Positions 1-64,000 of a stretch of DNA of 64,000 nucleotides are shown here, piece after piece (positions within the stretch are counted from its first letter, which is position 1; each line of letters opens with the position of its first letter). The stretch lies in NCBI GenBank assembly GCA_000063505.1, contig CT971583.1:496001-560000 (forward strand). The letters run 5' to 3'. The notes below the pieces were generated by a model. That model saw only the letters and a list, made by a program, of their open reading frames with translations, had not been told where the DNA came from and made no database searches. The stretch is from Synechococcus sp. WH 7803. Its GTDB lineage: Bacteria > Cyanobacteriota > Cyanobacteriia > PCC-6307 > Cyanobiaceae. A program made the position numbers and the translations under genes.

Positions 1-239
1 TGTCTCAATCGGCAGTGATGGCTTTGGGGCAGGTTGGGATTCAAGCTCTGCCTCTGTTGATCCGAATCTGTAAAGGAGACAACATCGCTCATGTTCAGTC
101 TGCTGCGATGGCTCTCGCCGAAATTGCAGACCCTCAGGCCGAAGCTTGTTTGCGAGAGGTGCTCGATGACCCCTCGACTGATCCGTTGGCACGGCAGATG
201 GTGGAAGCGTCTCTAGGGCGTCTCGAGAGCCGCCGATAA
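1..239 (+). CDS. 3' end of a HEAT-repeat (E/F-type) bilin lyase, partial
   Basis: The reading frame is open from the left edge of the window and stops at 237-239, so only the last ~79 residues are visible. They form two or three short helical HEAT/PBS-lyase repeats (motifs such as ALPLLIRIC, AAMALAEIADPQA, CLREVLDDP). This family includes CpcE/F, CpeY/Z, CpeF, MpeU, MpeV and MpeZ, which attach and sometimes isomerise bilins on phycobiliproteins. The setting, with another lyase of the family at 347-1243 and cpeY at 2161, supports a phycoerythrin lyase, perhaps cpeZ. The visible tail is too short to tell which one. Confidence 0.7.
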   Translation, partial: SQSAVMALGQVGIQALPLLIRICKGDNIAHVQSAAMALAEIADPQAEACLREVLDDPSTDPLARQMVEASLGRLESRR

Positions 240-276
240 AAAAAGCGGGAGACCAGCCCCTCAGCTGTTCTCCCGC
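237..276 (-). terminator. Rho-independent terminator of the minus-strand lyase gene
   Basis: An 8-bp stem (GCGGGAGA at 245-252 with TCTCCCGC at 269-276) is followed, read on the minus strand, by a run of T (the AAAAAAA at 238-244 on the plus strand). It lies about 70 nt downstream of the stop codon of the gene at 347-1243. There is no T run on the plus-strand side, so it does not look like a terminator for the left-edge gene. Confidence 0.7.
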
Positions 277-346
277 GGTGGCGCATGTAGTGCTCGACGC
301 GAACACCACCTTATGACGATACGTTAACGAATTGACGCAACGAAGT

Positions 347-1243
347 TTAGGAGCGCTTATGGAGCTGATTAATGGCGAGTTGCAGGATTGGTTTGATCGT
401 GTCATCCGATTCGATCGTCATGCGTTCAGACAGAGCTTTGATCGCGACGGGATCCTCGAGTTTCATCAGTGAAAGGGCTGCGTTTTTGCGAACGAGTGCA
501 GATTCATCGTTCAAGTTGGGCTGCAGCAGAGGGAGAGCCCACTGGCTGTCATTGAGTTTGCCCAGTAACGTCGTCGCCTCAGCGCGGACGTCCTCGTCGT
601 CGTCCTGCAGTGCATTGGTCAGGAGTTCTCGAGCATCGTCGTCTCCGGAATTTTGAATTTGATCACCGAGAGCCGCGATAGCCGCGGTGCGTATCCGTGC
701 TTCAGGCGAACGTGCTGCCTCCCGAAGTGCTTCAGGGGCTCGGGCTCCTACGAAGGCCAGCCCCCAGCTGGCAAGTCCTGTCTGCATTGGTGTGTTGTTG
801 GAATCCACGAGAATCTTGAGGAGTCCTTCAACGGCTTCTGATCCAATAACAGCCATGGCACCAACAGCCGATCCCTGAACCACGGGATCGTCGTCATTGA
901 GCAGTGCTTTGAGCAGGTGGGGTAGCGCCTGCTTGTCTGCTATCAATGTGAGGGTCTTGGCTGCAGCGCGCCGTACGGTCACGTTCTCGTGATCGCACAT
1001 GGCCTGACACAACGCAGGAACCGCTGCGCTACCAACCGAGCCAAGGCTTTCAGCAAAGGTGAGACGGAGCAGTCCTCGCTTGTCTCCGAGTCCTGCCACC
1101 ATCCGCTCGATCGCCTGGGTATCGCCCGCCAAACGTTGGCCTTGCCGCAGCTGCTGCTTGAGCTCCTCGGCAAGGTGCTCAGCTTCGTCTTCGCTCAGCG
1201 TGACGGGTTCAGCACTGGTCAGCGATGAGGGTGCGTTGGTCAA
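347..1243 (-). CDS. HEAT-repeat bilin lyase of the CpeF/MpeV/MpeU group
   Basis: The 298-residue protein is built almost wholly of HEAT-like helical pairs from about residue 50 to the end (FAESLGSVGSAAVPAL, VRRAAAKTLTLIADKQAL, ALGDQIQNSGDDDA). An acidic, Gln-rich N-terminus (about residues 15-40) precedes them. Length and repeat style fit the CpeF/MpeV/MpeU type of phycoerythrin lyase or lyase-isomerase, which ligates phycoerythrobilin or phycourobilin to PE subunits. It is shorter than CpeY (437 aa) and the MpeY-type lyase (397 aa) nearby. It is divergent from the DUF2656 gene, with about 70 nt between the starts, and ends at its own terminator. Which subunit and cysteine it serves cannot be read from the sequence. 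Confidence 0.8.
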   Translation of the reverse strand: MTNAPSSLTSAEPVTLSEDEAEHLAEELKQQLRQGQRLAGDTQAIERMVAGLGDKRGLLRLTFAESLGSVGSAAVPALCQAMCDHENVTVRRAAAKTLTLIADKQALPHLLKALLNDDDPVVQGSAVGAMAVIGSEAVEGLLKILVDSNNTPMQTGLASWGLAFVGARAPEALREAARSPEARIRTAAIAALGDQIQNSGDDDARELLTNALQDDDEDVRAEATTLLGKLNDSQWALPLLQPNLNDESALVRKNAALSLMKLEDPVAIKALSERMTIESDDTIKPILQLAINQLHKRS

Positions 1244-1314
1244 GATTGAGCTGAAGCGGTGATTCAGTATCCGATGCTGTGGTCGCTAAGGTCACTCCAA
1301 TGTTCTGAATCGTT

Positions 1315-1749
1315 GTGACCACCTTCGTTCTTTCCCACAATCTGCAGGTCAACGATTCAGCTGTGCCGGCCCTGGCCTTTGATGTTTTGACGGCTGGTTT
1401 GCAAACGCATTGCCCCTCGGTCACTGCGGCTGAAGCGCTTAGTCATCCGCACTGGAAAGTGAAACTTGAATCGACGGCTTCACCCGACGCTCTCGCGCGT
1501 GAGCTCGTTCAGGGGTGGCGTCGGGTGCGTGAAGGCCTGGGTCATGGCCATGCCCATGCCGTGATGGCCCTTGGCGGTCGCAAAGACTCCGAAGGCAACC
1601 CTGGTGCGCCCCTGCAACAAGGTGGTTGGGGCGTTGATGTGGTGGAAACAGCAGATGCTCAGGGTTTTCTGGCTGCAATCAATTGGACCGGCCTGACGGC
1701 CGGTCGCCCTGCGGATGGGGTCTTTGAAGTGATTGACCCCGCCTCCTGA
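1315..1749 (+). CDS. DUF2656 protein of the phycobilisome region
   Basis: A 144-residue soluble protein starting at a GTG codon (GTG ACC ACC TTC). It resembles the DUF2656 family, small proteins of unknown function that occur in phycobilisome gene clusters. Visible features are a compact alpha/beta pattern, a His-rich turn (GHGHAHAVMALGG, about residues 75-87) and a conserved-looking Trp/Gly tail (GGWGVDVVETADAQGF). There is no signal peptide or membrane segment. It is divergently transcribed from the lyase at 347-1243 and convergent with the CpcD-domain gene, whose stop lies 2 nt away. The GTG start is chosen because no in-frame ATG lies nearby. Confidence 0.75.
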   Translation: MTTFVLSHNLQVNDSAVPALAFDVLTAGLQTHCPSVTAAEALSHPHWKVKLESTASPDALARELVQGWRRVREGLGHGHAHAVMALGGRKDSEGNPGAPLQQGGWGVDVVETADAQGFLAAINWTGLTAGRPADGVFEVIDPAS

Positions 1750-1751
1750 GC

Positions 1752-2015
1752 TCAACCGCGACGGCGTCTGGAATTCCGGCGTCCTGCTTTCTTGGGCGTC
1801 GACTCTGATGGAACGGTTTTGGCAGCCCCTGACCCGGTCACGGGGTCTGGGTTTGTTGCTTGTGTCTGTGCACCAACGCACAAGCCCATTCCTTGAATGC
1901 GCATTCCACGGCTGTGCATGGACTGAACACTGCGGTTCAGATACTGAAAAGGAATTTTCCACGACCGTGCTGTTGATGGACGCGAGCCCGGCTCAATACT
2001 TGTTTGCACGGTCAT
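1752..2015 (-). CDS. Small CpcD-domain (rod-capping-like) protein
   Basis: An 87-residue basic protein with ATG at 2013-2015. Residues ~20-46 (IPFQYLNRSVQSMHSRGMRI) match the CpcD/linker C-terminal pattern L-x4-Q-x-I/M-x3-G-x2-I, also seen at the ends of CpeC (GKDMTSQLKYIHARGGRIVS) and CpeE (SRTIQSIQAQGGRILSI) in this window. The tail is very basic (KKAGRRNSRRRRG). CpcD-only proteins cap rods or adjust their length, so a small capping linker or regulator is the likely role. It lies alone between the DUF2656 gene and cpeY, pointing away from cpeY. The plus-strand ORF over the same bases shows no recognisable domain. The domain match was made by eye. Confidence 0.6.
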   Translation of the reverse strand: MTVQTSIEPGSRPSTARSWKIPFQYLNRSVQSMHSRGMRIQGMGLCVGAQTQATNPDPVTGSGAAKTVPSESTPKKAGRRNSRRRRG

Positions 2016-2160
2016 GAAATGTTCAAGTGTTGGACCCATCGCTTCCCTTCAATCGATTCCTTGAAACATTGACGCAGATCTCCTGCTGCAGCGAATTTTC
2101 TCAATCTTCCTTATCAGCGCGTCCTATGGCTTCGCAGGGGCAAGAGGTCCGGCAGAATTA

Positions 2161-3474
2161 ATGGCTTCAAAGACCGCTCAGATGGCCGGAGCACTCGACA
2201 ATATCCACCCCGGTTTGTCGCAACAGGAAGCGATCCGCTTGTTGATGGCTCCTCTGGCAAGCCTGGATTCTCAAAGCGATCCCTATATGGCGGCCGCACA
2301 TCTCATCAATTTTCCTGGGAAGGCAACGGAACAAGCGCTGCTGCGGTTGGTCGGTGATTCCGAGCAGGCGCAGCCCCGCCGAATAGCACGGCGCAAGGCT
2401 GTTGAGGTTTTGGCCCGGCTGGGTTGCTGTGAAGCCATTCCTGCTATCGGGCGTTGTTTGCAAAGTGATGATCCGTACCTGGTTGAAAACGCTGCCTTTG
2501 CCCTCAAGGAGTTGGGCTGTCAAGACACAGAGATCCATGCGACGTTGATCTCCTTGCTGGAACAACCGTCTCAAAATCAGCGTGTGTTGATTCAGAGCCT
2601 GGCTGCTCTTGGAGTGGCTCAAGCTCTCCCCTCGATTCAGAAACTTCAGGAGGCTGACTCTCCAGGCGTGCGTGGTGCGGCCATTAGTGCCATGGCTCAG
2701 CTTGGAGGGAGCCGGGAGCCATTGCGGCAGCTAGAGGATTCCATGTTGTTGCCGAACCAGATGGATCGGCAATCAGCTATCCAGGATGCCATTGATGCAC
2801 AAGCGGTGGAATTGCTTCCGCAGATTCTTCAAGCCCCAGTGTCGCCGGTCTTTCGGATGCGTGCAGTCAAGGCTCTCTGGCCGCAGGATGTTGTTCAACT
2901 GGCCTCGTTAAATCTGCTTTCTGTTCTCGATGCGCTTGCACTCGATCATCCTGAGTCTCTGCAGTTGGTGCATGCTTACGATCAAGCACCCACCGATGAG
3001 TTTTTAATTCAGGAGTTTTTCGGCACTGATTTCAGTCGCTGTTATCTTGCTTTGCAAACTCTCCGTGGTCGATCTGCAGCAGATCTCTGGCCTCTTTTGC
3101 ACCGGCGTTGGCTTGATGAAGCGCATAATGATTACGGCGCTCATTATTTTTTCATTCGCCTATTTGCTTTGCTTGGTGATGCCTGGCCGCAAGATTCACG
3201 AGCGATAATAAAGGCCATCCTTGATGAGGCAATCAAAACTCCAAGGCCGCAATTCATGAAATCCAAACCTGCTGCAGTGCTGGCACTGTCACGCCTTGGG
3301 TGCACGCTTTCAGAAGCAAACTGCGAACCTCTTTTGGATCCATTGCTGACTCCATTCTGGGAATGTCGCTATGCAGCCGTGATGGTGGCACCCAAACCAT
3401 GTCTGCAGCGTTCGCTCCGTGACCCATCCTCTTTTGTGGCTGCTCGTGCTGCAGAAGCTCTGAAAGCTGTGTGA
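2161..3474 (+). CDS. cpeY: Phycoerythrin alpha-subunit bilin lyase CpeY
   Basis: A 437-residue HEAT-repeat protein. Repeats run from about residue 30 to the end (RIARRKAVEVLARLGCCEAI, VENAAFALKELGC, VRGAAISAMAQLGG), and the C-terminal third carries the YGAHYFFIRL motif also seen in the neighbouring MpeY-type lyase (YGVHYLLASC). Length and repeat pattern fit CpeY, which with CpeZ attaches phycoerythrobilin to the alpha subunit of phycoerythrin I. The ATG at 2161 follows about 145 nt of non-coding sequence that should hold its promoter. It converges on mpeA and shares the hairpin at 3508-3535. A diverged MpeZ/MpeY-type enzyme is the main alternative. Confidence 0.75.
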   Translation: MASKTAQMAGALDNIHPGLSQQEAIRLLMAPLASLDSQSDPYMAAAHLINFPGKATEQALLRLVGDSEQAQPRRIARRKAVEVLARLGCCEAIPAIGRCLQSDDPYLVENAAFALKELGCQDTEIHATLISLLEQPSQNQRVLIQSLAALGVAQALPSIQKLQEADSPGVRGAAISAMAQLGGSREPLRQLEDSMLLPNQMDRQSAIQDAIDAQAVELLPQILQAPVSPVFRMRAVKALWPQDVVQLASLNLLSVLDALALDHPESLQLVHAYDQAPTDEFLIQEFFGTDFSRCYLALQTLRGRSAADLWPLLHRRWLDEAHNDYGAHYFFIRLFALLGDAWPQDSRAIIKAILDEAIKTPRPQFMKSKPAAVLALSRLGCTLSEANCEPLLDPLLTPFWECRYAAVMVAPKPCLQRSLRDPSSFVAARAAEALKAV

Positions 3475-3507
3475 TCTGAAGAGGGGGCAATGTGTTCGAT
3501 TGATGCC

Positions 3508-3535
3508 AAAAAAAAGGGCGGTGAAACCGCCCTTG
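3508..3535 (-). terminator. Terminator of the mpeBA operon (possibly bidirectional)
   Basis: A stem of AAGGGCGG and CCGCCCTT with a 4-5 nt loop is followed on the minus strand by eight T residues (A run at 3507-3516 on the plus strand). It lies 36 nt past the mpeA stop codon and about 35 nt past the cpeY stop, so it may serve both convergent genes. The T run favours mpeA. Confidence 0.85.
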
Positions 3536-3570
3536 CTTTGATGAATCGGATCGATTCGCTCGGCTGAAAA

Positions 3571-4068
3571 TCAGGCGAGGGAGTTGATCACGTAATCCAG
3601 AGCAGCGTTGTACTCGGTGAGAGCCTGGGGGCTCAGGTCGCGGGGGGCGCAACCGTCGTTACGCATCTGGGTGAAACCAGCAACGTAAGTGCCGGGGTCG
3701 ATGCTGAGAGCTTTGTAGACCTCGCGCTGACCGTTGATGGCCAGTTCGTCCAGAGGGCCGGTGCCGCCAACGACCAAGGAGTAGTTGATCAGACGCAGGT
3801 AGTGCACGAAGTCGCGCTTGCACTTTTCCTTACCTTCAGTTGCGCACTGGCGGGGCTGACGGCCGGTGGCACCGTTGGGGTACTGGGTGTAAACAGCGTC
3901 GACAGCGCGCTGGGCGATGGCGTCGTAGTTCTGGGCGATCTTTTCAGCAGCCTCGAGACGGGCAGCTGCACGTTGGAGGGAACCCTGCACAGACTCCAGG
4001 TCGGAGCTGGTGGGGAAACGGGAACCGCTGTCAGCGGAGCCGATGACGGTGGTGAGAACGGACTTCAT
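3571..4068 (-). CDS. mpeA: Class II phycoerythrin alpha subunit
   Basis: A 165-residue phycobiliprotein globin, the typical MpeA length. The three cysteines that carry bilins in MpeA are present: Cys75 (RQPRQC), Cys83 (GKEKCKRD) and Cys140 (NDGCAPRD). The Cys75-Cys83 insert separates it from CpeA and phycocyanin alpha, which lack the Cys75 site. The Arg-Asp pair after Cys83 is the usual bilin contact. It forms (alpha-beta)6 PEII hexamers with MpeB at the rod ends. It lies 39 nt downstream of mpeB in one operon and ends at a strong terminator. The bilin at Cys83 (PEB or PUB) depends on the MpeY/MpeZ/MpeQ-type lyase present. Confidence 0.95.
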
Positions 4069-4107
4069 TGATTCAGGAGAAGGGTTTGCTTGAAATCGTC
4101 AGGCGGT

Positions 4108-4804
<697 letters not shown>

Positions 4805-5998
4805 TTAGCTGAGCTTTTTCAGGGCTTGCCCGCAGCTCCACCTCAGGGGTTTCCATCGATTTGAATGGCTGAGCTCCTGCAATGTTGGTCGCTGGTCCTT
4901 GAGCTCGAGACGCACGCAGCTCCAGGCTGCAGCAACGCGAGACTTGGCGTACTGCGGTGCTGTTTCTTCTAAGGCTTGGCGAACCAGGTCGCCCCGTTCA
5001 CGAAGTTGCAGGAGGCCGGTGCAGCTCGCCAGGAGGTAGTGCACTCCATAGTCACTGCCGAGGTCTGAGTGCAACGTTTCCATCAGATTGAGCTGATGGT
5101 CCTTCTGAAGGCTCATCAGCGCCTTGGCTGCTGCGTACTGCTGGGCCTCATCGCGATGTTGCAGGCCATTCCGGATTGCTTTTTCAGTTGCACAGGTGGA
5201 TGACACGACGTCCAGGTCAAGTTGGCGTGGGTCGTCCTGGAGAAGCTGTTCGAGGAGCTCTGTTGCCTCTGGGTTGATTGAGCCATCCTCTGTTTCGGCC
5301 ATCTGAAAGGCGCTTTTGGCTCGTAACGGCATCGAGACTGGACAACGGGTCAGTGGCTCCAAGGCTTCAAGACGACCGGCATCACCTAAATCGATCACAG
5401 CAGCGCGGCGGCGTCCTGGGTTGTTGTCTTGCAGTTGCTCGATAAGCGGGGCGAGACCGTCGCGCTGTCCGCCCACGCGTACGGCGTGTGCATGAGCCGC
5501 ACCTGCCACCAGCGGGTTGCCGTCCTGACGACAACGATCAATGGCTCGATCGCGATCGGCCATGCCAAGCCGAGTGAAAGCCTGAACCACGGCGCGCCTC
5601 TGATTGTCTGGTCCCTGCAGTGCGCCAATCAGTCTGGCCTGGTCACGTTCACCAAGAGGGGTGCCGATCCGTGCGATCGCGTCTGCGGCATTGACCACCG
5701 TGGGTTCATCGTCTGCACTCAAGGCCTGTAGAAGCACTGGGAGTGCTTTGGGATTTTTACGCCTCCCTAGGGCATCCAATGCTTTCCTGCGGGTGATGCG
5801 CTCGTAGAGGTTGTCCGACGGATTCGCGCCAGCTTTGAGCAGAAGGTCTAAGGATTCAGAGGATGTGCAAGCTCCAAGGCGTGTCGCGGCAAGGTACTTC
5901 AGCCCAGGGTTGTCAAGTTCGCCTGGATCCTTGAGCAGGGTTGACATCGCTGATTCTTCACTCATTCCGGAGAACAGAGTGTCGAAACGTTCACTCAT
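4805..5998 (-). CDS. mpeY: PEII alpha-subunit bilin lyase / lyase-isomerase, MpeY/MpeQ type
   Basis: A 397-residue HEAT-repeat protein (RITRRKALDALGRRKNP, VVNAADAIARIGT, RRAAVIDLGDAGRLEALEPL), homologous in layout to CpeY, including a C-terminal DYGVHYLLASCTGLL segment. It sits directly upstream of mpeBA on the same strand, the place known for mpeY in PEII strains and for mpeQ in blue-light specialists. MpeY ligates PEB to MpeA Cys83, whereas MpeQ and MpeZ also isomerise it to PUB. Family and position are well supported, but the choice between mpeY and mpeQ is not, and needs a phylogeny. It is divergent from the gene at 6077. Confidence 0.75.
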   Translation of the reverse strand: MSERFDTLFSGMSEESAMSTLLKDPGELDNPGLKYLAATRLGACTSSESLDLLLKAGANPSDNLYERITRRKALDALGRRKNPKALPVLLQALSADDEPTVVNAADAIARIGTPLGERDQARLIGALQGPDNQRRAVVQAFTRLGMADRDRAIDRCRQDGNPLVAGAAHAHAVRVGGQRDGLAPLIEQLQDNNPGRRRAAVIDLGDAGRLEALEPLTRCPVSMPLRAKSAFQMAETEDGSINPEATELLEQLLQDDPRQLDLDVVSSTCATEKAIRNGLQHRDEAQQYAAAKALMSLQKDHQLNLMETLHSDLGSDYGVHYLLASCTGLLQLRERGDLVRQALEETAPQYAKSRVAAAWSCVRLELKDQRPTLQELSHSNRWKPLRWSCGQALKKLS

Positions 5999-6076
5999 TG
6001 ATGGTTAGGGAGTAGGAGGGTGACACGAGACCATTGATCGCGCTTAAGATCACGCGTTATTTGGAGGATAAGCTAG

Positions 6077-6382
6077 GTGGATGCGAGCAGAATGGCTGCG
6101 GAGGAAATCCGCCAATTTCTTGATGCATATCAAGAAGATTCAGCTTTGAATGCACTGTCCACGCTTGAGGACCTCAATTGTTTGCTCAAGGGTTGCGACA
6201 GCTCTTTGAGCGGTGCCTTGATCCCGTTGGAGCAAGCGCAACGGCCACCCAAAATTCTTGTTGATTCCGGCCAAACCAAAACTGGGATTCCGTGGCGCAC
6301 CTTGCAATGCCCTGGGGGGCCGCTTGTTCTTCAGATGATTTGTGAGAAAGTCAATATTGCTCTTTGGGTTCAGGAGTGCTGA
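6077..6382 (+). CDS. Unknown small protein of the PE gene region
   Basis: A 101-residue protein from a GTG at 6077; an ATG at 6092 gives 96 residues and is equally plausible. The N-terminus is an acidic helix (AAEEIRQFLDAYQEDSALNAL). The C-terminal half looks like a beta-rich fold (GIPWRTLQCPGGPLVLQM). There are no membrane segments. I do not recognise a family. It stops 2 nt before the ATG of the Nif11-domain gene, so the two are almost certainly cotranscribed. Both diverge from the mpeY-type lyase, which suggests a phycoerythrin-related role. Confidence 0.65.
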   Translation: MDASRMAAEEIRQFLDAYQEDSALNALSTLEDLNCLLKGCDSSLSGALIPLEQAQRPPKILVDSGQTKTGIPWRTLQCPGGPLVLQMICEKVNIALWVQEC

Positions 6383-6384
6383 TC

Positions 6385-6975
6385 ATGGCGGGTCCAGGAC
6401 TGGAACGTTTCGTTCAAGCCATTGTTGATGATCATGGCCTGGCGACTGGCATTAAAACCCTCGGCACTCACTACGACATCGTTGCTTTTGCCAATCTTCG
6501 CGGATACCCCGTCAATTTGTCTGAATGGGGGCGTTATGTGGCGATGGACACGTTGCAGGCTTCCGATCAGGAGATCACGTTGATGCAACAAGCGGATCCA
6601 GCCCATTGGAGTTGGGCTTTTCGACAATTATCACGCTGGCGTTCGTTGTTGATGGATGGAGCTGGGCAAGAAGGTCTTCTAGGCCCAGCCGAACTGAGTG
6701 CTTCATCTCCACCGCCCATTGTTGAAGCAACATCGACACTGAATCCAGTGCCTGCGACCGATGAGCAAAAAGATGCGGCTCTCCAGGCATTCATTGCCCT
6801 GGTTCGATCTCGGCCAGATCTCAAAGATCAGGTCAAGGCAGCGCGCAATCAAGATGATGTGATTTCTTTGGCCGCGCAACAAGGATTTTCCATTGACTCA
6901 CTCACTCTTTTGCGGAGTTGGAGTCAAGTCTCTGATTTCAGTAAACCAACCTGGTTTGGTTGGTTTGACGATTAA
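6385..6975 (+). CDS. Double Nif11-domain protein in the PE gene region
   Basis: A 196-residue soluble protein. Two stretches resemble the Nif11 fold: residues ~4-60 (LERFVQAIVDDHGLATGIKT ... DIVAFANLRGYPVN) and ~127-180 (ALQAFIALVRSRPDLKDQV ... VISLAAQQGFSIDSL). The pattern is an 'xLxxFhxxhxxDxxLxxxh' helix followed by 'hhxhAxxxGaxhs'. A Pro/Ser-rich linker (about residues 100-126) separates them, and the C-terminus is aromatic (KPTWFGWFDD). Nif11 domains usually serve as RiPP leaders or occur in nitrogen-fixation proteins, but here there is no GG cleavage site or core. It is coupled to the 101-aa gene and convergent with cpeR. Function unknown; an adaptor or substrate-binding role is only a guess. 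Confidence 0.75.
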   Translation: MAGPGLERFVQAIVDDHGLATGIKTLGTHYDIVAFANLRGYPVNLSEWGRYVAMDTLQASDQEITLMQQADPAHWSWAFRQLSRWRSLLMDGAGQEGLLGPAELSASSPPPIVEATSTLNPVPATDEQKDAALQAFIALVRSRPDLKDQVKAARNQDDVISLAAQQGFSIDSLTLLRSWSQVSDFSKPTWFGWFDD

Positions 6976-6979
6976 GTCC

Positions 6980-7288
6980 TTAACTGATTTCTGCATAACG
7001 CGTGCGTGTTGTGCCTCGTTTTGCCCAATAGGTCACTAAGCTTTCGCCACCCGGTCGAGGCACAGCTGCTGTTGCTCGAAGAATTTTGAAGGTGCGTCGT
7101 GGCCCCATTGGCCAGTTTCCAGCAGCTGAAACCTTGCGAACAGTCCCACCGAGCTGCTCAATGCAAAATTCAAATTTGTCTAGATGGGTCTGATCAACAG
7201 TTTCAAAAATAAAATCTGTTCCTTCACAAATCAGGTGCTGGGAGCGAATCCAGGCTTTGAGTTGTTTTTCTGAATCAGCGAAAGCCAT
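6980..7288 (-). CDS. cpeR: Phycoerythrin activator CpeR (by synteny)
   Basis: A 102-residue basic protein without signal peptide or membrane segment. It is last in a minus-strand series of two PE linkers, cpeS, cpeT and this gene, which matches the Fremyella cpeCDESTR order. CpeR there is a small activator needed for cpeBA expression. The start (MAFADSEKQLKAWIRSQ) lies 26 nt after the cpeT stop, consistent with one transcript. I identify it by position, size and charge rather than by a diagnostic motif; a small PBS-associated protein of other function is possible. Confidence 0.65.
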   Translation of the reverse strand: MAFADSEKQLKAWIRSQHLICEGTDFIFETVDQTHLDKFEFCIEQLGGTVRKVSAAGNWPMGPRRTFKILRATAAVPRPGGESLVTYWAKRGTTRTRYAEIS

Positions 7289-7314
7289 CGATAGTGTTTA
7301 AACACGCCCAGTGA

Positions 7315-7929
7315 TTACCAACGCAGCCAGTGCTCATCAAGATGATCACCGAGATAGGCAACGCGTTCGAACCGAAGGGGGCCATGCTCTGACCCCCATC
7401 TCTGTTCATCGGTTTCCGGATCAAACCCCCGATCGCGACTGATCCAGTCTGTGGCATTCATCTCCACTTCGCTCACCAGATAGGTGAGATGTCCGTCCCT
7501 AGGGACAAGACAATTTTTCCCGGGCTCCACTCCCCCTCGATAATGACCTGCATCGATTTCCCGGAAGTGCATGCCACAACCGCACCGTGGTTTGAGCGAA
7601 TCAGTGTTGAGGCTGTTCAACAGCTCAGGTCTCTGACCAGCGCCTGCCAGGCGGATCGGGTCGCCGAACCCGAAATTTTCCACAATGAAGTGATCACCCT
7701 CTGCCGGGAGTAGACGATGCACACCCTGGCGATAGGGACTCCAAGGGGCGTGATCGTAACTCTGTTCGGAATAGAACCCTGGTGCATTCAGGACTTCCCA
7801 AGGAAGCGGTCTGAAGAAGATGTTGATGTGGGCAAAGTCTTTGGGATTGTTCTGGGCTTGCTTTCGATTGCTGTAGTGGCCGGCTAGCGTTTTGGCAAAG
7901 CGGAGCAGGTCGTTTGTGGAAGAACTCAT
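7315..7929 (-). CDS. cpeT: T-type bilin lyase CpeT
   Basis: A 204-residue protein of the CpcT/CpeT family. Its features are an N-terminal helix (LLRFAKTLAGHYSNRKQA), beta-barrel strands with HINIFFRPLPWEVL and GFYSEQSYD, a Cys-Gly-Cys-Gly segment (RCGCGMHF) and a C-terminal DQR-like stretch (DPETDEQRWGSEHGPLRFER). CpcT attaches bilins at Cys-beta155-type sites; CpeT is its PE counterpart or a chaperone for it. The ATG at 7927-7929 gives the family length, whereas the longer open frame would run into cpeS. The gene starts 14 nt after the cpeS stop. Confidence 0.9.
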   Translation of the reverse strand: MSSSTNDLLRFAKTLAGHYSNRKQAQNNPKDFAHINIFFRPLPWEVLNAPGFYSEQSYDHAPWSPYRQGVHRLLPAEGDHFIVENFGFGDPIRLAGAGQRPELLNSLNTDSLKPRCGCGMHFREIDAGHYRGGVEPGKNCLVPRDGHLTYLVSEVEMNATDWISRDRGFDPETDEQRWGSEHGPLRFERVAYLGDHLDEHWLRW

Positions 7930-7943
7930 GATCTCTCTTGGCA

Positions 7944-8480
7944 TCAGCTGGTGAGGCGACGGACCTCTGAAGCAAATGACGTCTGGAGGACTCCCGAGCC
8001 GGCCGATGTACGTAGGACTGACGACCGACATCGCACGTTGTCAGAGACAAACCAGATCCGTTCTTCGGCAATGGACTGTTCGTACTTGGTTGTCAGAACA
8101 AACGTTCCGTCACTGAGAAATGCATAGCTTGACTGCGCTGGAGCGGCTTCGGCATAGCCAACACTCCGGAGGAGTAGTCCGTGTGTGTCATCGATGGGTA
8201 ATGGCACGATCAGGCATGACCCTGCCGAGACTTCGCTGGGGTCATCCGGTTCCCAGTCACTCTCTGCTGCCCATTTCATACGGAATGGGCAGGAAATGCT
8301 TCGGTCAGAATGTTGCTCTGAAGCCGCTAAGAGTTGGGCAATATCTGCATCATTGTTATCAGTTTTTGAGATCTCAACTTCGCTGAGGACATCCTCAAAT
8401 TGCTGAAAAGCGAGGGAGTGGCCTGATCGCATGGATCGCCACCTACCCTCGCTCTGAGCAACGAATTGCTCAATATTCAT
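7944..8480 (-). CDS. cpeS: S-type bilin lyase CpeS
   Basis: A 178-residue CpeS/CpcS-family lyase. The typical N-terminus is a Phe-rich helix with SEGRWRSMRSGHSLAFQQFE (about residues 10-29). The middle carries CPFRMKWAAESDWE, and near the C-terminus lie an E-R-I-W-F-V motif and a conserved Arg-Cys-Arg turn. Family members attach PEB to beta-Cys82-type sites in a lipocalin-like barrel. The ATG at 8478-8480 overlaps the stop codon of the 56-aa ORF upstream (ATGA), so translation is probably coupled. The upstream extension of the open frame has no family similarity. Confidence 0.9.
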   Translation of the reverse strand: MNIEQFVAQSEGRWRSMRSGHSLAFQQFEDVLSEVEISKTDNNDADIAQLLAASEQHSDRSISCPFRMKWAAESDWEPDDPSEVSAGSCLIVPLPIDDTHGLLLRSVGYAEAAPAQSSYAFLSDGTFVLTTKYEQSIAEERIWFVSDNVRCRSSVLRTSAGSGVLQTSFASEVRRLTS

Positions 8481-8647
8481 TGCGCACTGAAGTCTGCGTC
8501 TTCTTTCAGTTTCTGGCGACTGTTTTGGACCATGTTGACCATGGACTCGATCATCATCGACATCGCCAACGGAGCTGTGGCAACAGATTTCTGGAACACT
8601 GTGCCCTGTGTCGGTTGTCCGCTCGATGGTGGGCGAAGGATTGGCAT
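8477..8647 (-). CDS. 56-aa unknown protein coupled to cpeS
   Basis: An ORF from ATG 8645-8647 to a TGA at 8477-8479 that shares bases with the cpeS ATG. The product has a Pro/Ser/Gln-rich N-terminus (MPILRPPSSGQPTQGTVF), a Met-rich helix (MSMMIESMVNMVQNSRQKLK) and an acidic end (EDADFSAQ). It sits in the gap between cpeE and cpeS, where a single operon would be expected to hold a gene. I do not recognise it. The frame stays open about 24 codons upstream of the ATG, so a longer form with a non-ATG start is possible. Confidence 0.5.
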   Translation of the reverse strand: MPILRPPSSGQPTQGTVFQKSVATAPLAMSMMIESMVNMVQNSRQKLKEDADFSAQ

Positions 8648-8764
8648 AAGAGGAACCGTTCTCAGATGTCGGTCTGAAGTTTGAGCTGACGGGGTGGTCT
8701 GAAGCAGGCCACCCGGGAATCATGACTGATTCGTTCGTGTTGACAGAGCAAAATCCGCGAAGGA

Positions 8765-9502
8765 TTAAGCGTTCGCAATAGAAAGAATCCGGCCGCCCTG
8801 AGCCTGAATGCTCTGAATGGTCCTGGACAGAGAGGAGTAGCTCACAACAGACCGCTGCGCGGAGCGGCGCACGGCGCCTAGTTGAACGCGTGAAGTCCAG
8901 AGGACCGTGAAGCGATTGCCGCCGCCAACCACTTTTCTGGTGCCAGCAGCATTGGGATTCGAATTGGAGGCCAGGCTGACCTGAAGAACAGAGGCCTGAT
9001 CGGCATCGAAGCCTGCGAAGCCTGGATCCATCGCTTGGTTGCGTCGGTAGGCCACGGTGCTTTCACCGACGACGCTCGTTTGCGTCCGGGCGTAGGGAAC
9101 CGTGTCGACTCCGAAGTTCCTTAGATACTCGTCGCTGTAGGTGTAGCTGGCAATTTCGGCGTCAAATCCTTCGTCGGCCAGCAGGCGCACATGTTCACTG
9201 ATTTCGGCTTGGTTCCGAGGGGGGCGGCCCAGCAGATGCTTGAAGTTCAGCTCAACGAAGCGGTAGGGGCTGTTGGCTTCGAGGTATAGGCGGCGATAGG
9301 TGTCGGATTGGGCGAGAGCCGTCACCAAGCCCTGAACGCTGAGATCGCCGTTGATGAAGAGTGCTTCGATCGAGGGCTGGACATCCAGTTCCATCAGATA
9401 CCGGTTGCCGAAAACCTGGCGGTAAGCCGCGCGGATGATGTCAGACGCCTGGCTGCGGTCTTGGTTGGCGTCGCAGCGGAGCGAAGAGATGGTGGCAGTC
9501 AT
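8765..9502 (-). CDS. cpeE: PE-associated rod linker (CpeE type)
   Basis: A 245-residue rod linker. Residues ~20-150 form one phycobilisome linker domain of Pfam00427 type (DIIRAAYRQVFGNRYLMELD, PYRFVELNFKHLLGRPP, YSDEYLRNFGVDTVPY). Residues ~185-245 form a CpcD domain ending GGRILSIANA. One linker domain plus CpcD fits CpeE, the PEI-associated linker. It follows the long two-domain linker (CpeC type) after a 98-nt gap and precedes cpeS/cpeT/cpeR, matching the known cpeC-cpeE-S-T-R order. Confidence 0.8.
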   Translation of the reverse strand: MTATISSLRCDANQDRSQASDIIRAAYRQVFGNRYLMELDVQPSIEALFINGDLSVQGLVTALAQSDTYRRLYLEANSPYRFVELNFKHLLGRPPRNQAEISEHVRLLADEGFDAEIASYTYSDEYLRNFGVDTVPYARTQTSVVGESTVAYRRNQAMDPGFAGFDADQASVLQVSLASNSNPNAAGTRKVVGGGNRFTVLWTSRVQLGAVRRSAQRSVVSYSSLSRTIQSIQAQGGRILSIANA

Positions 9503-9600
9503 GGGGGTGAGGGGAGGGGAAAACCGAGGAGCCGCCCAGGTTGAGTGATGGGTGGCCCCGTCGATTCAGCGGATGGTGTGGTGAATGCGTCGATTCGAGA

Positions 9601-11241
9601 TCACATCACTTCGGTGATGGAAACGATCCGGCCGCCACGGGCATGGATGTACTTGAGCTGGCTTGTCATGTCCTTGCCCGAAACGAGATAGCTCGCATTG
9701 GGCGTGCGCTGACGACCGCCGCGGGGTTGGGCGTTGACGACAATCCGGAATCGCTTGGTGGTGGCAGACGGAGAACCTGCCACGGCGCCGTTGCGGTTCG
9801 TGCGCGTGGTGGTGGTGCGCCAGCCACTGGGAACGCTGTTGGTGGCCACAGACGTCACCAACGACGAGCTATTCAGCACTGTGTCGCTGGCTGCGTAACC
9901 TTCGGCCAGGGAGAGATGGCGGTTGAAAGCGAGCTGGGAGCGTCCCTGCTCGGAGAGGATGCGCAGATAGGGGACTGTGTCCTCGCCGAAAGTGGACTGA
10001 TATTCAGTGCTGTCGAGATAACTGTTGATCTCGGCTTCGTAGCCATCGTTGGCCAGGATCTGAATGTGCTCACTCAGTTCGGCCTGGGAGGTGGGTGCCC
10101 GTCCCAGCAGGTGCTTGAAGTTCAGTTCAACGAAGCGATACGGAGCGTTCGTCTCGAAGAAGCGGCGGCTGTATTCCGGTGAGAGCGCGATGGCCCGCAC
10201 CAACTCACGGGTACTGAGGTAACCCTCGGCGAATTTGCTCTCAGCAGACATGGCCCGTTCCGACTCCATCAAATGGGGATTGCCCATCACCTGGCGGTAG
10301 GTGGCGCGGATCAGACCATTAATGGTGTCTGCTGTGTCGCCGGGGCAACGCTGGAAAACTTCCTGTTCGCGCTGACCAAGACCGAATCCCACATAGGCAT
10401 CGTTGCGGATTGGGGCAAAGTCGCCGCCATCGCTGCTGGCACGTTTCTTGGGTGCGAAGGCCATGGCACCACTCGGACTGCTCGGGGAGACTCCACTGCG
10501 GAAACCAGAAGGAAGCTGGATGTAAGCCGTGGTGCCGCGAGCCAGGTTGTTGCTCAATTGGCTGCGGCTACCGATGGCACTGTCGCTGAGGGCAAAACCG
10601 CGCTCCAGCGCAGCCATGTTGGCGAAGCTGTTGGTGGGAATTCCCGCTGCGGAGGTGAAGGAACGGGTGTAGGGCACCACGTCATCACCGAACACTTCGG
10701 CGTATTCAGCGCCGTCCACGATGAAGTCGATCACGGCGTCGTGTCCGCCGCTGGCAAGCAGGGTGATGTGGGCAGACATCTCTGCCTGGTTGATGGGAGG
10801 GCGACCCAACAGGTGCTTGAGATTCAGTTCGATCCCGCGCTGGGGGGCAACCCCCTCGAAGAAACGCGCGCGATAGAAGTTCGACTTGGCCAGGCCACGC
10901 ACGAAGTCGCGCACATTCAGTTCGCCATTGCAAAACTGAGCTTCCAGTTCAACGGAGCGCTCGTTGTCCATCACGTGCGCATTGCCGTAGACCTGGCGAT
11001 AAGCCGCATTGATTGCAGCGTCTAGAGACGCTGAATCTGCCGGTGCGTAGCGCTGCGCCGTTACACCATGCGGGCAATCCTCATGATTGCGGGGGCCAAT
11101 GGCAATCTTCATTGAGGCGCAGCTCTGACGCAGAAATTCGCCACTGCTCAGAGCTGGCTTGGATGCTGCATTGCGATTGCGGCTGAAGGAAACGGGGCCG
11201 TCATTGAGTGATTCGGCGCCAAAGCCTTTGGAGGCAGACAT
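9601..11241 (-). CDS. cpeC: Two-domain PE rod linker (CpeC type)
   Basis: A 546-residue linker with two complete Pfam00427 domains in tandem: one at ~70-210 (AINAAYRQVYGNAHVMDNER ... LNLKHLLGRPPINQAE) and one at ~305-440 (GLIRATYRQVMGNPHLMESE ... LNFKHLLGRAPTSQAE). A C-terminal CpcD domain (~485-546, ending GGRIVSITEVM) follows. The N-terminus (~1-55) is Ser/Asn-rich. Marine PEI linkers of this size (CpeC) carry such a duplication, which would let one polypeptide connect two hexamers. The two domains are clearly similar to each other, consistent with an internal duplication or gene fusion. Confidence 0.8.
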   Translation of the reverse strand: MSASKGFGAESLNDGPVSFSRNRNAASKPALSSGEFLRQSCASMKIAIGPRNHEDCPHGVTAQRYAPADSASLDAAINAAYRQVYGNAHVMDNERSVELEAQFCNGELNVRDFVRGLAKSNFYRARFFEGVAPQRGIELNLKHLLGRPPINQAEMSAHITLLASGGHDAVIDFIVDGAEYAEVFGDDVVPYTRSFTSAAGIPTNSFANMAALERGFALSDSAIGSRSQLSNNLARGTTAYIQLPSGFRSGVSPSSPSGAMAFAPKKRASSDGGDFAPIRNDAYVGFGLGQREQEVFQRCPGDTADTINGLIRATYRQVMGNPHLMESERAMSAESKFAEGYLSTRELVRAIALSPEYSRRFFETNAPYRFVELNFKHLLGRAPTSQAELSEHIQILANDGYEAEINSYLDSTEYQSTFGEDTVPYLRILSEQGRSQLAFNRHLSLAEGYAASDTVLNSSSLVTSVATNSVPSGWRTTTTRTNRNGAVAGSPSATTKRFRIVVNAQPRGGRQRTPNASYLVSGKDMTSQLKYIHARGGRIVSITEVM

Positions 11242-11352
11242 GAAACGAGGGGTGAGGGGAATAGTGGTGTCGCGGAGTGGTTGAGGCAGTCAGGGGGCGG
11301 AGCGCATGCGCGTCGCTCCGCAACCTCGGCCACCTACATCACGGTGTGAGCT

Positions 11353-12243
11353 TCAGTTCACAGGGGTGATGCTTGAGATCTTTCCGCCTTCGGCATGAAT
11401 GCGTTTGAACTGCTCGGAGAGTTTGTCGAATGGGACGAAGTACACCCGGTTGGATCGGGTGTAACGAGAAATCCGACGGACGTTGTTGGCGCTGTAGGCA
11501 GTGACCTCGACGCGATAGGTCTTGCCTTGCTCGCCGGCGCCCACGCCATGGCGGGTCGGAGCGTCCTGCAGATTCTTCGCCGGGCGGAAACTCCAGCCGC
11601 CGGGTTCCGTAGACGACGGAGCCACCACGGCCATCGGACGGTTTTGGTAGGCGTTGCCTCCTAATTTGCTGCTAATGCCGGAAAGGTCCCCTTTCAGGCT
11701 GCTGCTGCTGTTGCCACGCAGCAGCTGGAAGCTCCAGGTGAACTCCTGAAGGGTGCCGCAGGCTTCCGTTTTCCAGCCTCGCTGGAAGGGAACGGTCCAT
11801 TCGCCGTAGGTGTCCTGGTAGTCGGAGCTGTCAAGGAAGCTGTCGATGTCAGCGTCGTAGCCGTGGTTGTCCAGGCGCTCGGCATGGGCGCGCATCTCAT
11901 CGAAATCCACGGGTGCCCGACCGAGAAGATGACGGAAGGCCAGTTCGATGTAGCGGTATCGCGAGCAGGCATCGAAGAAACGTCCGCGATAGAGCTCGCT
12001 TTTGGCGATGCGGCGAACCAGTTCGCGAACGCTGATTTCACCGAGCTTGAACTGGGATTCGGCAACCAGCTGTCGCTCGCTCTCCATCACGTAGGCGTTG
12101 CCAAGCACCTGCTTGTACACAGCCCGGATGATCTGTTCTTTCTTGGCGTCGTCATCGCCGGGAATCAGCTCAAGGGGTGCTTCGCTCTCTTGCGAGAAGC
12201 GCTCGACCCCGAGAAGCGAGGCAGGACCGAAGGGCATGGACAA
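11353..12243 (-). CDS. PEII-type rod linker (Mpe family)
   Basis: A 296-residue linker with one Pfam00427 domain (~32-165; EQIIRAVYKQVLGNAYVMES, AFRHLLGRAPVDFDE) and a CpcD domain (~235-296; YFVPFDKLSEQFKRIHAEGG). The preceding IPGDDDAKKEQ and the EWTVPFQRGWKTE segment are of the PEII (Mpe) linker type. Residue 49 is not cysteine, so the bilin-bearing gamma-subunit cysteine of MpeC appears absent; MpeD or MpeE is more likely than MpeC. It is separated by 111 nt from cpeC on the same strand and by 138 nt of AT-richer, promoter-like sequence from its upstream neighbour. Confidence 0.75.
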   Translation of the reverse strand: MSMPFGPASLLGVERFSQESEAPLELIPGDDDAKKEQIIRAVYKQVLGNAYVMESERQLVAESQFKLGEISVRELVRRIAKSELYRGRFFDACSRYRYIELAFRHLLGRAPVDFDEMRAHAERLDNHGYDADIDSFLDSSDYQDTYGEWTVPFQRGWKTEACGTLQEFTWSFQLLRGNSSSSLKGDLSGISSKLGGNAYQNRPMAVVAPSSTEPGGWSFRPAKNLQDAPTRHGVGAGEQGKTYRVEVTAYSANNVRRISRYTRSNRVYFVPFDKLSEQFKRIHAEGGKISSITPVN

Positions 12244-12381
12244 CCTGACATGTTCGCTCCGCCATGGTTATTCAGAACGGATGGCAAGAACCGGGTTCTT
12301 TATAAACCTCAATCAAATATGTCTGAATGTTGCGTGACGTGACGGTTTGACTCCACTGGCGTGGGCCCGAGTGCGGCCCCT

Positions 12382-13107
12382 TCACAGCAAGTTTTCAAGA
12401 CTTTTGCGTGTGGTGTTGCGGGTTAAGGGGTTCCAGCAGTCCAGTTCTTCGTAGGGGCGGTTCAGGAGCAGATCCTTTTGCTCCTTCAGGCCAATGCACA
12501 GAGAAAAGTCGGCACCCTTGATCGATTCCGCCCCTTCAAGACTGGCATCGGTGAGATCGGCTCCTCTGAAATCCGCTCCATCCAGTTGACAGGTTCCGAA
12601 GCGGGTCCCACGGCACATGGCCCCTCGCAGGATGGCATCGCGCAGGTCAGAGCCCACGAGTCGAACCCCGTCGAGAATCGCTCCACTGAGATCGCTGCCA
12701 CTGAGATAGGCGCCCATCAGTACGGCACCTCGCAGGTCCATCCCGCGTAGGTCTGTGCTGTTGAGAAAGGCGCCACTCAGTTTCGCGCCAGGGCCCACGG
12801 CTCCGCTTGTTTGTAGGTTGATGCCATCAGGAACGCGTGTTTGAGCGTCGTAAAGCGCCAGGCGCAGATCGACATCAACCATCTGGCAGTTCGAGAGATC
12901 GGTGCCACGCAGATCGGCACGGCAAAGATTGGCACCAACCAGGTTGACTTCTTGCAGCGTTCGTCCACGCCAATCAGAACCCCTCGCGTCAACTGGGGGC
13001 TTGAGGTTGCTGTCAGGGGAGCTGAGCTCCGGGGGGCGCCACTCGTTGAGTTTCAAAGGTGAAGAGGTCGATTGCAAAGATTCAAGTGCGCAGCATAGAA
13101 ACAGCAA
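12382..13107 (-). CDS. Pentapeptide-repeat protein next to cpcL
   Basis: A 241-residue protein. From ~50 to ~205 it follows the A(D/N)LXX pentapeptide pattern (LVGANLCRADLRGTDL, TDLRGMDLRGAVLMGAYL, ADFRGADLTDASL), which folds as a right-handed quadrilateral beta-helix. The N-terminus (MLFLCCALESLQ) is short and hydrophobic, and the C-terminus is not repetitive (about residues 210-241). The first 26 nt overlap the end of the upstream CpcG/CpcL gene, so the two are probably translated from one message. Pentapeptide proteins in phycobilisome regions have no agreed function; a protein-binding scaffold is the usual guess. Confidence 0.85.
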   Translation of the reverse strand: MLFLCCALESLQSTSSPLKLNEWRPPELSSPDSNLKPPVDARGSDWRGRTLQEVNLVGANLCRADLRGTDLSNCQMVDVDLRLALYDAQTRVPDGINLQTSGAVGPGAKLSGAFLNSTDLRGMDLRGAVLMGAYLSGSDLSGAILDGVRLVGSDLRDAILRGAMCRGTRFGTCQLDGADFRGADLTDASLEGAESIKGADFSLCIGLKEQKDLLLNRPYEELDCWNPLTRNTTRKSLENLL

Positions 13108-13813
13108 TCACAAGGATCACGCGTCCTAGTTCGAAGGCTCCTACCGCGGCAATTCCCAGCCAGATCTTGAGTGCAAGTGCAGGAGGTTGCCCGTTAACCC
13201 ATGTTGACGAAGCTTGGAGCTGTTGCCACTGGGATTGATCGCTTGGAGCCCGATCCTGCAAAGAATCACGCCAGTCCGCTCCGTAGCGAGGAAATTGTTG
13301 ATAAATCGGAATTTCACCTGTTGGCTGCCCGGGGAGAACTCGCGCGCGTTGCTCGGGAACGCGGTCGTAACCAAAGTTATTCATGTACTCATCGCTCTCA
13401 AGCAGCGCATCAACAAATGCTGTGAATCCCTTCTCTCCAATCACGATCGACCAGGCGCGCCGCTCTCCGTCGTTATGAACAGAACGCCCCAGGACGCGCC
13501 CGATCACCTGATCCACCATTCTGTAATTGGAGTTGCATTGGTAATAGCTCTGCTGGAATCGCTCTGACAGGAGGAGTTGTCTGACAAAATCGCGCATCGT
13601 GATGCTTCCGGCGCGGAACTGGGATTCCAGGCAGGTGTCGCGATCATGTTTCATCGCATGGAAGTAGATCTGGCGGTAAGCCTTTTCGATCAGTAGATCA
13701 CGACTGCTAGTGCTCTGATTGACAACTTGGTTGAAGCCTTCAGCTCGAGAGGTGATGTTTGCGACGCGGTTGTTCTGTGTGCTTAGTGGGTAGTCAAGAA
13801 GCGGGAGAGACAT
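13082..13813 (-). CDS. cpcL: CpcG-family linker with C-terminal membrane helix (CpcL type)
   Basis: A 243-residue linker of the rod-core family: start MSLPLLDYPLSTQNNRV, Pfam00427 domain about 20-165 (LLIEKAYRQIYFHAMKHDRD, DEYMNNFGYDRVP) and a CpcG-style Gln-rich segment. Residues ~211-241 form a long hydrophobic stretch (LKIWLGIAAVGAFELGRVIL) that can span a membrane. CpcG1-type rod-core linkers lack this; CpcL (also called CpcG2) uses it to tether core-less rods to the thylakoid near photosystem I. It is followed by an overlapping pentapeptide-repeat gene. In marine strains the gene may be listed as cpcG2. Confidence 0.75.
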   Translation of the reverse strand: MSLPLLDYPLSTQNNRVANITSRAEGFNQVVNQSTSSRDLLIEKAYRQIYFHAMKHDRDTCLESQFRAGSITMRDFVRQLLLSERFQQSYYQCNSNYRMVDQVIGRVLGRSVHNDGERRAWSIVIGEKGFTAFVDALLESDEYMNNFGYDRVPEQRARVLPGQPTGEIPIYQQFPRYGADWRDSLQDRAPSDQSQWQQLQASSTWVNGQPPALALKIWLGIAAVGAFELGRVILVIAVSMLRT

Positions 13814-13859
13814 CCGTGCAATCAGTTTCGCTGCTGAGGATTTTTCTAGGTTTTCTTGC

Positions 13860-14462
13860 TTATTGACAAGAAGCTTCGTCAGTCTTCATCTCGTTACGAA
13901 TTTTTTCGCAGATGCTGCCCAGGATGCCGCCGAGCCTTGCCGCTTGGCGGCCTGATGCCAGACCGCTCATCACATCAGTGCTGATTCGACGGAGGTGCTC
14001 AAGCGCATCAAGCAATGCTGGTAAGGGGACGTTGACCAGCTCATAGAGCTCGACGAGAGCTTTCATGCCCTCTGAGTGGGTGATGTCATCTTGATCAAGT
14101 GCTGTGCCGTAGATGCTGACCCGTAGAAAGTGAAAACAGTCACGCCAGCAGGCCTCCGCACGATGTTCCGGGTGGAGCTCACCACCTGGAAGGGTCAGTT
14201 CAGGGTGCTGTCGGAGCAGTTCGGCTTTTGCTTGGTCTACGAGAGGATGCATCAGACCCTGAAGGATCCAGAGCGGTTCTGCATCGGTGCCTGCCCAGCG
14301 GCAAACAGCCGTCAATTCGTTCTGATTCAGAATCCTCTTGTCGGCGTCGGCAGAAGCAAGCACTTTGGAGAGGTCTTGCGGAAGGTCACTCAGGATGTTG
14401 CGGTCAAATACCTGCGCCCGCTTCGCAAGGTCTTGGAGGTTTGGTGGCGTTGAGGGGCTCAC
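13860..14462 (-). CDS. Divergent phycobiliprotein-like protein with a bilin-type cysteine
   Basis: A protein of 200 residues from a GTG at 14462 that overlaps the upstream stop (GTGA); an ATG at 14516 would give 218. The C-terminal ~120 residues follow the phycobiliprotein globin pattern. Cys105 lies in EACWRDCFHFLRVSIYG, matching the C-x-R-D bilin site of alpha and beta subunits, and GMKALVELYELVNVPLPALL matches the following helices. The rest is too diverged for a normal alpha or beta subunit. It may be a phycobiliprotein-fold chaperone or lyase partner, or a real chromoprotein. It is coupled to the 147-aa gene. Confidence 0.65.
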   Translation of the reverse strand: MSPSTPPNLQDLAKRAQVFDRNILSDLPQDLSKVLASADADKRILNQNELTAVCRWAGTDAEPLWILQGLMHPLVDQAKAELLRQHPELTLPGGELHPEHRAEACWRDCFHFLRVSIYGTALDQDDITHSEGMKALVELYELVNVPLPALLDALEHLRRISTDVMSGLASGRQAARLGGILGSICEKIRNEMKTDEASCQ

Positions 14463-14902
14463 GCTGGTGGCGTCGCGTTCTTGTCGGATGAGACGATTGG
14501 GCAGGCGGTCAGCCACCCATGGCGCTCGAGATAAAAGGCCCAGGGAATGCTGACGGCAAGGCCTGGGCAGTGAGCTGGCACGGAATCAGCGAGACCATCG
14601 CTGACGCCGAGTTGCTTCAACAGGGCAACGGTTGCATCAGCTGACTGCATAAAAGTGCCCCGAATGGCGGCTCCAACGACCCATGTCAATTGCGTCATTT
14701 CCAAATCGCTGGAACTGGCTTCACAGGCGAGGAGGATGTTGCAGGGTTTTGGAACGGTTTTGTACGTGTCCTCCCAGAGGGTTAAGTCATCGGGCTTCAC
14801 ATTGATACGCAGAACACCTCCCCCGATGCTGTACCGACGCTCCATCTCCGGTGCGAGTTCAGCTGTGAGCGAGCGGATGATGGTTGCAGATGATGCGGTC
14901 AT
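14459..14902 (-). CDS. Unknown 147-aa protein of the phycobilisome region
   Basis: A soluble alpha/beta protein with no membrane segment. Notable parts are RRYSIGGGVLRINVKPDDL (~22-40), a Trp-containing centre (TLWEDTYKTVPKPCNILLAC) and an alternating helix-strand C-terminus. I do not recognise a family. It is first of a two-gene unit with the phycobiliprotein-like gene, whose preferred start overlaps its stop by four bases. It is divergent from the gene at 15066, with about 160 nt between them. The context suggests a role with its partner in rod assembly; this is inference. Confidence 0.65.
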   Translation of the reverse strand: MTASSATIIRSLTAELAPEMERRYSIGGGVLRINVKPDDLTLWEDTYKTVPKPCNILLACEASSSDLEMTQLTWVVGAAIRGTFMQSADATVALLKQLGVSDGLADSVPAHCPGLAVSIPWAFYLERHGWLTACPIVSSDKNATPPA

Positions 14903-15065
14903 CGGTCCTCCCCTTTGCCGGTCACAGTACCGCTGTTGTTCTTGAGGGACGTGACCTGTTGATCAGGGATCTTTGCGCTGGGATCAGGATTGGTAGAGAT
15001 CTCCTTGCTGGACAACATCTTCACGATCGATACGATCCGCAAGGAATGCGTTGACTTCACTTCCC

Positions 15066-15524
15066 ATGACCTCTGGTGAAGCCTCAGTGGCCACGATGCA
15101 GCAGCTCAGCCGTCAACTCCATGCCGTGAGTGAGATTGCCGAGTCACTCACGCTTCGCTTGCTGTCGCTGGAACAGCGAATTCAGCACCTTGAGGCTGAG
15201 GCAAACCATCCAACGACCAACGACGAGGAGAGTCAGCAGCTCCTCGCTGAAAGCAGTGATCGGTTGCGTCATCTCCATGGCTTGCTCTCGGAGGAGCCCT
15301 GCGAGCCTGCCCTTCGGCTCGTTGAGCCTTCTGACGAGCAGGTCGACGAAACGGTGTACGTGGATGATCCCCAGATGGATCATGCAGACATGGACCAATC
15401 AGAGATGGACCATTCAGCCATCGACGGTGGACAGATGGATGATGTAGAGATGCCTCCTGCAGACGAGGACAGCGTGGAGGATTCAGCTCTTGATCAGGAG
15501 CAAATTGATCTGCTCAGCGCCTGA
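15066..15524 (+). CDS. Unknown protein with coiled coil and Met-Asp pentapeptide repeat
   Basis: A 152-residue acidic protein from ATG 15066; a TTG at 15051 is also open. Residues ~8-40 form a Leu/Glu heptad helix (LRLLSLEQRIQHLEAEAN), a likely coiled coil. After a short linker comes a strongly acidic C-terminal half. This half contains a five-residue repeat with consensus x-M-D-H-x (QMDHA DMDQS EMDHS AIDGG QMDDV), encoded by a 15-nt tandem repeat. No known domain. It is divergent from the phycobilisome block and may mark its end. Function unknown. Confidence 0.65.
   Translation: MTSGEASVATMQQLSRQLHAVSEIAESLTLRLLSLEQRIQHLEAEANHPTTNDEESQQLLAESSDRLRHLHGLLSEEPCEPALRLVEPSDEQVDETVYVDDPQMDHADMDQSEMDHSAIDGGQMDDVEMPPADEDSVEDSALDQEQIDLLSA
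15372..15461 (+). repeat. 15-nt tandem repeat inside the acidic protein gene
   Basis: Five full and one degenerate 15-nt units begin at 15372, 15387, 15402, 15417, 15432 and 15447, each of the form (C/G)A(G/C)ATGGA(T/C)... . They encode the x-M-D-x-x pentapeptide. The exact 15-nt spacing keeps the frame, as expected from slippage-driven repeat growth. Confidence 0.8.
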
Positions 15525-15542
15525 GGTGATCAAGTCCCTCAC

Positions 15543-15782
15543 TCAGCCTGAAAGATCAAGCAAGCGCACCCGGAATTTGGCGACCTGCCTTGCTTGTTCA
15601 GGGCTGGACTGAATGAAAGGGTGATCATCGACGGTTTTGATGACTGCCTCAATCTGTTCATCAACATTGAGACCTGAGAGCAGCCCTCTGCGATGGCATT
15701 CTTTCCATGCAGGATCGAACGCCATCGCGAAACCGTCAGGATTGTTGAACTGACGATCGTCATTGACAGGAAAACGTATCAA
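15543..15782 (-). CDS. Unknown 79-aa protein
   Basis: A small soluble protein from ATG 15782, 16 nt past the tRNA-Phe 3' end. A Met at residue 20 (MAFDPAWKECHRRGLLSGL) could be the true start. The middle (VDEQIEAVIKTVDDHPF) is helical and acidic, and the end is basic (QARQVAKFRVRLLDLSG). No family recognised. It is convergent with the gene at 15066, 18 nt from its stop. Confidence 0.5.
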   Translation of the reverse strand: MIRFPVNDDRQFNNPDGFAMAFDPAWKECHRRGLLSGLNVDEQIEAVIKTVDDHPFIQSSPEQARQVAKFRVRLLDLSG

Positions 15783-15798
15783 CGAACGATTGGCGAAA

Positions 15799-15871
15799 TG
15801 CCAGGACCCAGATTTGAACTGGGGACACGGCGATTTTCAGTCGCCTGCTCTACCAACTGAGCTATCCCGGC
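15799..15871 (-). tRNA. tRNA-Phe (GAA)
   Basis: A 73-nt cloverleaf: acceptor GCCGGGA with TCCTGGC plus discriminator A, D arm AGCTCAGTTGGTAGAGC, anticodon arm with loop CTGAAAA (anticodon GAA), and T arm with GTTCAAAT. CCA is not encoded. Confidence 0.95.
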
Positions 15872-15901
15872 GCGTTGTCTGCGCGACATGGAGATCTTAA
15901 A

Positions 15902-16564
15902 TCACCGTGTGCGTCCGAGGGGCGTCCTGCCCAAGCAGATCACGCCACGCACCGTGATTCCCTGATTATGCAGGGCGTCCATGGCAGCCCTGGCTGTGGC
16001 TCCACTGGTGAGGATGTCGTCCACGAGCCAGAGTTCCGGCGCTTCGTCTTGGGGATCCTGCACAGATCGGGGGACCTGCACCCCAGCGTCGACAACGAAG
16101 CTTCCCCTTTGGTTCGTCATCCTCTGCTGGCGGTTGAGATGGTGCTGGCCGACAGTTGGCCTTGAGCGCTTCAGCAGCGATCGAGTGGTCCGCTGCAGGG
16201 ATCGACAGATCATTGTGGGCAGAGGATTGCGTCTGGATCCGGCCTTCCAGCCGGGGATGGGAACCAGAACGGCATCGTTGGGCAGGGCCGCACCGAGACC
16301 ATCGGTGAGCACATGGAGAAGGCGGAGATCAGGATGGCGCCGCAACTGCAAGATCAATTGGCGCAGTGCCCCGTCGTACCAACCCGCTGCCGTCCAAGGG
16401 CAGGGGTGTTGGCCTTGCACTCCAGCAGCAGCAAGATCCATGCGCTGCCAACAGGCCATGCAAAGCGCTCCCCGCCGAGGAGAACGTTCAAGCTCTTGTC
16501 TGCAGAGTGGGCACTCGAGGGTGGTGAGCAGATCCTTGAGGCAGTCCTTGAGGGGAGTCAGCAA
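15902..16564 (-). CDS. comF: ComF-family phosphoribosyltransferase-like protein
   Basis: A 220-residue protein. The N-terminal four-cysteine zinc-finger-like part (CPLCRQ ... CMACW) and the C-terminal PRTase signature LVDDILTSGATARAA (~188-202) define the ComF family. ComF proteins take part in DNA uptake during natural transformation, probably at the inner membrane. A Lys/Arg-rich stretch (GWKAGSRRNPLP) precedes the middle region. It is separate from dprA, another competence-linked gene at 26208. Confidence 0.88.
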   Translation of the reverse strand: MLTPLKDCLKDLLTTLECPLCRQELERSPRRGALCMACWQRMDLAAAGVQGQHPCPWTAAGWYDGALRQLILQLRRHPDLRLLHVLTDGLGAALPNDAVLVPIPGWKAGSRRNPLPTMICRSLQRTTRSLLKRSRPTVGQHHLNRQQRMTNQRGSFVVDAGVQVPRSVQDPQDEAPELWLVDDILTSGATARAAMDALHNQGITVRGVICLGRTPLGRTR

Positions 16565-16585
16565 TGAGTGGTCTTCAGCGCTGCC

Positions 16586-16873
16586 TCAGGATTCCCCTCC
16601 GGTCGCAGGCGCGGGCATGGCCCGGAGCATCGCCACCAGGGTTCTGTGCGCGTCGTCGCTGTCAGTGAGCTGATGGTCGAAGGGGATGCGCACGACCTGG
16701 TCATCCACCTCCAACGTCATCGCCTCAGCTGTGACCTCTTTCATTGTTGCCGCCGTTGCGGCTGGAACCCCTCCGAAATGGTGGGCATAGCGCAGAACGG
16801 CATCGCTGTGGTCGTCATTCATATGACGGCAGATGCGGTCGCTGACGGCAGGGGTGAGAGGGTCGGCAGCCAT
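16586..16873 (-). CDS. DUF2470 protein
   Basis: A 95-residue protein of the DUF2470 type (ICRHMNDDHSDAVLRYAHHF at ~14-33, then a Val/Met-rich sheet with IPFDHQLTDSDDAHRTLVAM). The same fold forms the C-terminal domain of heme-utilisation HugZ-like and pyridoxamine-oxidase-like proteins, so a heme- or tetrapyrrole-related role is possible. It is 21 nt upstream of comF on the same strand. Stand-alone copies are common in cyanobacteria; function unproven. Confidence 0.8.
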   Translation of the reverse strand: MAADPLTPAVSDRICRHMNDDHSDAVLRYAHHFGGVPAATAATMKEVTAEAMTLEVDDQVVRIPFDHQLTDSDDAHRTLVAMLRAMPAPATGGES

Positions 16874-16898
16874 GGGGATCGAGCGCGGTCAAGGTGTG

Positions 16899-17030
16899 TC
16901 AGCCGAAGCGTTGCCAAAGCAGCAGCGCCAGGCGGAAGCCGCTGAACCCCACGTAGCCCGCGAGAACCAGGAACAGACCCACAGCCAGGACGTCACGCAG
17001 TCGGTTGGGCAAGGGTTCAGAGAAGCTCAA
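16899..17030 (-). CDS. 43-aa single-pass membrane protein
   Basis: An ORF from a TTG codon at 17030, set just behind an in-frame stop, to TGA at 16899-16901. The N-terminus is polar (SFSEPLPNRLRD), followed by one hydrophobic helix (VLAVGLFLVLAGYVGFSGF) and a second apolar part ending LLLWQRFG. It begins 8 nt after the kinase stop codon and ends 26 nt before the DUF2470 start, filling the gap. No family recognised; the organisation and hydrophobic pattern support a real small protein. Confidence 0.55.
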   Translation of the reverse strand: MSFSEPLPNRLRDVLAVGLFLVLAGYVGFSGFRLALLLWQRFG

Positions 17031-17037
17031 TCAATTC

Positions 17038-18306
17038 TCACCCGGAATGACTCTCTGGAGAGGACTTTTGTTGCAGAGCGGTGAGTGCCAGACGGGCAAC
17101 CCCTGCAGCCGGAGGAGTGGTGCAGCTGCGGATCGGCAGTCCAAGCATGCGCTCGCGCAGACGTCGCCATTGCGGGTTTCTGGCACCCCCTCCCAGCGTC
17201 ACGAGCTTTTTGGGTGCTGGAGCTCCGAGTTGCTGCAAGCGTTGCCAACCATCCCGTTCAATTCTGCTGAGACCTTCCAGCAGTGCATGGAGATAGAGCG
17301 CATCACTGACTGGGCGGGGCGTGAGCACGGGCTCCTGTTCCGGATCATCCACGGGGAAGCGCTCTCCTTTGCACGCCAGCGGTCGTAAATCAAGCCCGCT
17401 GGACTCTTCGGGATCGATCTGACGGCTCAGCTCTGTGAGGTCGACCCCTGGGAACACCTGGCGCAGCACGGCCCCTCCACTGTTCGAGGCTCCTCCCCCA
17501 AGCCACCGGCCACCCACCCGATGGGTGGAGGTGCCGGCTCCAGGCCTGAGGGGCTCATCCATGAAGCGCTTGATCACAAGGGTGCTGCCCAGAACGGTGA
17601 TGCCCTCATCGTCTGCTGCATCGGCCGTCAACACCGCAGCGTTGGCATCGGTGGTGCCAGCGACCACGATCAGGTCATTGGGTAATCCGAGCTCGTTGGA
17701 GCGCTGCCTTGACAGCGTTCCCAGGGGTGTTCCGCTGGGGCGGATGTCGGGCAACGCTGCCATCCATGCTTCTCGCTGAAAGCTCTGTGGCCAGCACTGG
17801 TCTTGCAGAAGCCAGCCCAGTCTGATGTTGTTGCCTTCCTCTCCCCAGCGCCAGTCCTGGAGAAGCCACCCATGCACCCAATCGGCCTGGTGTCTGAGCA
17901 AAACAGGGTGCTCATGTTGTTTTAGCAACCTCAGGGCACGGGCCAGGCTGCTGCTGGCGCTGCAAGCTGGTCCGCCCTCGGTGACCAGATCACGCACGTG
18001 CTCGATCTGTTCTGGGCAGGCTTGGTGATAGGGCAGTGCATCGCCCAGGGGAGTGCCCTGATGGTTGCAGGCGAGCAGCGTGCCGGAAGTTCCATCCACA
18101 GCCAAAGCCCCCATTCGCTTGCGGATCGGTGGGGGGATGGAAGGTATGAGCTCTGTCAGAGCCCGAATCCAGTCAGACGGTGCATGCAGGCCCTGGCGGT
18201 AGCCGGTCGCCGCGCTGAACAGCAGCGACCGGTCGCCATCGATCACGGCGATCCTCACGCCACTCGTTCCCAGGTCGATCCCTAGGGCAAGCGGCGTGTT
18301 CGCCAT
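17038..18306 (-). CDS. FGGY-family sugar kinase (D-ribulose kinase type)
   Basis: A 422-residue kinase with the FGGY layout: N-terminal ATPase core (GIDLGTSGVRIAVID, ~9-23), AVDGTSGTLLA (~90-100), GTTDANAAVL (~215-224) and C-terminal VTLGGGARNPQWRRLRERML. Length and arrangement resemble the cyanobacterial/plant xylulokinase-like group (SePSK, AtXK-1), which acts on D-ribulose. It would feed ribulose-5-phosphate to the Calvin/pentose-phosphate pool. It is 17 nt downstream of metK on the same strand, and is followed by the 43-aa membrane ORF. Confidence 0.8.
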   Translation of the reverse strand: MANTPLALGIDLGTSGVRIAVIDGDRSLLFSAATGYRQGLHAPSDWIRALTELIPSIPPPIRKRMGALAVDGTSGTLLACNHQGTPLGDALPYHQACPEQIEHVRDLVTEGGPACSASSSLARALRLLKQHEHPVLLRHQADWVHGWLLQDWRWGEEGNNIRLGWLLQDQCWPQSFQREAWMAALPDIRPSGTPLGTLSRQRSNELGLPNDLIVVAGTTDANAAVLTADAADDEGITVLGSTLVIKRFMDEPLRPGAGTSTHRVGGRWLGGGASNSGGAVLRQVFPGVDLTELSRQIDPEESSGLDLRPLACKGERFPVDDPEQEPVLTPRPVSDALYLHALLEGLSRIERDGWQRLQQLGAPAPKKLVTLGGGARNPQWRRLRERMLGLPIRSCTTPPAAGVARLALTALQQKSSPESHSG

Positions 18307-18323
18307 GGTGTTCGCACCAGTGA

Positions 18324-19583
18324 TCAGAGGGTGTTGCCCTGTTGAAGGCGGCTGGCTTCGGCCTGAAGCAAGGTTGATGCCTTGTTCTCAACGTCTTCCC
18401 AAGGCAGCTTCAGGTCGGGACGACCGAAGTGGCCATAGGCAGCGGTGTCGCGGTAGAAACGACCTCCGCTCAACGCGGGCATCTCACGCAATTTGAACTG
18501 CTGGATGATGGCTCCCGGACGCAGATCAAAGTGCTGTTGAACCAGTTCGGTGAGTTCCGCATTCGAAACTTTGCCCGTTCCGAAGGACTCCACCAGGATC
18601 GAGACTGGTTTCGCCACCCCGATGGCATAGCTCAGCTGCACTTCAGCGCGTTGGGCAAGTCCTGCGGCCACAAGGCATTTGGCCACGTAACGGGCTGCAT
18701 ACGCTGCTGAACGGTCCACTTTTGTGGGGTCTTTTCCGGAGAAGGCACCACCACCGTGACGGGCATAACCGCCATAGGTGTCCACGATGATTTTTCGGCC
18801 TGTGAGTCCGGCGTCGCCCTGGGGGCCTCCCACAACGAACTTGCCGGTGGGATTCACCAGATAACGCGTGGAGTCTTTGGACGGTTTCAGCGGAAGGTCG
18901 GCCGTGGCAGGTTCCACCACATGGGTCCAGAGGTCGTCGCTGATGCGTTCGCGAACCTGCTGTTCGTCACTCAGGCCGGCTACTTCAGCGGTGTGCTGGG
19001 TCGAGATCAGGATCGTGTCGATGGCAACGGGCTTGTCGTTCTCGTACACCACGCTCACCTGGGTTTTGCCGTCAGGGAGCAAATAATCCAGGGTGCCGTT
19101 ATGACGCACTTCAGCCAAGCGGCGAGACAGCCGGTGCGCCAGGCTGATGGGCAATGGCATCAGTTCGGGCGTTTCGTTGCAGGCGTAGCCAAACATGATG
19201 CCCTGATCTCCGGCGCCGACCTTGTCGAGAGGGTCTCCCTCGTGGTCATCGGCTTCATCCACACCTTGGGCAATGTCGGGAGACTGTTGGTCGAGGGCGA
19301 CGAGAACGGCACAGCTATTGGCGTCAAATCCTCCGGCCCTGGCGCCGCTGTAACCGATCTCGCGAATGACGTCACGCACCAGGTGGATGAAGTCAACCTG
19401 GGCCTTGGAGGTCACCTCACCGGTGATCATGCACAGTCCGGTGTTAACCACCGTTTCACAAGCGACCCTGCTGCTGCTGTCTTGAGCCAGCAGGGCGTCG
19501 AGAACTGCGTCACTCACCTGGTCACAGATTTTGTCGGGATGCCCTTCTGTGACCGATTCGGAGGTGAAGACGTAGCGACTCAT
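18324..19583 (-). CDS. metK: S-adenosylmethionine synthetase
   Basis: A 419-residue MetK. The N-terminal [20 protein letters not shown] segment, the [12 protein letters not shown] hexapeptide-type motif (~122-133) and the C-terminal [20 protein letters not shown] loop are all intact. It makes SAM from methionine and ATP in the cytosol. It lies between a HAD hydrolase upstream and a sugar kinase downstream; the 46-nt and 17-nt gaps allow cotranscription. No SAM-riboswitch-like structure was seen upstream. Confidence 0.97.
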
Positions 19584-19629
19584 ACCGGGCTGTTGAATTC
19601 GTCGGACTGTAAAGCGTGGAGTTCCCGCA

Positions 19630-20433
19630 TCAAGGTTGTGCTGATGGCGGCACCACGGTGAGGTCTTGCCAGTGATGAATCAAATAGTCATGCGCCGTGA
19701 GATCAGGGCAGCGATGCCAACCGGCCACATAGCCGATGGCGGCGGCGATACCCGCCCGCTTGGCCATCAACAAATCCGTGTCGGCATCGCCGATAAGAGC
19801 GCAGCGCTCGACCGGCACGTTGAGTTGGTCACAAAGGGCGTGCACCGCAGCTGGATCTGGTTTGCAGGGAAAGCAGTCTGCACTCCACACCGCCGCGAAC
19901 ATGTCGGTGAGGTGGTGATGCTTCAAAAATGCTTGGATGCCATCGGTGGTGTCATTGCTGATCACTGCGCAGATCACACCGGCATCCTTGAGCGCGCGAA
20001 GCATGGTCGAGGCTGCCGGCAACAGGGAGACCGGATGTCCATCGGGATGCAGGTCTTGCCACTGGGCATCCACACGGTCAAAAACGTCTTCCGCGAGCAG
20101 TAAGGCCTTGGGCCATCCCAGGGCCATTTGTGCGAACACCGTGGCTGTGCTCAGGATGTTGTGCTGCCTCGAAGCGACAGCCAGGGTCCCATCGGGCATC
20201 ACTCCATCCCGATTGCGTCCATAGGTGCGAACCAGCAACCCTTCAAGCTCGTTGAGGTCGTTGCCTGATGCGCCCTGGGCTGCGAACTGGCGTTTGGCTT
20301 CTGCGATCCGGGCATCGGCCAGGATCTTGAGCTGAGGCTCGCTATGAGAAAGGGTGCCGTCCTTGTCGAACAGCACCCCGTCGATCGGACCAATGCGATG
20401 GCCCCGGAGGTTGAGATGAGCCAAGGGGCTCAA
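19630..20433 (-). CDS. HAD-superfamily hydrolase (phosphoglycolate-phosphatase-like)
   Basis: A 267-residue HAD hydrolase. Motif I is [14 protein letters not shown] (~20-33) with catalytic Asp23 and Asp25, motif II is ISNDTT (~158-163), and motif IV is [14 protein letters not shown] (~215-228). A helical cap lies between motifs I and II (class I). The substrate is not readable; Gph-like enzymes hydrolyse 2-phosphoglycolate, which arises in photorespiration. Its start follows the rpsA stop by 5 nt. Confidence 0.85.
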
Positions 20434-20438
20434 GCAAC

Positions 20439-21542
20439 TCAGACCATCATCGAGCCCAGCGGCTCTTCGCCTTCCTCGGCTTGTTCAAGCAACATCTGCT
20501 TGTAACGGGCCGCCATCTCCTCGGCCTTGTCGAACACCTTCTGAGGATCGGTGAGCATGTCACCAGGCTCGGGCTCAAGGGCTTTGGTCGACAGGGAGAT
20601 GCGTCCTCGCTCGGCATCGAGGTCGATGATCATCACCTTCATCTGATCATTCACATTCAGCACGGAGTGGGGGGTCTCAATGTGCTCGTGGCTGATCTCC
20701 GAAATGTGAAGCAGGCCGCTGACACCACCGATGTCGATGAAGGCGCCGTAAGGCTTGATGCCGCGAACGGTACCCACCACAACTTCGCCAACTTCCAGGC
20801 GATTCATCTTCCGTTCCACCAGTGCGCGGCGGTGGCTGAGCACGAGGCGGTTGCGCTCTTCGTCGACTTCGAGGAATTTGAGTGGAAGGAAATCGGCAAC
20901 CAGTTCTTCCTTGGCCTTTCGGGTGCTGATGTGAGACCCGGGAATGAATCCACGCAGACCTTCCACACGCACCAGGGCACCACCTCGGTTGGTGGCAAAC
21001 ACCTCGGAGTAGATCGTGGCGTCTTCTTTCTGAAGTTGGCGAACGCGTTCCCAGGCGCGTTGATACTCGATTCTGCGGATGGAGAGTGAGAGCTGACCGT
21101 CTTCGTTCTCCTCACTCATGATGAAGAACTCGCGGATCTCCCCTGGTTGCAGCACATCGCTCAACCCTTCCACACGGTTGATCGAAACCTCCTGAAGGGG
21201 CATGAAGGCCGCAGTTTTTGCGCCGATGTCGATCATGGCGCCCTTCGATTCCAGGGCAAACACCGTGCCGTTCACGATGTCGCCAGGTTTGAAGTTGTAG
21301 TCGTACTTGCTGAGAAGGGCTGCAAACTCATCCAGCGTGAAGCCGGCGTTGTCCATGTCCCGGCTTGCGGCACGACTGCTCGGATCGTCAGCGGTGGGGA
21401 TGTCGTCGGGGATGCTGAGATCCTCATCCGTGCCGAACTCAGCCTGGTCGGCGACTTCCGCTGCTGCGTCGGCCCCGTTGCTAAGGGCTTCAGCCGTTTC
21501 CACAGCAGGATCCTGAACGGGATCAGTGGAGGTGACAGTCAT
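20439..21542 (-). CDS. rpsA: 30S ribosomal protein S1
   Basis: A 367-residue S1 of the short cyanobacterial type. Three S1 RNA-binding domains are visible at ~88-158 (GDIVNGTVFALESKGAMIDI), ~175-245 (GGALVRVEGLRGFIPGSHIS) and ~262-332 (GEVVVGTVRGIKPYGAFIDI). The N-terminal ~75 residues are acidic and low-complexity. It binds mRNA on the 30S subunit and helps initiation. It is upstream of the HAD gene and downstream of nrdR, all on the minus strand. Confidence 0.95.
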   Translation of the reverse strand: MTVTSTDPVQDPAVETAEALSNGADAAAEVADQAEFGTDEDLSIPDDIPTADDPSSRAASRDMDNAGFTLDEFAALLSKYDYNFKPGDIVNGTVFALESKGAMIDIGAKTAAFMPLQEVSINRVEGLSDVLQPGEIREFFIMSEENEDGQLSLSIRRIEYQRAWERVRQLQKEDATIYSEVFATNRGGALVRVEGLRGFIPGSHISTRKAKEELVADFLPLKFLEVDEERNRLVLSHRRALVERKMNRLEVGEVVVGTVRGIKPYGAFIDIGGVSGLLHISEISHEHIETPHSVLNVNDQMKVMIIDLDAERGRISLSTKALEPEPGDMLTDPQKVFDKAEEMAARYKQMLLEQAEEGEEPLGSMMV

Positions 21543-21646
21543 GGAGGGTTGGCGGTCTGCTCGGGGAGCAGAGCGAAGGAAACTGTTTCAGGCCCGCCGA
21601 CCTGAATCAGGCAATCCCTCACTTTACAGAGTGGAGCTGCGAGGTC

Positions 21647-22123
21647 TTAAACCAGTGCTTCCAGGCGCGTCTTGGAGGCATGAATGCCTTCGAGCGTGGC
21701 CACGAAATCGCTCACACCACTGAATTGCCGATAAACCGAGGCGAAACGAACGTATGCAACCTCGCTCAACTCTTTGAGCTGCTCGAGCACGAGTTCACCG
21801 ATGTCATGGCTTGAGACCTCGCGACCATTGCGTTGCTGCAAGGCCAATTCGAGTTCATCCACAAGTGTTTCGAGACGTTCAGGGGGTAGTCCTGTTTTCT
21901 CGCATGCACGGCTGAGCCCGTGAAGAAGCTTGGTGCGACTGAAAGTTTCGCGGTTGCCGTTCCGTTTGATCACCGTGATTGGAACGGTCTCCACCCGTTC
22001 ATAGGTGGTGAAGCGGAACTCACAGTTCAAACACTCCCTGCGACGACGCACACTGCGGCCACCATCGGCTGCTCGTGACTCGAGCACGCGGCTATCAGTG
22101 TTTTGGCAGGAAGGGCACTGCAC
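21647..22123 (-). CDS. nrdR: Transcriptional repressor NrdR
   Basis: A 158-residue protein with an N-terminal zinc ribbon ([15 protein letters not shown] ... [16 protein letters not shown]) and an ATP-cone domain (~46-136; [20 protein letters not shown]). NrdR represses ribonucleotide reductase genes in response to dNTP/ATP levels. No nrd gene lies in the window. It starts about 115 nt after the psbT stop and is separated from psbT by the terminator at 22206-22232. Confidence 0.95.
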
Positions 22124-22205
22124 GCCCGATGTTTCGAATGTGCACCAATCATACGGTTTGCGTCCAGAGGTGAACAGAGCCGAAGTGATTTCCCTTGAAA
22201 GACAT

Positions 22206-22232
22206 AAAAAAACCCCGCCGAATGGCGGGGTT
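22206..22232 (-). terminator. Terminator of the psbB-psbT operon
   Basis: A 9-bp stem AACCCCGCC/GGCGGGGTT with a 4-nt loop lies right after psbT. It is followed on the minus strand by a T run (A run at 22206-22212 on the plus strand). Confidence 0.9.
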
Positions 22233-22239
22233 GGAAGGG

Positions 22240-22335
22240 CTACTTGCCGATCTTCGGGGGGTCGCGGAAGGCGATGGCGAAGAAGAGAGTGGCAATCGCA
22301 AGGGTGAGGATGAGGATGTAAGCAAAGCTTTCCAT
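22240..22335 (-). CDS. psbT: Photosystem II protein T
   Basis: A 31-residue PsbT. It is a single membrane helix ([19 protein letters not shown]) with the stromal end FRDPPKIGK, the standard form and length. It sits at the PSII dimer interface and helps assembly and repair of the D1-side acceptor site. A ribosome-binding sequence (AGGAGTTATTCG) precedes the ATG. It follows psbB after 21 nt and ends at a strong terminator. Confidence 0.97.
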
Positions 22336-22356
22336 CGAATAACTCCTGGAGGGCGA

Positions 22357-23916
22357 TTAGCTGAGGGGGGAGCCTGCCGGTGGCACGTAGCCATCGGGCA
22401 GACGACGGGTGGAGCGGTCTCCCAGTTTCTGGAAAAGGCCGAATTCCACCTGTTCACCGAGGTCGGGATCGATACCGGCGAACACATCGCGGTAAAGAGT
22501 ACGAGCACCGTGCCAGATGTGTCCGAAGAAGAACAGCAGTGCGAAGGTGGCGTGCCCAAAGGTGAACCAGCCACGGGGTGAACTGCGGAAGGTTCCGTCA
22601 GAGTTGTAAGTCTCGCGGTCGAATTCGAACGCTTCACCCAGCTGAGCTTTACGAGCCAGACGCTTCACTTCTGCGGGATCAGTGAAGGTTTGACCATCAA
22701 GGGCACCGCCGTACACGGTTGCCGTGATGCCTTGCTGTTCGAAGGAATACTTCGCTTCAGCGCGGCGGAAAGGAATGTCACCGCGAACGATTCCATCACT
22801 GTCTTCGAGGATGACGGGGAAGTTCTCGAAGAAGTTGGGGAGGCGGCGAACCTGCAGGTCACGACCTTCTTTATCAGTGAAGGAGATGTGGCCGAGCCAG
22901 CCGGTGGGCAGTCCGTCGCCATTCACCATCGGACCGACGCGGAACAGACCGCCCTTGGCAGGACTGTTGCCCACGTAGTCGTAGAAGGCCAGTTTTTCGG
23001 GGATAGATGCGTAGGCCTCAGAAGCCGTTGCACCTTGATCCATCGCTGTTTGAACGCGACGGTTGATCTCGGTTTTGAAGTAGTTCTGATCCCACTGGTA
23101 ACGCGTGGGTCCGAACAATTCGATCGGAGTCGCAGCCGCTCCGTACCACATCGTGCCGGCAACGATGAAGGCGGCGAAGAACACAGCTGCGATTGCGCTG
23201 GCGAGCACCGTTTCGATGTTGCCCATTCGAAGTGCCTTATACAGACGCTCGGGAGGACGGGTTGTGATGTGGAAAATTCCGGCAATGATGCCGACAATTC
23301 CGGCAGCGATGTGGTGGGCAACGATGCCACCAGGGTTGAAGGGATTAAAACCTTCCGGACCCCATGACGGTTGAACCGGCTCGAGGTGACCGGTGATTCC
23401 ATAGGGGTCTGAGATCCACATTCCTGGTCCGAAGACACCAGTGAGGTGGAAAGCTCCGAAGCCGAAGCAACCAAGACCGGCCAGAAGGAGGTGGATACCG
23501 AAAATCTTGGGAAGATCGAGAGCAGGCTCCCCGGTGCGGGGGTCTTGCCAGATCTCGAGATCCCAATAAGTCCAGTGCCAGATGGCAGCCAGCATGAGCA
23601 AGCCACTGAACACGATGTGGGCGGCGGCAACGCCTTCGAAGCTCCAGAAACCTGGATCAACACCGGTGGCGCCTGTGATACTCCAACCACCCCAGCTGTC
23701 GGTCACGCCGAGGCGCGCCATGAAGGGCATCACGAACATGCCCTGACGCCACATGGGGTTCAGGACAGGATCGGACGGGTCGAAGATGGCAAGTTCGTAA
23801 AGGGCCATCGAGCCGGCCCAGCCGGCAACGAGGGCAGTGTGCATGAGGTGCACGGCCAAGAGGCGGCCGGGGTCGTTGATGACGACGGTGTGCACCCGAT
23901 ACCAGGGCAATCCCAT
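22357..23916 (-). CDS. psbB: Photosystem II CP47 chlorophyll apoprotein
   Basis: A 519-residue CP47 with six membrane helices. Start [20 protein letters not shown], the N-terminal helix [20 protein letters not shown], the His-rich antenna segments, and the end [19 protein letters not shown] are typical. It binds about 16 chlorophylls and delivers energy to the PSII core. It starts an operon with psbT. It is divergent from the ferredoxin gene across a 261-nt region that must carry both promoters. Confidence 0.98.
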
Positions 23917-24177
23917 GGGTCAGGTTCGGGGGAACGGAGCTGCAAAGGCAGCCAGACCCGGCGATCGTAAGGCGTCCATCTCAGTGTGCGCGTGCCCTTG
24001 TCGTGAGCTGCAACGTCTGGGCTGGCTATGGCGTGATTGCTGCTGTCCCCGGCTGGCACTTATCCCTGCCTTTTCAACTGGCTTCGCCAAGTCTCCGCAG
24101 GGGGGTTACAAATCGCAACTTCAGGCTCCAGAGTGTTGGCGTTTTGGCGCTGCCGTGCGTCGCTTCCGGGAGATTCC

Positions 24178-24663
24178 ATGCCAGTGATCCGGTTTGTGCG
24201 TGAAGGTCGCGATGTGGAGTGCTATCCAGGCGAGAACCTTCGAGATGTGGCCCTCAGGGAGGGGATTCAGCTCTACGGCTTGAAAGGACAGCTGGGAAAC
24301 TGTGGTGGATGTGGACAGTGCATCACCTGTTTTGTGGAGGTGAAGGGGGATCAGACAGCCGCTGCTTCCCTGACTGGCCGTACAGCTGTCGAAGAGGCCA
24401 AGCTTCGCCGTCGCCCCGACAGCTGGAGGCTCGCTTGCCAGGCACTGGTGGAACGGTCCGTCGTCATCCTCACCAGGCCCCAGGTGTCGATGTCCGATCA
24501 ACGCCGCCGCATCGAAGCGGCTCTCAATGCACCCCTTCCGCCAGGGCCGACGGCATGGCCTGTTGTGGAAACCAGTGAAGAAGAGGAGGAGGCTGATGCC
24601 GATGCGGATGATCAGAGCCAGTTATCCAATGAAGCTCCTGCTACACCCGGTGACGAGCCGTGA
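24178..24663 (+). CDS. 2Fe-2S ferredoxin with acidic tail
   Basis: A 161-residue protein from ATG 24178. Residues 1-100 form a 2Fe-2S ferredoxin domain with ligands Cys42, Cys48 and Cys51 (C-x5-C-x2-C, NCGGCGQCITC) and Cys87 (WRLACQAL). The C-x5-C spacing differs from the C-x4-C of the plant-type PetF. The C-terminal ~60 residues are acidic and disordered (ETSEEEEEADADADD). The upstream extension of the open frame lacks family similarity. It lies 61 nt upstream of psbM on the same strand, so it may be cotranscribed with it. The partner enzyme is unknown. Confidence 0.85.
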   Translation: MPVIRFVREGRDVECYPGENLRDVALREGIQLYGLKGQLGNCGGCGQCITCFVEVKGDQTAAASLTGRTAVEEAKLRRRPDSWRLACQALVERSVVILTRPQVSMSDQRRRIEAALNAPLPPGPTAWPVVETSEEEEEADADADDQSQLSNEAPATPGDEP

Positions 24664-24721
24664 TGGGTTCGCGTCGAACCCTTCCAGGCAGTGATACGTT
24701 CCATCAGATTCTCGATTGTTC

Positions 24722-24826
24722 ATGGAAACCAACGACCTCGGTTTCGTGGCCAGCCTCCTGTTTGTGCTCGTGCCAACCGTTTTCTTGATCATTCTCTTTA
24801 TCCAAACCAACAGCAAGGAGGGATGA
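24722..24826 (+). CDS. psbM: Photosystem II protein M
   Basis: A 34-residue Psb[21 protein letters not shown], a single membrane helix, with a polar end IQTNSKEG. PsbM sits at the PSII dimer interface. Length and sequence match the family. It is downstream of the ferredoxin gene, and converges on the universal stress protein gene with 22 nt between the stops. Confidence 0.95.
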
Positions 24827-24848
24827 ACCTCCTTGCGACCACTTCGGC

Positions 24849-25697
24849 TTAGCGCTGCTCGGGTTCGCGAACGAGCAGTACCGGTGCTGGAGCATGCACC
24901 CTGATGTAGTCACTCACTGATCCCCCGAGAAGCTTGTCGAGGTCAACAAGGCCCCTCGCCACCAGCGGGCGTCGATCTTGCGAGGCAAGCACGACAAGAT
25001 CCGCTTGGATTGTCTCGGCAGCTTGACAAACCCCTTTCCCGACATCGGCGTCTGTGACGTGGAGCGGGTTGAGGGTGACACCAAGCATGCGCGCTCTCTG
25101 TACAGCCCGATCCAGCAGGCTGTCGCTGCTCCCCGCTCCGCCGCGCGATGGGGTGCGTTCTGTGCGTGATACGTGCACGCCAGTGAGTTGTCCGCCGGGG
25201 ATGTCCTTCACCATGTCGCAGGCCAGCTTCAGGGCGTCGTCCCCAACGCCAGTGCCGTCGATCGTCACCAAAACGCGATTGATGTGCCTGACGTAAAGGT
25301 CGTCGCGCACCAGGAGCATGGGCCGGGTGGACAACTGAAAAACGTACTGACTGGCGCTATTGGCGAGAATCGACTGCAGGCGTCCCAGGCCGCGGGAGCC
25401 CATCACGATCAGGTCAGCATCGAGCTCGTCAGCCACCTTGAGAACGGTCTGTTTGGCGTCCCCTTGACGAATGATTGAGTTCACGTCGCCTGGGTTGAGG
25501 CCCAGGTTGTCAACGGCCTTGGCCAGAAGGCTGCCGGCTTTGGTCCAGTGCTGATCTGAATCGTCCTTGCTCTGTTCAGATACCACATGCAGCAAGTTCA
25601 CTCTCGCTGTCTGAAAAGCCGGTAGGTCGCGCAGCATGCGGACCATTTCTTCCACGTGGCCTTTGCCGGAGTCGGCGATCAACAGGTTCTTGAACAC
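24849..25697 (-). CDS. Universal stress protein with two USP domains
   Basis: A 282-residue protein made of two UspA domains. Domain one (~1-130) carries MGSRGLGRLQSILANSASQY and domain two (~140-282) ends with GSVSDYIRVHAPAPVLLVRE. The G-x2-G-x9-G(S/T) nucleotide-binding pattern is partly kept in both. It is probably a cytosolic stress-response protein of undefined mechanism. It is divergent from the thioesterase gene, with about 50 nt between the starts. Confidence 0.88.
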   Translation of the reverse strand: MFKNLLIADSGKGHVEEMVRMLRDLPAFQTARVNLLHVVSEQSKDDSDQHWTKAGSLLAKAVDNLGLNPGDVNSIIRQGDAKQTVLKVADELDADLIVMGSRGLGRLQSILANSASQYVFQLSTRPMLLVRDDLYVRHINRVLVTIDGTGVGDDALKLACDMVKDIPGGQLTGVHVSRTERTPSRGGAGSSDSLLDRAVQRARMLGVTLNPLHVTDADVGKGVCQAAETIQADLVVLASQDRRPLVARGLVDLDKLLGGSVSDYIRVHAPAPVLLVREPEQR

Positions 25698-25749
25698 TGC
25701 ATTGCTTCAGACATGCAGCAGCCTATGGCTGTTTTGCGAAGGCTTTTCG

Positions 25750-26196
25750 ATGGTGAATGAGAGCGTTACGGCGAATCCCTTTCGTCTCGCGAAGCGAGTT
25801 CTTCCGCAGCACACGGATCATGGTGGCGTGATGTGGCACGGAGGTTATGTGGCCTGGCTGGAGGAGGCCAGGATTGAGGCGCTCAGCGCCATTGGCTTCC
25901 CTTACGAGCGGTTCGTGGCGCTTGGGCTGGAAATGCCAGTGGTGCGCCTTGAGATTCGCTATCGGGAGGCCTTGCGGCTCGGGGATGAGGTTCTGCTTGA
26001 GTCGTGGCCGCAGCCTCGCCATGGTGTGCGCTGGCCGTGGACAACGCGTGTTGTTCGCGCGGGGGTTTGCGCGGTGGAAGCAAGGGTGGACTTGGCGCTT
26101 GTGAAGGTGGGGGGCGCTCGGAGGGTGCTGCGCCATCCACCAGAGGAGGTGGCGGAGGTTTTTGAGGTCTTGACAGGCCGCAAGGCAGCCGACTGA
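25750..26196 (+). CDS. 4HBT-type acyl-CoA thioesterase
   Basis: A 148-residue hotdog-fold protein from ATG 25750. The core segment HTDHGGVMWHGGYVAWLEEA (~22-41) holds the 4HBT-type active-site His/Asp region, followed by a typical ALRLGDEVLLESWPQP strand. Family members cleave acyl-CoA or DHNA-CoA (the last fits phylloquinone synthesis in cyanobacteria). The longer upstream frame is not homologous. It is 11 nt upstream of dprA on the same strand. Confidence 0.8.
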   Translation: MVNESVTANPFRLAKRVLPQHTDHGGVMWHGGYVAWLEEARIEALSAIGFPYERFVALGLEMPVVRLEIRYREALRLGDEVLLESWPQPRHGVRWPWTTRVVRAGVCAVEARVDLALVKVGGARRVLRHPPEEVAEVFEVLTGRKAAD

Positions 26197-26207
26197 AATC
26201 AATACAT

Positions 26208-27314
26208 GTGTACTGGTTGCCGGTGTTGGACCGTTCGTGGTGGTGGGTTTGGTCGGGCTGTCCCGGGATCGGTTTCACGCGGATGCGGCAGCTCGCCGAT
26301 TTGTCTTGCGAGCTGGCCTGTGGATTGGGCGATCTCTGGGATTGGCCTCTCTCCAGGTTTCACGAGGCTCTTGGCTGGCCGGATTCATTGCTTGACTCGC
26401 TGGCGCACTATCGCCAATCGTGGCGATCACCAGGCAGTGCCTCGGTTCCAGATCATGTTCTGCTGCCGATGGACGCACTCTGGCCAGCGTCCCTGAGCGA
26501 TCTGGATCGTCCGCCTCTTTCGCTGCAATGGTGTGGTCGCCGTGATCTTTGGCCCCTGCTCTCGAGGCGTCAGGCTGTTGCGGTCATCGGGACCCGTCGG
26601 CCGTCGGTGCATGGAGTGCGCATGGCCGAGGCGCTTGGGCGGTCTCTCGCTTCGGCTGGATGGCCGGTGGTGAGTGGGCTGGCTGAAGGCATTGATGCGG
26701 CCGTTCATCGGGCCTGTGTGCAAGCCAAGGGTGTGCCCGTTGGAGTCCTCGGTACTCCATTGCATCGGGCCTATCCCCAGGAGCATCGTGGCCTGCAGAT
26801 GTCTGTCGCAGAAACCGGTCTTCTGTTCACTGAGCTCAGGGATGATGCCAGGGTTCAACGATCAACCTTTGCCCTTAGGAATCGGTTGCTGGTGGCTGTT
26901 GCCAGGGCTGTGGTGATCGTTGAATGTCCCAAGAGCAGTGGTGCGCTGCATTCCGCGGCCATCGCCCAGTCGATGGGACTTCCGCTCTGGGTGGTTCCAG
27001 GCGACGCGATGCGTCACTCCGCACAGGGCAGCAATGCACTCCTGCAACGGCAAGCGTCCGCTCTGGTTGATCTCAGCGCATTCATCCATGCGCTGGGAAC
27101 CGGCCCCGTCCCCTCTCCGGACTCGGTGGGCAAGCCGATGCCACGAACACCGTCGACGGTGAAGCTGCTCCAGCAAGTCGACAACGGAGCCACTCTTGAG
27201 CAGATGGCGAGGAGTCTTCAGGACGATCCTCAGCACATCGCGCAGCAGTTGATGCAGTTAGAGCTGGATGGAGTTGTCACACCGATGCCCGGCCTGCGCT
27301 GGCGCTCCCTCTAG
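26208..27314 (+). CDS. dprA: DNA-processing protein DprA
   Basis: A 368-residue protein from a GTG at 26208. The Rossmann-like DprA fold is seen from ~105 to ~310 (VAVIGTRRPSVHGVRMAE, VVSGLAEGIDAAVHRAC, ALRNRLLVAVARAVVIVECP). A C-terminal winged-helix-like part (VKLLQQVDNGATLEQMARSL) follows. DprA loads RecA on incoming single-stranded DNA during transformation. With comF (15902) it shows that parts of the competence machinery persist here. Closely followed by prmC. Confidence 0.93.
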   Translation: MYWLPVLDRSWWWVWSGCPGIGFTRMRQLADLSCELACGLGDLWDWPLSRFHEALGWPDSLLDSLAHYRQSWRSPGSASVPDHVLLPMDALWPASLSDLDRPPLSLQWCGRRDLWPLLSRRQAVAVIGTRRPSVHGVRMAEALGRSLASAGWPVVSGLAEGIDAAVHRACVQAKGVPVGVLGTPLHRAYPQEHRGLQMSVAETGLLFTELRDDARVQRSTFALRNRLLVAVARAVVIVECPKSSGALHSAAIAQSMGLPLWVVPGDAMRHSAQGSNALLQRQASALVDLSAFIHALGTGPVPSPDSVGKPMPRTPSTVKLLQQVDNGATLEQMARSLQDDPQHIAQQLMQLELDGVVTPMPGLRWRSL

Positions 27315-27323
27315 GTTTTGCCC

Positions 27324-28223
27324 ATGCCAACAACGCGTTGTTCCGCGCAAGACCTGCTGGCCTGGCGCCAATCCCTGCTCATGCAAGGAGGCCGCGCTGT
27401 TGATTTTGACTGGCTGCTGATGATGCGCGGCGATCTCGGCTGGGCGGCTATGCAAAAGCTGCGCATCCTGCCGGAATCAACCGTTCATCTCGCCGCATCC
27501 CTCCATGACCTGGAGTTGTTGTGGCATCGACATGTCACCGAACACGTTCCCCTTCAGCATCTGGTGGGACGGTGTCCATGGCGAGATGTGGAGTTGCAGG
27601 TCAGCCCCGCTGCGTTGATTCCGCGCCAGGAGACTGAACTGCTGATTGATCTGGCCTTGCAGTGCCTGAAGCCCTCTGAGTCAGAGGCTCTCCCTCAGGC
27701 TGGAGTCTGGGCTGATCTCGGCACTGGCAGCGGCGCTTTAGCGGTCGCGCTCGCCCGATCCTTGCCTGGTTGGGAGGGGCATGCCGTTGATCTCAGCGCC
27801 GAGGCTCTTGAACTGGCGCGAGCCAATCTCCGATCACTCGCGCCTTCGCCTTGCTGGACGTTGCATCAGGGCAGCTGGTGGGAGCCCCTGGAGCCCTGGT
27901 GGGGCACCGTGCACCTGGTGGTTTCGAACCCTCCGTACATTCCTCGTGTTCAGGTGCAGGGGCTCGAGCCGGTGGTTCGCGATCATGAACCCCATCTCGC
28001 CCTCTCAGGCGGTGATGACGGGCTGGACTGTTGCCGGGCTCTTATTTCTGGCGCCCCGAGGGCTCTGGCTCCAGGGGGATGGCTCTTGCTGGAGCATCAC
28101 CATGACCAGAGCGAAGCTGTTTTGGTGCTGCTGCGCGATGCAGGCCTCGAGGCTGTTCAGGCCCGTCCTGACCTTCAGGGCGTGATGCGTTTCGCCTTGG
28201 CGCGGCGTCCCTTGCGAAGGTGA
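27324..28223 (+). CDS. prmC: Peptide chain release factor glutamine methyltransferase
   Basis: A 299-residue PrmC/HemK. It contains the N-terminal helical domain, the SAM-binding motif DLGTGSGALAVALARSL (~133-149) and the catalytic NPPYIPR (~202-208). It methylates the GGQ glutamine of release factors RF1/RF2. The ATG at 27324 is preferred to an in-frame TTG two codons earlier. It starts 9 nt after the dprA stop. The next gene begins at or just after its stop, so translation may be coupled. Confidence 0.93.
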   Translation: MPTTRCSAQDLLAWRQSLLMQGGRAVDFDWLLMMRGDLGWAAMQKLRILPESTVHLAASLHDLELLWHRHVTEHVPLQHLVGRCPWRDVELQVSPAALIPRQETELLIDLALQCLKPSESEALPQAGVWADLGTGSGALAVALARSLPGWEGHAVDLSAEALELARANLRSLAPSPCWTLHQGSWWEPLEPWWGTVHLVVSNPPYIPRVQVQGLEPVVRDHEPHLALSGGDDGLDCCRALISGAPRALAPGGWLLLEHHHDQSEAVLVLLRDAGLEAVQARPDLQGVMRFALARRPLRR

Positions 28224-28237
28224 GGTCTTTCCAGGCG

Positions 28238-28843
28238 ATGGTCATGACGCCTCTGGGTGAACGACTGATGGCAGTGGATCAGATTGCGGATTACCTCCGC
28301 GGCGGGGGCGCTGCACTTTTGCCGACGGATACGCTGCCGGCGTTGGCCTGTACTCCGTCCTCAGCCGCTCAGATCTGGACGTTGAAACAACGTCCCCAGG
28401 ACAAACCGTTGATCCTGATGGCAGCTGAGGCTGTCGAGCTCCTCGACCTCACCACGCACATCGCCAAGCTGGATGCTCTTCCCCTAGCCGAGCGTTATTG
28501 GCCGGGCCCGCTCACGCTGGTTCTGCCTGCGGCGGGGGCGTTGGTGAATCACCTCAATCCCGGCCAAGACTCCCTTGGCATGAGGATTCCTGCTTGTGCA
28601 GCGACCCGATCTCTGCTGGCCCGGAGCGGTCCTTTGGCCACTACGAGCGCCAATCGATCCGGTGCTCCTCCCAGTTGCAGCGCTGAGCAGGCGGCAGCGG
28701 CGTTCTCCGGTCTGCCCCTGCTCGGTCCTTTGCCTTGGCCCCAACCTTCGGGTTTGGCCAGCACCGTTTTGAAATGGACGTCTCCGGGGTGCTGGCAGAT
28801 GCTTCGTCAGGGCGCTGTGATGGTTCCAGACGGCAGCGCTTAA
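28238..28843 (+). CDS. YrdC/Sua5-family protein (threonylcarbamoyl-AMP synthase type)
   Basis: About 201 residues from ATG 28238. The YrdC domain includes GGGAALLPTDTLPALACT (~22-39), a LKQRPQDKPLILM signature with basic residues for ATP/RNA, and ARSGPLATTSANRSGAP near ~140. TsaC/YrdC makes threonylcarbamoyl-AMP for t6A37 modification of tRNA. Several starts are possible: GTG 28220 overlapping prmC (GTGA), ATG 28238, 28244 or 28268. A paralogous YrdC-like protein of other function cannot be excluded. Confidence 0.85.
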   Translation: MVMTPLGERLMAVDQIADYLRGGGAALLPTDTLPALACTPSSAAQIWTLKQRPQDKPLILMAAEAVELLDLTTHIAKLDALPLAERYWPGPLTLVLPAAGALVNHLNPGQDSLGMRIPACAATRSLLARSGPLATTSANRSGAPPSCSAEQAAAAFSGLPLLGPLPWPQPSGLASTVLKWTSPGCWQMLRQGAVMVPDGSA

Positions 28844-28847
28844 CGCG

Positions 28848-29012
28848 ATGATCTGGCTGATAGCGGTTGTGCTGTTTCTCCAGACGGCTTTTCACTGGCT
28901 TCTCGAGCCGGTGATTCGTCTCCTCACGCCGGTGTTCGAGCTCAACGTGCTGCCTTGGCTGTTTGCACTGACGGGGCTGTGGCTTCTGGCCGGCCACCGT
29001 GATCGCGCCTGA
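28848..29012 (+). CDS. 54-aa membrane protein
   Basis: A small protein with two hydrophobic helices (MIWLIAVVLFLQTAFHWLL at 1-19 and LNVLPWLFALTGLWLLAGH at ~32-50) joined by EPVIRLLTPVFE. The ATG lies 4 nt after the YrdC-gene stop and the ORF ends 18 nt before the tRNA-Thr 3' end on the other strand. No family recognised. The membrane pattern, tight spacing and ATG/TGA frame support a real gene. Confidence 0.6.
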   Translation: MIWLIAVVLFLQTAFHWLLEPVIRLLTPVFELNVLPWLFALTGLWLLAGHRDRA

Positions 29013-29030
29013 GATGTGTTCTTTCGTCGA

Positions 29031-29102
29031 AGCCGGCTGACGGATTTGAACCGACGGCCTTCGCTTTACAAAAGCGCTGCTCTACCACTGAGCTAAGCCG
29101 GC
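29031..29102 (-). tRNA. tRNA-Thr (TGT)
   Basis: A 72-nt cloverleaf: acceptor GCCGGCT with AGCCGGC, D arm AGCTCAGTGGTAGAGC, anticodon loop TTTGTAA (anticodon TGT), and T loop TTCAAAT. CCA is not encoded. Its first ~10 bases overlap the 3' end of the LuxR-type gene. Confidence 0.95.
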
Positions 29103-29338
29103 ATGGGGGGAAGTTTACTGATGGGTTGGCCATGGAGCGCTCTTGTTTGCTTCTGCCACCAAAGAACCAGTTCCAAGCGAGAGCGGCAGCCTGTTTTCAT
29201 GAGCGCATGGCTGACATGACTCTCGATGGTTCGGATGCTGACCATCGAGGTTTGAGCCATGGCTTTGTTGCTCATGCCGTGGCTCAGAAGCTGAATCACA
29301 TTGATCTCGGCCTGGGTGAGGTTGGCTGAATGGGCCAT
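29093..29338 (-). CDS. Small LuxR-type HTH regulator
   Basis: An 81-residue protein from ATG 29338; a TTG at 29377 that overlaps the minE stop would add 13 residues. It is only a LuxR/FixJ-type DNA-binding domain: LTQAEINVIQLLSHGMSNK, then SIRTIESHVSHALMKTGCRS. There is no receiver or sensor domain. It lies downstream of minE. Its stop codon lies inside the tRNA-Thr gene, a 10-base overlap. Targets unknown; PedR-like single-domain regulators are known in cyanobacteria. Confidence 0.8.
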   Translation of the reverse strand: MAHSANLTQAEINVIQLLSHGMSNKAMAQTSMVSIRTIESHVSHALMKTGCRSRLELVLWWQKQTRALHGQPISKLPPMPA

Positions 29339-29373
29339 TCCGTTGGGTCTCGCTGTTGCGAGGGTTCCACGGT

Positions 29374-29655
29374 TCAACTGCCAGGTTTTGAAGAGGCCAT
29401 GGATCGTCTGATCGGCAGATTGGCCACAAGCGCGGTGACACGATCTTCCGTCTCAAGCGTGACATCACCCTCTTCCAGGTCGATATCCACGTATTTGGCT
29501 ACAACCTCGAAAATTTCCCGGCGCATCTGATCCAGCAGCTCTGGGCTCAGATCGCTGCGATCGTGAGCCAGCACAAGCTGAAGGCGTTCCCTGGCCGTGG
29601 TGGCACTGGCCGGCTGGCGACCAAGAATTCGATCCAGAAGGTCCTGAAGAGTCAT
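29374..29655 (-). CDS. minE: Cell division topological specificity factor MinE
   Basis: A 93-residue MinE. The N-terminal anti-MinCD part contains [20 protein letters not shown] (~21-40), followed by the dimerisation domain ([20 protein letters not shown]). It stimulates MinD ATPase and drives the oscillation that places the division site. It follows minD after 5 nt in the minC-minD-minE order. Confidence 0.95.
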
Positions 29656-29660
29656 GGCGT

Positions 29661-30476
29661 TCAGAAGATCTTGGTTTGCATCAGTCGGCGAACCTTGGCA
29701 CGCAGTCCTGTTCGCCCTTCCCGTGCGGGATCCATCAGTGGCACGTCCTCACCTTGCAGGCGACGCGCAATGTGGGTGTAGGCCTTCGCTGCAGGAGAGG
29801 CGCTGCCGTTGAGAGTGAGTGGTTCACCGCGGTTCGTGCTCACGATCACTTGCTCATCCTCGAGCACCAGTCCCAGCAAAGGGAGAGCAAGGATGTCGGT
29901 GACATCGTCGACAGCAAGCATCTCTTGGTTCGCCATCATCCGAGGGCGCACCCGATTGAGAACGAGCTGCACCGGGGCGACCCCCCGCGTGTTCAACAGA
30001 CCGATGACGCGGTCAGCATCCCGCACCGCAGAAACTTCGGGAGTGGTGATCACGATCGCCTCCTTGGCGGCCGCCGCAGCATTCTTGAACCCGTCTTCGA
30101 TTCCAGCAGGACAATCGATCAGGACGTAGTCGAACCGTTCAGACAGCATGCTGACGATGGCCTGCATGTCCTCGGGCTTTAACCACTCGAGCATCCGTGG
30201 GTTGCCGGCGGGCAGCAGGGCGAGATTCGACTCCTGCTTGTGCTTCACCAAGGCCTGATCCAGGCGGCACGTTTCTGCCAGCACTTCCTGAGCTGTGTAC
30301 ACGATCCTGTTTTCCAGGCCGAGCAACAGGTCAAGGTTGCGCAGTCCGAAATCAGCATCCAGCACCACCGTGCGTGCACCCTGCCTGGCGAGGGCGATGC
30401 CGAGATTGGCGGTCAGCGTCGTTTTGCCAACGCCGCCTTTGCCTGAGCAGATCAGGATCGTTCGCGAAATCGTCAC
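29661..30476 (-). CDS. minD: Septum site-determining ATPase MinD
   Basis: A 271-residue MinD with the deviant Walker [16 protein letters not shown] (~11-25), switch regions [19 protein letters not shown] and [12 protein letters not shown], and a basic C-terminal amphipathic helix ([15 protein letters not shown]) that binds the membrane. It recruits MinC and is controlled by MinE. The minC stop precedes its start by 33 nt. Confidence 0.97.
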
Positions 30477-30509
30477 GGGGTCCCGTTTGGTGCGGTCACA
30501 TTAATGGCT

Positions 30510-31211
30510 TCAACCGGCTGAAAAACTTTTCCGCTGATTCGTTTGATCATCCAGGAAGGGAGGCTGGGCCGGTTCGATGGCGATGTCCCCATCGCGAATG
30601 CAAGCCTGTTCCGCCTGTCCGGGCCATGGAGGTTCCTCGGGCCCACGGGCCACAAGATCGGCGATGCGCAGCTGCAACGGCCTCAGCTGCAACGCGATGA
30701 TCCGAGCCGACGGAGATCCGGCGGCCCCGGCATGGGCGCGTCCGCGCAAGCGACCCCAAACGTAAACATCTCCTTTGGCTGTGACCGAGGCTCCTGGGTT
30801 CACATCGCCGATGATCAGCGCATGCCCCTCGCTGTTGAACTGATCCCCGGCTCGAAGTGTTCCCCTGTGAATTCTCAGGTCTCCGCGCCTGTCGGTGCTG
30901 TCGGTGTCTCCGTTGTCCTTTCCGGATTCCTGAATTGGCCTGTGGCTGCTAGGAAAGCCAAGAGCAGCGGCTCCGATCTGTGTTGTGGCGCAGTGGGTGA
31001 TGACCTGCTGCACTGTGTAACCCTCGCGTGCAAGCGCATCCATGAGTTCAGTGAGCTCTCGGCAACCCATCGACCAGTCACCCAAGTGGAGGTCAACGGA
31101 TCCTGCCGCTAGAAACTCACGTTGATCAGGGAGCCACTGACGCCAGTCACAGCTGCGCTGGGGCGGCAGGATCAGGACACGTCGGGCCCGAGCACGGGAC
31201 GCAGCATTCAT
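30510..31211 (-). CDS. minC: Septum site-determining protein MinC
   Basis: A 233-residue MinC. Residues 1-110 form the N-terminal FtsZ-inhibiting domain. Residues ~120-215 form the C-terminal beta-helix with HRGTLRAGDQFNSEGHALII and GDVNPGASVTAKGDVYVWG, which binds MinD. A short linker of Asp/Thr/Arg lies between. It is first in the minCDE operon and 9 nt downstream of the HD-domain gene, so may be cotranscribed with it. Confidence 0.93.
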   Translation of the reverse strand: MNAASRARARRVLILPPQRSCDWRQWLPDQREFLAAGSVDLHLGDWSMGCRELTELMDALAREGYTVQQVITHCATTQIGAAALGFPSSHRPIQESGKDNGDTDSTDRRGDLRIHRGTLRAGDQFNSEGHALIIGDVNPGASVTAKGDVYVWGRLRGRAHAGAAGSPSARIIALQLRPLQLRIADLVARGPEEPPWPGQAEQACIRDGDIAIEPAQPPFLDDQTNQRKSFSAG

Positions 31212-31220
31212 GGCCAGACG

Positions 31221-32483
31221 TTACCCCTGAGAAAGACGAACTTCTCGTCTCATCGTTGCCTTGAGTTCGGCGGCGATGTCTGGGGGGTGGATCAACCAGG
31301 CCGATTCTGCCGGTGTGGCCAGGCTGTTCACGAGTGCCGACTCCTGTTCAAGGGCCTGAAGGTTATGTCCATCCCAGAGCCGTAGACCTCCCCTGTAGGG
31401 GTGGTAGCCGTGGAGCTGATGCTGTCGAAGCCCGCAGCAGTAGCTGGGGTCAAGTCCGGCTGATTCCGACATCGTCTGTGCTGCAGCAAGCAGTTCCAGT
31501 CGATCGGAGGTTTGCAGTGAGCTCACATCCAGCGCTTTGAGCAGCCGGCGATTGAGAAAGCGATCGCACAGGCTTGCCAGGGGGGCGGGCGCTTCGGCTT
31601 GCCAGCGCTGCAGGTGATAGCCGACGCGCAGGTCGTCATTGGCGAGGTAGGTCTCAAGATCAAGCCGTTCGCACCCCCACAGCCAACGACGCATGGTGGA
31701 GTCCGCCCAGACGTGATCAGGGCCGAGATGGCGCGCTTCTTGAATGAGGCGCTCCAGCAGCCAGTTGCACATCACGTTCAAGCGGTGGTTGTAAACGCTG
31801 CGATACATCAGGTTGCGAACCACCAAGTAGTGCTCCACGGCCATCAATCCCTTGGGATGAATGGCCAGCTCTCCGTCAGGAGCAAGGGTCATGGCCGCAA
31901 GAATGCGGTCGAGGTCAAGCTGCCCATAGCGGGCGCCCGTGCTGTAACTGTCCCTCAGCAGATAGTCGAGACGATCACAATCCAGCTGGCTGCTGACCAG
32001 GGATTTGATCACCCCCCGTTCCGCCTGACCACGTTCGAGGAGATCCGCCACTGCATCAGCGGTCCCGGGCGCGTAGTGCTCCAGGGAATCTCGAATCTGA
32101 GCATGCTCCCGGATCACCCGTGCCGACCACTGCTCGTGGTGGGTGCCGAACATCTCTTCCCCGGTGTGGCTCAGCGGGGCATGTCCCAAGTCGTGCAGCA
32201 GGGCGGCGCCATAAAGAACACCCCGTTGCTGCTCGAGGGCTGGATCCTGCCTTTTGAGCTTTTCCATCGCCCGCCGGGCAATGGAAAACACCCCAAGGGA
32301 ATGGGTGAATCGGCTTGATTCGGCTCCATGGAAGGTGAGAAACGCAGGCCCGAGCTGCCGAATTCGGCGCAAGCGTTGGAACGGCGCTGAATCCACGAGC
32401 GAGAGCACCATGGCTTCCGCTGGATCGCTTGCATCGAGGCTGATGCCTCGATGCAACGGGTCGTGGTACGTCCGGGATGCCAT
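31221..32483 (-). CDS. HD-domain phosphohydrolase (dGTPase-like)
   Basis: A 420-residue cytosolic protein. The HD motif is clear: RFTHSLGVFSIARRAMEKL (~56-75), then HDLGHAPLSHTGE (~95-107) and CDRLDYLLRDSY (~168-179). The group includes YpgQ/YdhJ-like dGTPases and (p)ppGpp-type hydrolases; substrate unknown. The N-terminus (DPLHRGISLDASDP) matches this family. It overlaps the Ctp protease stop by one base at 32483, so the two are probably coupled. Confidence 0.85.
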   Translation of the reverse strand: MASRTYHDPLHRGISLDASDPAEAMVLSLVDSAPFQRLRRIRQLGPAFLTFHGAESSRFTHSLGVFSIARRAMEKLKRQDPALEQQRGVLYGAALLHDLGHAPLSHTGEEMFGTHHEQWSARVIREHAQIRDSLEHYAPGTADAVADLLERGQAERGVIKSLVSSQLDCDRLDYLLRDSYSTGARYGQLDLDRILAAMTLAPDGELAIHPKGLMAVEHYLVVRNLMYRSVYNHRLNVMCNWLLERLIQEARHLGPDHVWADSTMRRWLWGCERLDLETYLANDDLRVGYHLQRWQAEAPAPLASLCDRFLNRRLLKALDVSSLQTSDRLELLAAAQTMSESAGLDPSYCCGLRQHQLHGYHPYRGGLRLWDGHNLQALEQESALVNSLATPAESAWLIHPPDIAAELKATMRREVRLSQG

Positions 32484-33757
32484 TAGGTCGGGTCCGGTGC
32501 CAGGTCCGTGCTCTCCAACGGCTGGGACTGATCGCCTGGATGGTCTTGTTCGATCAGCGCCTGAAGCACCCGCTCGGCGTCATTCAGCCAGCGATCGCCA
32601 TCTCCCCCGGGGTTGAGCGGCTCCGGTTGGTCCAAAATCCGATCGGGTTGGATGCCCTGCCCTTGGATATCCCGTCCGCTCGGGGTGAGGTAACCCGCCA
32701 CCGTGACAGCGAGACCGCTGCCATCGCTCAGGTTCGTGAGGGTCTGAATCAGTCCCTTGCCGAAGGTTTTGTCGCCAAGCAGTAGGGAACGATCATCGTC
32801 CTGGAGTGCGCCAGCGAGGATTTCGCTGGCGCTTGCGGTTCCACTGTTGACCAGGGTCACCATGGGCCCGCTGTACAGCTCCCCAGCGCCAGCCTGAATG
32901 GGGTCGGCAATGCCGTCGCGATTGCGTGTTTCCACGATCGGCTCCTGATCTAGGAACACATCAGCCACAGCCAGACCTGCACTCACCAACCCCCCGGAGT
33001 TGTTGCGGAGATCGAGCACGAGCCCCTCAACGTTCTTGTCAGAAAGCTCCTCAAGCGCTTCCCTCACCTGAGCAGGAACGCCTTCACTGAACTGCGTGAT
33101 GCGCAGGTAGCCAAGGGTGTGCGCATCGCTGCGCAGGCGGCGTGTTCTCACAGGCCGCAGGTCAATGGTTCGTCGTTCCAGGCTGATCTCTTCGGGTTGG
33201 CCCTGGGGGGGCACCAATGTCACCAACACCTGGCTGCCCACGGCTCCCCGAAGACGCGCTGCGGTCGCTTCGAGCCCAAGAGCCTCGACCCGTTCGCCAT
33301 CCACTTCAAGGATCTCTGTCCCGCTCACAACGCCGGCATCGGCCGCCGGTGAGCCCTCGAGTGGGGCAATCACGACGATGGAGTCTCCGTTCGCTGGATG
33401 TCCGAGCTGCAAGCCCACGCCACTGAGACTTCCTTCATTGCTGGCTTTCATCACCGTGTAGTCCTCAGGCCTTAGCAAGCGTGTGTAGGGGTCATTCAGA
33501 GGCAGCAGCATGGTTTCGATCGCGCTGTATGCCTGCTCACTGGTTTCGATGGTGTTTTCCAGGGCTTTCTGACGCAGCCGCTTCCAGCGGATCGTCTCGA
33601 ACACTTCGGGGTCGACATAGCTTTGATTCACAAGACGCCAGCTCTCCACCACCAGCTGCTGCGCGTCGTTGAGGGCGAGGGCCTGAGGCACACACAGCAG
33701 GGTGACCAGGATGCCGATGAACAACCCAGATGCAAGGCGCTGCAATCGTTCTGTCAT
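32483..33757 (-). CDS. Carboxyl-terminal processing protease
   Basis: A 424-residue S41A protease from ATG 33757 (MTERLQRLASGLF...), which gives a proper signal peptide (FIGILVTLLCVPQALA). The longer frame upstream has no export signal. It has a PDZ domain (~65-150, GVGLQLGHPANGDSIVVIAP) and a catalytic core with Ser in GTASASEI and Lys in GDKTFGKGLIQT. CtpA matures PSII D1 by cutting its C-terminus in the lumen; CtpB and CtpC paralogues exist, so which one this is stays open. Confidence 0.9.
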   Translation of the reverse strand: MTERLQRLASGLFIGILVTLLCVPQALALNDAQQLVVESWRLVNQSYVDPEVFETIRWKRLRQKALENTIETSEQAYSAIETMLLPLNDPYTRLLRPEDYTVMKASNEGSLSGVGLQLGHPANGDSIVVIAPLEGSPAADAGVVSGTEILEVDGERVEALGLEATAARLRGAVGSQVLVTLVPPQGQPEEISLERRTIDLRPVRTRRLRSDAHTLGYLRITQFSEGVPAQVREALEELSDKNVEGLVLDLRNNSGGLVSAGLAVADVFLDQEPIVETRNRDGIADPIQAGAGELYSGPMVTLVNSGTASASEILAGALQDDDRSLLLGDKTFGKGLIQTLTNLSDGSGLAVTVAGYLTPSGRDIQGQGIQPDRILDQPEPLNPGGDGDRWLNDAERVLQALIEQDHPGDQSQPLESTDLAPDPT

Positions 33758-33845
33758 GCTGTTAACAGTCGGCAACATTGGCCTCATTCTTGCGCCTCTA
33801 CCAAAGTGTCGCCGGTAGACTCTCGCAATCCAAGCTCGCAATTGA

Positions 33846-34502
33846 ATGGCGAACTCCTCACCCGTCTACGACTGGTTCCAGGAACGTCTTGAAATCCAGG
33901 ACATTGCTGACGACATCAGCAGCAAGTACGTGCCCCCGCACGTCAACATTTTTTATTGCCTGGGTGGCATCACGTTGGTTTGCTTCCTGATCCAGTTCGC
34001 TACTGGGTTCGCGATGACCTTCTACTACAAGCCCACCGTTGCTGAGGCTTACAGCTCTGTTCAGTATTTGATGACTGACGTGAGCTTCGGTTGGTTGATC
34101 CGCTCGGTGCATCGCTGGAGCGCCTCAATGATGGTGCTGATGCTGATTCTTCACGTGTTTCGGGTCTATCTCACCGGAGGCTTCAAGCGTCCTCGTGAGC
34201 TCACCTGGGTCACCGGTGTGACGATGGCTGTGATCACTGTGTCTTTTGGAGTCACCGGCTATTCCCTCCCTTGGGATCAAGTTGGTTACTGGGCCGTGAA
34301 AATCGTGTCTGGTGTGCCAGCTGCCATTCCAGTGGTGGGAGACTTCATGGTCGAGCTTCTGCGTGGTGGTGAGAGTGTTGGGCAATCAACGCTCACTCGC
34401 TTCTACAGCCTCCATACCTTCGTGATGCCCTGGTTGCTCGCGGTGTTCATGCTCATGCACTTCCTGATGATCCGGAAGCAGGGCATTTCCGGTCCGTTGT
34501 GA
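33846..34502 (+). CDS. petB: Cytochrome b6
   Basis: A 218-residue cytochrome b6 with four membrane helices. Visible are [20 protein letters not shown], Cys38 (FYCLGGITL), which should hold heme c_n, and the heme b histidines ([37 protein letters not shown]). It carries electrons across the thylakoid in the cytochrome b6f complex. It is followed by petD after 74 nt, with the petB-petD terminator at 35085-35113. Confidence 0.98.
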
Positions 34503-34576
34503 TCCGTTTCAGTCTCTGATTGCTTTTGATCAGAAAATTCAGGTCTGTCTAAGGTCTTTTCATCTCCAGCTGATCC

Positions 34577-35059
34577 ATGCACATTCTCAAGAAGCCGGAT
34601 CTTTCTGATCCCAAGATGCGTGCCAAGCTCGCCAAGGGCATGGGGCACAACTACTACGGAGAGCCGGCTTGGCCGAATGATCTCCTCTACATCTTCCCTG
34701 TCGTCATCCTCGGAACCATCGCTTGTGTGGTGGGTCTTGCGGTTCTCGACCCAGCAATGCTGGGCGATAAGGCTGATCCCTTTGCCACTCCTCTGGAAAT
34801 TCTTCCTGAGTGGTATCTCTACCCGGTCTTCCAGATCCTGCGCGTTGTTCCCAACAAGCTGCTTGGGATCGCTTTGCAGACTCTGATTCCTCTGGGTCTG
34901 ATGCTTGTTCCCTTCATCGAGAGCTTCAACAAGTTCCAGAATCCGTTCCGCCGTCCAGTGGCCATGGCTGTGTTTCTCTTCGGAACCGTCACCACGATTT
35001 ATCTCGGCATCGGTGCTGCTCTCCCCATCGACAAATCACTCACTCTGGGACTCTTCTGA
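34577..35059 (+). CDS. petD: Cytochrome b6f subunit IV
   Basis: A 160-residue subunit IV with three membrane helices. Start [20 protein letters not shown], the quinol-site PEWY motif ([15 protein letters not shown], ~75-90), then [15 protein letters not shown] are all typical. It forms the Qo site with petB. It is the last gene of the petBD operon and ends at a strong terminator. Confidence 0.98.
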
Positions 35060-35084
35060 TCCCATTAACGATTGCATTGATTTC

Positions 35085-35113
35085 AAAGCCCGGTACAAGA
35101 CCGGGCTTTTTTT
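35085..35113 (+). terminator. Terminator of petBD
   Basis: A 10-bp stem AAAGCCCGGT/ACCGGGCTTT with a 5-nt loop is followed by T residues to 35113. It lies 26 nt after the petD stop. Confidence 0.93.
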
Positions 35114-35153
35114 GTGAGTGCGATCACTGTCTGGGTGTTATCGGTTGCTTCAG

Positions 35154-36392
35154 ATGCCTGGTTTAGCGCTTGTCATCTTGATCTTGGTCTTCTTGGCGAT
35201 CTTCCTGCGTGGGTTCATCCCAGGGCTCCCATCGATTTCAGTGTTGATGGCACTGGGTGCCGTGCTGGTGATCGTGAGTGGCGAGATCAGTCTGTTCAAT
35301 GCTTTCAAGGCGATCAATCTGGATGTGATCCTCTATCTCTTCGGTGTTTTTGTTCTCTCTCAGGCACTTGAAGACAGCGGCACGCTTGCGCAGCTGGGGA
35401 CCTTCGTTTGGGGGCGTGCCCAGACGGCTTCACTTTTGCTCGTGTTGGTGGTGGTGGTCGGTGGTTTGAGCGCCTCGCTGTTAACCAACGACACGGCGGC
35501 GATTCTTGGTGTCCCCTTGTTGCTTGCACTCACCACACACAACCAATTGCCGAGCCAACCGTTCCTGTTGGCGTTTGCTTACGCCCTATCGATCGGCAGT
35601 GTGATGAGTCCGATCGGCAATCCCCAGAATCTGCTCATTGCCACCCAGGGTGATTTGAATCGCCCCTTTGAGACGTTTCTTGGTGGATTGTTTTGGCCAA
35701 CCCTTTTGTGCCTGGGTTTGGTGCTCCTCGTGCTGTGGATCCGCTTTGGGCGCCAGTTAGCCAATCATCGGGTGATCCCTGTCACCACGGGGCCTGTGGA
35801 TCGCGCTCTTTCACGCCTCTGTTGGGCTGGATTGGTGCTTCTGCTGTTGGGCATCGGTCTCAAGCTGGTTTTGATTCGCGCTGGTGGTCTGTTTGATTTG
35901 CCCTTCGCGGTGATCGGACTTATTGCCGGTGCGCCAGTGCTTCTGTTGAGTCGACGACGACTGAGCACGCTCCAACGCATGGACTGGAGCACGCTCCTCT
36001 TTTTTGTGGGATTGTTTGTGCTGACTCAGGCAGTCTGGAACTCCGGGGTGTTTCAGTCCCTGCTTGAGCGCACACATGTTGATGTGCGCGGCATTCCACA
36101 GATTGTTCTGATCAGCAGCGTGGTCAGCCAGTTGATGTCCAACGTTCCTCTGGTTGAGCTTTATCTTCCGCTCTTGAATCAAGGGCCCGAGAGCCCTGCC
36201 CAGCTTTTGGCTTTGGCGTCTGGCAGTACAGCCGCGGGGACGTTGTCCGTGTTTGGCGCAGCCAGCAATATCATCATTCTTCAGTCGGCTGAGCAACGGG
36301 GCAGCAAGGCGTTCTCAATCATTGAATTCACGCTGATTGGGCTCCCACTGGGCTTGGCTTGTCTGGCGGTTTATGGGTTGTGGCTTGTCTGA
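35154..36392 (+). CDS. SLC13/ArsB-type ion permease
   Basis: A 412-residue membrane protein from ATG 35154; a GTG at 35118 lies too close to the petD terminator. About ten or eleven hydrophobic helices are visible. The paired inverted repeats typical of the ion-transporter superfamily are suggested by SLLTNDTAAILGVPLLLAL (~125-143) and QLMSNVPLVELYLPLLNQ (~335-352), each with an Asn-containing hairpin. The GNPQNLLIATQ motif fits the NhaD/DASS/ArsB group. Substrate (Na+/anion, arsenite, dicarboxylate) cannot be decided. It is convergent with the invertase gene, overlapping its stop by 22 nt. Confidence 0.85.
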   Translation: MPGLALVILILVFLAIFLRGFIPGLPSISVLMALGAVLVIVSGEISLFNAFKAINLDVILYLFGVFVLSQALEDSGTLAQLGTFVWGRAQTASLLLVLVVVVGGLSASLLTNDTAAILGVPLLLALTTHNQLPSQPFLLAFAYALSIGSVMSPIGNPQNLLIATQGDLNRPFETFLGGLFWPTLLCLGLVLLVLWIRFGRQLANHRVIPVTTGPVDRALSRLCWAGLVLLLLGIGLKLVLIRAGGLFDLPFAVIGLIAGAPVLLLSRRRLSTLQRMDWSTLLFFVGLFVLTQAVWNSGVFQSLLERTHVDVRGIPQIVLISSVVSQLMSNVPLVELYLPLLNQGPESPAQLLALASGSTAAGTLSVFGAASNIIILQSAEQRGSKAFSIIEFTLIGLPLGLACLAVYGLWLV

Positions 36393-37867
36393 CTCTCGTG
36401 CGAGTCCGGATCCGGAACAGCTCCCTCATCGAGGTCGAGCAAGAGAACATCATCGGGATTAACCCGTAAAAAATGATGGAGGAGGAGAAAGCCAACGATG
36501 GTCCAGGTTTGATAGGTCCTTGATTGCTGTCCGACCCAGGTGCCCGTTGGACCATCGAAGTATTCAGCCCACTGTTGACGCGGCAACTGGTTGAGATGAC
36601 TCCAGTAGCACTCTTCGAGCAAGGCTTTCATCTGCCCCATGAGCAACACATCAGCATGGGGGTGGCGGCGCTCATGCAACAGGATGGAACTGCCGAAAAA
36701 CCAGAGAAGGCTGGGCCAGTGTCCACCGTTGTGGTAACTCCAGGGCCAGTTTTTGGGGTCAGACCCGGTTTTGTTCTGCCATTCCAGGCTTTCCATCGGG
36801 GGATGGCAAATGCGCATCGGCATTTCGGCCATCAGGTGATCACGGTTGTGCAGCGTCAGTCGGAACAGGGCGCGCTGTTGCGGTGCCGTGAGCAGTCCGA
36901 ACAAACAGCCCAGTGAGTTGCCAAGACTGTAAAAACGGAAGTCGGGTCGGCCTGTGCGCATGTTTCCGATCAGGTACCCACCGCGGTTTTCAAGCCAGTC
37001 CTGCAGCCAGTCAGGAATCACCTGAGGCTGAACATTGAATTCGTTTTGGTGCTGGTTGTCTCCGTACTGCTCCGTAGGCCGGCGTCTCAGCACCTGCATG
37101 GTTTTGCTGGTGACCCAGTAATGCTTGAGCAAAAACTGCCGCAGGTCATGAACCCATTGCCGGGTCAGAACGAGCCGTTGATCCAGCAGTCGGCTGCTTT
37201 GGTGCTTTCGCCCGAGCTCCATCAGCTGGGCACAGCAGCGCAGTGATCCATAAAGGAGAACTTCCACTTCAAGCGGCGCTCCCCAAACGTCCATCGGACG
37301 ATCAATCATGAAGGCACAGTCGGGTACGAACAGAACGGGTGTGCCTTCAAAGGTCGGGTGCAGCACGAGGTCGAGCAGCAGTTGCACGCCGCGCTGAACC
37401 GCTTGGCTGGAGGCAAAGTCCTCGTCCCCACTGGATTTCACGTACATCCAGCACAGCACGGGCCACCAAAGGCTTGCGTCAACAGATGTGATGCGACCAA
37501 TGGAGCGCTGCCCGTAGTCGGCAATCAGTTGACCGTTCTCTTCGACAAAGCTTGTGGGGAAAACCCCTCGGGTCTGATACGTGGTGCTTTGGAGATCGAG
37601 GCAGAGACTCAGAAACTGCTTGACGACGTCGAAGCGCTTCTGCGTGAGCAGGTAAACCATCACCGGCACGTTGTCGCGCAGGAAGATCTCGCCGTAGTTG
37701 AGCGCTTCGTCGTGTCGTGGGTGTTCCAGGGCTGCGACGCTTCCGGCGAGGTGTCCGCGCACAGGAATCAGCGTGCGCTCGAAATGCTCACGGGCTTTCA
37801 GAACGACCTGATCCTCTTTGGAACTCGGGCGCACCCGTTGGTTCTGCTGGCTGAACCGTCCGGCCAT
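36371..37867 (-). CDS. Alkaline/neutral invertase (GH100)
   Basis: A 498-residue cytosolic enzyme of the plant/cyanobacterial neutral invertase family. It has no signal peptide. Family segments are EIFLRDNVPVMVYLLTQKRF (~60-79), SIGRITSVDASLWWPVLCWM (~130-149, with the catalytic Asp region) and NQHQNEFNVQPQVIPDW (~285-301, near the catalytic Glu). It hydrolyses sucrose to glucose and fructose, and so sets the use of sucrose as a compatible solute or carbon store. The C-terminal tail is acidic. No sucrose synthesis gene is nearby. Confidence 0.93.
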   Translation of the reverse strand: MAGRFSQQNQRVRPSSKEDQVVLKAREHFERTLIPVRGHLAGSVAALEHPRHDEALNYGEIFLRDNVPVMVYLLTQKRFDVVKQFLSLCLDLQSTTYQTRGVFPTSFVEENGQLIADYGQRSIGRITSVDASLWWPVLCWMYVKSSGDEDFASSQAVQRGVQLLLDLVLHPTFEGTPVLFVPDCAFMIDRPMDVWGAPLEVEVLLYGSLRCCAQLMELGRKHQSSRLLDQRLVLTRQWVHDLRQFLLKHYWVTSKTMQVLRRRPTEQYGDNQHQNEFNVQPQVIPDWLQDWLENRGGYLIGNMRTGRPDFRFYSLGNSLGCLFGLLTAPQQRALFRLTLHNRDHLMAEMPMRICHPPMESLEWQNKTGSDPKNWPWSYHNGGHWPSLLWFFGSSILLHERRHPHADVLLMGQMKALLEECYWSHLNQLPRQQWAEYFDGPTGTWVGQQSRTYQTWTIVGFLLLHHFLRVNPDDVLLLDLDEGAVPDPDSHESQTSHNP

Positions 37868-38542
37868 GGTTCTCCTCCGGAGATCCCCGAAACCTAGTGA
37901 TGACTCCTGTTCTCGCCAGTGGAAGCAAGTCTTGAGATGCCCTGAGAGTTTGGTAGTTGCGTGAATGGGGGTATGTGGTGTTATGGTTATGGACTGCGCG
38001 GGGGGCTGAGGCCCGAAGCGCAGCTTCTGAACAAGGAGAGCGAGAGCTTGATGTGTTCAGGAGTGCTTACAAGCCAAGAGGGAGCGATCCCACGGTGTTG
38101 TAAGTTTCTCAAGCGGTCGCGAGGCCGCACCGCCAACCGCTCCTGAAGGGGGCGCGACGGCAGAACCTGGACAACTGAAAAGTTTAGGAACTGACGCTTT
38201 CATCGCGTTTGTTGCTGACGAATCAACTGAGAAGTTGAGTTGTTAGTGATGAATGAAAGAGCGATGAAGGTGTGAGGTCCCGTCAACAATTATTCGTTGC
38301 AGAGAAGCATTGCGCTTGCAACTTGGGAGTTTTCACGAGCTTTTGAGTTGTCGGTGTGCGCAGTGTGGAGCAACAACCGGATCTGAGATCCTGGAAAGTC
38401 ATTGATAGAGAAATCTAGAAGTGCACTCTTAAGAACCCTTTCTGTGTCAGCGGAAGGAGGCCTCAACTATTGCCAGGTTATCTGAGCAATGGGTGACGCA
38501 AATCATTTTGAGGACGTGAGAATGTCTAAGAGGAAATGATCT
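37868..38542. other. Non-coding region upstream of the rrn operon
   Basis: A 675-nt region between the divergent invertase gene and 16S rRNA. It should contain the rRNA promoter and leader. I see a boxA-like element at 38163-38182 and no convincing gene; the 61-codon plus-strand frame at 37961 has no family features. Promoter hexamers could not be assigned with confidence. Confidence 0.7.
38163..38182 (+). promoter_or_regulatory. boxA-like antitermination element in the 16S leader
   Basis: GAACCTGGACAACTGAAAAG closely matches the cyanobacterial ITS boxA and its partner at 40567-40586 in this operon (17 of 20 positions). It fits NusB/S10-dependent antitermination of rRNA transcription. Confidence 0.65.
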
Positions 38543-40026
<1,484 letters not shown>

Positions 40027-40211
40027 CAGGGAGACAAACAACGATTTTGATGCCTGAGTACATTTATTCTTAGGCCGAAATCCTGTCACCTTAGGTCGAT
40101 CGGTACCTCAGCTTTGAAGCCATCAAACTTGCAGCGATGCAGGTGAGGATGGTGGAGATTCTTAGTTCCTAAACTTTGTCTAGGTCACACCCCACAAGGG
40201 ATGAGACTCCT

Positions 40212-40285
<74 letters not shown>

Positions 40286-40294
40286 TTCGGTGTT

Positions 40295-40367
40295 GGGGGT
40301 TTAGCTCAGTTGGTAGAGCGCCTGCTTTGCAAGCAGGATGTCAGGAGTTCGAGTCTCCTAACCTCCA
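40295..40367 (+). tRNA. tRNA-Ala (TGC)
   Basis: A 73-nt cloverleaf: acceptor GGGGGTT with AACCTCC plus A, anticodon loop TTTGCAA (anticodon TGC), T arm AGTTCGAGTCT. It follows tRNA-Ile by 9 nt. Confidence 0.96.
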
Positions 40368-40807
40368 CTGACCGAACTGTATCCCCATCTCCAAGATGTT
40401 GGAGTTGAGCTCGATTGGAGTGTGATTTAGATGTGTCCGCTGGAAGACCCCAGCTTCCTGTCATTCCAAAGACAAGTAAAAACTTTACTTGTTGACTTTG
40501 GTTGATAAGATGCTGGGCTCAAATGAGTTGATCAAGCAATTGATCAATTGATTTGAAGTTCTAGCAGAACCTTGACAACTGCATAGGTAAGTCTGGAAAG
40601 AATAAAGCATCTCATGGATGATGCGATGATTCTTTTCTGTGATCCGAAAGGATGATGGAGAAGGAGAGTTGCAAATTCTATCGAGCAAGAGCCGAGACTC
40701 CATCACGTTCTTTCAATTGTGTCGAGCAATTGCGAGTTTGATTCTTGATTCAGCAATGAATCAGGGAGAATCTGTTTCAACGACAGCAAGCGTGTTGGAG
40801 ATTATAT
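40368..40807. other. Second half of the 16S-23S spacer
   Basis: A 440-nt non-coding spacer between tRNA-Ala and 23S. It holds the boxA at 40567-40586 and AT-rich stretches expected to form the 23S processing stem. No gene is seen in it. Confidence 0.8.
40567..40586 (+). promoter_or_regulatory. boxA element in the 16S-23S spacer
   Basis: GAACCTTGACAACTGCATAG is the conserved cyanobacterial ITS boxA (antiterminator) sequence, with one change from the common GAACCTTGAAAACTGCATAG. Confidence 0.85.
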
Positions 40808-43674
<2,867 letters not shown>

Positions 43675-43787
43675 TATTTGGCTCTTGTCTGAGGCAAGTT
43701 TTATTCGATCTAGACCATCATCATCAGCGTTTGTTGAAGGTGATGACCTATGCAGTTCTCAGGGTTCAAACCTTGGGAATGTTTCTA

Positions 43788-43904
43788 TCCTGGTGTCCAT
43801 GGCGCTGTGGAACCACTCCGATCCATCTCGAACTCGGTTGTGAAACGCAGCAGCGGCGACGATATTTGGGGGGTAGCCCCCTGAGAAAATAGCTCGATGC
43901 CAGG
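43788..43904 (+). rRNA. rrf: 5S rRNA
   Basis: About 117 nt: starts TCCTGGTGTCCATGGCGCTG, contains CCACTCCGATCCATCTCGAA and ends CTCGATGCCAGG; the first and last bases pair. It lies 113 nt after 23S. Confidence 0.93.
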
Positions 43905-43935
43905 TAAAACATTCTGATCACGGACGTGATCCAAA

Positions 43936-43968
43936 GAAAGCCATCCCGGTAGGGGTGGCTTTTTTTGT
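43936..43968 (+). terminator. Terminator of the rrn operon
   Basis: A stem AAAGCCATCCC/GGGGTGGCTTT (one G-T pair) with a short loop, then T7. It lies about 32 nt after 5S rRNA. Confidence 0.88.
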
Positions 43969-43989
43969 GGCTTTGATCCAGAGCCAAGC

Positions 43990-44718
43990 TCAGAGTTTGA
44001 TCTCGCCCAGATTGTGGATCATTTGATGATCACCGCCATCGCTAAATGGATTGCCTTCGCGCAAGCAAAATCGGGTTTCCATTCCTGCTTCGGCTGCCGC
44101 ATCGCATTCTCTAGGGTGATCGCTCACAAAGAGAATTGATGCTGGCTTGAGGCCAATGGATTGACTAATGATTCGATAGCTATCTGCATTGAGCTTTGGC
44201 CCTGTGCGCGTGTCAAACCATTGGCTGAATCGATTGGTGATATCTCCGTCGGTTGTGTGGGCATAGAGCAACTGTTGTGCTTTGACACTCCCCGATGAAT
44301 ACACGGCGAGTGTGATTCCTTGCTGTGTCCATGCATTGAGAGCAGGAACGACGTCTCCATATAAAGGAGACTGGAGTTCGCCAGCGGCATAGCCTTGCTC
44401 CCATATGATTCCTTGGAGCTCCTTCAGTGCCGTTGATTTTCGATCATTTTGTATGAGATGGTCGAAATAGTGAATGATGTCCTCTGATGTCGGTTGGTTC
44501 TGATTGCTTGCCCGAAGTAAGAGTGCTTGGCTTTTGGATTCGGGATCATTCTTCCATTCGGCAATGGCCTCTTCGATTGCCGCTGTCACATTGGATGGTC
44601 GGTTCTCGCTGCAAATTGTTTTTGAGAGTTGTCGGCGTGCAAAGGGGAACAGCGTCTGTGACACAAAAGTGACAGGGCATGTTGTCCCTTCGATATCAAG
44701 AACAATGGCTTTTATCAC
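43990..44718 (-). CDS. mtnC: Enolase-phosphatase E1 (methionine salvage)
   Basis: A 242-residue HAD-type enzyme from a GTG at 44718 (VIKAIVLDIEGTTCPVTFVS), whose first four bases overlap the mtnB stop; an ATG at 44748 would add 10 residues. HAD motif I is LDIEGTT, motif II AVYSSGSVKAQ, and motif IV FVSDHPRECDAAAEAGME. It turns 2,3-diketo-5-methylthiopentyl-1-P into acireductone plus phosphate. The gene is AT-richer than its neighbours. The next enzyme of the route (mtnD) is not in the window. Confidence 0.93.
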   Translation of the reverse strand: MIKAIVLDIEGTTCPVTFVSQTLFPFARRQLSKTICSENRPSNVTAAIEEAIAEWKNDPESKSQALLLRASNQNQPTSEDIIHYFDHLIQNDRKSTALKELQGIIWEQGYAAGELQSPLYGDVVPALNAWTQQGITLAVYSSGSVKAQQLLYAHTTDGDITNRFSQWFDTRTGPKLNADSYRIISQSIGLKPASILFVSDHPRECDAAAEAGMETRFCLREGNPFSDGGDHQMIHNLGEIKL

Positions 44719-45332
44719 AGTGTTCTGTTGAGTAGATGTTGTCTCCATGAAAGCTCAAGCAGGAATTCAATGATTTCAGTATGCCGCTGGGCTTGAAAAA
44801 GATCCTCCCCCCATGCGTAAAGGCCATGACCTGCGACCAGCAAGCCTGAGGGTGCTTCCTTTAAGAAGTGGCTTGCTTGTTTGCTTAGGACCTCTAAATC
44901 CTGATTGTTTTTGATGATCGGCAGCTCAACTGTTGTGTCGTGGGTGCTGATGCCTGACAGCCCCTTCAGCATCTCCCAGCCCTCCAGTTCTAAGTGACCA
45001 GCTGCCTGATGCAAGCTGGAAAGGAGAGTTCCATTCACTGAATGGGTGTGCAGAACAGCTCCTGCAGAGCACTGTTTGACGATTTGCAGATGCATCAATG
45101 TTTCTGCACTGGCCTTCCCTTCGCCATTGATCACCTCTCCGTGACCATTGACTTCAATCAGATCTGTTGCATTTAAGGATCCCTTGTCAACGCCGCTGGG
45201 AGCCATGATCAGTTTCAGTGGATCTTGTTCAGCTACGACGCTGAAATTTCCGCCGGTGCCGTCACACCACCCGCGGTTGTGAAAGTTGCGGATGGTGTTG
45301 ATCAATCGCTGTCTGTAAGCGTGCTGTCGCAT
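44715..45332 (-). CDS. mtnB: Methylthioribulose-1-phosphate dehydratase
   Basis: A 205-residue class II aldolase-fold enzyme with the zinc site HTHSVNGTLLS (~95-105), a catalytic/Gly-rich GHGLYAWGEDLFQAQRH segment (~170-186) and MAPSGVDKG near ~50. It dehydrates methylthioribulose-1-P in methionine salvage. It begins the mtnBC pair and is coupled to mtnC (GTGA overlap). The GC content by eye is lower than for mutM next door, as for mtnC, which is consistent with acquisition of the pair next to the rrn operon. This is inference only. Confidence 0.93.
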   Translation of the reverse strand: MRQHAYRQRLINTIRNFHNRGWCDGTGGNFSVVAEQDPLKLIMAPSGVDKGSLNATDLIEVNGHGEVINGEGKASAETLMHLQIVKQCSAGAVLHTHSVNGTLLSSLHQAAGHLELEGWEMLKGLSGISTHDTTVELPIIKNNQDLEVLSKQASHFLKEAPSGLLVAGHGLYAWGEDLFQAQRHTEIIEFLLELSWRQHLLNRTL

Positions 45333-45335
45333 GGT

Positions 45336-46187
45336 TCAACGTTGGCAGACAGGACACCAGTGGGTGCTGCGTCCTCCGAGGCGTTGCCGTTCGATAGGAG
45401 TGCCGCAAGCCAGGCAGGGTTGGCCTGTTCGCCGATAGACCGATGCCTGGCCCCCATAGTTGCCATTCACACCTTCGAGGTCGCGAAAATCACTGAAGGT
45501 CGTCCCTCCGGCTCCGATGCTCATTTCGAGCACATCCACCAGGCATGTGCACAAGCGTTCCAGTTCAGGGAGGTTGAGTTCACCCGCCTTGCGATGGGGG
45601 GCAATGCCCGCTGCAAAGAGGCTTTCGTCGGCATAGATGTTGCCAGCGCCAGCTACCACCGCTTGATCCAAAAGAGCGGCCTTGATCGATCGCGTTGACC
45701 CCTTCAGTTTTTGTTCTAAGTAGGTTGCGTTGAACTCTTCACTGAAGGGCTCAGGACCCAACCGTTGGAGCCCTGTCATCACAGCGTCGATCGAAACGTT
45801 CTGGGGCACAAACCACATTTCCCCAAAACTGCGCAGATCGACAAACCGCAGTTCCTCGCCAGCGGTATTCCAGAGGCGAACGCGTGTGTGACGGCAGGGT
45901 TCAGTTGGTGTTGGGTGCCATTGAAATTGCCCCGTCATGCGCAGATGAACACCCCACACACCGTTGCAATGTCCCGTTTGCGGATCGTGGAGCTGCGCGA
46001 CCAGGTACTTCCCTCGTCGGCTCCAGGCACCGACCTTTTGCCCACGCAGACCAAGGCGCAGAGCCTGCGGTCCTCCTGGACTCGCGACTGCGCGGTCACG
46101 AAGAACCTCGATGTCGTCAATCACGAACGACTGGAGACGATTCGCTAATCCTCGGCGAACCGTCTCAACTTCCGGAAGTTCCGGCAA
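45336..46187 (-). CDS. mutM: Formamidopyrimidine-DNA glycosylase
   Basis: A 283-residue Fpg. The N-terminal PELPEVETVRRGL has catalytic Pro2 and Glu3, the H2TH region is GAGNIYADESLFAAGI, and the C-terminal zinc finger is CLACGTPIERQRLGGRSTHW with two cysteines on each side. It removes 8-oxoguanine and related oxidised purines, valuable under light stress. It starts 5 nt past the psaE stop on the same strand and ends just before mtnB. Confidence 0.96.
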   Translation of the reverse strand: MPELPEVETVRRGLANRLQSFVIDDIEVLRDRAVASPGGPQALRLGLRGQKVGAWSRRGKYLVAQLHDPQTGHCNGVWGVHLRMTGQFQWHPTPTEPCRHTRVRLWNTAGEELRFVDLRSFGEMWFVPQNVSIDAVMTGLQRLGPEPFSEEFNATYLEQKLKGSTRSIKAALLDQAVVAGAGNIYADESLFAAGIAPHRKAGELNLPELERLCTCLVDVLEMSIGAGGTTFSDFRDLEGVNGNYGGQASVYRRTGQPCLACGTPIERQRLGGRSTHWCPVCQR

Positions 46188-46192
46188 CGGAC

Positions 46193-46402
46193 TCAGGCTG
46201 GCTCGAGTTCCGATTCAGCGAAGTTGTTCGTATTGATGCCGCCTTCGGAACCGGAGATGCCGTTGTAGTTCACCTGCTCGAAGCGAACCACAACCGGATA
46301 ACGAATGCCGGAGGTATCGATGGAAGCCACTTTGCCGACTTCGTTGTACCAGTAGGACTCGGGGCGCTTGATGCGCACCATGTCACCGCGGGAGATCGCC
46401 AT
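46193..46402 (-). CDS. psaE: Photosystem I subunit IV PsaE
   Basis: A 69-residue PsaE from ATG 46402: [20 protein letters not shown], an SH3-like beta-barrel ending [15 protein letters not shown]. Family length and charged face are intact; the longer upstream frame is not homologous. It lies on the stromal side of PSI and helps dock ferredoxin and flavodoxin. The gene at 46572 is divergent, with about 170 nt between starts. Confidence 0.96.
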
Positions 46403-46571
46403 CGCTGCGCTGAAACTGGGATGCATCAGGAGCGTATCTCGGTGTCGGCACCCCGTTGCTGATGCGTCACACAATGTCTTCGTGAGGTTTCACCTGCTCC
46501 GGCGGGTGGCATGGCAGCATCCAACCTCTGTTGTGATGCGGTTCGTGTTGCCCTCGTCCCCTGAACCTCCA

Positions 46572-47579
46572 ATGTTGGAGCTCGATCTGCCCGATCCGGA
46601 GCAGGACGACATCAGCACCATGGAGTTTCTGGCTCGGCTGGAGGAGGCATGGACGGTGTGCGACAAGTTCGACCTGCAGACCGAGATCTGGAGAGGACGA
46701 ATTCTCAAGGCTGTGCGTGATCGCGAAAAGCGCGGTGGTGAGGGACGGGGTGCGGGGTTTCTGCAGTGGCTTCGAGAACGTGAGATCAGCAAGACGCGGG
46801 CTTACGGCCTCATCCAACTGGCGGAATCGGCTGAGCAGATGCTCGGAGAGGGTGTTTTGGAGCCCTCCAGCGTGAATCAGTTCTCAAAGAGAGCCTTCAT
46901 GGAAACCTCCCTGGCAGAGCCGGAGGTGCAATTGATGATCTCCGAAGCCGCCAATGAAGGACAGGAAATTACGCGGAAGCAGGTGCGACGGCTGGCCGAC
47001 GAGTTCACGGCAGCGACAAGTCCTCTCCTGCCAGAGGAGATCAGGGAGAGGACGCAGCAGAACCTTCTGCCTCCCAAAGCTGTGGCGCCCCTGGTGCGGG
47101 AACTCTCCAAGCTTCCAGAGCCCCAGCAAGAGGATCTGCGCAAGGTTCTTCGCGACGAACCAGAGCTCGATCGCATCAAAGACGTCACCCACACAGCGCG
47201 ATGGATCACCAAGGCCACGGAATCGGGAGAGGCCGTGCGTGCGTTTCAACAAGGTGAGCTGGATCTTGAGAAAGCGATGCAGGAAGCCCAGAGGCTTGAT
47301 GCGCTTGGGCTCCTCGCGGATGCCGTCGGTCAGGCCCATGCCCTGGAGTCCGCCGTGCTCAAGCTGCACACCTCCTGGCGCCGGCTCGGCGGTCTTCAGG
47401 AGCGGCTGTGGGTGGAGAGCGGTAGCAGCACGCCTTATCTAAGAGATGTGCTGTCCGCGCTGCAGAGCCTGAGTGGAGCCACCATGCGCGTCTCCCTGGG
47501 GGAACTGGCTGGCGGCAAGCGGGTTCGCTTGCAATTGGTTGAGGAATCACCCGATCAGCTGGACCCACCTGTTCTCTAG
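46572..47579 (+). CDS. Unknown conserved-type soluble protein, 335 aa
   Basis: A helical, charged protein from ATG 46572; an ATG at 46536 is also possible. Residues ~20-75 contain FLARLEEAWTVCDKFDLQTE and a basic ILKAVRDREKRGGEGRGAGF; a helix-turn-helix-like KTRAYGLIQLAESAEQML follows (~80-97). The rest is a long run of helices with many Glu, Lys, Arg and Gln (KQVRRLADEFTAATSPLLPEE). There is no signal or membrane segment. The N-terminal part resembles ParB/DUF3102-like DNA-binding proteins, but I do not recognise the whole. It is 42 nt upstream of recQ on the same strand. Confidence 0.65.
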   Translation: MLELDLPDPEQDDISTMEFLARLEEAWTVCDKFDLQTEIWRGRILKAVRDREKRGGEGRGAGFLQWLREREISKTRAYGLIQLAESAEQMLGEGVLEPSSVNQFSKRAFMETSLAEPEVQLMISEAANEGQEITRKQVRRLADEFTAATSPLLPEEIRERTQQNLLPPKAVAPLVRELSKLPEPQQEDLRKVLRDEPELDRIKDVTHTARWITKATESGEAVRAFQQGELDLEKAMQEAQRLDALGLLADAVGQAHALESAVLKLHTSWRRLGGLQERLWVESGSSTPYLRDVLSALQSLSGATMRVSLGELAGGKRVRLQLVEESPDQLDPPVL

Positions 47580-47621
47580 ATCTGGCGCTCGGTATGGTGG
47601 ACACACCACCTGTGGTGTGTC

Positions 47622-49109
47622 GTGGATTTGCTGCTGACGGCGCTGCAGCGTTATTACGGATGGTCATCCTTTCGATCGGGCCAGCGTCCCGTCGTGGAGT
47701 GTCTTCTGGCAGGCAAGGATTGCCTTGTGGTGCTCCCAACCGGTGGTGGCAAGTCGCTCTGCTATCAACTTCCGGCTCTTGTGCGCTCTGGCTTGGTGGT
47801 CGTGATCTCACCGCTGGTGGCTCTGATGGAGGATCAGGTTCTCCAGCTACGCCGTCGGGGGATTGCAGCAGCCTGCTTGCACGGAGGGATCGAGCTCGAG
47901 GAGCGTCGCCGCATTCTTGAACAAGCTGAGGCCGGAACTCTCAGGCTTCTTTATCTGGCACCGGAGCGGCTCCAGGGGGAGGCAACCCGTTCTCTCTTGC
48001 AGGAGCAGACGGCGTCGGGTCAGGTTGTTGCGCTGGCTGTTGATGAAGCCCATTGCATTAGTGCCTGGGGCCATGACTTCCGCCCTGATTACCGACGGCT
48101 GGGGCAGCTGAGAGAACTTTGCCCAGGGGTGCCGATGGTGGCACTGAGCGCCACAGCGGCGCCTCGCGTTCGCGCCGACATCCTCCGCTTGTTGCATCTT
48201 CGCCGTCCACTGATTCAGGTGGGATCGGCCCGTCGGACCAATCTGCATTACGCCATGCGCAGGCGTGTGAAAGATCCCCTCCAGGAGGTGGTTGCAGCCA
48301 TTCACCAAGCCAGAGGCGCTTCTCTGATCTATGCCCGGACCCGTCGCTCGGTGGAGCACTGGGCTGAGAGGCTCCGCTCCACTGGCATTGAGGCCATCGC
48401 TTACCACGCTGGGCTTGACCCGGACGTTCGACTGCGAGCTCTTGAGCATTTTCTTGGCAGCGATGGTCCCGTGCTGGTGGCCACGGTCGCGTTCGGAATG
48501 GGCGTGGATCGCTCCGATGTGGGCTTGGTGCTTCACCTCGATCTGCCGAGCACCCCTGAGGGTTATCTGCAGGAATCTGGTCGCGCTGGTCGTGATGGAT
48601 TGCCGGCCCATTGCTTGGTGTTGTTCTCCCCTGCTGATCGCACCACCCTCGGCTGGGCGATGCAAGCCTCTCTACGCCGCACAAAAAGCCAAGACAACAC
48701 CGACGAAGCCCATCGCGTTGCCTTGGCTCAGCGGCAGTTGCGGCGGATGGAGGCTGTGGCCGAGGGAGAAGGGTGCCGGGAGCAAGCACTCTTGCTGTCT
48801 GTCGGTGAGCTGGTGCCACCTTGCGGTCGCTGCGACCGATGTCAGATGGAGTGTCGTCGGCAGAACTGGTCGGATGAAGCCCAAATCCTCTTGGAGAAGC
48901 TCGCGGAGGACTGCGGAACCGATGCCAGACGGCTGAGCGATGTCTTGAACAGCGAAGAGGGACCGTCAGCCCACTGGGGATGGCTCGCCAGACGTCTGGT
49001 TCAGGAAGAACTGATTCAGGAGAGTGATGACGGCAACCAGCGGCTTTACATCAGAGAGAGCGGACGACGCTTCATGCATCGCCCATGGCCTCTTCACTAC
49101 GCGGCCTGA
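47622..49109 (+). CDS. recQ: ATP-dependent DNA helicase RecQ
   Basis: A 495-residue RecQ from a GTG at 47622. Helicase motifs are in order: Walker A LPTGGGKSLCYQLPA (~39-53), DEAHCISAWGHDFRPDYRRL (~146-165), SATAAPRVR (~181-189), and motifs IV-VI (VATVAFGMGVDRSDV, QESGRAGRDG). A zinc-binding cysteine cluster (CGRCDRCQMEC, ~406-416) follows. It acts in recombination and fork repair. Its length is slightly below the usual ~600 aa; no HRDC domain is seen at the end. Confidence 0.95.
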   Translation: MDLLLTALQRYYGWSSFRSGQRPVVECLLAGKDCLVVLPTGGGKSLCYQLPALVRSGLVVVISPLVALMEDQVLQLRRRGIAAACLHGGIELEERRRILEQAEAGTLRLLYLAPERLQGEATRSLLQEQTASGQVVALAVDEAHCISAWGHDFRPDYRRLGQLRELCPGVPMVALSATAAPRVRADILRLLHLRRPLIQVGSARRTNLHYAMRRRVKDPLQEVVAAIHQARGASLIYARTRRSVEHWAERLRSTGIEAIAYHAGLDPDVRLRALEHFLGSDGPVLVATVAFGMGVDRSDVGLVLHLDLPSTPEGYLQESGRAGRDGLPAHCLVLFSPADRTTLGWAMQASLRRTKSQDNTDEAHRVALAQRQLRRMEAVAEGEGCREQALLLSVGELVPPCGRCDRCQMECRRQNWSDEAQILLEKLAEDCGTDARRLSDVLNSEEGPSAHWGWLARRLVQEELIQESDDGNQRLYIRESGRRFMHRPWPLHYAA

Positions 49110-49117
49110 ACCCTCGC

Positions 49118-50173
49118 TCAGCCCTTCGCGGATTTGCAGCGGTCCTTCAACAAATCGCGTTCGAAGTTCGACTGGGGCGCAATCCAGGTCTTCCAGTTTC
49201 CGTTAGCGCCCGTCACGTTGATCTTTCCAGCCGAGCAGTTCACGGCCACATAAAGCGACTGTCCATCGCTATTCAATGTTGGTGCGACGTCACTGCCTCC
49301 CATTAACTGCCAGTTCGCCCAGTCCACCTGAAGAGGGCCGTAGGTCTTCCAGTTCGCTTTGTTCGGTTGACTGGCAAGGGCTGTTTTCGCTGCGTTGGCC
49401 TTGGCTGTGGTCACCGGCTGGACCTTGGCTGCGGGCTTGGGCTTGGGCTTGGCTGTAGCTGTAGCTGTGGGCTGGGGTTTGACCGTTGCTGTTGGCTTGG
49501 GTTGCTCGTTGCTCTTGGGGACAGCGGCACGTTGAGGCTGGTCGTTACTGGCCACTGCGGTGACGGGTTGCGTGGCGCTGGCTCGAAGCATCAGCTTGGT
49601 GCCAACGGTCACCTGGTTGGGGTCCTCAATGGCATTGATGCTCACCAGAGAAGCCACAGGAATCTCATAGGCCTTGGCGATCTGCGTGAGGGTTTGGCCT
49701 CGGGCCACGGTGTGGCTGGTGGCGTTGGGATCAGCCTTCACCGGCACAGGCTTGCGCTTGGGTTTGCTGGCTGTTTTTGGTTTTGGCAGTACAGCGTTGC
49801 TGGGTAATTTGAGTGTCTGACCCCGTTCCACATGATCGGCACTGGCGAGGCCGTTCAGCGTCATCAGCTGGCGCTCGCTCACGCCGTACTGCACAGCGAT
49901 CCCACTGAGTGTGTCTCCAGAGCGCACCGTGTGCCGACCCTTACCGGCCGTGACGCCTGCCGCGGCGCCGCTTGGAAGACGCAGGGTCTGCCCCGCTTCC
50001 ACATGGTTGGAGTCGCGAAGTCCGTTCTCGCGCATCAAACGGCCCACGGACACTCCGTAGCGAGCCGCGATGTCGGAAAGCGTTTCTCCGGCTTTCACGG
50101 TCACATTCGCAGCGCCTGATGGAAGGGGGGACAGGGCGATGAGGGCGAGGAGTGTTAAGAGGGTGCGGCGCAT
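49118..50173 (-). CDS. Secreted LysM protein with triple LysM repeats
   Basis: A 351-residue protein with a signal peptide (MRRTLLTLLALIALSPLPSG). Three LysM domains occupy ~24-67 (VKAGETLSDIAARYGVSVGR), ~80-123 (VRSGDTLSGIAVQYGVSERQ) and ~152-196 (VARGQTLTQIAKAYEIPVAS). A Pro/Lys/Ala/Thr-rich low-complexity linker (~200-265) and a unique C-terminal domain (~270-351) with two Cys follow. It binds peptidoglycan and so acts in the periplasm or wall. The C-terminal domain was not recognised. It converges on recQ. Confidence 0.85.
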   Translation of the reverse strand: MRRTLLTLLALIALSPLPSGAANVTVKAGETLSDIAARYGVSVGRLMRENGLRDSNHVEAGQTLRLPSGAAAGVTAGKGRHTVRSGDTLSGIAVQYGVSERQLMTLNGLASADHVERGQTLKLPSNAVLPKPKTASKPKRKPVPVKADPNATSHTVARGQTLTQIAKAYEIPVASLVSINAIEDPNQVTVGTKLMLRASATQPVTAVASNDQPQRAAVPKSNEQPKPTATVKPQPTATATAKPKPKPAAKVQPVTTAKANAAKTALASQPNKANWKTYGPLQVDWANWQLMGGSDVAPTLNSDGQSLYVAVNCSAGKINVTGANGNWKTWIAPQSNFERDLLKDRCKSAKG

Positions 50174-50251
50174 ACGTCTCCGGCGGCTGGGCGAACCATA
50201 AGGTGCCTCCCGCGGGACGCCAGCCCTGCTTCATCCGCTCGTCAGAGAAAC

Positions 50252-51652
50252 TCAGCTCAAGAGGCGACGGAATGTTTCCGGCTTCAAGGTGTAGGGCGGA
50301 TAGCGCTGCGGCAGATCGAGCCAGAACGGCCGTTTCAGCACCGAGCGTTCATGTGAAAACGTGCGGAATCCAGCCTCGCCATGGTGGGTGCCCATGCCAC
50401 TGGCTCCGACGCCACCGAAGGGAAGCCCTGGCACACCCGCCTGAAGGATGACGTCGTTGAAACAGACGGTGCCGGAGCTCGTGGAGTGCAGCAGTTGGTC
50501 TTGCTCACTGGGATCTCCACCAAATAGATAAATGGCAAGGGGTTTGTCCTGCTGTTGAAGACGGGTGATGGCCGCTTTGAAATCGGGAATTTCAATCATC
50601 GGCAGCAGAGGGCCGAACAGTTCATCGGCCATCAGTGGGTCACTGTCGTCTTGGATGCTGATCAGTGTTGGGGCAATCCTGCGCTGGGTTGCATCACATT
50701 CCCCTCCAAGCAGCACGCGGCCTTCAGACCGTGCTGTGTCGAGCAGGCCTGCCAAGCGTTGGTAATGACGTTCTGAAATCAGTGACGCCAAGTGCTCTGA
50801 CTGCACTGGGTTGGCTCCATAGAGCGCACGCCGCTGGTCGGTCATGGCCTGAAGGAGTGGCTCCCTCAGGCTTTGCTCCACCAGGATGTGATCGGGAGCC
50901 ACACAGGCTTGTCCAGCGTTGAATCCCTTTCCCCAGATCAAGCGCCTTGCTGTGACCGCGAGATCAGCCCCTGGAATCACCACCGCAGGGTTCTTGCCCC
51001 CCAGCTCCAGGGTCACCGGCGTGAGATTGGCCGCTGCCCCTTCGAGCACTTTGGCTCCAATCCGCCCTCCTCCTGTGAAAAAGATGTGGTCAAAGCGGAG
51101 CCTGACCAGATCCGCCGCCACGCGGGAGTCCCCGTTGACGACCCGAACCACATCAGCGGGAAAGTAGAGAGGAACCAGCCGTTCAATCAACTCAGCCGTA
51201 GCCGGCGCCTGCTCAGAAGGCTTGATCACGGCCGTGTTCCCCGCGGCCAGGGCACTGACCAAAGGCCAGAACGTGAGACTGAAGGGCAGATTCCAGGGAC
51301 CGATGAGAAGCACGCAGCCCAGTGGTTCCCGGATCAGCTGGGCACGTCCGGGCTGTTGCACGAGCGGGACCCGAATCGATTGAGGGCGCATCCACCGGCG
51401 CAGGTTCCGCCGGGCCAGCTTCAATTCCTGCAGCAGGGACACCACCTCGGCCATCCCCTCGAGAGGAGGCTTGAGGAGGTCCTGGTGGAGCGCGTCCAAC
51501 ACCTCCTGCTCGTGGCCACAGACGAGAGCATGCAAGCGATCCAGCTGGAGACGACGCCAGGCTTCTGGACGGCTTGTCCCTGTCACCACGGGCGCGCGCA
51601 GCGCATCGAGATCTGTAGCTGAGAAGGGGCTGCTCTCGGCGATCTGAACCAT
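50252..51652 (-). CDS. Aldehyde dehydrogenase
   Basis: A 466-residue ALDH from ATG 51652; ATG 51676 is a close alternative and the longer frame is not homologous. The NAD-binding core has LIGPWNLPFSLTFWPLVSAL (~100-119), the catalytic Glu in LELGGKNPAVV, and the catalytic Cys in GFNAGQACVAPDHILVE. The C-terminal tail (RPFWLDLPQRYPPYTLKPET) is of the fatty-aldehyde (class 3-like) type seen in cyanobacteria. It probably oxidises long-chain aldehydes. It is divergent from the GH13 gene, 111 nt apart. Confidence 0.9.
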   Translation of the reverse strand: MVQIAESSPFSATDLDALRAPVVTGTSRPEAWRRLQLDRLHALVCGHEQEVLDALHQDLLKPPLEGMAEVVSLLQELKLARRNLRRWMRPQSIRVPLVQQPGRAQLIREPLGCVLLIGPWNLPFSLTFWPLVSALAAGNTAVIKPSEQAPATAELIERLVPLYFPADVVRVVNGDSRVAADLVRLRFDHIFFTGGGRIGAKVLEGAAANLTPVTLELGGKNPAVVIPGADLAVTARRLIWGKGFNAGQACVAPDHILVEQSLREPLLQAMTDQRRALYGANPVQSEHLASLISERHYQRLAGLLDTARSEGRVLLGGECDATQRRIAPTLISIQDDSDPLMADELFGPLLPMIEIPDFKAAITRLQQQDKPLAIYLFGGDPSEQDQLLHSTSSGTVCFNDVILQAGVPGLPFGGVGASGMGTHHGEAGFRTFSHERSVLKRPFWLDLPQRYPPYTLKPETFRRLLS

Positions 51653-51763
51653 CACGGTTCCCTGCGACCGTTGCATGTTTGCAGGTCTTCCCCTGCATCT
51701 ATTGCGAAGGGGATGACGGAAGCCTCCGTCGTCATTACCACGGAGTGAGAAAGCATCAATCGG

Positions 51764-53434
51764 ATGCCGAAGCAGCAGCCGTGGTGGAACGGCGCCGTGA
51801 TCTACCAACTGATCGTGCGCAGCTATGCCGATGGCAACGGCGATGGCGTGGGAGATCTGCAGGGATTAGCGAGTCGGTTGCCCTATCTGCGCTGGCTTGG
51901 GGTGGAAGCGATCTGGCTCACTCCGGTTTACCCATCCCCCCTGCAGGACGGTGGGTATGACATCACTGATTTCAAGGCGATCCATCCAGATCTGGGCGAT
52001 CTGGCGGCCTTTCATCGCTTTCTCACCGCAGCCCATGGACAGGGTTTGAAGGTGGTGATGGATTTGGTGCTGAATCACACCAGCACGCTTCACCCCTGGT
52101 TTCAGAGAGCGCGTTGGGCGCCGCAGGGAACGCCGGAGCGAGAGGTGTACGTCTGGAGCGACGATCCCCATCGCTATGCGGATGCTCCCGTGCTGTTCCG
52201 CCATTTCGAATCATCCAATTGGGAATGGGATGACGTCGCGGGGCAGTATTACCTTCACCGCTTCCTGCGTCATCAGCCCGACCTCAATTACGCCAATCCC
52301 CTGGTGCAGGAGGAGATGCTTGAGGTGGTGGATTTCTGGATCGAGCGCGGCGTCGATGGTTTCCGTTTGGATGCGGTGCCCTTTCTCTGCGAAGAGGAGA
52401 ATTCCCGTTGCGAGGGTTTGCCGGAAACCCATGCCTTTTTGAAGCGGTTGCGGGAGCGGGTGGATTCCCATGGCCGCGATGTGCTGCTCCTTGCCGAGGC
52501 GATCCAACCGGTGAAGGAGGCTGCTCCATACCTCGCCGACGATGAGCTGCATGGTGCTTTCAACTTTGTTCTCACAGCGCATCTGTTCGCAGCCATTGCC
52601 AGCGGATCCACGGAGCATCTGCGTCAGTGTCTTCAGGATGCCCAGGACGCTGTTTGTGGATGTCGCTGGGCCTTACCCCTGCGTAACCACGACGAACTCT
52701 GGCTTGGAGACGGTCATCTGATTCCCGAGGAGGTGATCCAGATCATTCGTGCTGGGCTTCATCAGGGCCAGGGCCACTGGCTCAACTGGGGGATCAATCG
52801 ACGCCTGGCGCCTCTGCTCAACGGCGACCCGGGGTCGAATCGTGTACTGCACGGTTTGCTTTACAGCTTGCCGGGGATGCCTTGTCTTTATTACGGCGAC
52901 GAGCTCGGCATGGGGGATTGGCCTGGCTTGCGAGACCGGGATCCCAACCGCACGCCGATGGCTTGGACACCAGCCCGCAATGGAGGTTTCTCGTCGGCCC
53001 CTGATCCTTTGCTGGTGTTGCCGCCCATCACAGCGCCTGGATACGACTACCGAGTGGTGAATGTGGAGGTGCAGAAGCAACTCCCGGGATCACTGCTCAA
53101 CTGGCATCGGCGCATGCTCACCTGCCGTCGGTTGCTGCCGGCGTTGCGCCATGGTGATTTCGAGTTGCTTCCCAGCGTGCATCCCAGTGTGCTCAGCTAC
53201 GTGCGCTGCGACGGAAGGATGACCGTGTTGGTTGCGGCCAATCTCTCTGCAGCAGGAGCATCTCTGCAACTCGATCTCAGCCGCTGGGAGGGAGAGAGAA
53301 CCCGGGAAGTGATGTGGGGGTGTGAGTACCCACCCGCCTCAGCGAACTGGTTTGTGTACCTGCCAGCCCACGGCTTCAACTGGTGGTTGCTGGGTGAGGT
53401 TGAAGAGCAGAGCGACGGGTTGCAGGACAGCTGA
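51764..53434 (+). CDS. GH13 enzyme of the trehalose-synthase type
   Basis: A 556-residue GH13 protein. Catalytic segments are DLVLNHTSTLHPWF (~100-113), GVDGFRLDAVPFLCEEEN (~194-211, nucleophile Asp), VLLLAEAIQPVKEA (~241-254, acid/base Glu) and LPLRNHDELWLGDGH (~304-318). The first segment WWNGAVIYQLIVRSYADGNG is typical of TreS (maltose alpha-D-glucosyltransferase). It likely makes or breaks trehalose/maltose or another alpha-glucoside used as compatible solute. A beta-sandwich C-terminus follows. Substrate is an inference from family. Confidence 0.85.
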   Translation: MPKQQPWWNGAVIYQLIVRSYADGNGDGVGDLQGLASRLPYLRWLGVEAIWLTPVYPSPLQDGGYDITDFKAIHPDLGDLAAFHRFLTAAHGQGLKVVMDLVLNHTSTLHPWFQRARWAPQGTPEREVYVWSDDPHRYADAPVLFRHFESSNWEWDDVAGQYYLHRFLRHQPDLNYANPLVQEEMLEVVDFWIERGVDGFRLDAVPFLCEEENSRCEGLPETHAFLKRLRERVDSHGRDVLLLAEAIQPVKEAAPYLADDELHGAFNFVLTAHLFAAIASGSTEHLRQCLQDAQDAVCGCRWALPLRNHDELWLGDGHLIPEEVIQIIRAGLHQGQGHWLNWGINRRLAPLLNGDPGSNRVLHGLLYSLPGMPCLYYGDELGMGDWPGLRDRDPNRTPMAWTPARNGGFSSAPDPLLVLPPITAPGYDYRVVNVEVQKQLPGSLLNWHRRMLTCRRLLPALRHGDFELLPSVHPSVLSYVRCDGRMTVLVAANLSAAGASLQLDLSRWEGERTREVMWGCEYPPASANWFVYLPAHGFNWWLLGEVEEQSDGLQDS

Positions 53435-53454
53435 CGGGTGGCTGGGGACCGCAG

Positions 53455-55029
53455 TCAGCGGGACAGATCCAGGGCCTCCGCATCAGCACCGCCGTGGCCA
53501 GCCTGCGCCAGCAGTTCGCTCACGTTCGGGCGCAGTCGCTCGGCATCCTGCTGATCCACCATGCCCAGGCGTGTGCGCCGGCAGAGCACATCCGTGACGC
53601 CGCGCGCATGCTCATGGGTGATCGCATGGCGAAGCTCACCCCGGCAGACAGGAATCACCTCGCTGAGGGGCTGTCGGTCGTCGTTCGACCAGCTCGACAC
53701 CCACTGTGCTGCTGCAAGCCCGTGGTTGGCCTGGAGATGGGCAATCTGCTGCGAGCGCTGAGGCGTGTCTGGCAACAGTGATTCCAGAGAAGCGTGTTGG
53801 GTCTGGAGCAGAGCAGGCGTTTGCAGGGGATCGGGGGCGCTTCCGATCAGAGGCAGTGCCCCAGGCGCTTTGAGGGTGTGTCCGAGCTGCTGCTCCACCG
53901 CTTGGAGGGTGTCGATGGCCATGGGCCGGCAGGTGGTCCACTTGCCTCCCATCACACTCACCAGCCCGCAGGCCAGGGTTTCCACCTCGTGCTCACGCAC
54001 AACACGGCTGCTGTTCACATCGGCACCGGCCGGCTTCAGCAGGGGGCGTCCCCCGGCCCAGCAGCTGCCCACATCAACGGGGTCGCGTGCAGGAAACCAG
54101 CGCTGCACGTAATCCAGGAGGTACTTCACTTCGTTTTCCGCTGGAACGGAGGCTTGCTCTTGGGGGCAGGGGGTGTCGGTGGTGCCCACCAGGGTTCGCC
54201 CGAAGAACGGAAGCATGAACAGCACCCGCCCGTCATCGGTGGACGGGAGCAGCAGGCCGACCCCCTCTGGGCAAAGGGTTTGCTTGAGCACGAGGTGAAT
54301 GCCCCGGCTGGTGAGCATCCTCTCCTCGCAGGAGGGATCAGCCATTCTCCGAATCGTGTCGGAGTGAATCCCAGTGGCATTCACAACCACCTTCGCCTGC
54401 CAGCGCTCGTTCTGCCCGCTGGCGCTTTCACTGATCGCACCGCAGAGCCTGCCGCTGCTGTCGGTTTCCAGAGCGACAACCCGCGTGCGGGTGCGCACGA
54501 CCGCGCCCGCTTGCTCCGCGGTGAGTGCCATCAGCAGGTTGAGGCGCGCATCATCAAACTGCCCGTCGCTGTAGGCCACACCTCGGGTGATGTCGTCTCG
54601 AAGGGCGGGCAGGGCATGGCGCAGCTGTTGGCTTGACAGCAGGCGACTGCTTCCAATCCCTGAGCGGCCCGAGAGTGCGTCGTAAAGGCCAAGCCCGAGG
54701 CGGTAGTAGGCCTGGCCGATCACTCCGTCTGTGGGCAGGGCCAGTTCGAGGCGTTTGGCCAAAAAGGGAGCTTGCTGGAGCCAGTGACCGCGCTCCAGCA
54801 AGGCTTCCCTCACCAAGCGCAGCTGCGCTGTGTCGGCGGTTTTGAACGCAAGCTCGAGGTAGCGAACCCCTCCGTGCAGCAACTTGGTGCTGCGGCAACT
54901 GGTGCCACCTCCCAGGTCATGGCCCTCCAGCAAGGCCACACGCAGGCCGCGGCGCACGCCCTCGTAGGCAACGCAGGCACCGCTGGCACCTCCGCCGATC
55001 ACCAGGAGATCGAAGCCTGTGTCATTCAT
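53455..55029 (-). CDS. glpD: Glycerol-3-phosphate dehydrogenase GlpD
   Basis: A 524-residue FAD enzyme. The ATG at 55029 overlaps the glpK stop by 8 nt (ATGAATGA), giving the FAD dinucleotide fold LLVIGGGASGACVAYEGVRR (~8-27) near the N-terminus. TSCRSTKLLHGGVRYLELAF (~44-63) is a family signature. It oxidises sn-glycerol-3-phosphate to DHAP with electrons to quinone, at the membrane. The frame is open ~114 codons further upstream, but inside glpK. With GlpK it lets the cell use glycerol. Confidence 0.95.
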   Translation of the reverse strand: MNDTGFDLLVIGGGASGACVAYEGVRRGLRVALLEGHDLGGGTSCRSTKLLHGGVRYLELAFKTADTAQLRLVREALLERGHWLQQAPFLAKRLELALPTDGVIGQAYYRLGLGLYDALSGRSGIGSSRLLSSQQLRHALPALRDDITRGVAYSDGQFDDARLNLLMALTAEQAGAVVRTRTRVVALETDSSGRLCGAISESASGQNERWQAKVVVNATGIHSDTIRRMADPSCEERMLTSRGIHLVLKQTLCPEGVGLLLPSTDDGRVLFMLPFFGRTLVGTTDTPCPQEQASVPAENEVKYLLDYVQRWFPARDPVDVGSCWAGGRPLLKPAGADVNSSRVVREHEVETLACGLVSVMGGKWTTCRPMAIDTLQAVEQQLGHTLKAPGALPLIGSAPDPLQTPALLQTQHASLESLLPDTPQRSQQIAHLQANHGLAAAQWVSSWSNDDRQPLSEVIPVCRGELRHAITHEHARGVTDVLCRRTRLGMVDQQDAERLRPNVSELLAQAGHGGADAEALDLSR

Positions 55030-56527
55030 GCCAATGGAGGCTCCGTGAAACGGCGTCATCCCAGCGTCGCAACCAGGTCTGTCGCTGATCAAGATCAAGG
55101 CGAGGCATGAACAGTTGGGTGTTCTGCTCACGCTGGGGAAGAAGGCTTTGCAGATCGGAAACCACATCGCACTGAAGGCCTGCCAGCAAGGCGACGCCCC
55201 GTGCGGTGCTCTCCAATTGGGAAGGGCGCCGCACGCGCAGCCCTGTGCTGTCGGCTTGGGCCTGAAGCAGGGGATCTGAAGCGGCAGCACCGCCATCGAC
55301 GGCCAGTTCACCCAGTTCATGGCCGCTGGCCTGCTCGGCCAGTCGAACCAACCCCGCCACGGAGAGAGCAATTCCCTCGAGCGCGGCTCGGGCGATGTGT
55401 CCCCGCCGGCTGTCGCGGGTGAGGCCCATCAGCAGGCCGCGGGCCTGGGGATCCCAATGGGGGGTGCCCCAGCCGGTGAAGGCTGGGACGAGCATCACCC
55501 CCGCAGCGTCGTCAACGGTGAGGGCCAGGCGGTTCACCTCCTCGGCTGAATCAATGATCTCCAAGCCATCACGCAGCCACTGCACGACGGTGCCGGCATT
55601 GAAAAGGCTGCCCTCCAGGCAGTACGTGGGAGTGCCCTGGTCATCGGTCCAGCCGAGGGTGCTCAGCAGCCCAGCGTCACTGCGCTTGATTTCGCTCCCG
55701 GTGTTGATCACCAGGAAAGCACCGGTTCCGTAGGTGCATTTGGCTTCTCCTGGTTCCAAACAGAGTTGTCCGAGTGTTGCCGCCTGCTGGTCGCCCAGGA
55801 GTGCACAGATCGGCACTCCGGCGAAGGGGCAGTCGCTGGCGATCGTTCCGAAGTCGCCGCGACAGGGCACCAGATCAGGCAGGGCGTTGCTGGGGAGCCC
55901 GATGTGGTCACAAAACGCAGGTACCCATTGGCGTTGCTCAAGATCCATGAGCAGGGTGCGACTGGCATTGCTCATGTCCGAGCAGTGGCGACGGGCCCCG
56001 CTCAGGTGCCACAGCAACCAGCTTTCCACCGTCCCGAAGCAGAGGTCTCCCTGGGCGGCTGCTCTGGAGGCTTCGTCGTGGTTTTGGAGCAGCCATTGGA
56101 TCTTGCTGGCGCTGAAGTAGGGGTCGAGCATCAGGCCTGTGCGTGTCCGCCAGTCCCGTTCCAGTCCCTCCCTTTTCCAGGCTGCGCACACATCGGCGGT
56201 GCGCCCGTCCTGCCAGACCAGGGCGGGTCCGCAGGGAGCGCCGTCGCTGCGGCGCCAAAGGATGGTGGTTTCGCGCTGATTGGTGATGCCACAGGCCACC
56301 ACCGCCTGGCGTTGCTCTGCGCTGATCGTCTGCTCCAGACGCGCCATCGCCTGGCGCTGACTGGCCCAGATCTCCATTGGCGTCTGTTCGACCCAGCCAT
56401 CGGCGGGGTAGTGGATGTTCAAGGGGGCAGAGGCGCTGGCCACCGCCTGTCCCTGCTCGTCAAACAAAACAGCGCGTGAACTGCTGGTGCCTTGATCCAG
56501 TGCCAGCAGGAGGGGCGAACGAACCAT
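55022..56527 (-). CDS. glpK: Glycerol kinase
   Basis: A 501-residue FGGY kinase. N-terminal ALDQGTSSSRAVLFDEQGQ (~9-27), ACGITNQRETTILW (~77-90), DGAPCGPALVWQDGRTAD and C-terminal GELAVDGGAAASDPLLQAQA are the GlpK signatures. It makes glycerol-3-phosphate from glycerol and ATP. It is coupled to glpD and divergent from the GH13 gene at 56580 (52 nt). No glycerol channel gene (glpF) lies in the window. Confidence 0.96.
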   Translation of the reverse strand: MVRSPLLLALDQGTSSSRAVLFDEQGQAVASASAPLNIHYPADGWVEQTPMEIWASQRQAMARLEQTISAEQRQAVVACGITNQRETTILWRRSDGAPCGPALVWQDGRTADVCAAWKREGLERDWRTRTGLMLDPYFSASKIQWLLQNHDEASRAAAQGDLCFGTVESWLLWHLSGARRHCSDMSNASRTLLMDLEQRQWVPAFCDHIGLPSNALPDLVPCRGDFGTIASDCPFAGVPICALLGDQQAATLGQLCLEPGEAKCTYGTGAFLVINTGSEIKRSDAGLLSTLGWTDDQGTPTYCLEGSLFNAGTVVQWLRDGLEIIDSAEEVNRLALTVDDAAGVMLVPAFTGWGTPHWDPQARGLLMGLTRDSRRGHIARAALEGIALSVAGLVRLAEQASGHELGELAVDGGAAASDPLLQAQADSTGLRVRRPSQLESTARGVALLAGLQCDVVSDLQSLLPQREQNTQLFMPRLDLDQRQTWLRRWDDAVSRSLHWHE

Positions 56528-56579
56528 GGCACTCCTGTTTTTTCAGTGCTAGCGGTGGTGATGCCCGGCTGCAAAGGTC

Positions 56580-58015
56580 ATGCTGCGGGATGTCGCAACG
56601 GTGAGCACGCCCGCTTGGGTGTCTGAAGCCGTGGTGTATCAGATTTTTCCCGATCGCTTCCGGCGCAGCGGCAGGGTGAAGGCGCAATCCAGCCTCGTCT
56701 TGCAGCCCTGGGGCACCAGCCCTCAGCAGCAGGGGTTTCAGGGGGGGGATCTTTACGGCGTGATCGAGGCTCTCGATCATCTGCAGGAGCTGGGGGTCAC
56801 CTGTCTGTATCTCACCCCTGTGTTCAGTTCAGCGGCCAACCACCGTTATCACGCCTACGACTATTTCCAGGTGGATCCTCTTCTGGGTGGGGATGCTGCT
56901 CTGGATGCCTTGATCAGAGCGCTGCATGGCCGCGGCATGCGTCTGATCCTCGATGGCGTGTTCAATCACTGCGGCCGCGGCTTCTGGGCCTTTCACCACC
57001 TGCTTGAGAACGGCCCATCGTCCCCTTACCGGGACTGGTTCACCGTGCATCGCTGGCCCCTGATCCCTTACCCCCGCAAAGGACAGTCTTGCGGTTACAG
57101 CTGCTGGTGGAATGATCCGGCACTACCCAAGTTCAACCACGCCAATCCGGCGGTGCATGACCATCTGCTGGCGGCGGGGCGGTACTGGCTTGAACGCGGT
57201 ATCGATGGCTGGCGCTTGGATGTGCCCGATGAGGTTCCCCATGGGTTCTGGGTTGATTTCCGCCGCATGGTGAAGGCCGTCAACCCCAACGCCTGGATCG
57301 TTGGCGAGATCTGGGGAGACGCCCGCCCCTGGTTGCAGGGCGATCAGTTTGATGGCGTGATGAATTACCGCCTGGGCTGGAGCAGTCTCTGTTGGGCTGC
57401 TGGTGCCAGGTTGAGGCCAAGCGATCGCAACCCGATGTATCCGCTCAACCGCCTGAATGGTGAGCAGTGGATTGCCTGTTTGAACCAGACCTTGGGTTGG
57501 TATTCCCCCGAGGTGAACCGCAGCCAGCTCAACCTGCTCGACAGTCATGACGTTCCCAGGGCTCTACACACCCTGCGGGGTGACGCCAAAGCACTGCGAC
57601 TGGCGTTGCTCCTGTTGTGCCTCCAACCTGGAGCACCCTGCCTCTACTACGGCACGGAGGTGGGGTTGAGCGGAGGCCCAGAGCCCGGGTGCCGTGAGGC
57701 CTATCCCTGGTCAGGACCTGTCCCTCAGGACCTGCAGCCAATGGTGAAGGACCTGTTGGGTTTAAGACGCTCCCTTGCTGGCCCCATCGCTGACGGCTGG
57801 ACCTGGTGCGTGCAGGGAGACGAGGGATTGCTGGGGCGGTCTCGCCACAGCCCCACGGTGTCGGTGCTGATCAACCGCAGCCGCCGTTGTCGCCTCGCGT
57901 GCCCGGAGAACGTCGACAGTGTTCTCTGGGAGGCCGGCACGTTTCATGCCAGCGAAGGCGTGCTGGCCCCCCAGTCAGCTGTTGTGTTCTCCTCGGTGCC
58001 TGGAGAAGGAATTGA

Positions 58016-58034
<19 letters not shown>
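56580..58034 (+). CDS. GH13 alpha-amylase family protein (neopullulanase-like)
   Basis: A 484-residue enzyme. Catalytic segments are LILDGVFNHCGRGFW (~120-134), GIDGWRLDVPDEVPHG (~202-217, nucleophile Asp), AWIVGEIWGDARPW (~233-246, acid/base Glu) and LNLLDSHDVPRALHTL (~316-331). The group resembles neopullulanase/cyclomaltodextrinase-type enzymes acting on maltodextrins. No signal peptide, so it is cytosolic. Its last 19 bases lie inside the tRNA-Thr gene on the opposite strand. Confidence 0.88.
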
Positions 58035-58087
<53 letters not shown>

Positions 58088-58097
58088 ATGTGGTGGA

Positions 58098-58179
58098 TGG
58101 GCCGGGTTGGATTTGAACCAACGTAGGCAGAGCCAGCGGATTTACAGTCCGCCCCCATTAACCACTCGGGCACCGACCC
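58098..58179 (-). tRNA. tRNA-Tyr (GTA)
   Basis: An 82-nt class II tRNA with a long variable arm. Acceptor GGGTCGG pairs with CCGGCCC plus A; anticodon loop CTGTAAA (anticodon GTA); T arm GGTTCAAATCC. It lies 10 nt upstream of tRNA-Thr on the same strand. Confidence 0.95.
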
Positions 58180-58256
58180 GAACCACACCGGAAGAACTTA
58201 CCAGCCCACCTGACCTGGGTGGTCGATACGATCGGGTCCCAGCGTTCCTGCGGGTG

Positions 58257-58700
58257 ATGCGTCTGCTGCTGCTCAATGGCCCCAACATCAACCTGCTGGG
58301 TCAGCGGGAGCCTGGGCTTTACGGGCACCAGACGCTGTCGGACATAGAACTGCGTTTGAGAGATAGGGCCTCGGAGGCAGAGGTGCAACTCGAAACGTTT
58401 CAAAGCAATTTCGAGGGAGCGTTGGTGGAACGGGTCCATCAGGCGATGGGCTCGGTCGACGGAATCCTGATCAATGCCGGTGCTTACACCCACACGTCCA
58501 TCGCCCTGCGCGACGCTCTGCTGGGGGTGGCGATTCCATTCGTGGAAGTGCATCTGAGCAACATTCATGCCCGCGAGTCCTTCCGGCACCACTCCCATCT
58601 CGCCGACCGTGCCCTGGGTGTGGTGTGTGGATTCGGCGCCTTCAGTTACGACATGGCTTTTGATGGCTTGGTGAACCACCTCAGGGGAGTGGAGGCATGA
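58257..58700 (+). CDS. aroQ: 3-dehydroquinate dehydratase, type II
   Basis: A 147-residue type II DHQase from ATG 58257. [20 protein letters not shown] (~4-23) carries the catalytic Tyr and Asn loop, and [18 protein letters not shown] (~96-113) has the catalytic His region. It forms dehydroshikimate in aromatic synthesis as a dodecamer. It overlaps the next start by 4 nt (ATGA at 58697), so is coupled to miaE. The frame upstream of 58257 runs through the tRNA-Tyr gene and is not coding. Confidence 0.95.
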
Positions 58701-59347
58701 GCCACGCCAGTTCAACGGTGAACCGCTCAGATTCATCGATTGCCTCGATCCGCTGGTTGGCAGCTCCCACGAGTGAGCGCTGGGTTGAACAGGCCAATGC
58801 CAGGCCCATGGAGGTGTTGATCGACCATGCCCATTGCGAGCGCAAGGCAGCGGGATCGGCGGTTCAATTGATGTTCCGCTATCTCTGTGAACCAGGACTG
58901 GGCGAAGTTCTCAGCCCTTTGGCGCGGGAAGAGCTGGAGCATTTTGAGCAAGTGCTTGCGCTCCTCAAATCCCGTGGCCGCTATCTAGAACCACTTCGTT
59001 CTCCTGCCTATGGAGCCCTTCTGGCCAAGCAGGTGCGCCGGGGAGAGCCCGAGCGCATGCTGGATTCCTTCTTGATCGCAGGCTTGATTGAGGCCCGAAG
59101 CCACGAACGCATGGCGTTGCTGGCCCAAAACAGTCCGGATCCGGGTTTGAGAGAGCTCTACGGAGGCCTTTTAAAGAGTGAAGCGCGTCACTTCGGTCTC
59201 TATTGGGTGCTGTGTGAGCAGCGCTATTCGCGCGATGTGATCATTCCTCGGCTCGAGCAGTTGGCCGCTGCAGAGGTTGATGCACTGAAAGGGAATCTGA
59301 GCTGCCCTGAGGACGTGCGCATGCACTCAGTTGGTGTGATCGCCTAA
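58697..59347 (+). CDS. miaE: tRNA-(ms2io6A)-hydroxylase
   Basis: A 216-residue protein of the ferritin-like diiron family. Iron ligands can be placed in [20 protein letters not shown], in [13 protein letters not shown] (~75-87), and in [14 protein letters not shown] plus [20 protein letters not shown]. MiaE hydroxylates ms2i6A at tRNA position 37, an oxygen-dependent step. Translation is coupled to aroQ (four-base overlap). Confidence 0.92.
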
Positions 59348-59378
59348 CGCCTCAAGATCTGATCGATTTTGTTGGGTT

Positions 59379-59561
59379 TTAGAAAAATGTGCTGCCAGTG
59401 ATCCAAGCCTGGAAGGGGGCTCTGGCTCCTTCCAGGATGGCCAGGTAGCTCGTGCTGAAGATGCCAGCAAAGGTGATACAAACTCCGACTGCAATCAACA
59501 GCTCGTAGAGAGTCTGGGTGCTGTTTGTTGCAGGTCTTGGAAGGGTGCGACGACGAGCCAT
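59379..59561 (-). CDS. 60-aa single-pass membrane protein
   Basis: A small protein with a basic, Pro-rich N-terminus (MARRRTLPRPATNSTQ), one hydrophobic helix (LYELLIAVGVCITFAGIFS) and the end AILEGARAPFQAWITGSTFF. The ATG follows a good ribosome-binding site (AGGAGA, 8 nt upstream). It ends 31 nt from the miaE stop, convergent. No family recognised; a small photosystem-type or thylakoid subunit is possible but unproven. Confidence 0.7.
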   Translation of the reverse strand: MARRRTLPRPATNSTQTLYELLIAVGVCITFAGIFSTSYLAILEGARAPFQAWITGSTFF

Positions 59562-59685
59562 GGATTCTCCTATGCCTCTTTGTTATGAACATCATTCCTC
59601 GGCTGCGCTGTTGAGACGAGTGAATGTCAATAAGTCATTACCTTGTGAAGGCCTGTGAACCAGCCATCTCTTGATTTTGCGAGAG

Positions 59686-59871
59686 ATGAAGATTGTTATT
59701 GATTGTCCTCGGGATTATGAAGTCTTTTGTGGCTTCTTTCGGCCGCTTCCGGGTGGACGGCTTGCGCGCCTCGCCAAAGCCTTCTGTTTGCAGTTCTTCG
59801 GGGACGAGGTCGCTGCTTCGCAATGGTTCGCCACTCGCGTCCAAAAGAAGTCTGAAGAGATGTGCCAGTGA
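59686..59871 (+). CDS. Possible 61-aa protein, weak
   Basis: An ORF from ATG 59686 encoding MKIVIDCPRDYEVFCGFFRP, then KAFCLQFFGDEVAASQWF, ending VQKKSEEMCQ. The frame also opens at a TTG 15 nt upstream. There is no clear ribosome-binding site and the opposite strand also has long frames, so this is weakly supported. No family recognised. The rest of the 355-nt stretch 59562-59916 shows nothing else. Confidence 0.3.
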   Translation: MKIVIDCPRDYEVFCGFFRPLPGGRLARLAKAFCLQFFGDEVAASQWFATRVQKKSEEMCQ

Positions 59872-59916
59872 TCGAGTGGCAGTTCTAGGATTGACCCAGT
59901 CACCGTTGTTTGTCGC

Positions 59917-60153
59917 GTGTCTGACCCCGTAACAGCTGTTGCCGACTCCCTGCAAGCGCTGCGCAATGGCACCACTGATGAGCAGTGGGAAGGCTTGAAG
60001 GCCAACCCCCTGGTGCGCGATCTGATTAGCCGATGTGCCGATTTGGAGGCAGCCTGGCTTCTTGGCGACCCAGATTCCGTGGGGACCCCTCGCGGCCGCC
60101 GAGAGAAGGAGCTGAGGTCTTCGGTGGATACTCGTTTGCTTCTTGTGGCCTGA
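59917..60153 (+). CDS. Unknown 78-aa protein
   Basis: An ORF from GTG 59917 encoding a helical, charged protein: SDPVTAVADSLQALRNGTTD, KANPLVRDLISRCADLEAAW, then a basic DSVGTPRGRREKELRSSVD. There are no membrane segments. The frame is the longest on the plus strand here and the codon use resembles the main genome rather than the AT-rich island to its right. No family recognised. It lies just upstream of the precursor-peptide cluster but in the opposite orientation. Confidence 0.5.
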   Translation: MSDPVTAVADSLQALRNGTTDEQWEGLKANPLVRDLISRCADLEAAWLLGDPDSVGTPRGRREKELRSSVDTRLLLVA

Positions 60154-60214
60154 GGATGTACCGAAGCCTTATGGTCTGGAATGATGTTACAAAATAGAAT
60201 TTTTATCCAATAAA

Positions 60215-60239
60215 AAAGCCCCAAGTGCTGGGGCTTTTA
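60215..60239 (-). terminator. Terminator after the last precursor gene
   Basis: A perfect 10-bp stem, AAAAGCCCCA/TGGGGCTTTT with a 5-nt loop, lies 20 nt past the stop of precursor 1. It is followed on the minus strand by A/T run sequence (T run as AAAAAA at 60213-60218). It closes the three-gene precursor unit. Confidence 0.85.
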
Positions 60240-60258
60240 CAACTTTTATAAACGGGCC

Positions 60259-60606
60259 TCATTTTTTTGCATTTGCATTGATAGCTGCAGATCCAAGTGT
60301 GGCACCTGCTCCAATTGTGGCAGCAGTTACAGTTCCTGCGGTAACGATAGTAGCAGCTGCAACTGCCGCCTTGGCTTTTGCCTTTTCACCACCGGCTGCA
60401 GCCATTAATTCATCATCAGTAGTGGTTGTGAGATGCTCTACAAGAAATTGAATCATCTCAGCTTTGTCAGCTTCTGTGATATCAATACCAGCTTCATGCA
60501 GTTTAGAGATGCGATCGCTCTCATTGAGGTTGATGAAAGCTTCATGCTGATCAGAGCTCATGGAATCAATGAAGCTCTTGAGCTTTTCAATGTTGGGGCA
60601 AGCCAT
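60259..60606 (-). CDS. Nif11-type leader precursor peptide 1
   Basis: A 115-residue peptide from ATG 60606. Residues 1-73 form a Nif11-type leader (IEKLKSFIDSMSSDQHEAFI, then DELMAAAGG with a double-glycine cleavage site at 72-73). The 42-residue core (74-115) is Ala/Thr/Gly/Lys-rich (KAAVAAATIVTAGTVTAATI, GAGATLGSAAINANAKK) and has no Cys. Such peptides are exported after GG cleavage by bacteriocin-type ABC transporters. It is last of three tandem paralogues. Core modification is not shown; no modifying enzyme is visible in the window. Confidence 0.85.
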   Translation of the reverse strand: MACPNIEKLKSFIDSMSSDQHEAFINLNESDRISKLHEAGIDITEADKAEMIQFLVEHLTTTTDDELMAAAGGEKAKAKAAVAAATIVTAGTVTAATIGAGATLGSAAINANAKK

Positions 60607-60704
60607 AATTTTGAATCGACAATAAAGTGATGGGAAATTTAAGAAATTAAAAAATAAGTAATTGGCCTCTACGGCCATTAGCCAAGTGAGGCATCTGCTT
60701 GGAG

Positions 60705-60728
60705 ATAGCCCCATGTGCTGGGTCTTTC
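60705..60728 (-). other. Degenerate copy of the precursor terminator
   Basis: AGCCCCATGTGCTGGGTCT resembles the hairpin at 60215-60239 (AGCCCCAAGTGCTGGGGCT) with one loop change and one G-to-T change in the stem. It lies 20 nt downstream of the precursor-2 stop, at the same relative place as the intact hairpin after precursor 1. It looks like a decayed duplicate that would now permit read-through. Confidence 0.65.
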
Positions 60729-60747
60729 TGAATACATCAAGGTGACG

Positions 60748-61089
60748 TTAGCTGTTGCTGTTCTTTTTAATGGCTGCTGCGCCCAGTGTGGCACCTGCTC
60801 CAATTGCGGCAGTGGCTACAGCGCCTCCTGCTTTGATTGAAGCTGCTGCTACGGCAGCTTTAGCGATCTCGCCGCCGGCTGCAGCCATTAGTTCATCATC
60901 AGTAGTGGTTGTGAGATGCTCTACAAGATATTGAATCATCTCAGCTTTGTCGGCTTCTGTCAGATCAATCCCAGCTTCATGCAGCTTGGAGATACGATCG
61001 TTCTCATTGAGATTCAAGAAAGCTTCATGCTGATCAGAGCTCATAGAGTCGATGAAACTCTTGAGCTTATCGATATTGGGGCAAGCCAT
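60748..61089 (-). CDS. Nif11-type leader precursor peptide 2
   Basis: A 113-residue paralogue. The 73-residue leader differs from that of peptide 1 at only a few positions (for example IDKLK, NLNENDR, IDLTEAD) and ends DELMAAAGG. The 40-residue core is distinct at its start (EIAKAAVAAASIKAGGAVAT) but keeps AAIGAGATLGAAAIKKN, with a GxxxG motif. No Cys. The upstream ~50 nt are also similar to those of peptide 1, showing that leader, 5' UTR and terminator were duplicated together. Confidence 0.85.
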   Translation of the reverse strand: MACPNIDKLKSFIDSMSSDQHEAFLNLNENDRISKLHEAGIDLTEADKAEMIQYLVEHLTTTTDDELMAAAGGEIAKAAVAAASIKAGGAVATAAIGAGATLGAAAIKKNSNS

Positions 61090-61138
61090 GTTTTAAATGG
61101 ATAATAGGGTGGTGGGAAATCAAGAAATCAAAACCAAA

Positions 61139-61477
61139 TCAGCTCGCCTCGATGGCTGCTTTGCCAAGTGTGGCGCCTGCTCCAATTGTGGCAGCAGTAA
61201 CAGTTCCTGCAGTGGCGATAGTAGCAACTGCAACAGCCGTCTTAGCTTTTGCCTTTTCACCACCGGCTGCTGCCATTAGTTCATCATCAGTAGTGGTTGT
61301 GAGATGCTCTACGAGGTATTGAATCATTTCAGATTTGTCAGCCTCTGTCAGATCAATACCAACCTCATGCAGCTTAGAGATACGATCGTTCTCATTGAGA
61401 TTCAAGAAAGCTTCATGCTGATCAGAGCTCATGGAGTCGATGAAGCTCTTGAGCTTTTCGATGTTGGGGCAGCCCAT
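61139..61477 (-). CDS. Nif11-type leader precursor peptide 3
   Basis: A 112-residue paralogue from ATG 61477; the frame upstream is non-homologous. The leader is near-identical to the others (start GCPNIEK instead of ACPNIEK, and HEVGIDLTEADKSEMIQYL) and ends MAAAGG. The 39-residue core (EKAKAKTAVAVATIATAG, then TVTAATIGAGATLGKAAIEA) is closest to peptide 1. It is the first of the three in the transcript and follows a 186-nt promoter-bearing region downstream of the HlyD gene. Confidence 0.85.
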   Translation of the reverse strand: MGCPNIEKLKSFIDSMSSDQHEAFLNLNENDRISKLHEVGIDLTEADKSEMIQYLVEHLTTTTDDELMAAAGGEKAKAKTAVAVATIATAGTVTAATIGAGATLGKAAIEAS

Positions 61478-61544
61478 TGAAATCGTTGAGTGAGTGTGGT
61501 GTTGTTGATCAAAAAAATAGTCTTGACAGACTAGATTTTGACCC

Positions 61545-61572
61545 AACCAATGCATAGTTAAATACATTGGTT
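61545..61572. promoter_or_regulatory. Inverted repeat upstream of the precursor genes
   Basis: Perfect 8-bp arms, AACCAATG at 61545-61552 and CATTGGTT at 61565-61572, with a 12-nt AT-rich spacer. It lies 68 nt upstream of the precursor-3 ATG, in the AT-rich gap after the HlyD gene. It may be an operator, or a weak hairpin without a long T run. The role is unknown. Confidence 0.5.
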
Positions 61573-61663
61573 TTATAGATGCATAAATGCAACTCTGTTA
61601 TCATAACGCGTTGATTGATTAAAAAAAATTAAGTTGCCATTAAAGATAAGACCAAATGTGAGT

Positions 61664-62980
61664 TTAGAGCCTTAAGAGACCCGTCCATTCACGGAGAAAT
61701 GGGAATATGTAGCTTGCAGGGGCTCTATAGCGTAGTGTTGCATTAACATTCAATGATGAACCAAACGTAATGGGTGTTTTTGGTCCGTTTCCTCCAGTCC
61801 AGTCATAGCCAGACTGTGTGTTTGGATTGATGTCCAGTCTGGCAACGCCGGAATAAATCAATCCTTGTTGGATGAGTTGCTCCGCCTGAACCGACGAACC
61901 TGTTGTGGCAATTAAGTTCTCTCGACTTGAGGGAAGCGTGGATATAGAAACAAGTTCACCACGAATCCCACCAAATTCCTCTTGGCTAAATCCTTCGGGA
62001 GTTAACGACAGTTCATCGCCTGGTTTTAGGAGATGACTGTCCGCATTGCGAAAGAAAATCACTGCGGTATTGGGCGCATAGGCGGAGGTAAGACCTTTTT
62101 GACGTTCACTTGAGTTGCTGTCCTCCATCATCAACCCTTTTTGTGCATCAAAGACCAGAGTTGCAATGAGTTGGTTCGTTTGAATTAGATCACCTGGAAG
62201 CAACGATAAACCGAATACAGTCCCTTTTGCTGTTGCTTGAATATCCCCAACTCGCTTCAGTCTATTGAGCTCTAGAGTGGCCTGCGAACGTTTTTCAATA
62301 AAGTCTAAATTTCTCGACAACCTTTGCTCTTGATTTTGAAGGTTGAGCTGTTTTTTGTTTTCTAATAATTTAAGTTTTTCGATCTGTAGCGATTCGATGG
62401 ATTCGAGTTGGGAGGAATAATTTCTTTCCGCCGACAAAACGTCTTGCTCGCTGATTCCACCTTCTTCACGTAGATTCTGCGAGTTTTCCAAAAACTTCTT
62501 GTAGTTATTTGCTTGATTCTGGCGTATGGAAATTTGCCGATTAATTACCTCAATTTGCTCTGATACATCTTCTTTTTGGATGTTTAGCAGTTGATTGCTC
62601 CCTTTATTGAGAGTCATGTATGTATTGTCAAGCTTATTGATTAGGTTTTGACTATTGCTAACATTTAACTCTAGATCGGGTATTTGTAGCTTTACTAGAG
62701 TATCTCCCGGCTTAACACGGTCTCCATTCTTCACATTGACTGATTTAACTGTACCATCAGCCTCACTGAAGACTCTTAAAATATTTCCTGGACCAATCAA
62801 TAAGCCTTTCCCTGGAACAGTTTCAGGAATGCGACCTAGAAATGCCCAAAATAATACGATTAAAGTGAACCCGGAAAGGGAAGCGATCCATAGCCGATCA
62901 GAGCTTGACGTTATCGATGCTGCTTCATCGGATCCATCATGAACCGCCGGCGAATTTAGAAAACCTGTTGGATCAGACAT
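61664..62980 (-). CDS. HlyD-family adaptor of a peptide exporter (NHLM/bacteriocin type)
   Basis: A 438-residue membrane-fusion protein. A short cytosolic N-terminus and one helix (LWIASLSGFTLIVLFWAFLG, ~31-50) precede a biotinyl-lipoyl half (VFSEADGTVKSVNVKNGDRV) and a long coiled coil (~105-250, many Gln/Asn/Lys). The C-terminal half closes the lipoyl and barrel domains (ATAKGTVFGLSLLPGDLIQT; LKPGDELSLTPEGFSQEEFG). It links an inner-membrane ABC exporter to an outer-membrane channel. Its start and the ABC gene stop share base 62980, so the two are coupled. TolC is not in the window. Confidence 0.85.
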   Translation of the reverse strand: MSDPTGFLNSPAVHDGSDEAASITSSSDRLWIASLSGFTLIVLFWAFLGRIPETVPGKGLLIGPGNILRVFSEADGTVKSVNVKNGDRVKPGDTLVKLQIPDLELNVSNSQNLINKLDNTYMTLNKGSNQLLNIQKEDVSEQIEVINRQISIRQNQANNYKKFLENSQNLREEGGISEQDVLSAERNYSSQLESIESLQIEKLKLLENKKQLNLQNQEQRLSRNLDFIEKRSQATLELNRLKRVGDIQATAKGTVFGLSLLPGDLIQTNQLIATLVFDAQKGLMMEDSNSSERQKGLTSAYAPNTAVIFFRNADSHLLKPGDELSLTPEGFSQEEFGGIRGELVSISTLPSSRENLIATTGSSVQAEQLIQQGLIYSGVARLDINPNTQSGYDWTGGNGPKTPITFGSSLNVNATLRYRAPASYIFPFLREWTGLLRL

Positions 62981-64000
62981 TAGAAAGAGTTGGATCGCTT
63001 TGTTTTTTGAATGCTCGCTTCAGCATCTAATTGTGATCTCACGAGTGACCAAAATGCTGATTGTTTACTAACGAGCTCATCATAACTACCTGATTCAACG
63101 ACTACACCTTTATCCATCATTAAGATGCGATCGGCCGTTTTGATGGTGTTGAGTCTGTGAGCAATAGTTATTCGTGTGCAGCTCATCGTTGCAATGGCGT
63201 TCTCGACGATGGACTGAGAGACGTTGTCGAGAGCACTTGTCGCTTCGTCCATGATCAAAATCGAGGGCTTCTGTGCGAATGCTCGGGCAAGCATGATACG
63301 TTGTCTTTCGCCTCCAGACATGTTTGCTCCACCACTGGTTACCGGTGTTGAAAGTTTCAGTGGCAAATCCTTCACTTTATCTCCAATAGCCGCGTTGTTT
63401 AATGCAACCCATATTTCATCTTCGCTTATATTTTTACCAGCTTTTATATTGTCGCCTATCGTTCCGGATAATAATTCTATATCTTGTAGTACAGCGCCAA
63501 TAAATTTTCGAAGTGAGGGCAAGGAAATTTTTTTAAGATCTTGGTGGTCGTAACTTATAAAGCCTGACTGGATTGTTTCGAAGCCCAAAAGCAATCTGAT
63601 TAGCGTTGATTTTCCGGAACCCGATGTTCCGACTAGGGCTACATGTTCACCAGGTTCAATATTAAGATTCACCCCTTTAAGGATTTCTCGATTCGAATTT
63701 GGATACGTAAATCTAAGGTCGCGTACCTGAATCGACTGCACTGGCTTGGTGATGACTTGAAACTTAGTGCCTGTTTCAACATCATGCGAAAGTACACTGG
63801 AAAGCCTGTTCCAGAGAAAGGTCACTTGTTGCTGCACAACAACAATTGTGCCAATGAGAGATAATGCCGCACCAAGAAAAACACCCATAGCGGAATTAAA
63901 TCCCAAAAGATTTGCCAAGCTCAGTGTTTGACTGGCTTGACCAGGACTAAACAAAACATAGGCCGTAAAAAGAAGTATAATAATACTTAGTGATTGGCCA
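62980..64000 (-). CDS. ABC exporter (permease/ATPase), C-terminal part
   Basis: The frame runs off the right edge, so the N-terminus (including any C39 peptidase domain) is not seen. The visible N-terminal part is hydrophobic membrane segments (SLSIIILLFTAYVLF; GVFLGAALSLIGTIVVVQQQ). The ATPase follows: Walker A GTSGSGKSTLIRLLLGFE, Q-loop AVLQDIELLSGTI, signature SGGERQRIMLARAF, Walker B ILIMDEATSALD and H-loop TIAHRLNT. Together with the HlyD gene and the GG-leader peptides, it fits a bacteriocin/RiPP exporter. Whether it carries the protease cannot be seen. Confidence 0.9.
   Translation of the reverse strand, partial: GQSLSIIILLFTAYVLFSPGQASQTLSLANLLGFNSAMGVFLGAALSLIGTIVVVQQQVTFLWNRLSSVLSHDVETGTKFQVITKPVQSIQVRDLRFTYPNSNREILKGVNLNIEPGEHVALVGTSGSGKSTLIRLLLGFETIQSGFISYDHQDLKKISLPSLRKFIGAVLQDIELLSGTIGDNIKAGKNISEDEIWVALNNAAIGDKVKDLPLKLSTPVTSGGANMSGGERQRIMLARAFAQKPSILIMDEATSALDNVSQSIVENAIATMSCTRITIAHRLNTIKTADRILMMDKGVVVESGSYDELVSKQSAFWSLVRSQLDAEASIQKTKRSNSF

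What the first reader, a model, noticed from the sequence alone, without database searches (positions are those of the whole stretch)
60259..64000. Compact peptide-secretion cassette: three Nif11-type precursors, HlyD adaptor and ABC exporter
Three tandem genes encode paralogous peptides with near-identical 73-residue Nif11 leaders ending Ala-Ala-Ala-Gly-Gly, then variable 39-42-residue cores. Upstream on the same strand lie an HlyD-type adaptor and an ABC exporter that share base 62980. Nif11 leaders and GG cleavage are known for RiPP and bacteriocin precursors (NHLP/N11P families). What is unusual is that the cores have no cysteine and no modifying enzyme (LanM, YcaO, radical SAM) is visible. 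The cassette sits in an AT-rich stretch, so it may be an acquired allelopathy or signalling system.
Basis: partly seen in the sequence, partly recalled or inferred. Interest (0 to 1): 0.85.

Follow-up and report, generated by a model that had tools for sequence, protein, structure and literature searches.

The report
Acquired peptide-secretion island in a picocyanobacterium
A marine cyanobacterium carries a small imported gene island that makes three related short peptides with their own cutting-and-export machine, a possible peptide-modifying oxygenase and a surface adhesin; it is a variant of a known kind of peptide export cluster whose job is still unknown.

Summary
In detail: three tandem paralogues (112-115 aa) share a 73-residue leader ending AAAGG and carry 39-42-residue, cysteine-free, Ala/Gly-rich, cationic cores, next to an HlyD adaptor and an ABC exporter. 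Beyond the window lie a C39 peptidase-ABC (catalytic residues present), a YadA-like trimeric adhesin and, divergently, a JmjC oxygenase. These eight genes form a ~10.4 kb insert of 40-51% GC between 58-65% GC flanks, with a clean empty site (0 of 20 relatives examined carry it there). So 'no modifying enzyme visible' is superseded: the JmjC protein is a candidate tailoring enzyme, and its closest plasmid relative lies in a Nif11/LanM/NHLP-exporter cluster. Cysteine-free cores are not unusual near such exporters. The leaders score below the curated Nif11 cut-offs, so formal membership is unproven, though TIGR03798 is their best model. Cleavage and export are inferred from anatomy; the role (bacteriocin-like, adhesive/matrix, signal) is open. 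The genome length matches, from memory, Synechococcus sp. WH 7803, for which Haft 2010 and Wang 2011 already list such a cluster. New here, as far as my searches reach: insert boundaries, JmjC, adhesin, and absence of the precursors from the other genomes sampled.

The parts
60259..60606 (-). precursor 3 (115 aa): leader 1-73, core EKAKAKAAVAAATIVTAGTVTAATIGAGATLGSAAINANAKK (42 aa, predicted charge about +3.8)
60748..61089 (-). precursor 2 (113 aa): core EIAKAAVAAASIKAGGAVATAAIGAGATLGAAAIKKNSNS (40 aa, about +2.8); weak hits to Bacteriocin_IIc (E 0.0077) and cerein 7B family (E 0.7), both below cut-off
61139..61477 (-). precursor 1 (112 aa): core EKAKAKTAVAVATIATAGTVTAATIGAGATLGKAAIEAS (39 aa, about +1.8)
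61664..62980 (-). HlyD-type periplasmic adaptor, 438 aa; TIGR03794 NHLM_micro_HlyD just above cut-off; 186 bp from precursor 1
62980..64000 (-). C-terminal part of an ABC permease/ATPase without peptidase, 755 aa in all; the gene runs on beyond the window to the equivalent of 65247 (L009:3480-5747); best model TIGR03797, 547 bits, below its cut-off of 709
60156..64000 (.). in-window part of the acquired insert, which runs on to the equivalent of about 70536 (window = L009 + 59500). Beyond the window it holds, on -, a C39 peptidase-ABC (L009:5744-7978, 744 aa, Cys19/His92/Asp108) and a YadA-like trimeric adhesin (L009:7984-9702, 572 aa), and, on +, a JmjC_2 oxygenase (L009:9812-10996, 394 aa, His136-x-Asp138 ... 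His201). Relative G204 (L142) has about 105 bp here instead, between a conserved small ORF (59917-60153) and the ARD gene (L009:11023-11565)

Best explanation
A self-contained, horizontally acquired peptide-secretion island. Three precursors are made with a Nif11-like leader; the leader docks on the C39 domain of the peptidase-ABC, which cuts after Gly-Gly and, with the second ABC subunit, HlyD and a TolC encoded elsewhere, exports 39-42-residue (3.5-3.8 kDa), cationic, Ala/Gly-rich, membrane-prone peptides. The JmjC oxygenase probably hydroxylates some or all of them before export. The YadA-like protein, first gene of the exporter run, is an outer-membrane adhesin on the producer. The peptides most likely act at the surface or membranes of neighbouring cells. 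My split of roles: bacteriocin-like interference 0.45, adhesive or matrix role as for EbfG 0.35, signal 0.15, other 0.05. Shown: genes, motifs, gene spacing, empty site, restricted distribution in the samples, low dN/dS. Inferred: cotranscription, cleavage, export, hydroxylation, role.
For: Leaders end in a GG motif of the Nif11/NHLP type. The C39 triad is present and this is the only PF03412 match (E<=0.001) in the genome. The four genes YadA-like, C39-ABC, ABC2, HlyD sit 5 bp apart or overlap by 4 and 1 bp. Three TolC-family (PF02321) proteins are encoded elsewhere. A clean empty site and GC contrast show one inserted unit; 0 of 20 relatives examined have it there. Against the L029 copy dN/dS is 0.04-0.27 per gene for the seven genes comparable (precursor 3 is cut off in L029). 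Cores are positively charged, 46-53% Ala+Gly, with a conserved GAGATLG. JmjC catalytic residues align with NO66; its closest plasmid relative lies in a Nif11/LanM/NHLP-export cluster whose GG precursor core is also Cys-free and hydrophobic. A JmjC hydroxylase acting in RiPP maturation is known: BipG (PMC12707348, passages).
Against: Leaders fall below the TIGR03798 and PF07862 thresholds. Both ABC proteins fall below the NHLM equivalog cut-offs. The precursors lie 186 bp from hlyD and 49 and 141 bp from each other, so cotranscription with the exporter is not shown. Another long ABC protein of this genome (990-aa frame at 2295563-2297545) aligns to the C39-ABC from residue 51 on and could be a divergent C39 exporter. 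JmjC was found near 0 of 24 related exporters and inside an NHLP cluster in 1 of 5 annotated plasmid neighbourhoods of JmjC relatives. The cores lack His and Arg, the residues hydroxylated by the best-studied relatives (names, activity of NO66/MINA recalled). No immunity gene recognised. AlphaFold gave no confident core structure. Keyword searches (YadA, adhesin, bacteriocin, Nif11 and the like) in four papers with WH7803 proteome data found no passage tied to these genes; I do not know their locus tags and could not read supplementary tables.
Confidence: 0.6

Rival explanations
1. Community role: like EbfG1-4/PteB of S. elongatus, the exported peptides are surface or matrix components that, with the YadA-like adhesin, promote aggregation rather than kill.
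For: EbfG GG-peptides and the C39 transporter PteB are required for biofilm (PMC4997328, parts 1-2 of 5); EbfG1-3 form amyloid, EbfG4 is on the cell surface (PMC9981879, passages). An adhesin gene heads the exporter run. No immunity gene recognised; the cores of precursors 1 and 2 differ by one residue each between the two copies known.
Against: Cores are small, cationic and Gly/Ala-rich, and one weakly resembles class II bacteriocins. No sequence homology to EbfG was tested.
Confidence: 0.35
2. The JmjC gene is a passenger (for example a ribosomal-protein hydroxylase) and the peptides are exported unmodified.
For: It is divergently transcribed; its characterised relatives include a ribosomal L16 hydroxylase and NO66/MINA (names); cores have no His or Arg; no JmjC near 24 related exporters.
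Against: It lies inside the same insert, has no match at 1e-15 in 349 other family genomes, and its closest plasmid relative is in an NHLP/Nif11 cluster.
Confidence: 0.35
3. The peptides are pheromone-like signals.
For: GG-leader/C39 systems also export signals, for example ComA (named as competence factor transporter). Three closely similar paralogues.
Against: No sensor kinase, regulator or receptor gene seen in the insert; 39-42 residues is long for a pheromone (general knowledge).
Confidence: 0.12
4. A decayed remnant without function.
For: Restricted distribution.
Against: All eight reading frames intact; low dN/dS between two copies; catalytic and ATPase motifs present.
Confidence: 0.03

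Closest known systems
N11P/NHLP precursors with the three-gene transport cluster TIGR03794/03796/03797 (Haft, Basu and Mitchell 2010, PMC2887384, passages seen)
   Same: GG leader, C39-ABC, second ABC, HlyD, paralogous precursors. The paper names Synechococcus sp. WH 7803 among strains with N11Ps beside this cluster.
   Different: Leader and both ABC scores are below the curated cut-offs; JmjC and YadA-like genes are in the unit; no LanM or TOMM enzyme among the insert's genes.
Group V cyanobacterial bacteriocin clusters (Wang, Fewer and Sivonen 2011, PMC3140520, parts 1-2 of 5 and passages seen)
   Same: Short-type C39-ABC plus an extra ABC without C39 plus HlyD; the paper's Table 1 gives WH 7803 one group V and two group I clusters.
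   Different: Adhesin and oxygenase are not mentioned in the parts seen; supplementary tables were not readable.
EbfG1-4/PteB of Synechococcus elongatus PCC 7942 (PMC4997328 parts 1-2 of 5; PMC9981879 passages)
   Same: Several small GG-peptides exported with the help of a C39 transporter in a Synechococcus.
   Different: No homology test made; EbfG mature parts are 6-7 kDa; no adhesin or oxygenase gene reported in the parts seen.
Class II microcins (review PMC10233263, passages seen)
   Same: GG leader, C39-ABC, membrane fusion protein, TolC; class IIa needs no modification beyond possible disulfides.
   Different: Second ABC subunit; no immunity gene recognised here, while each class II microcin has one.
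Nif11/LanM/JmjC/NHLP-export cluster on Pseudanabaena galeata plasmid pPg_03 (NZ_CP112877.1)
   Same: JmjC relative (31% over 62% of the query), NHLP HlyD/ABC1/ABC2, TolC, Cys-free hydrophobic Nif11 precursor.
   Different: Has LanM and two 2OG-Fe oxygenases; no adhesin among the annotated genes of the stretch shown.

Membership tests
N11P (TIGR03798 / PF07862) | score above the curated cut-off | tested here: not met
   TIGR03798 23.6, 21.9, 21.7 bits against 32.3; no PF07862 hit; residues 1-60 alone still rank TIGR03798 first at E 0.0077-0.052
N11P (TIGR03798 / PF07862) | GG cleavage motif at the end of the leader | tested here: met
   DDELMAAAGG in all three; profile-profile score 24.85 against at most 15.34 in 100 column shuffles, 13 columns aligned
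NHLP transport cluster | TIGR03794 HlyD | tested here: met
   157.7 bits, cut-off 156.2
NHLP transport cluster | TIGR03796 and TIGR03797 ABC proteins above cut-off | tested here: not met
   681 against 853 and 547 against 709 bits; both are nevertheless the best models
Wang group V cluster | C39-ABC, extra ABC without C39, HlyD, nearby precursors | tested here: met
Wang group V cluster | position in the C39-ABC tree | not tested
   no tree built; best relatives in a 386-genome phylum sample are 36-37% identical
class II microcin | cognate immunity gene | tested here: inconclusive
   largest gap between genes of the insert is 186 bp and no candidate was recognised; the review says immunity genes share no sequence feature
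trimeric autotransporter adhesin | YadA head repeats and anchor | tested here: met
   PF05658 95.7 bits against 25, PF03895 29.2 against 22.7
trimeric autotransporter adhesin | anchor at the very C-terminus | tested here: not met
   anchor 443-505 of 572, about 67 residues follow
JmjC oxygenase | HxD...H iron site in a JmjC_2 domain | tested here: met
   PF08007 89.5 bits against 22; alignment to NO66 4ccn

The most novel reading that the evidence does not exclude
A new RiPP type: cysteine-free, Gly/Ala-rich Nif11-like peptides hydroxylated by a JmjC oxygenase and released by a cell that displays a dedicated trimeric adhesin from the same island, so that peptide delivery is coupled to cell-cell contact.
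Probability: 0.15. Interest if true: 0.7.

Novelty: new variant of a known kind. Interest (0 to 1): 0.42.

Why it matters
[quoted passage not shown] This island is a compact unit: three peptides, one C39 exporter, one candidate tailoring enzyme and one adhesin, with natural empty-site relatives as controls. If the strain is WH 7803, a type IV pilus knockout has already been made in it (PMC7994388, passages), so clean deletions could decide between allelopathy and adhesion.

Tried and rejected
Direct source of the insert: not found. No relative of the precursors in viral contigs, none of precursor 2 in plasmids at E<=0.01, none of HlyD in plasmids at 1e-20, none of JmjC in viral contigs. A plasmid origin is not excluded, since a cluster of this general kind does lie on a Pseudanabaena plasmid. 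A proteobacterial source was considered because the only other copy (L029) is binned as 'uncultured proteobacterium'. It carries the same order including the flanking ARD gene at 95.8% DNA identity, so I read it as a mis-binned close Synechococcus contig; not proven. A general link between YadA proteins and C39 exporters was dropped: in G213 and G271 a giant YadA frame lies near a C39 cluster but other genes stand between. Structure: AlphaFold of precursor 1 gave a helical leader (block pLDDT 65-82 over residues 1-50) and an unresolved core; Foldseek found nothing with E<=0.001. Promoter and terminator scans showed no clear excess over shuffles. PHROGs gave nothing for the two precursors scanned. 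The strain name WH 7803 rests on my memory of its genome length; a text search for that number found no paper.
Full report
Observation. Leaders (73 residues) of precursors 2 and 3 are 95 and 90% identical to that of precursor 1; cores are 39, 40 and 42 aa, free of Cys, 46-53% Ala+Gly, predicted charge +1.8 to +3.8.

The rest of the system. The window lies in a 2,366,980-base single-contig genome without a name; that it is a marine picocyanobacterium is my inference. L009 (genome 555501-575500; window coordinate = L009 + 59500) shows the remaining genes: the ABC protein is 755 aa and has no peptidase domain; its gene overlaps by 4 bp that of a 744-aa C39 peptidase-ABC with Cys19/His92/Asp108, the only PF03412 match at E<=0.001 in the genome. 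Another long ABC protein (990-aa frame) aligns to it from residue 51 on and may be a divergent exporter of the long type. Five bp upstream of the C39-ABC gene is that of a 572-aa YadA-like protein with head repeats and a membrane anchor. Divergently, 109 bp away, lies the gene of a 394-aa JmjC_2 protein whose iron-site residues align with human NO66. Three TolC-family proteins are encoded elsewhere. The precursors stand 186 bp from hlyD, so their cotranscription with the exporter is open.

An inserted unit. Names miaE, aroQ and cobI here are recalled; ARD is a Pfam match. Against relative G204 (L142), alignment runs to window 60155, right after a small ORF conserved in relatives, and resumes at 70537, inside the 3' end of the ARD gene; L142 has about 105 bp between. 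miaE was found in 29 of 31 genus genomes, own included. I fetched this region for 20 of the 28 others. All 20 keep miaE, ARD, cobI and the gene after it in order, and none has any of the eight insert genes in the stretch fetched at E<=1e-5. GC is 0.40-0.51 inside and 0.58-0.65 on the near flanks; window 40-46 kb is also low, at 0.48-0.56. The precursors were found only in this genome among 400 family genomes at 1e-4 and among 348 class genomes at 1e-3 (the samples overlap); the JmjC protein only here among 350 family genomes at 1e-15. The one other copy, contig CAJXNF010000066.1 (L029, binned as a proteobacterium), has the same gene order and the flanking ARD gene, 95.8% identical. Between the two copies dS is 0.05-0.17 in seven insert genes but 0.32 in the 112 codons of ARD available. 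That hints at exchange of the island between lineages, but rests on one short flank of different base composition.

Family placement. TIGR03798 is the best NCBIfam model of all three precursors but below its cut-off; PF07862 is not hit. Profile comparison with eight Nif11 leaders aligns only the last 13 residues (probability 49%), well above 100 column shuffles. Residues 1-60 alone still rank TIGR03798 first in the same register, E 0.0077-0.052. I call the leader Nif11-like. HlyD passes TIGR03794; both ABC proteins best match TIGR03796/TIGR03797 but below the equivalog cut-offs. The closest C39-ABC relatives in a 386-genome phylum sample are 36-37% identical.

Is the core unusual? Cys-free cores are common: a regex scan of 24 exporter neighbourhoods (22 genomes; flanks of unequal length) printed 28 GG candidates, 18 without Cys (14 of these from two genomes; candidates not verified). 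Ala/Gly-rich ones like these are rarer: one in G626 (0.46 Ala+Gly) was the only one of the 28 above 0.4. Two more GG peptides in this genome are Cys-free too.

The JmjC protein. Its best plasmid relative by score is on Pseudanabaena galeata pPg_03 (31% identity over 62%, E 2e-33), inside a cluster with Nif11 precursors, LanM, 2OG-Fe oxygenases, TolC and the three NHLP export genes; the longer precursor there has a Cys-free hydrophobic core. Of 89 plasmid records matched at 1e-8 I fetched six neighbourhoods, one of them without annotation. Of the other four annotated ones, Nostoc C057 has a Nif11 gene about 4.4 kb away, without a GG motif and with transposase genes between; Dolichospermum has a small GG-type ORF about 1.1 kb upstream; two Streptomyces show nothing comparable. 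JmjC was near 0 of the 24 exporter neighbourhoods. BipG shows that JmjC hydroxylases can act in RiPP maturation (PMC12707348, passages). So tailoring is a reasoned inference, not a demonstrated association.

Role. For interference: cationic Gly/Ala-rich cores and weak class II bacteriocin matches for precursor 2. For adhesion or matrix: the adhesin gene at the head of the exporter run, no recognised immunity gene (largest gap between insert genes 186 bp), and the precedent of EbfG/PteB. I cannot separate them from sequence.

What was known. Haft et al. 2010 name Synechococcus sp. WH 7803 among strains with N11Ps beside the TIGR03794/03796/03797 cluster (PMC2887384, passages); Wang et al. 2011 give WH 7803 one group V cluster (PMC3140520). 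The genome length here equals that of WH 7803 as I remember it; no tool confirmed the name. If so, the existence of this cluster was already recorded in outline. In the held library no paper has both Nif11 and JmjC; a search for NHLP, Nif11, adhesin, YadA and trimeric autotransporter returned 222 papers with three or more terms, and the 8 listed hold neither NHLP nor Nif11. The insert boundaries, JmjC, adhesin and distribution are new as far as those searches reach.

Noticed in passing
G000:C1:364793-365002 (L010) and 998428-998637 (L011): Two unlinked Nif11-leader GG peptides in the same genome, also with Cys-free cores; the island's C39-ABC might export them in trans.
   Followed up: partly
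miaE-ARD interval in L140-L159: A variable insertion site: about 0.35 kb in some of the 20 relatives, up to 5.5 kb in others, with different cargo (for example a radical-SAM-like protein by eye in L151 and L159, a 536-538 aa protein in L141, L147 and L149).
   Followed up: partly
e.g. G271:C25:218-230 kb, G289:C1:906-918 kb: YadA-head relatives in 10 of 31 genus genomes (own included), some in reading frames of 2600-4800 aa; several align with the tail that follows the anchor in the island protein.
   Followed up: no
L029 1-339 versus the island genes: Flanking ARD gene shows dS 0.32 against 0.05-0.17 for seven island genes between the two copies, suggesting recombination of the island; one short flank only.
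   Followed up: partly
L188 (NZ_CP112877.1 3371-28111): A plasmid RiPP cluster with Nif11 precursor, LanM, JmjC and 2OG-Fe oxygenases and the full NHLP export set.
   Followed up: partly
L207 (G429:C40) 69-1577: Four tandem GG precursors with near-identical leader ends and variable Cys-free cores, roughly 13 kb from an NHLP-type exporter.
   Followed up: no
window 60207-60240: By eye, a hairpin with a T-rich tail on the - strand just after precursor 3, terminator-like; the consensus scan did not list it.
   Followed up: no
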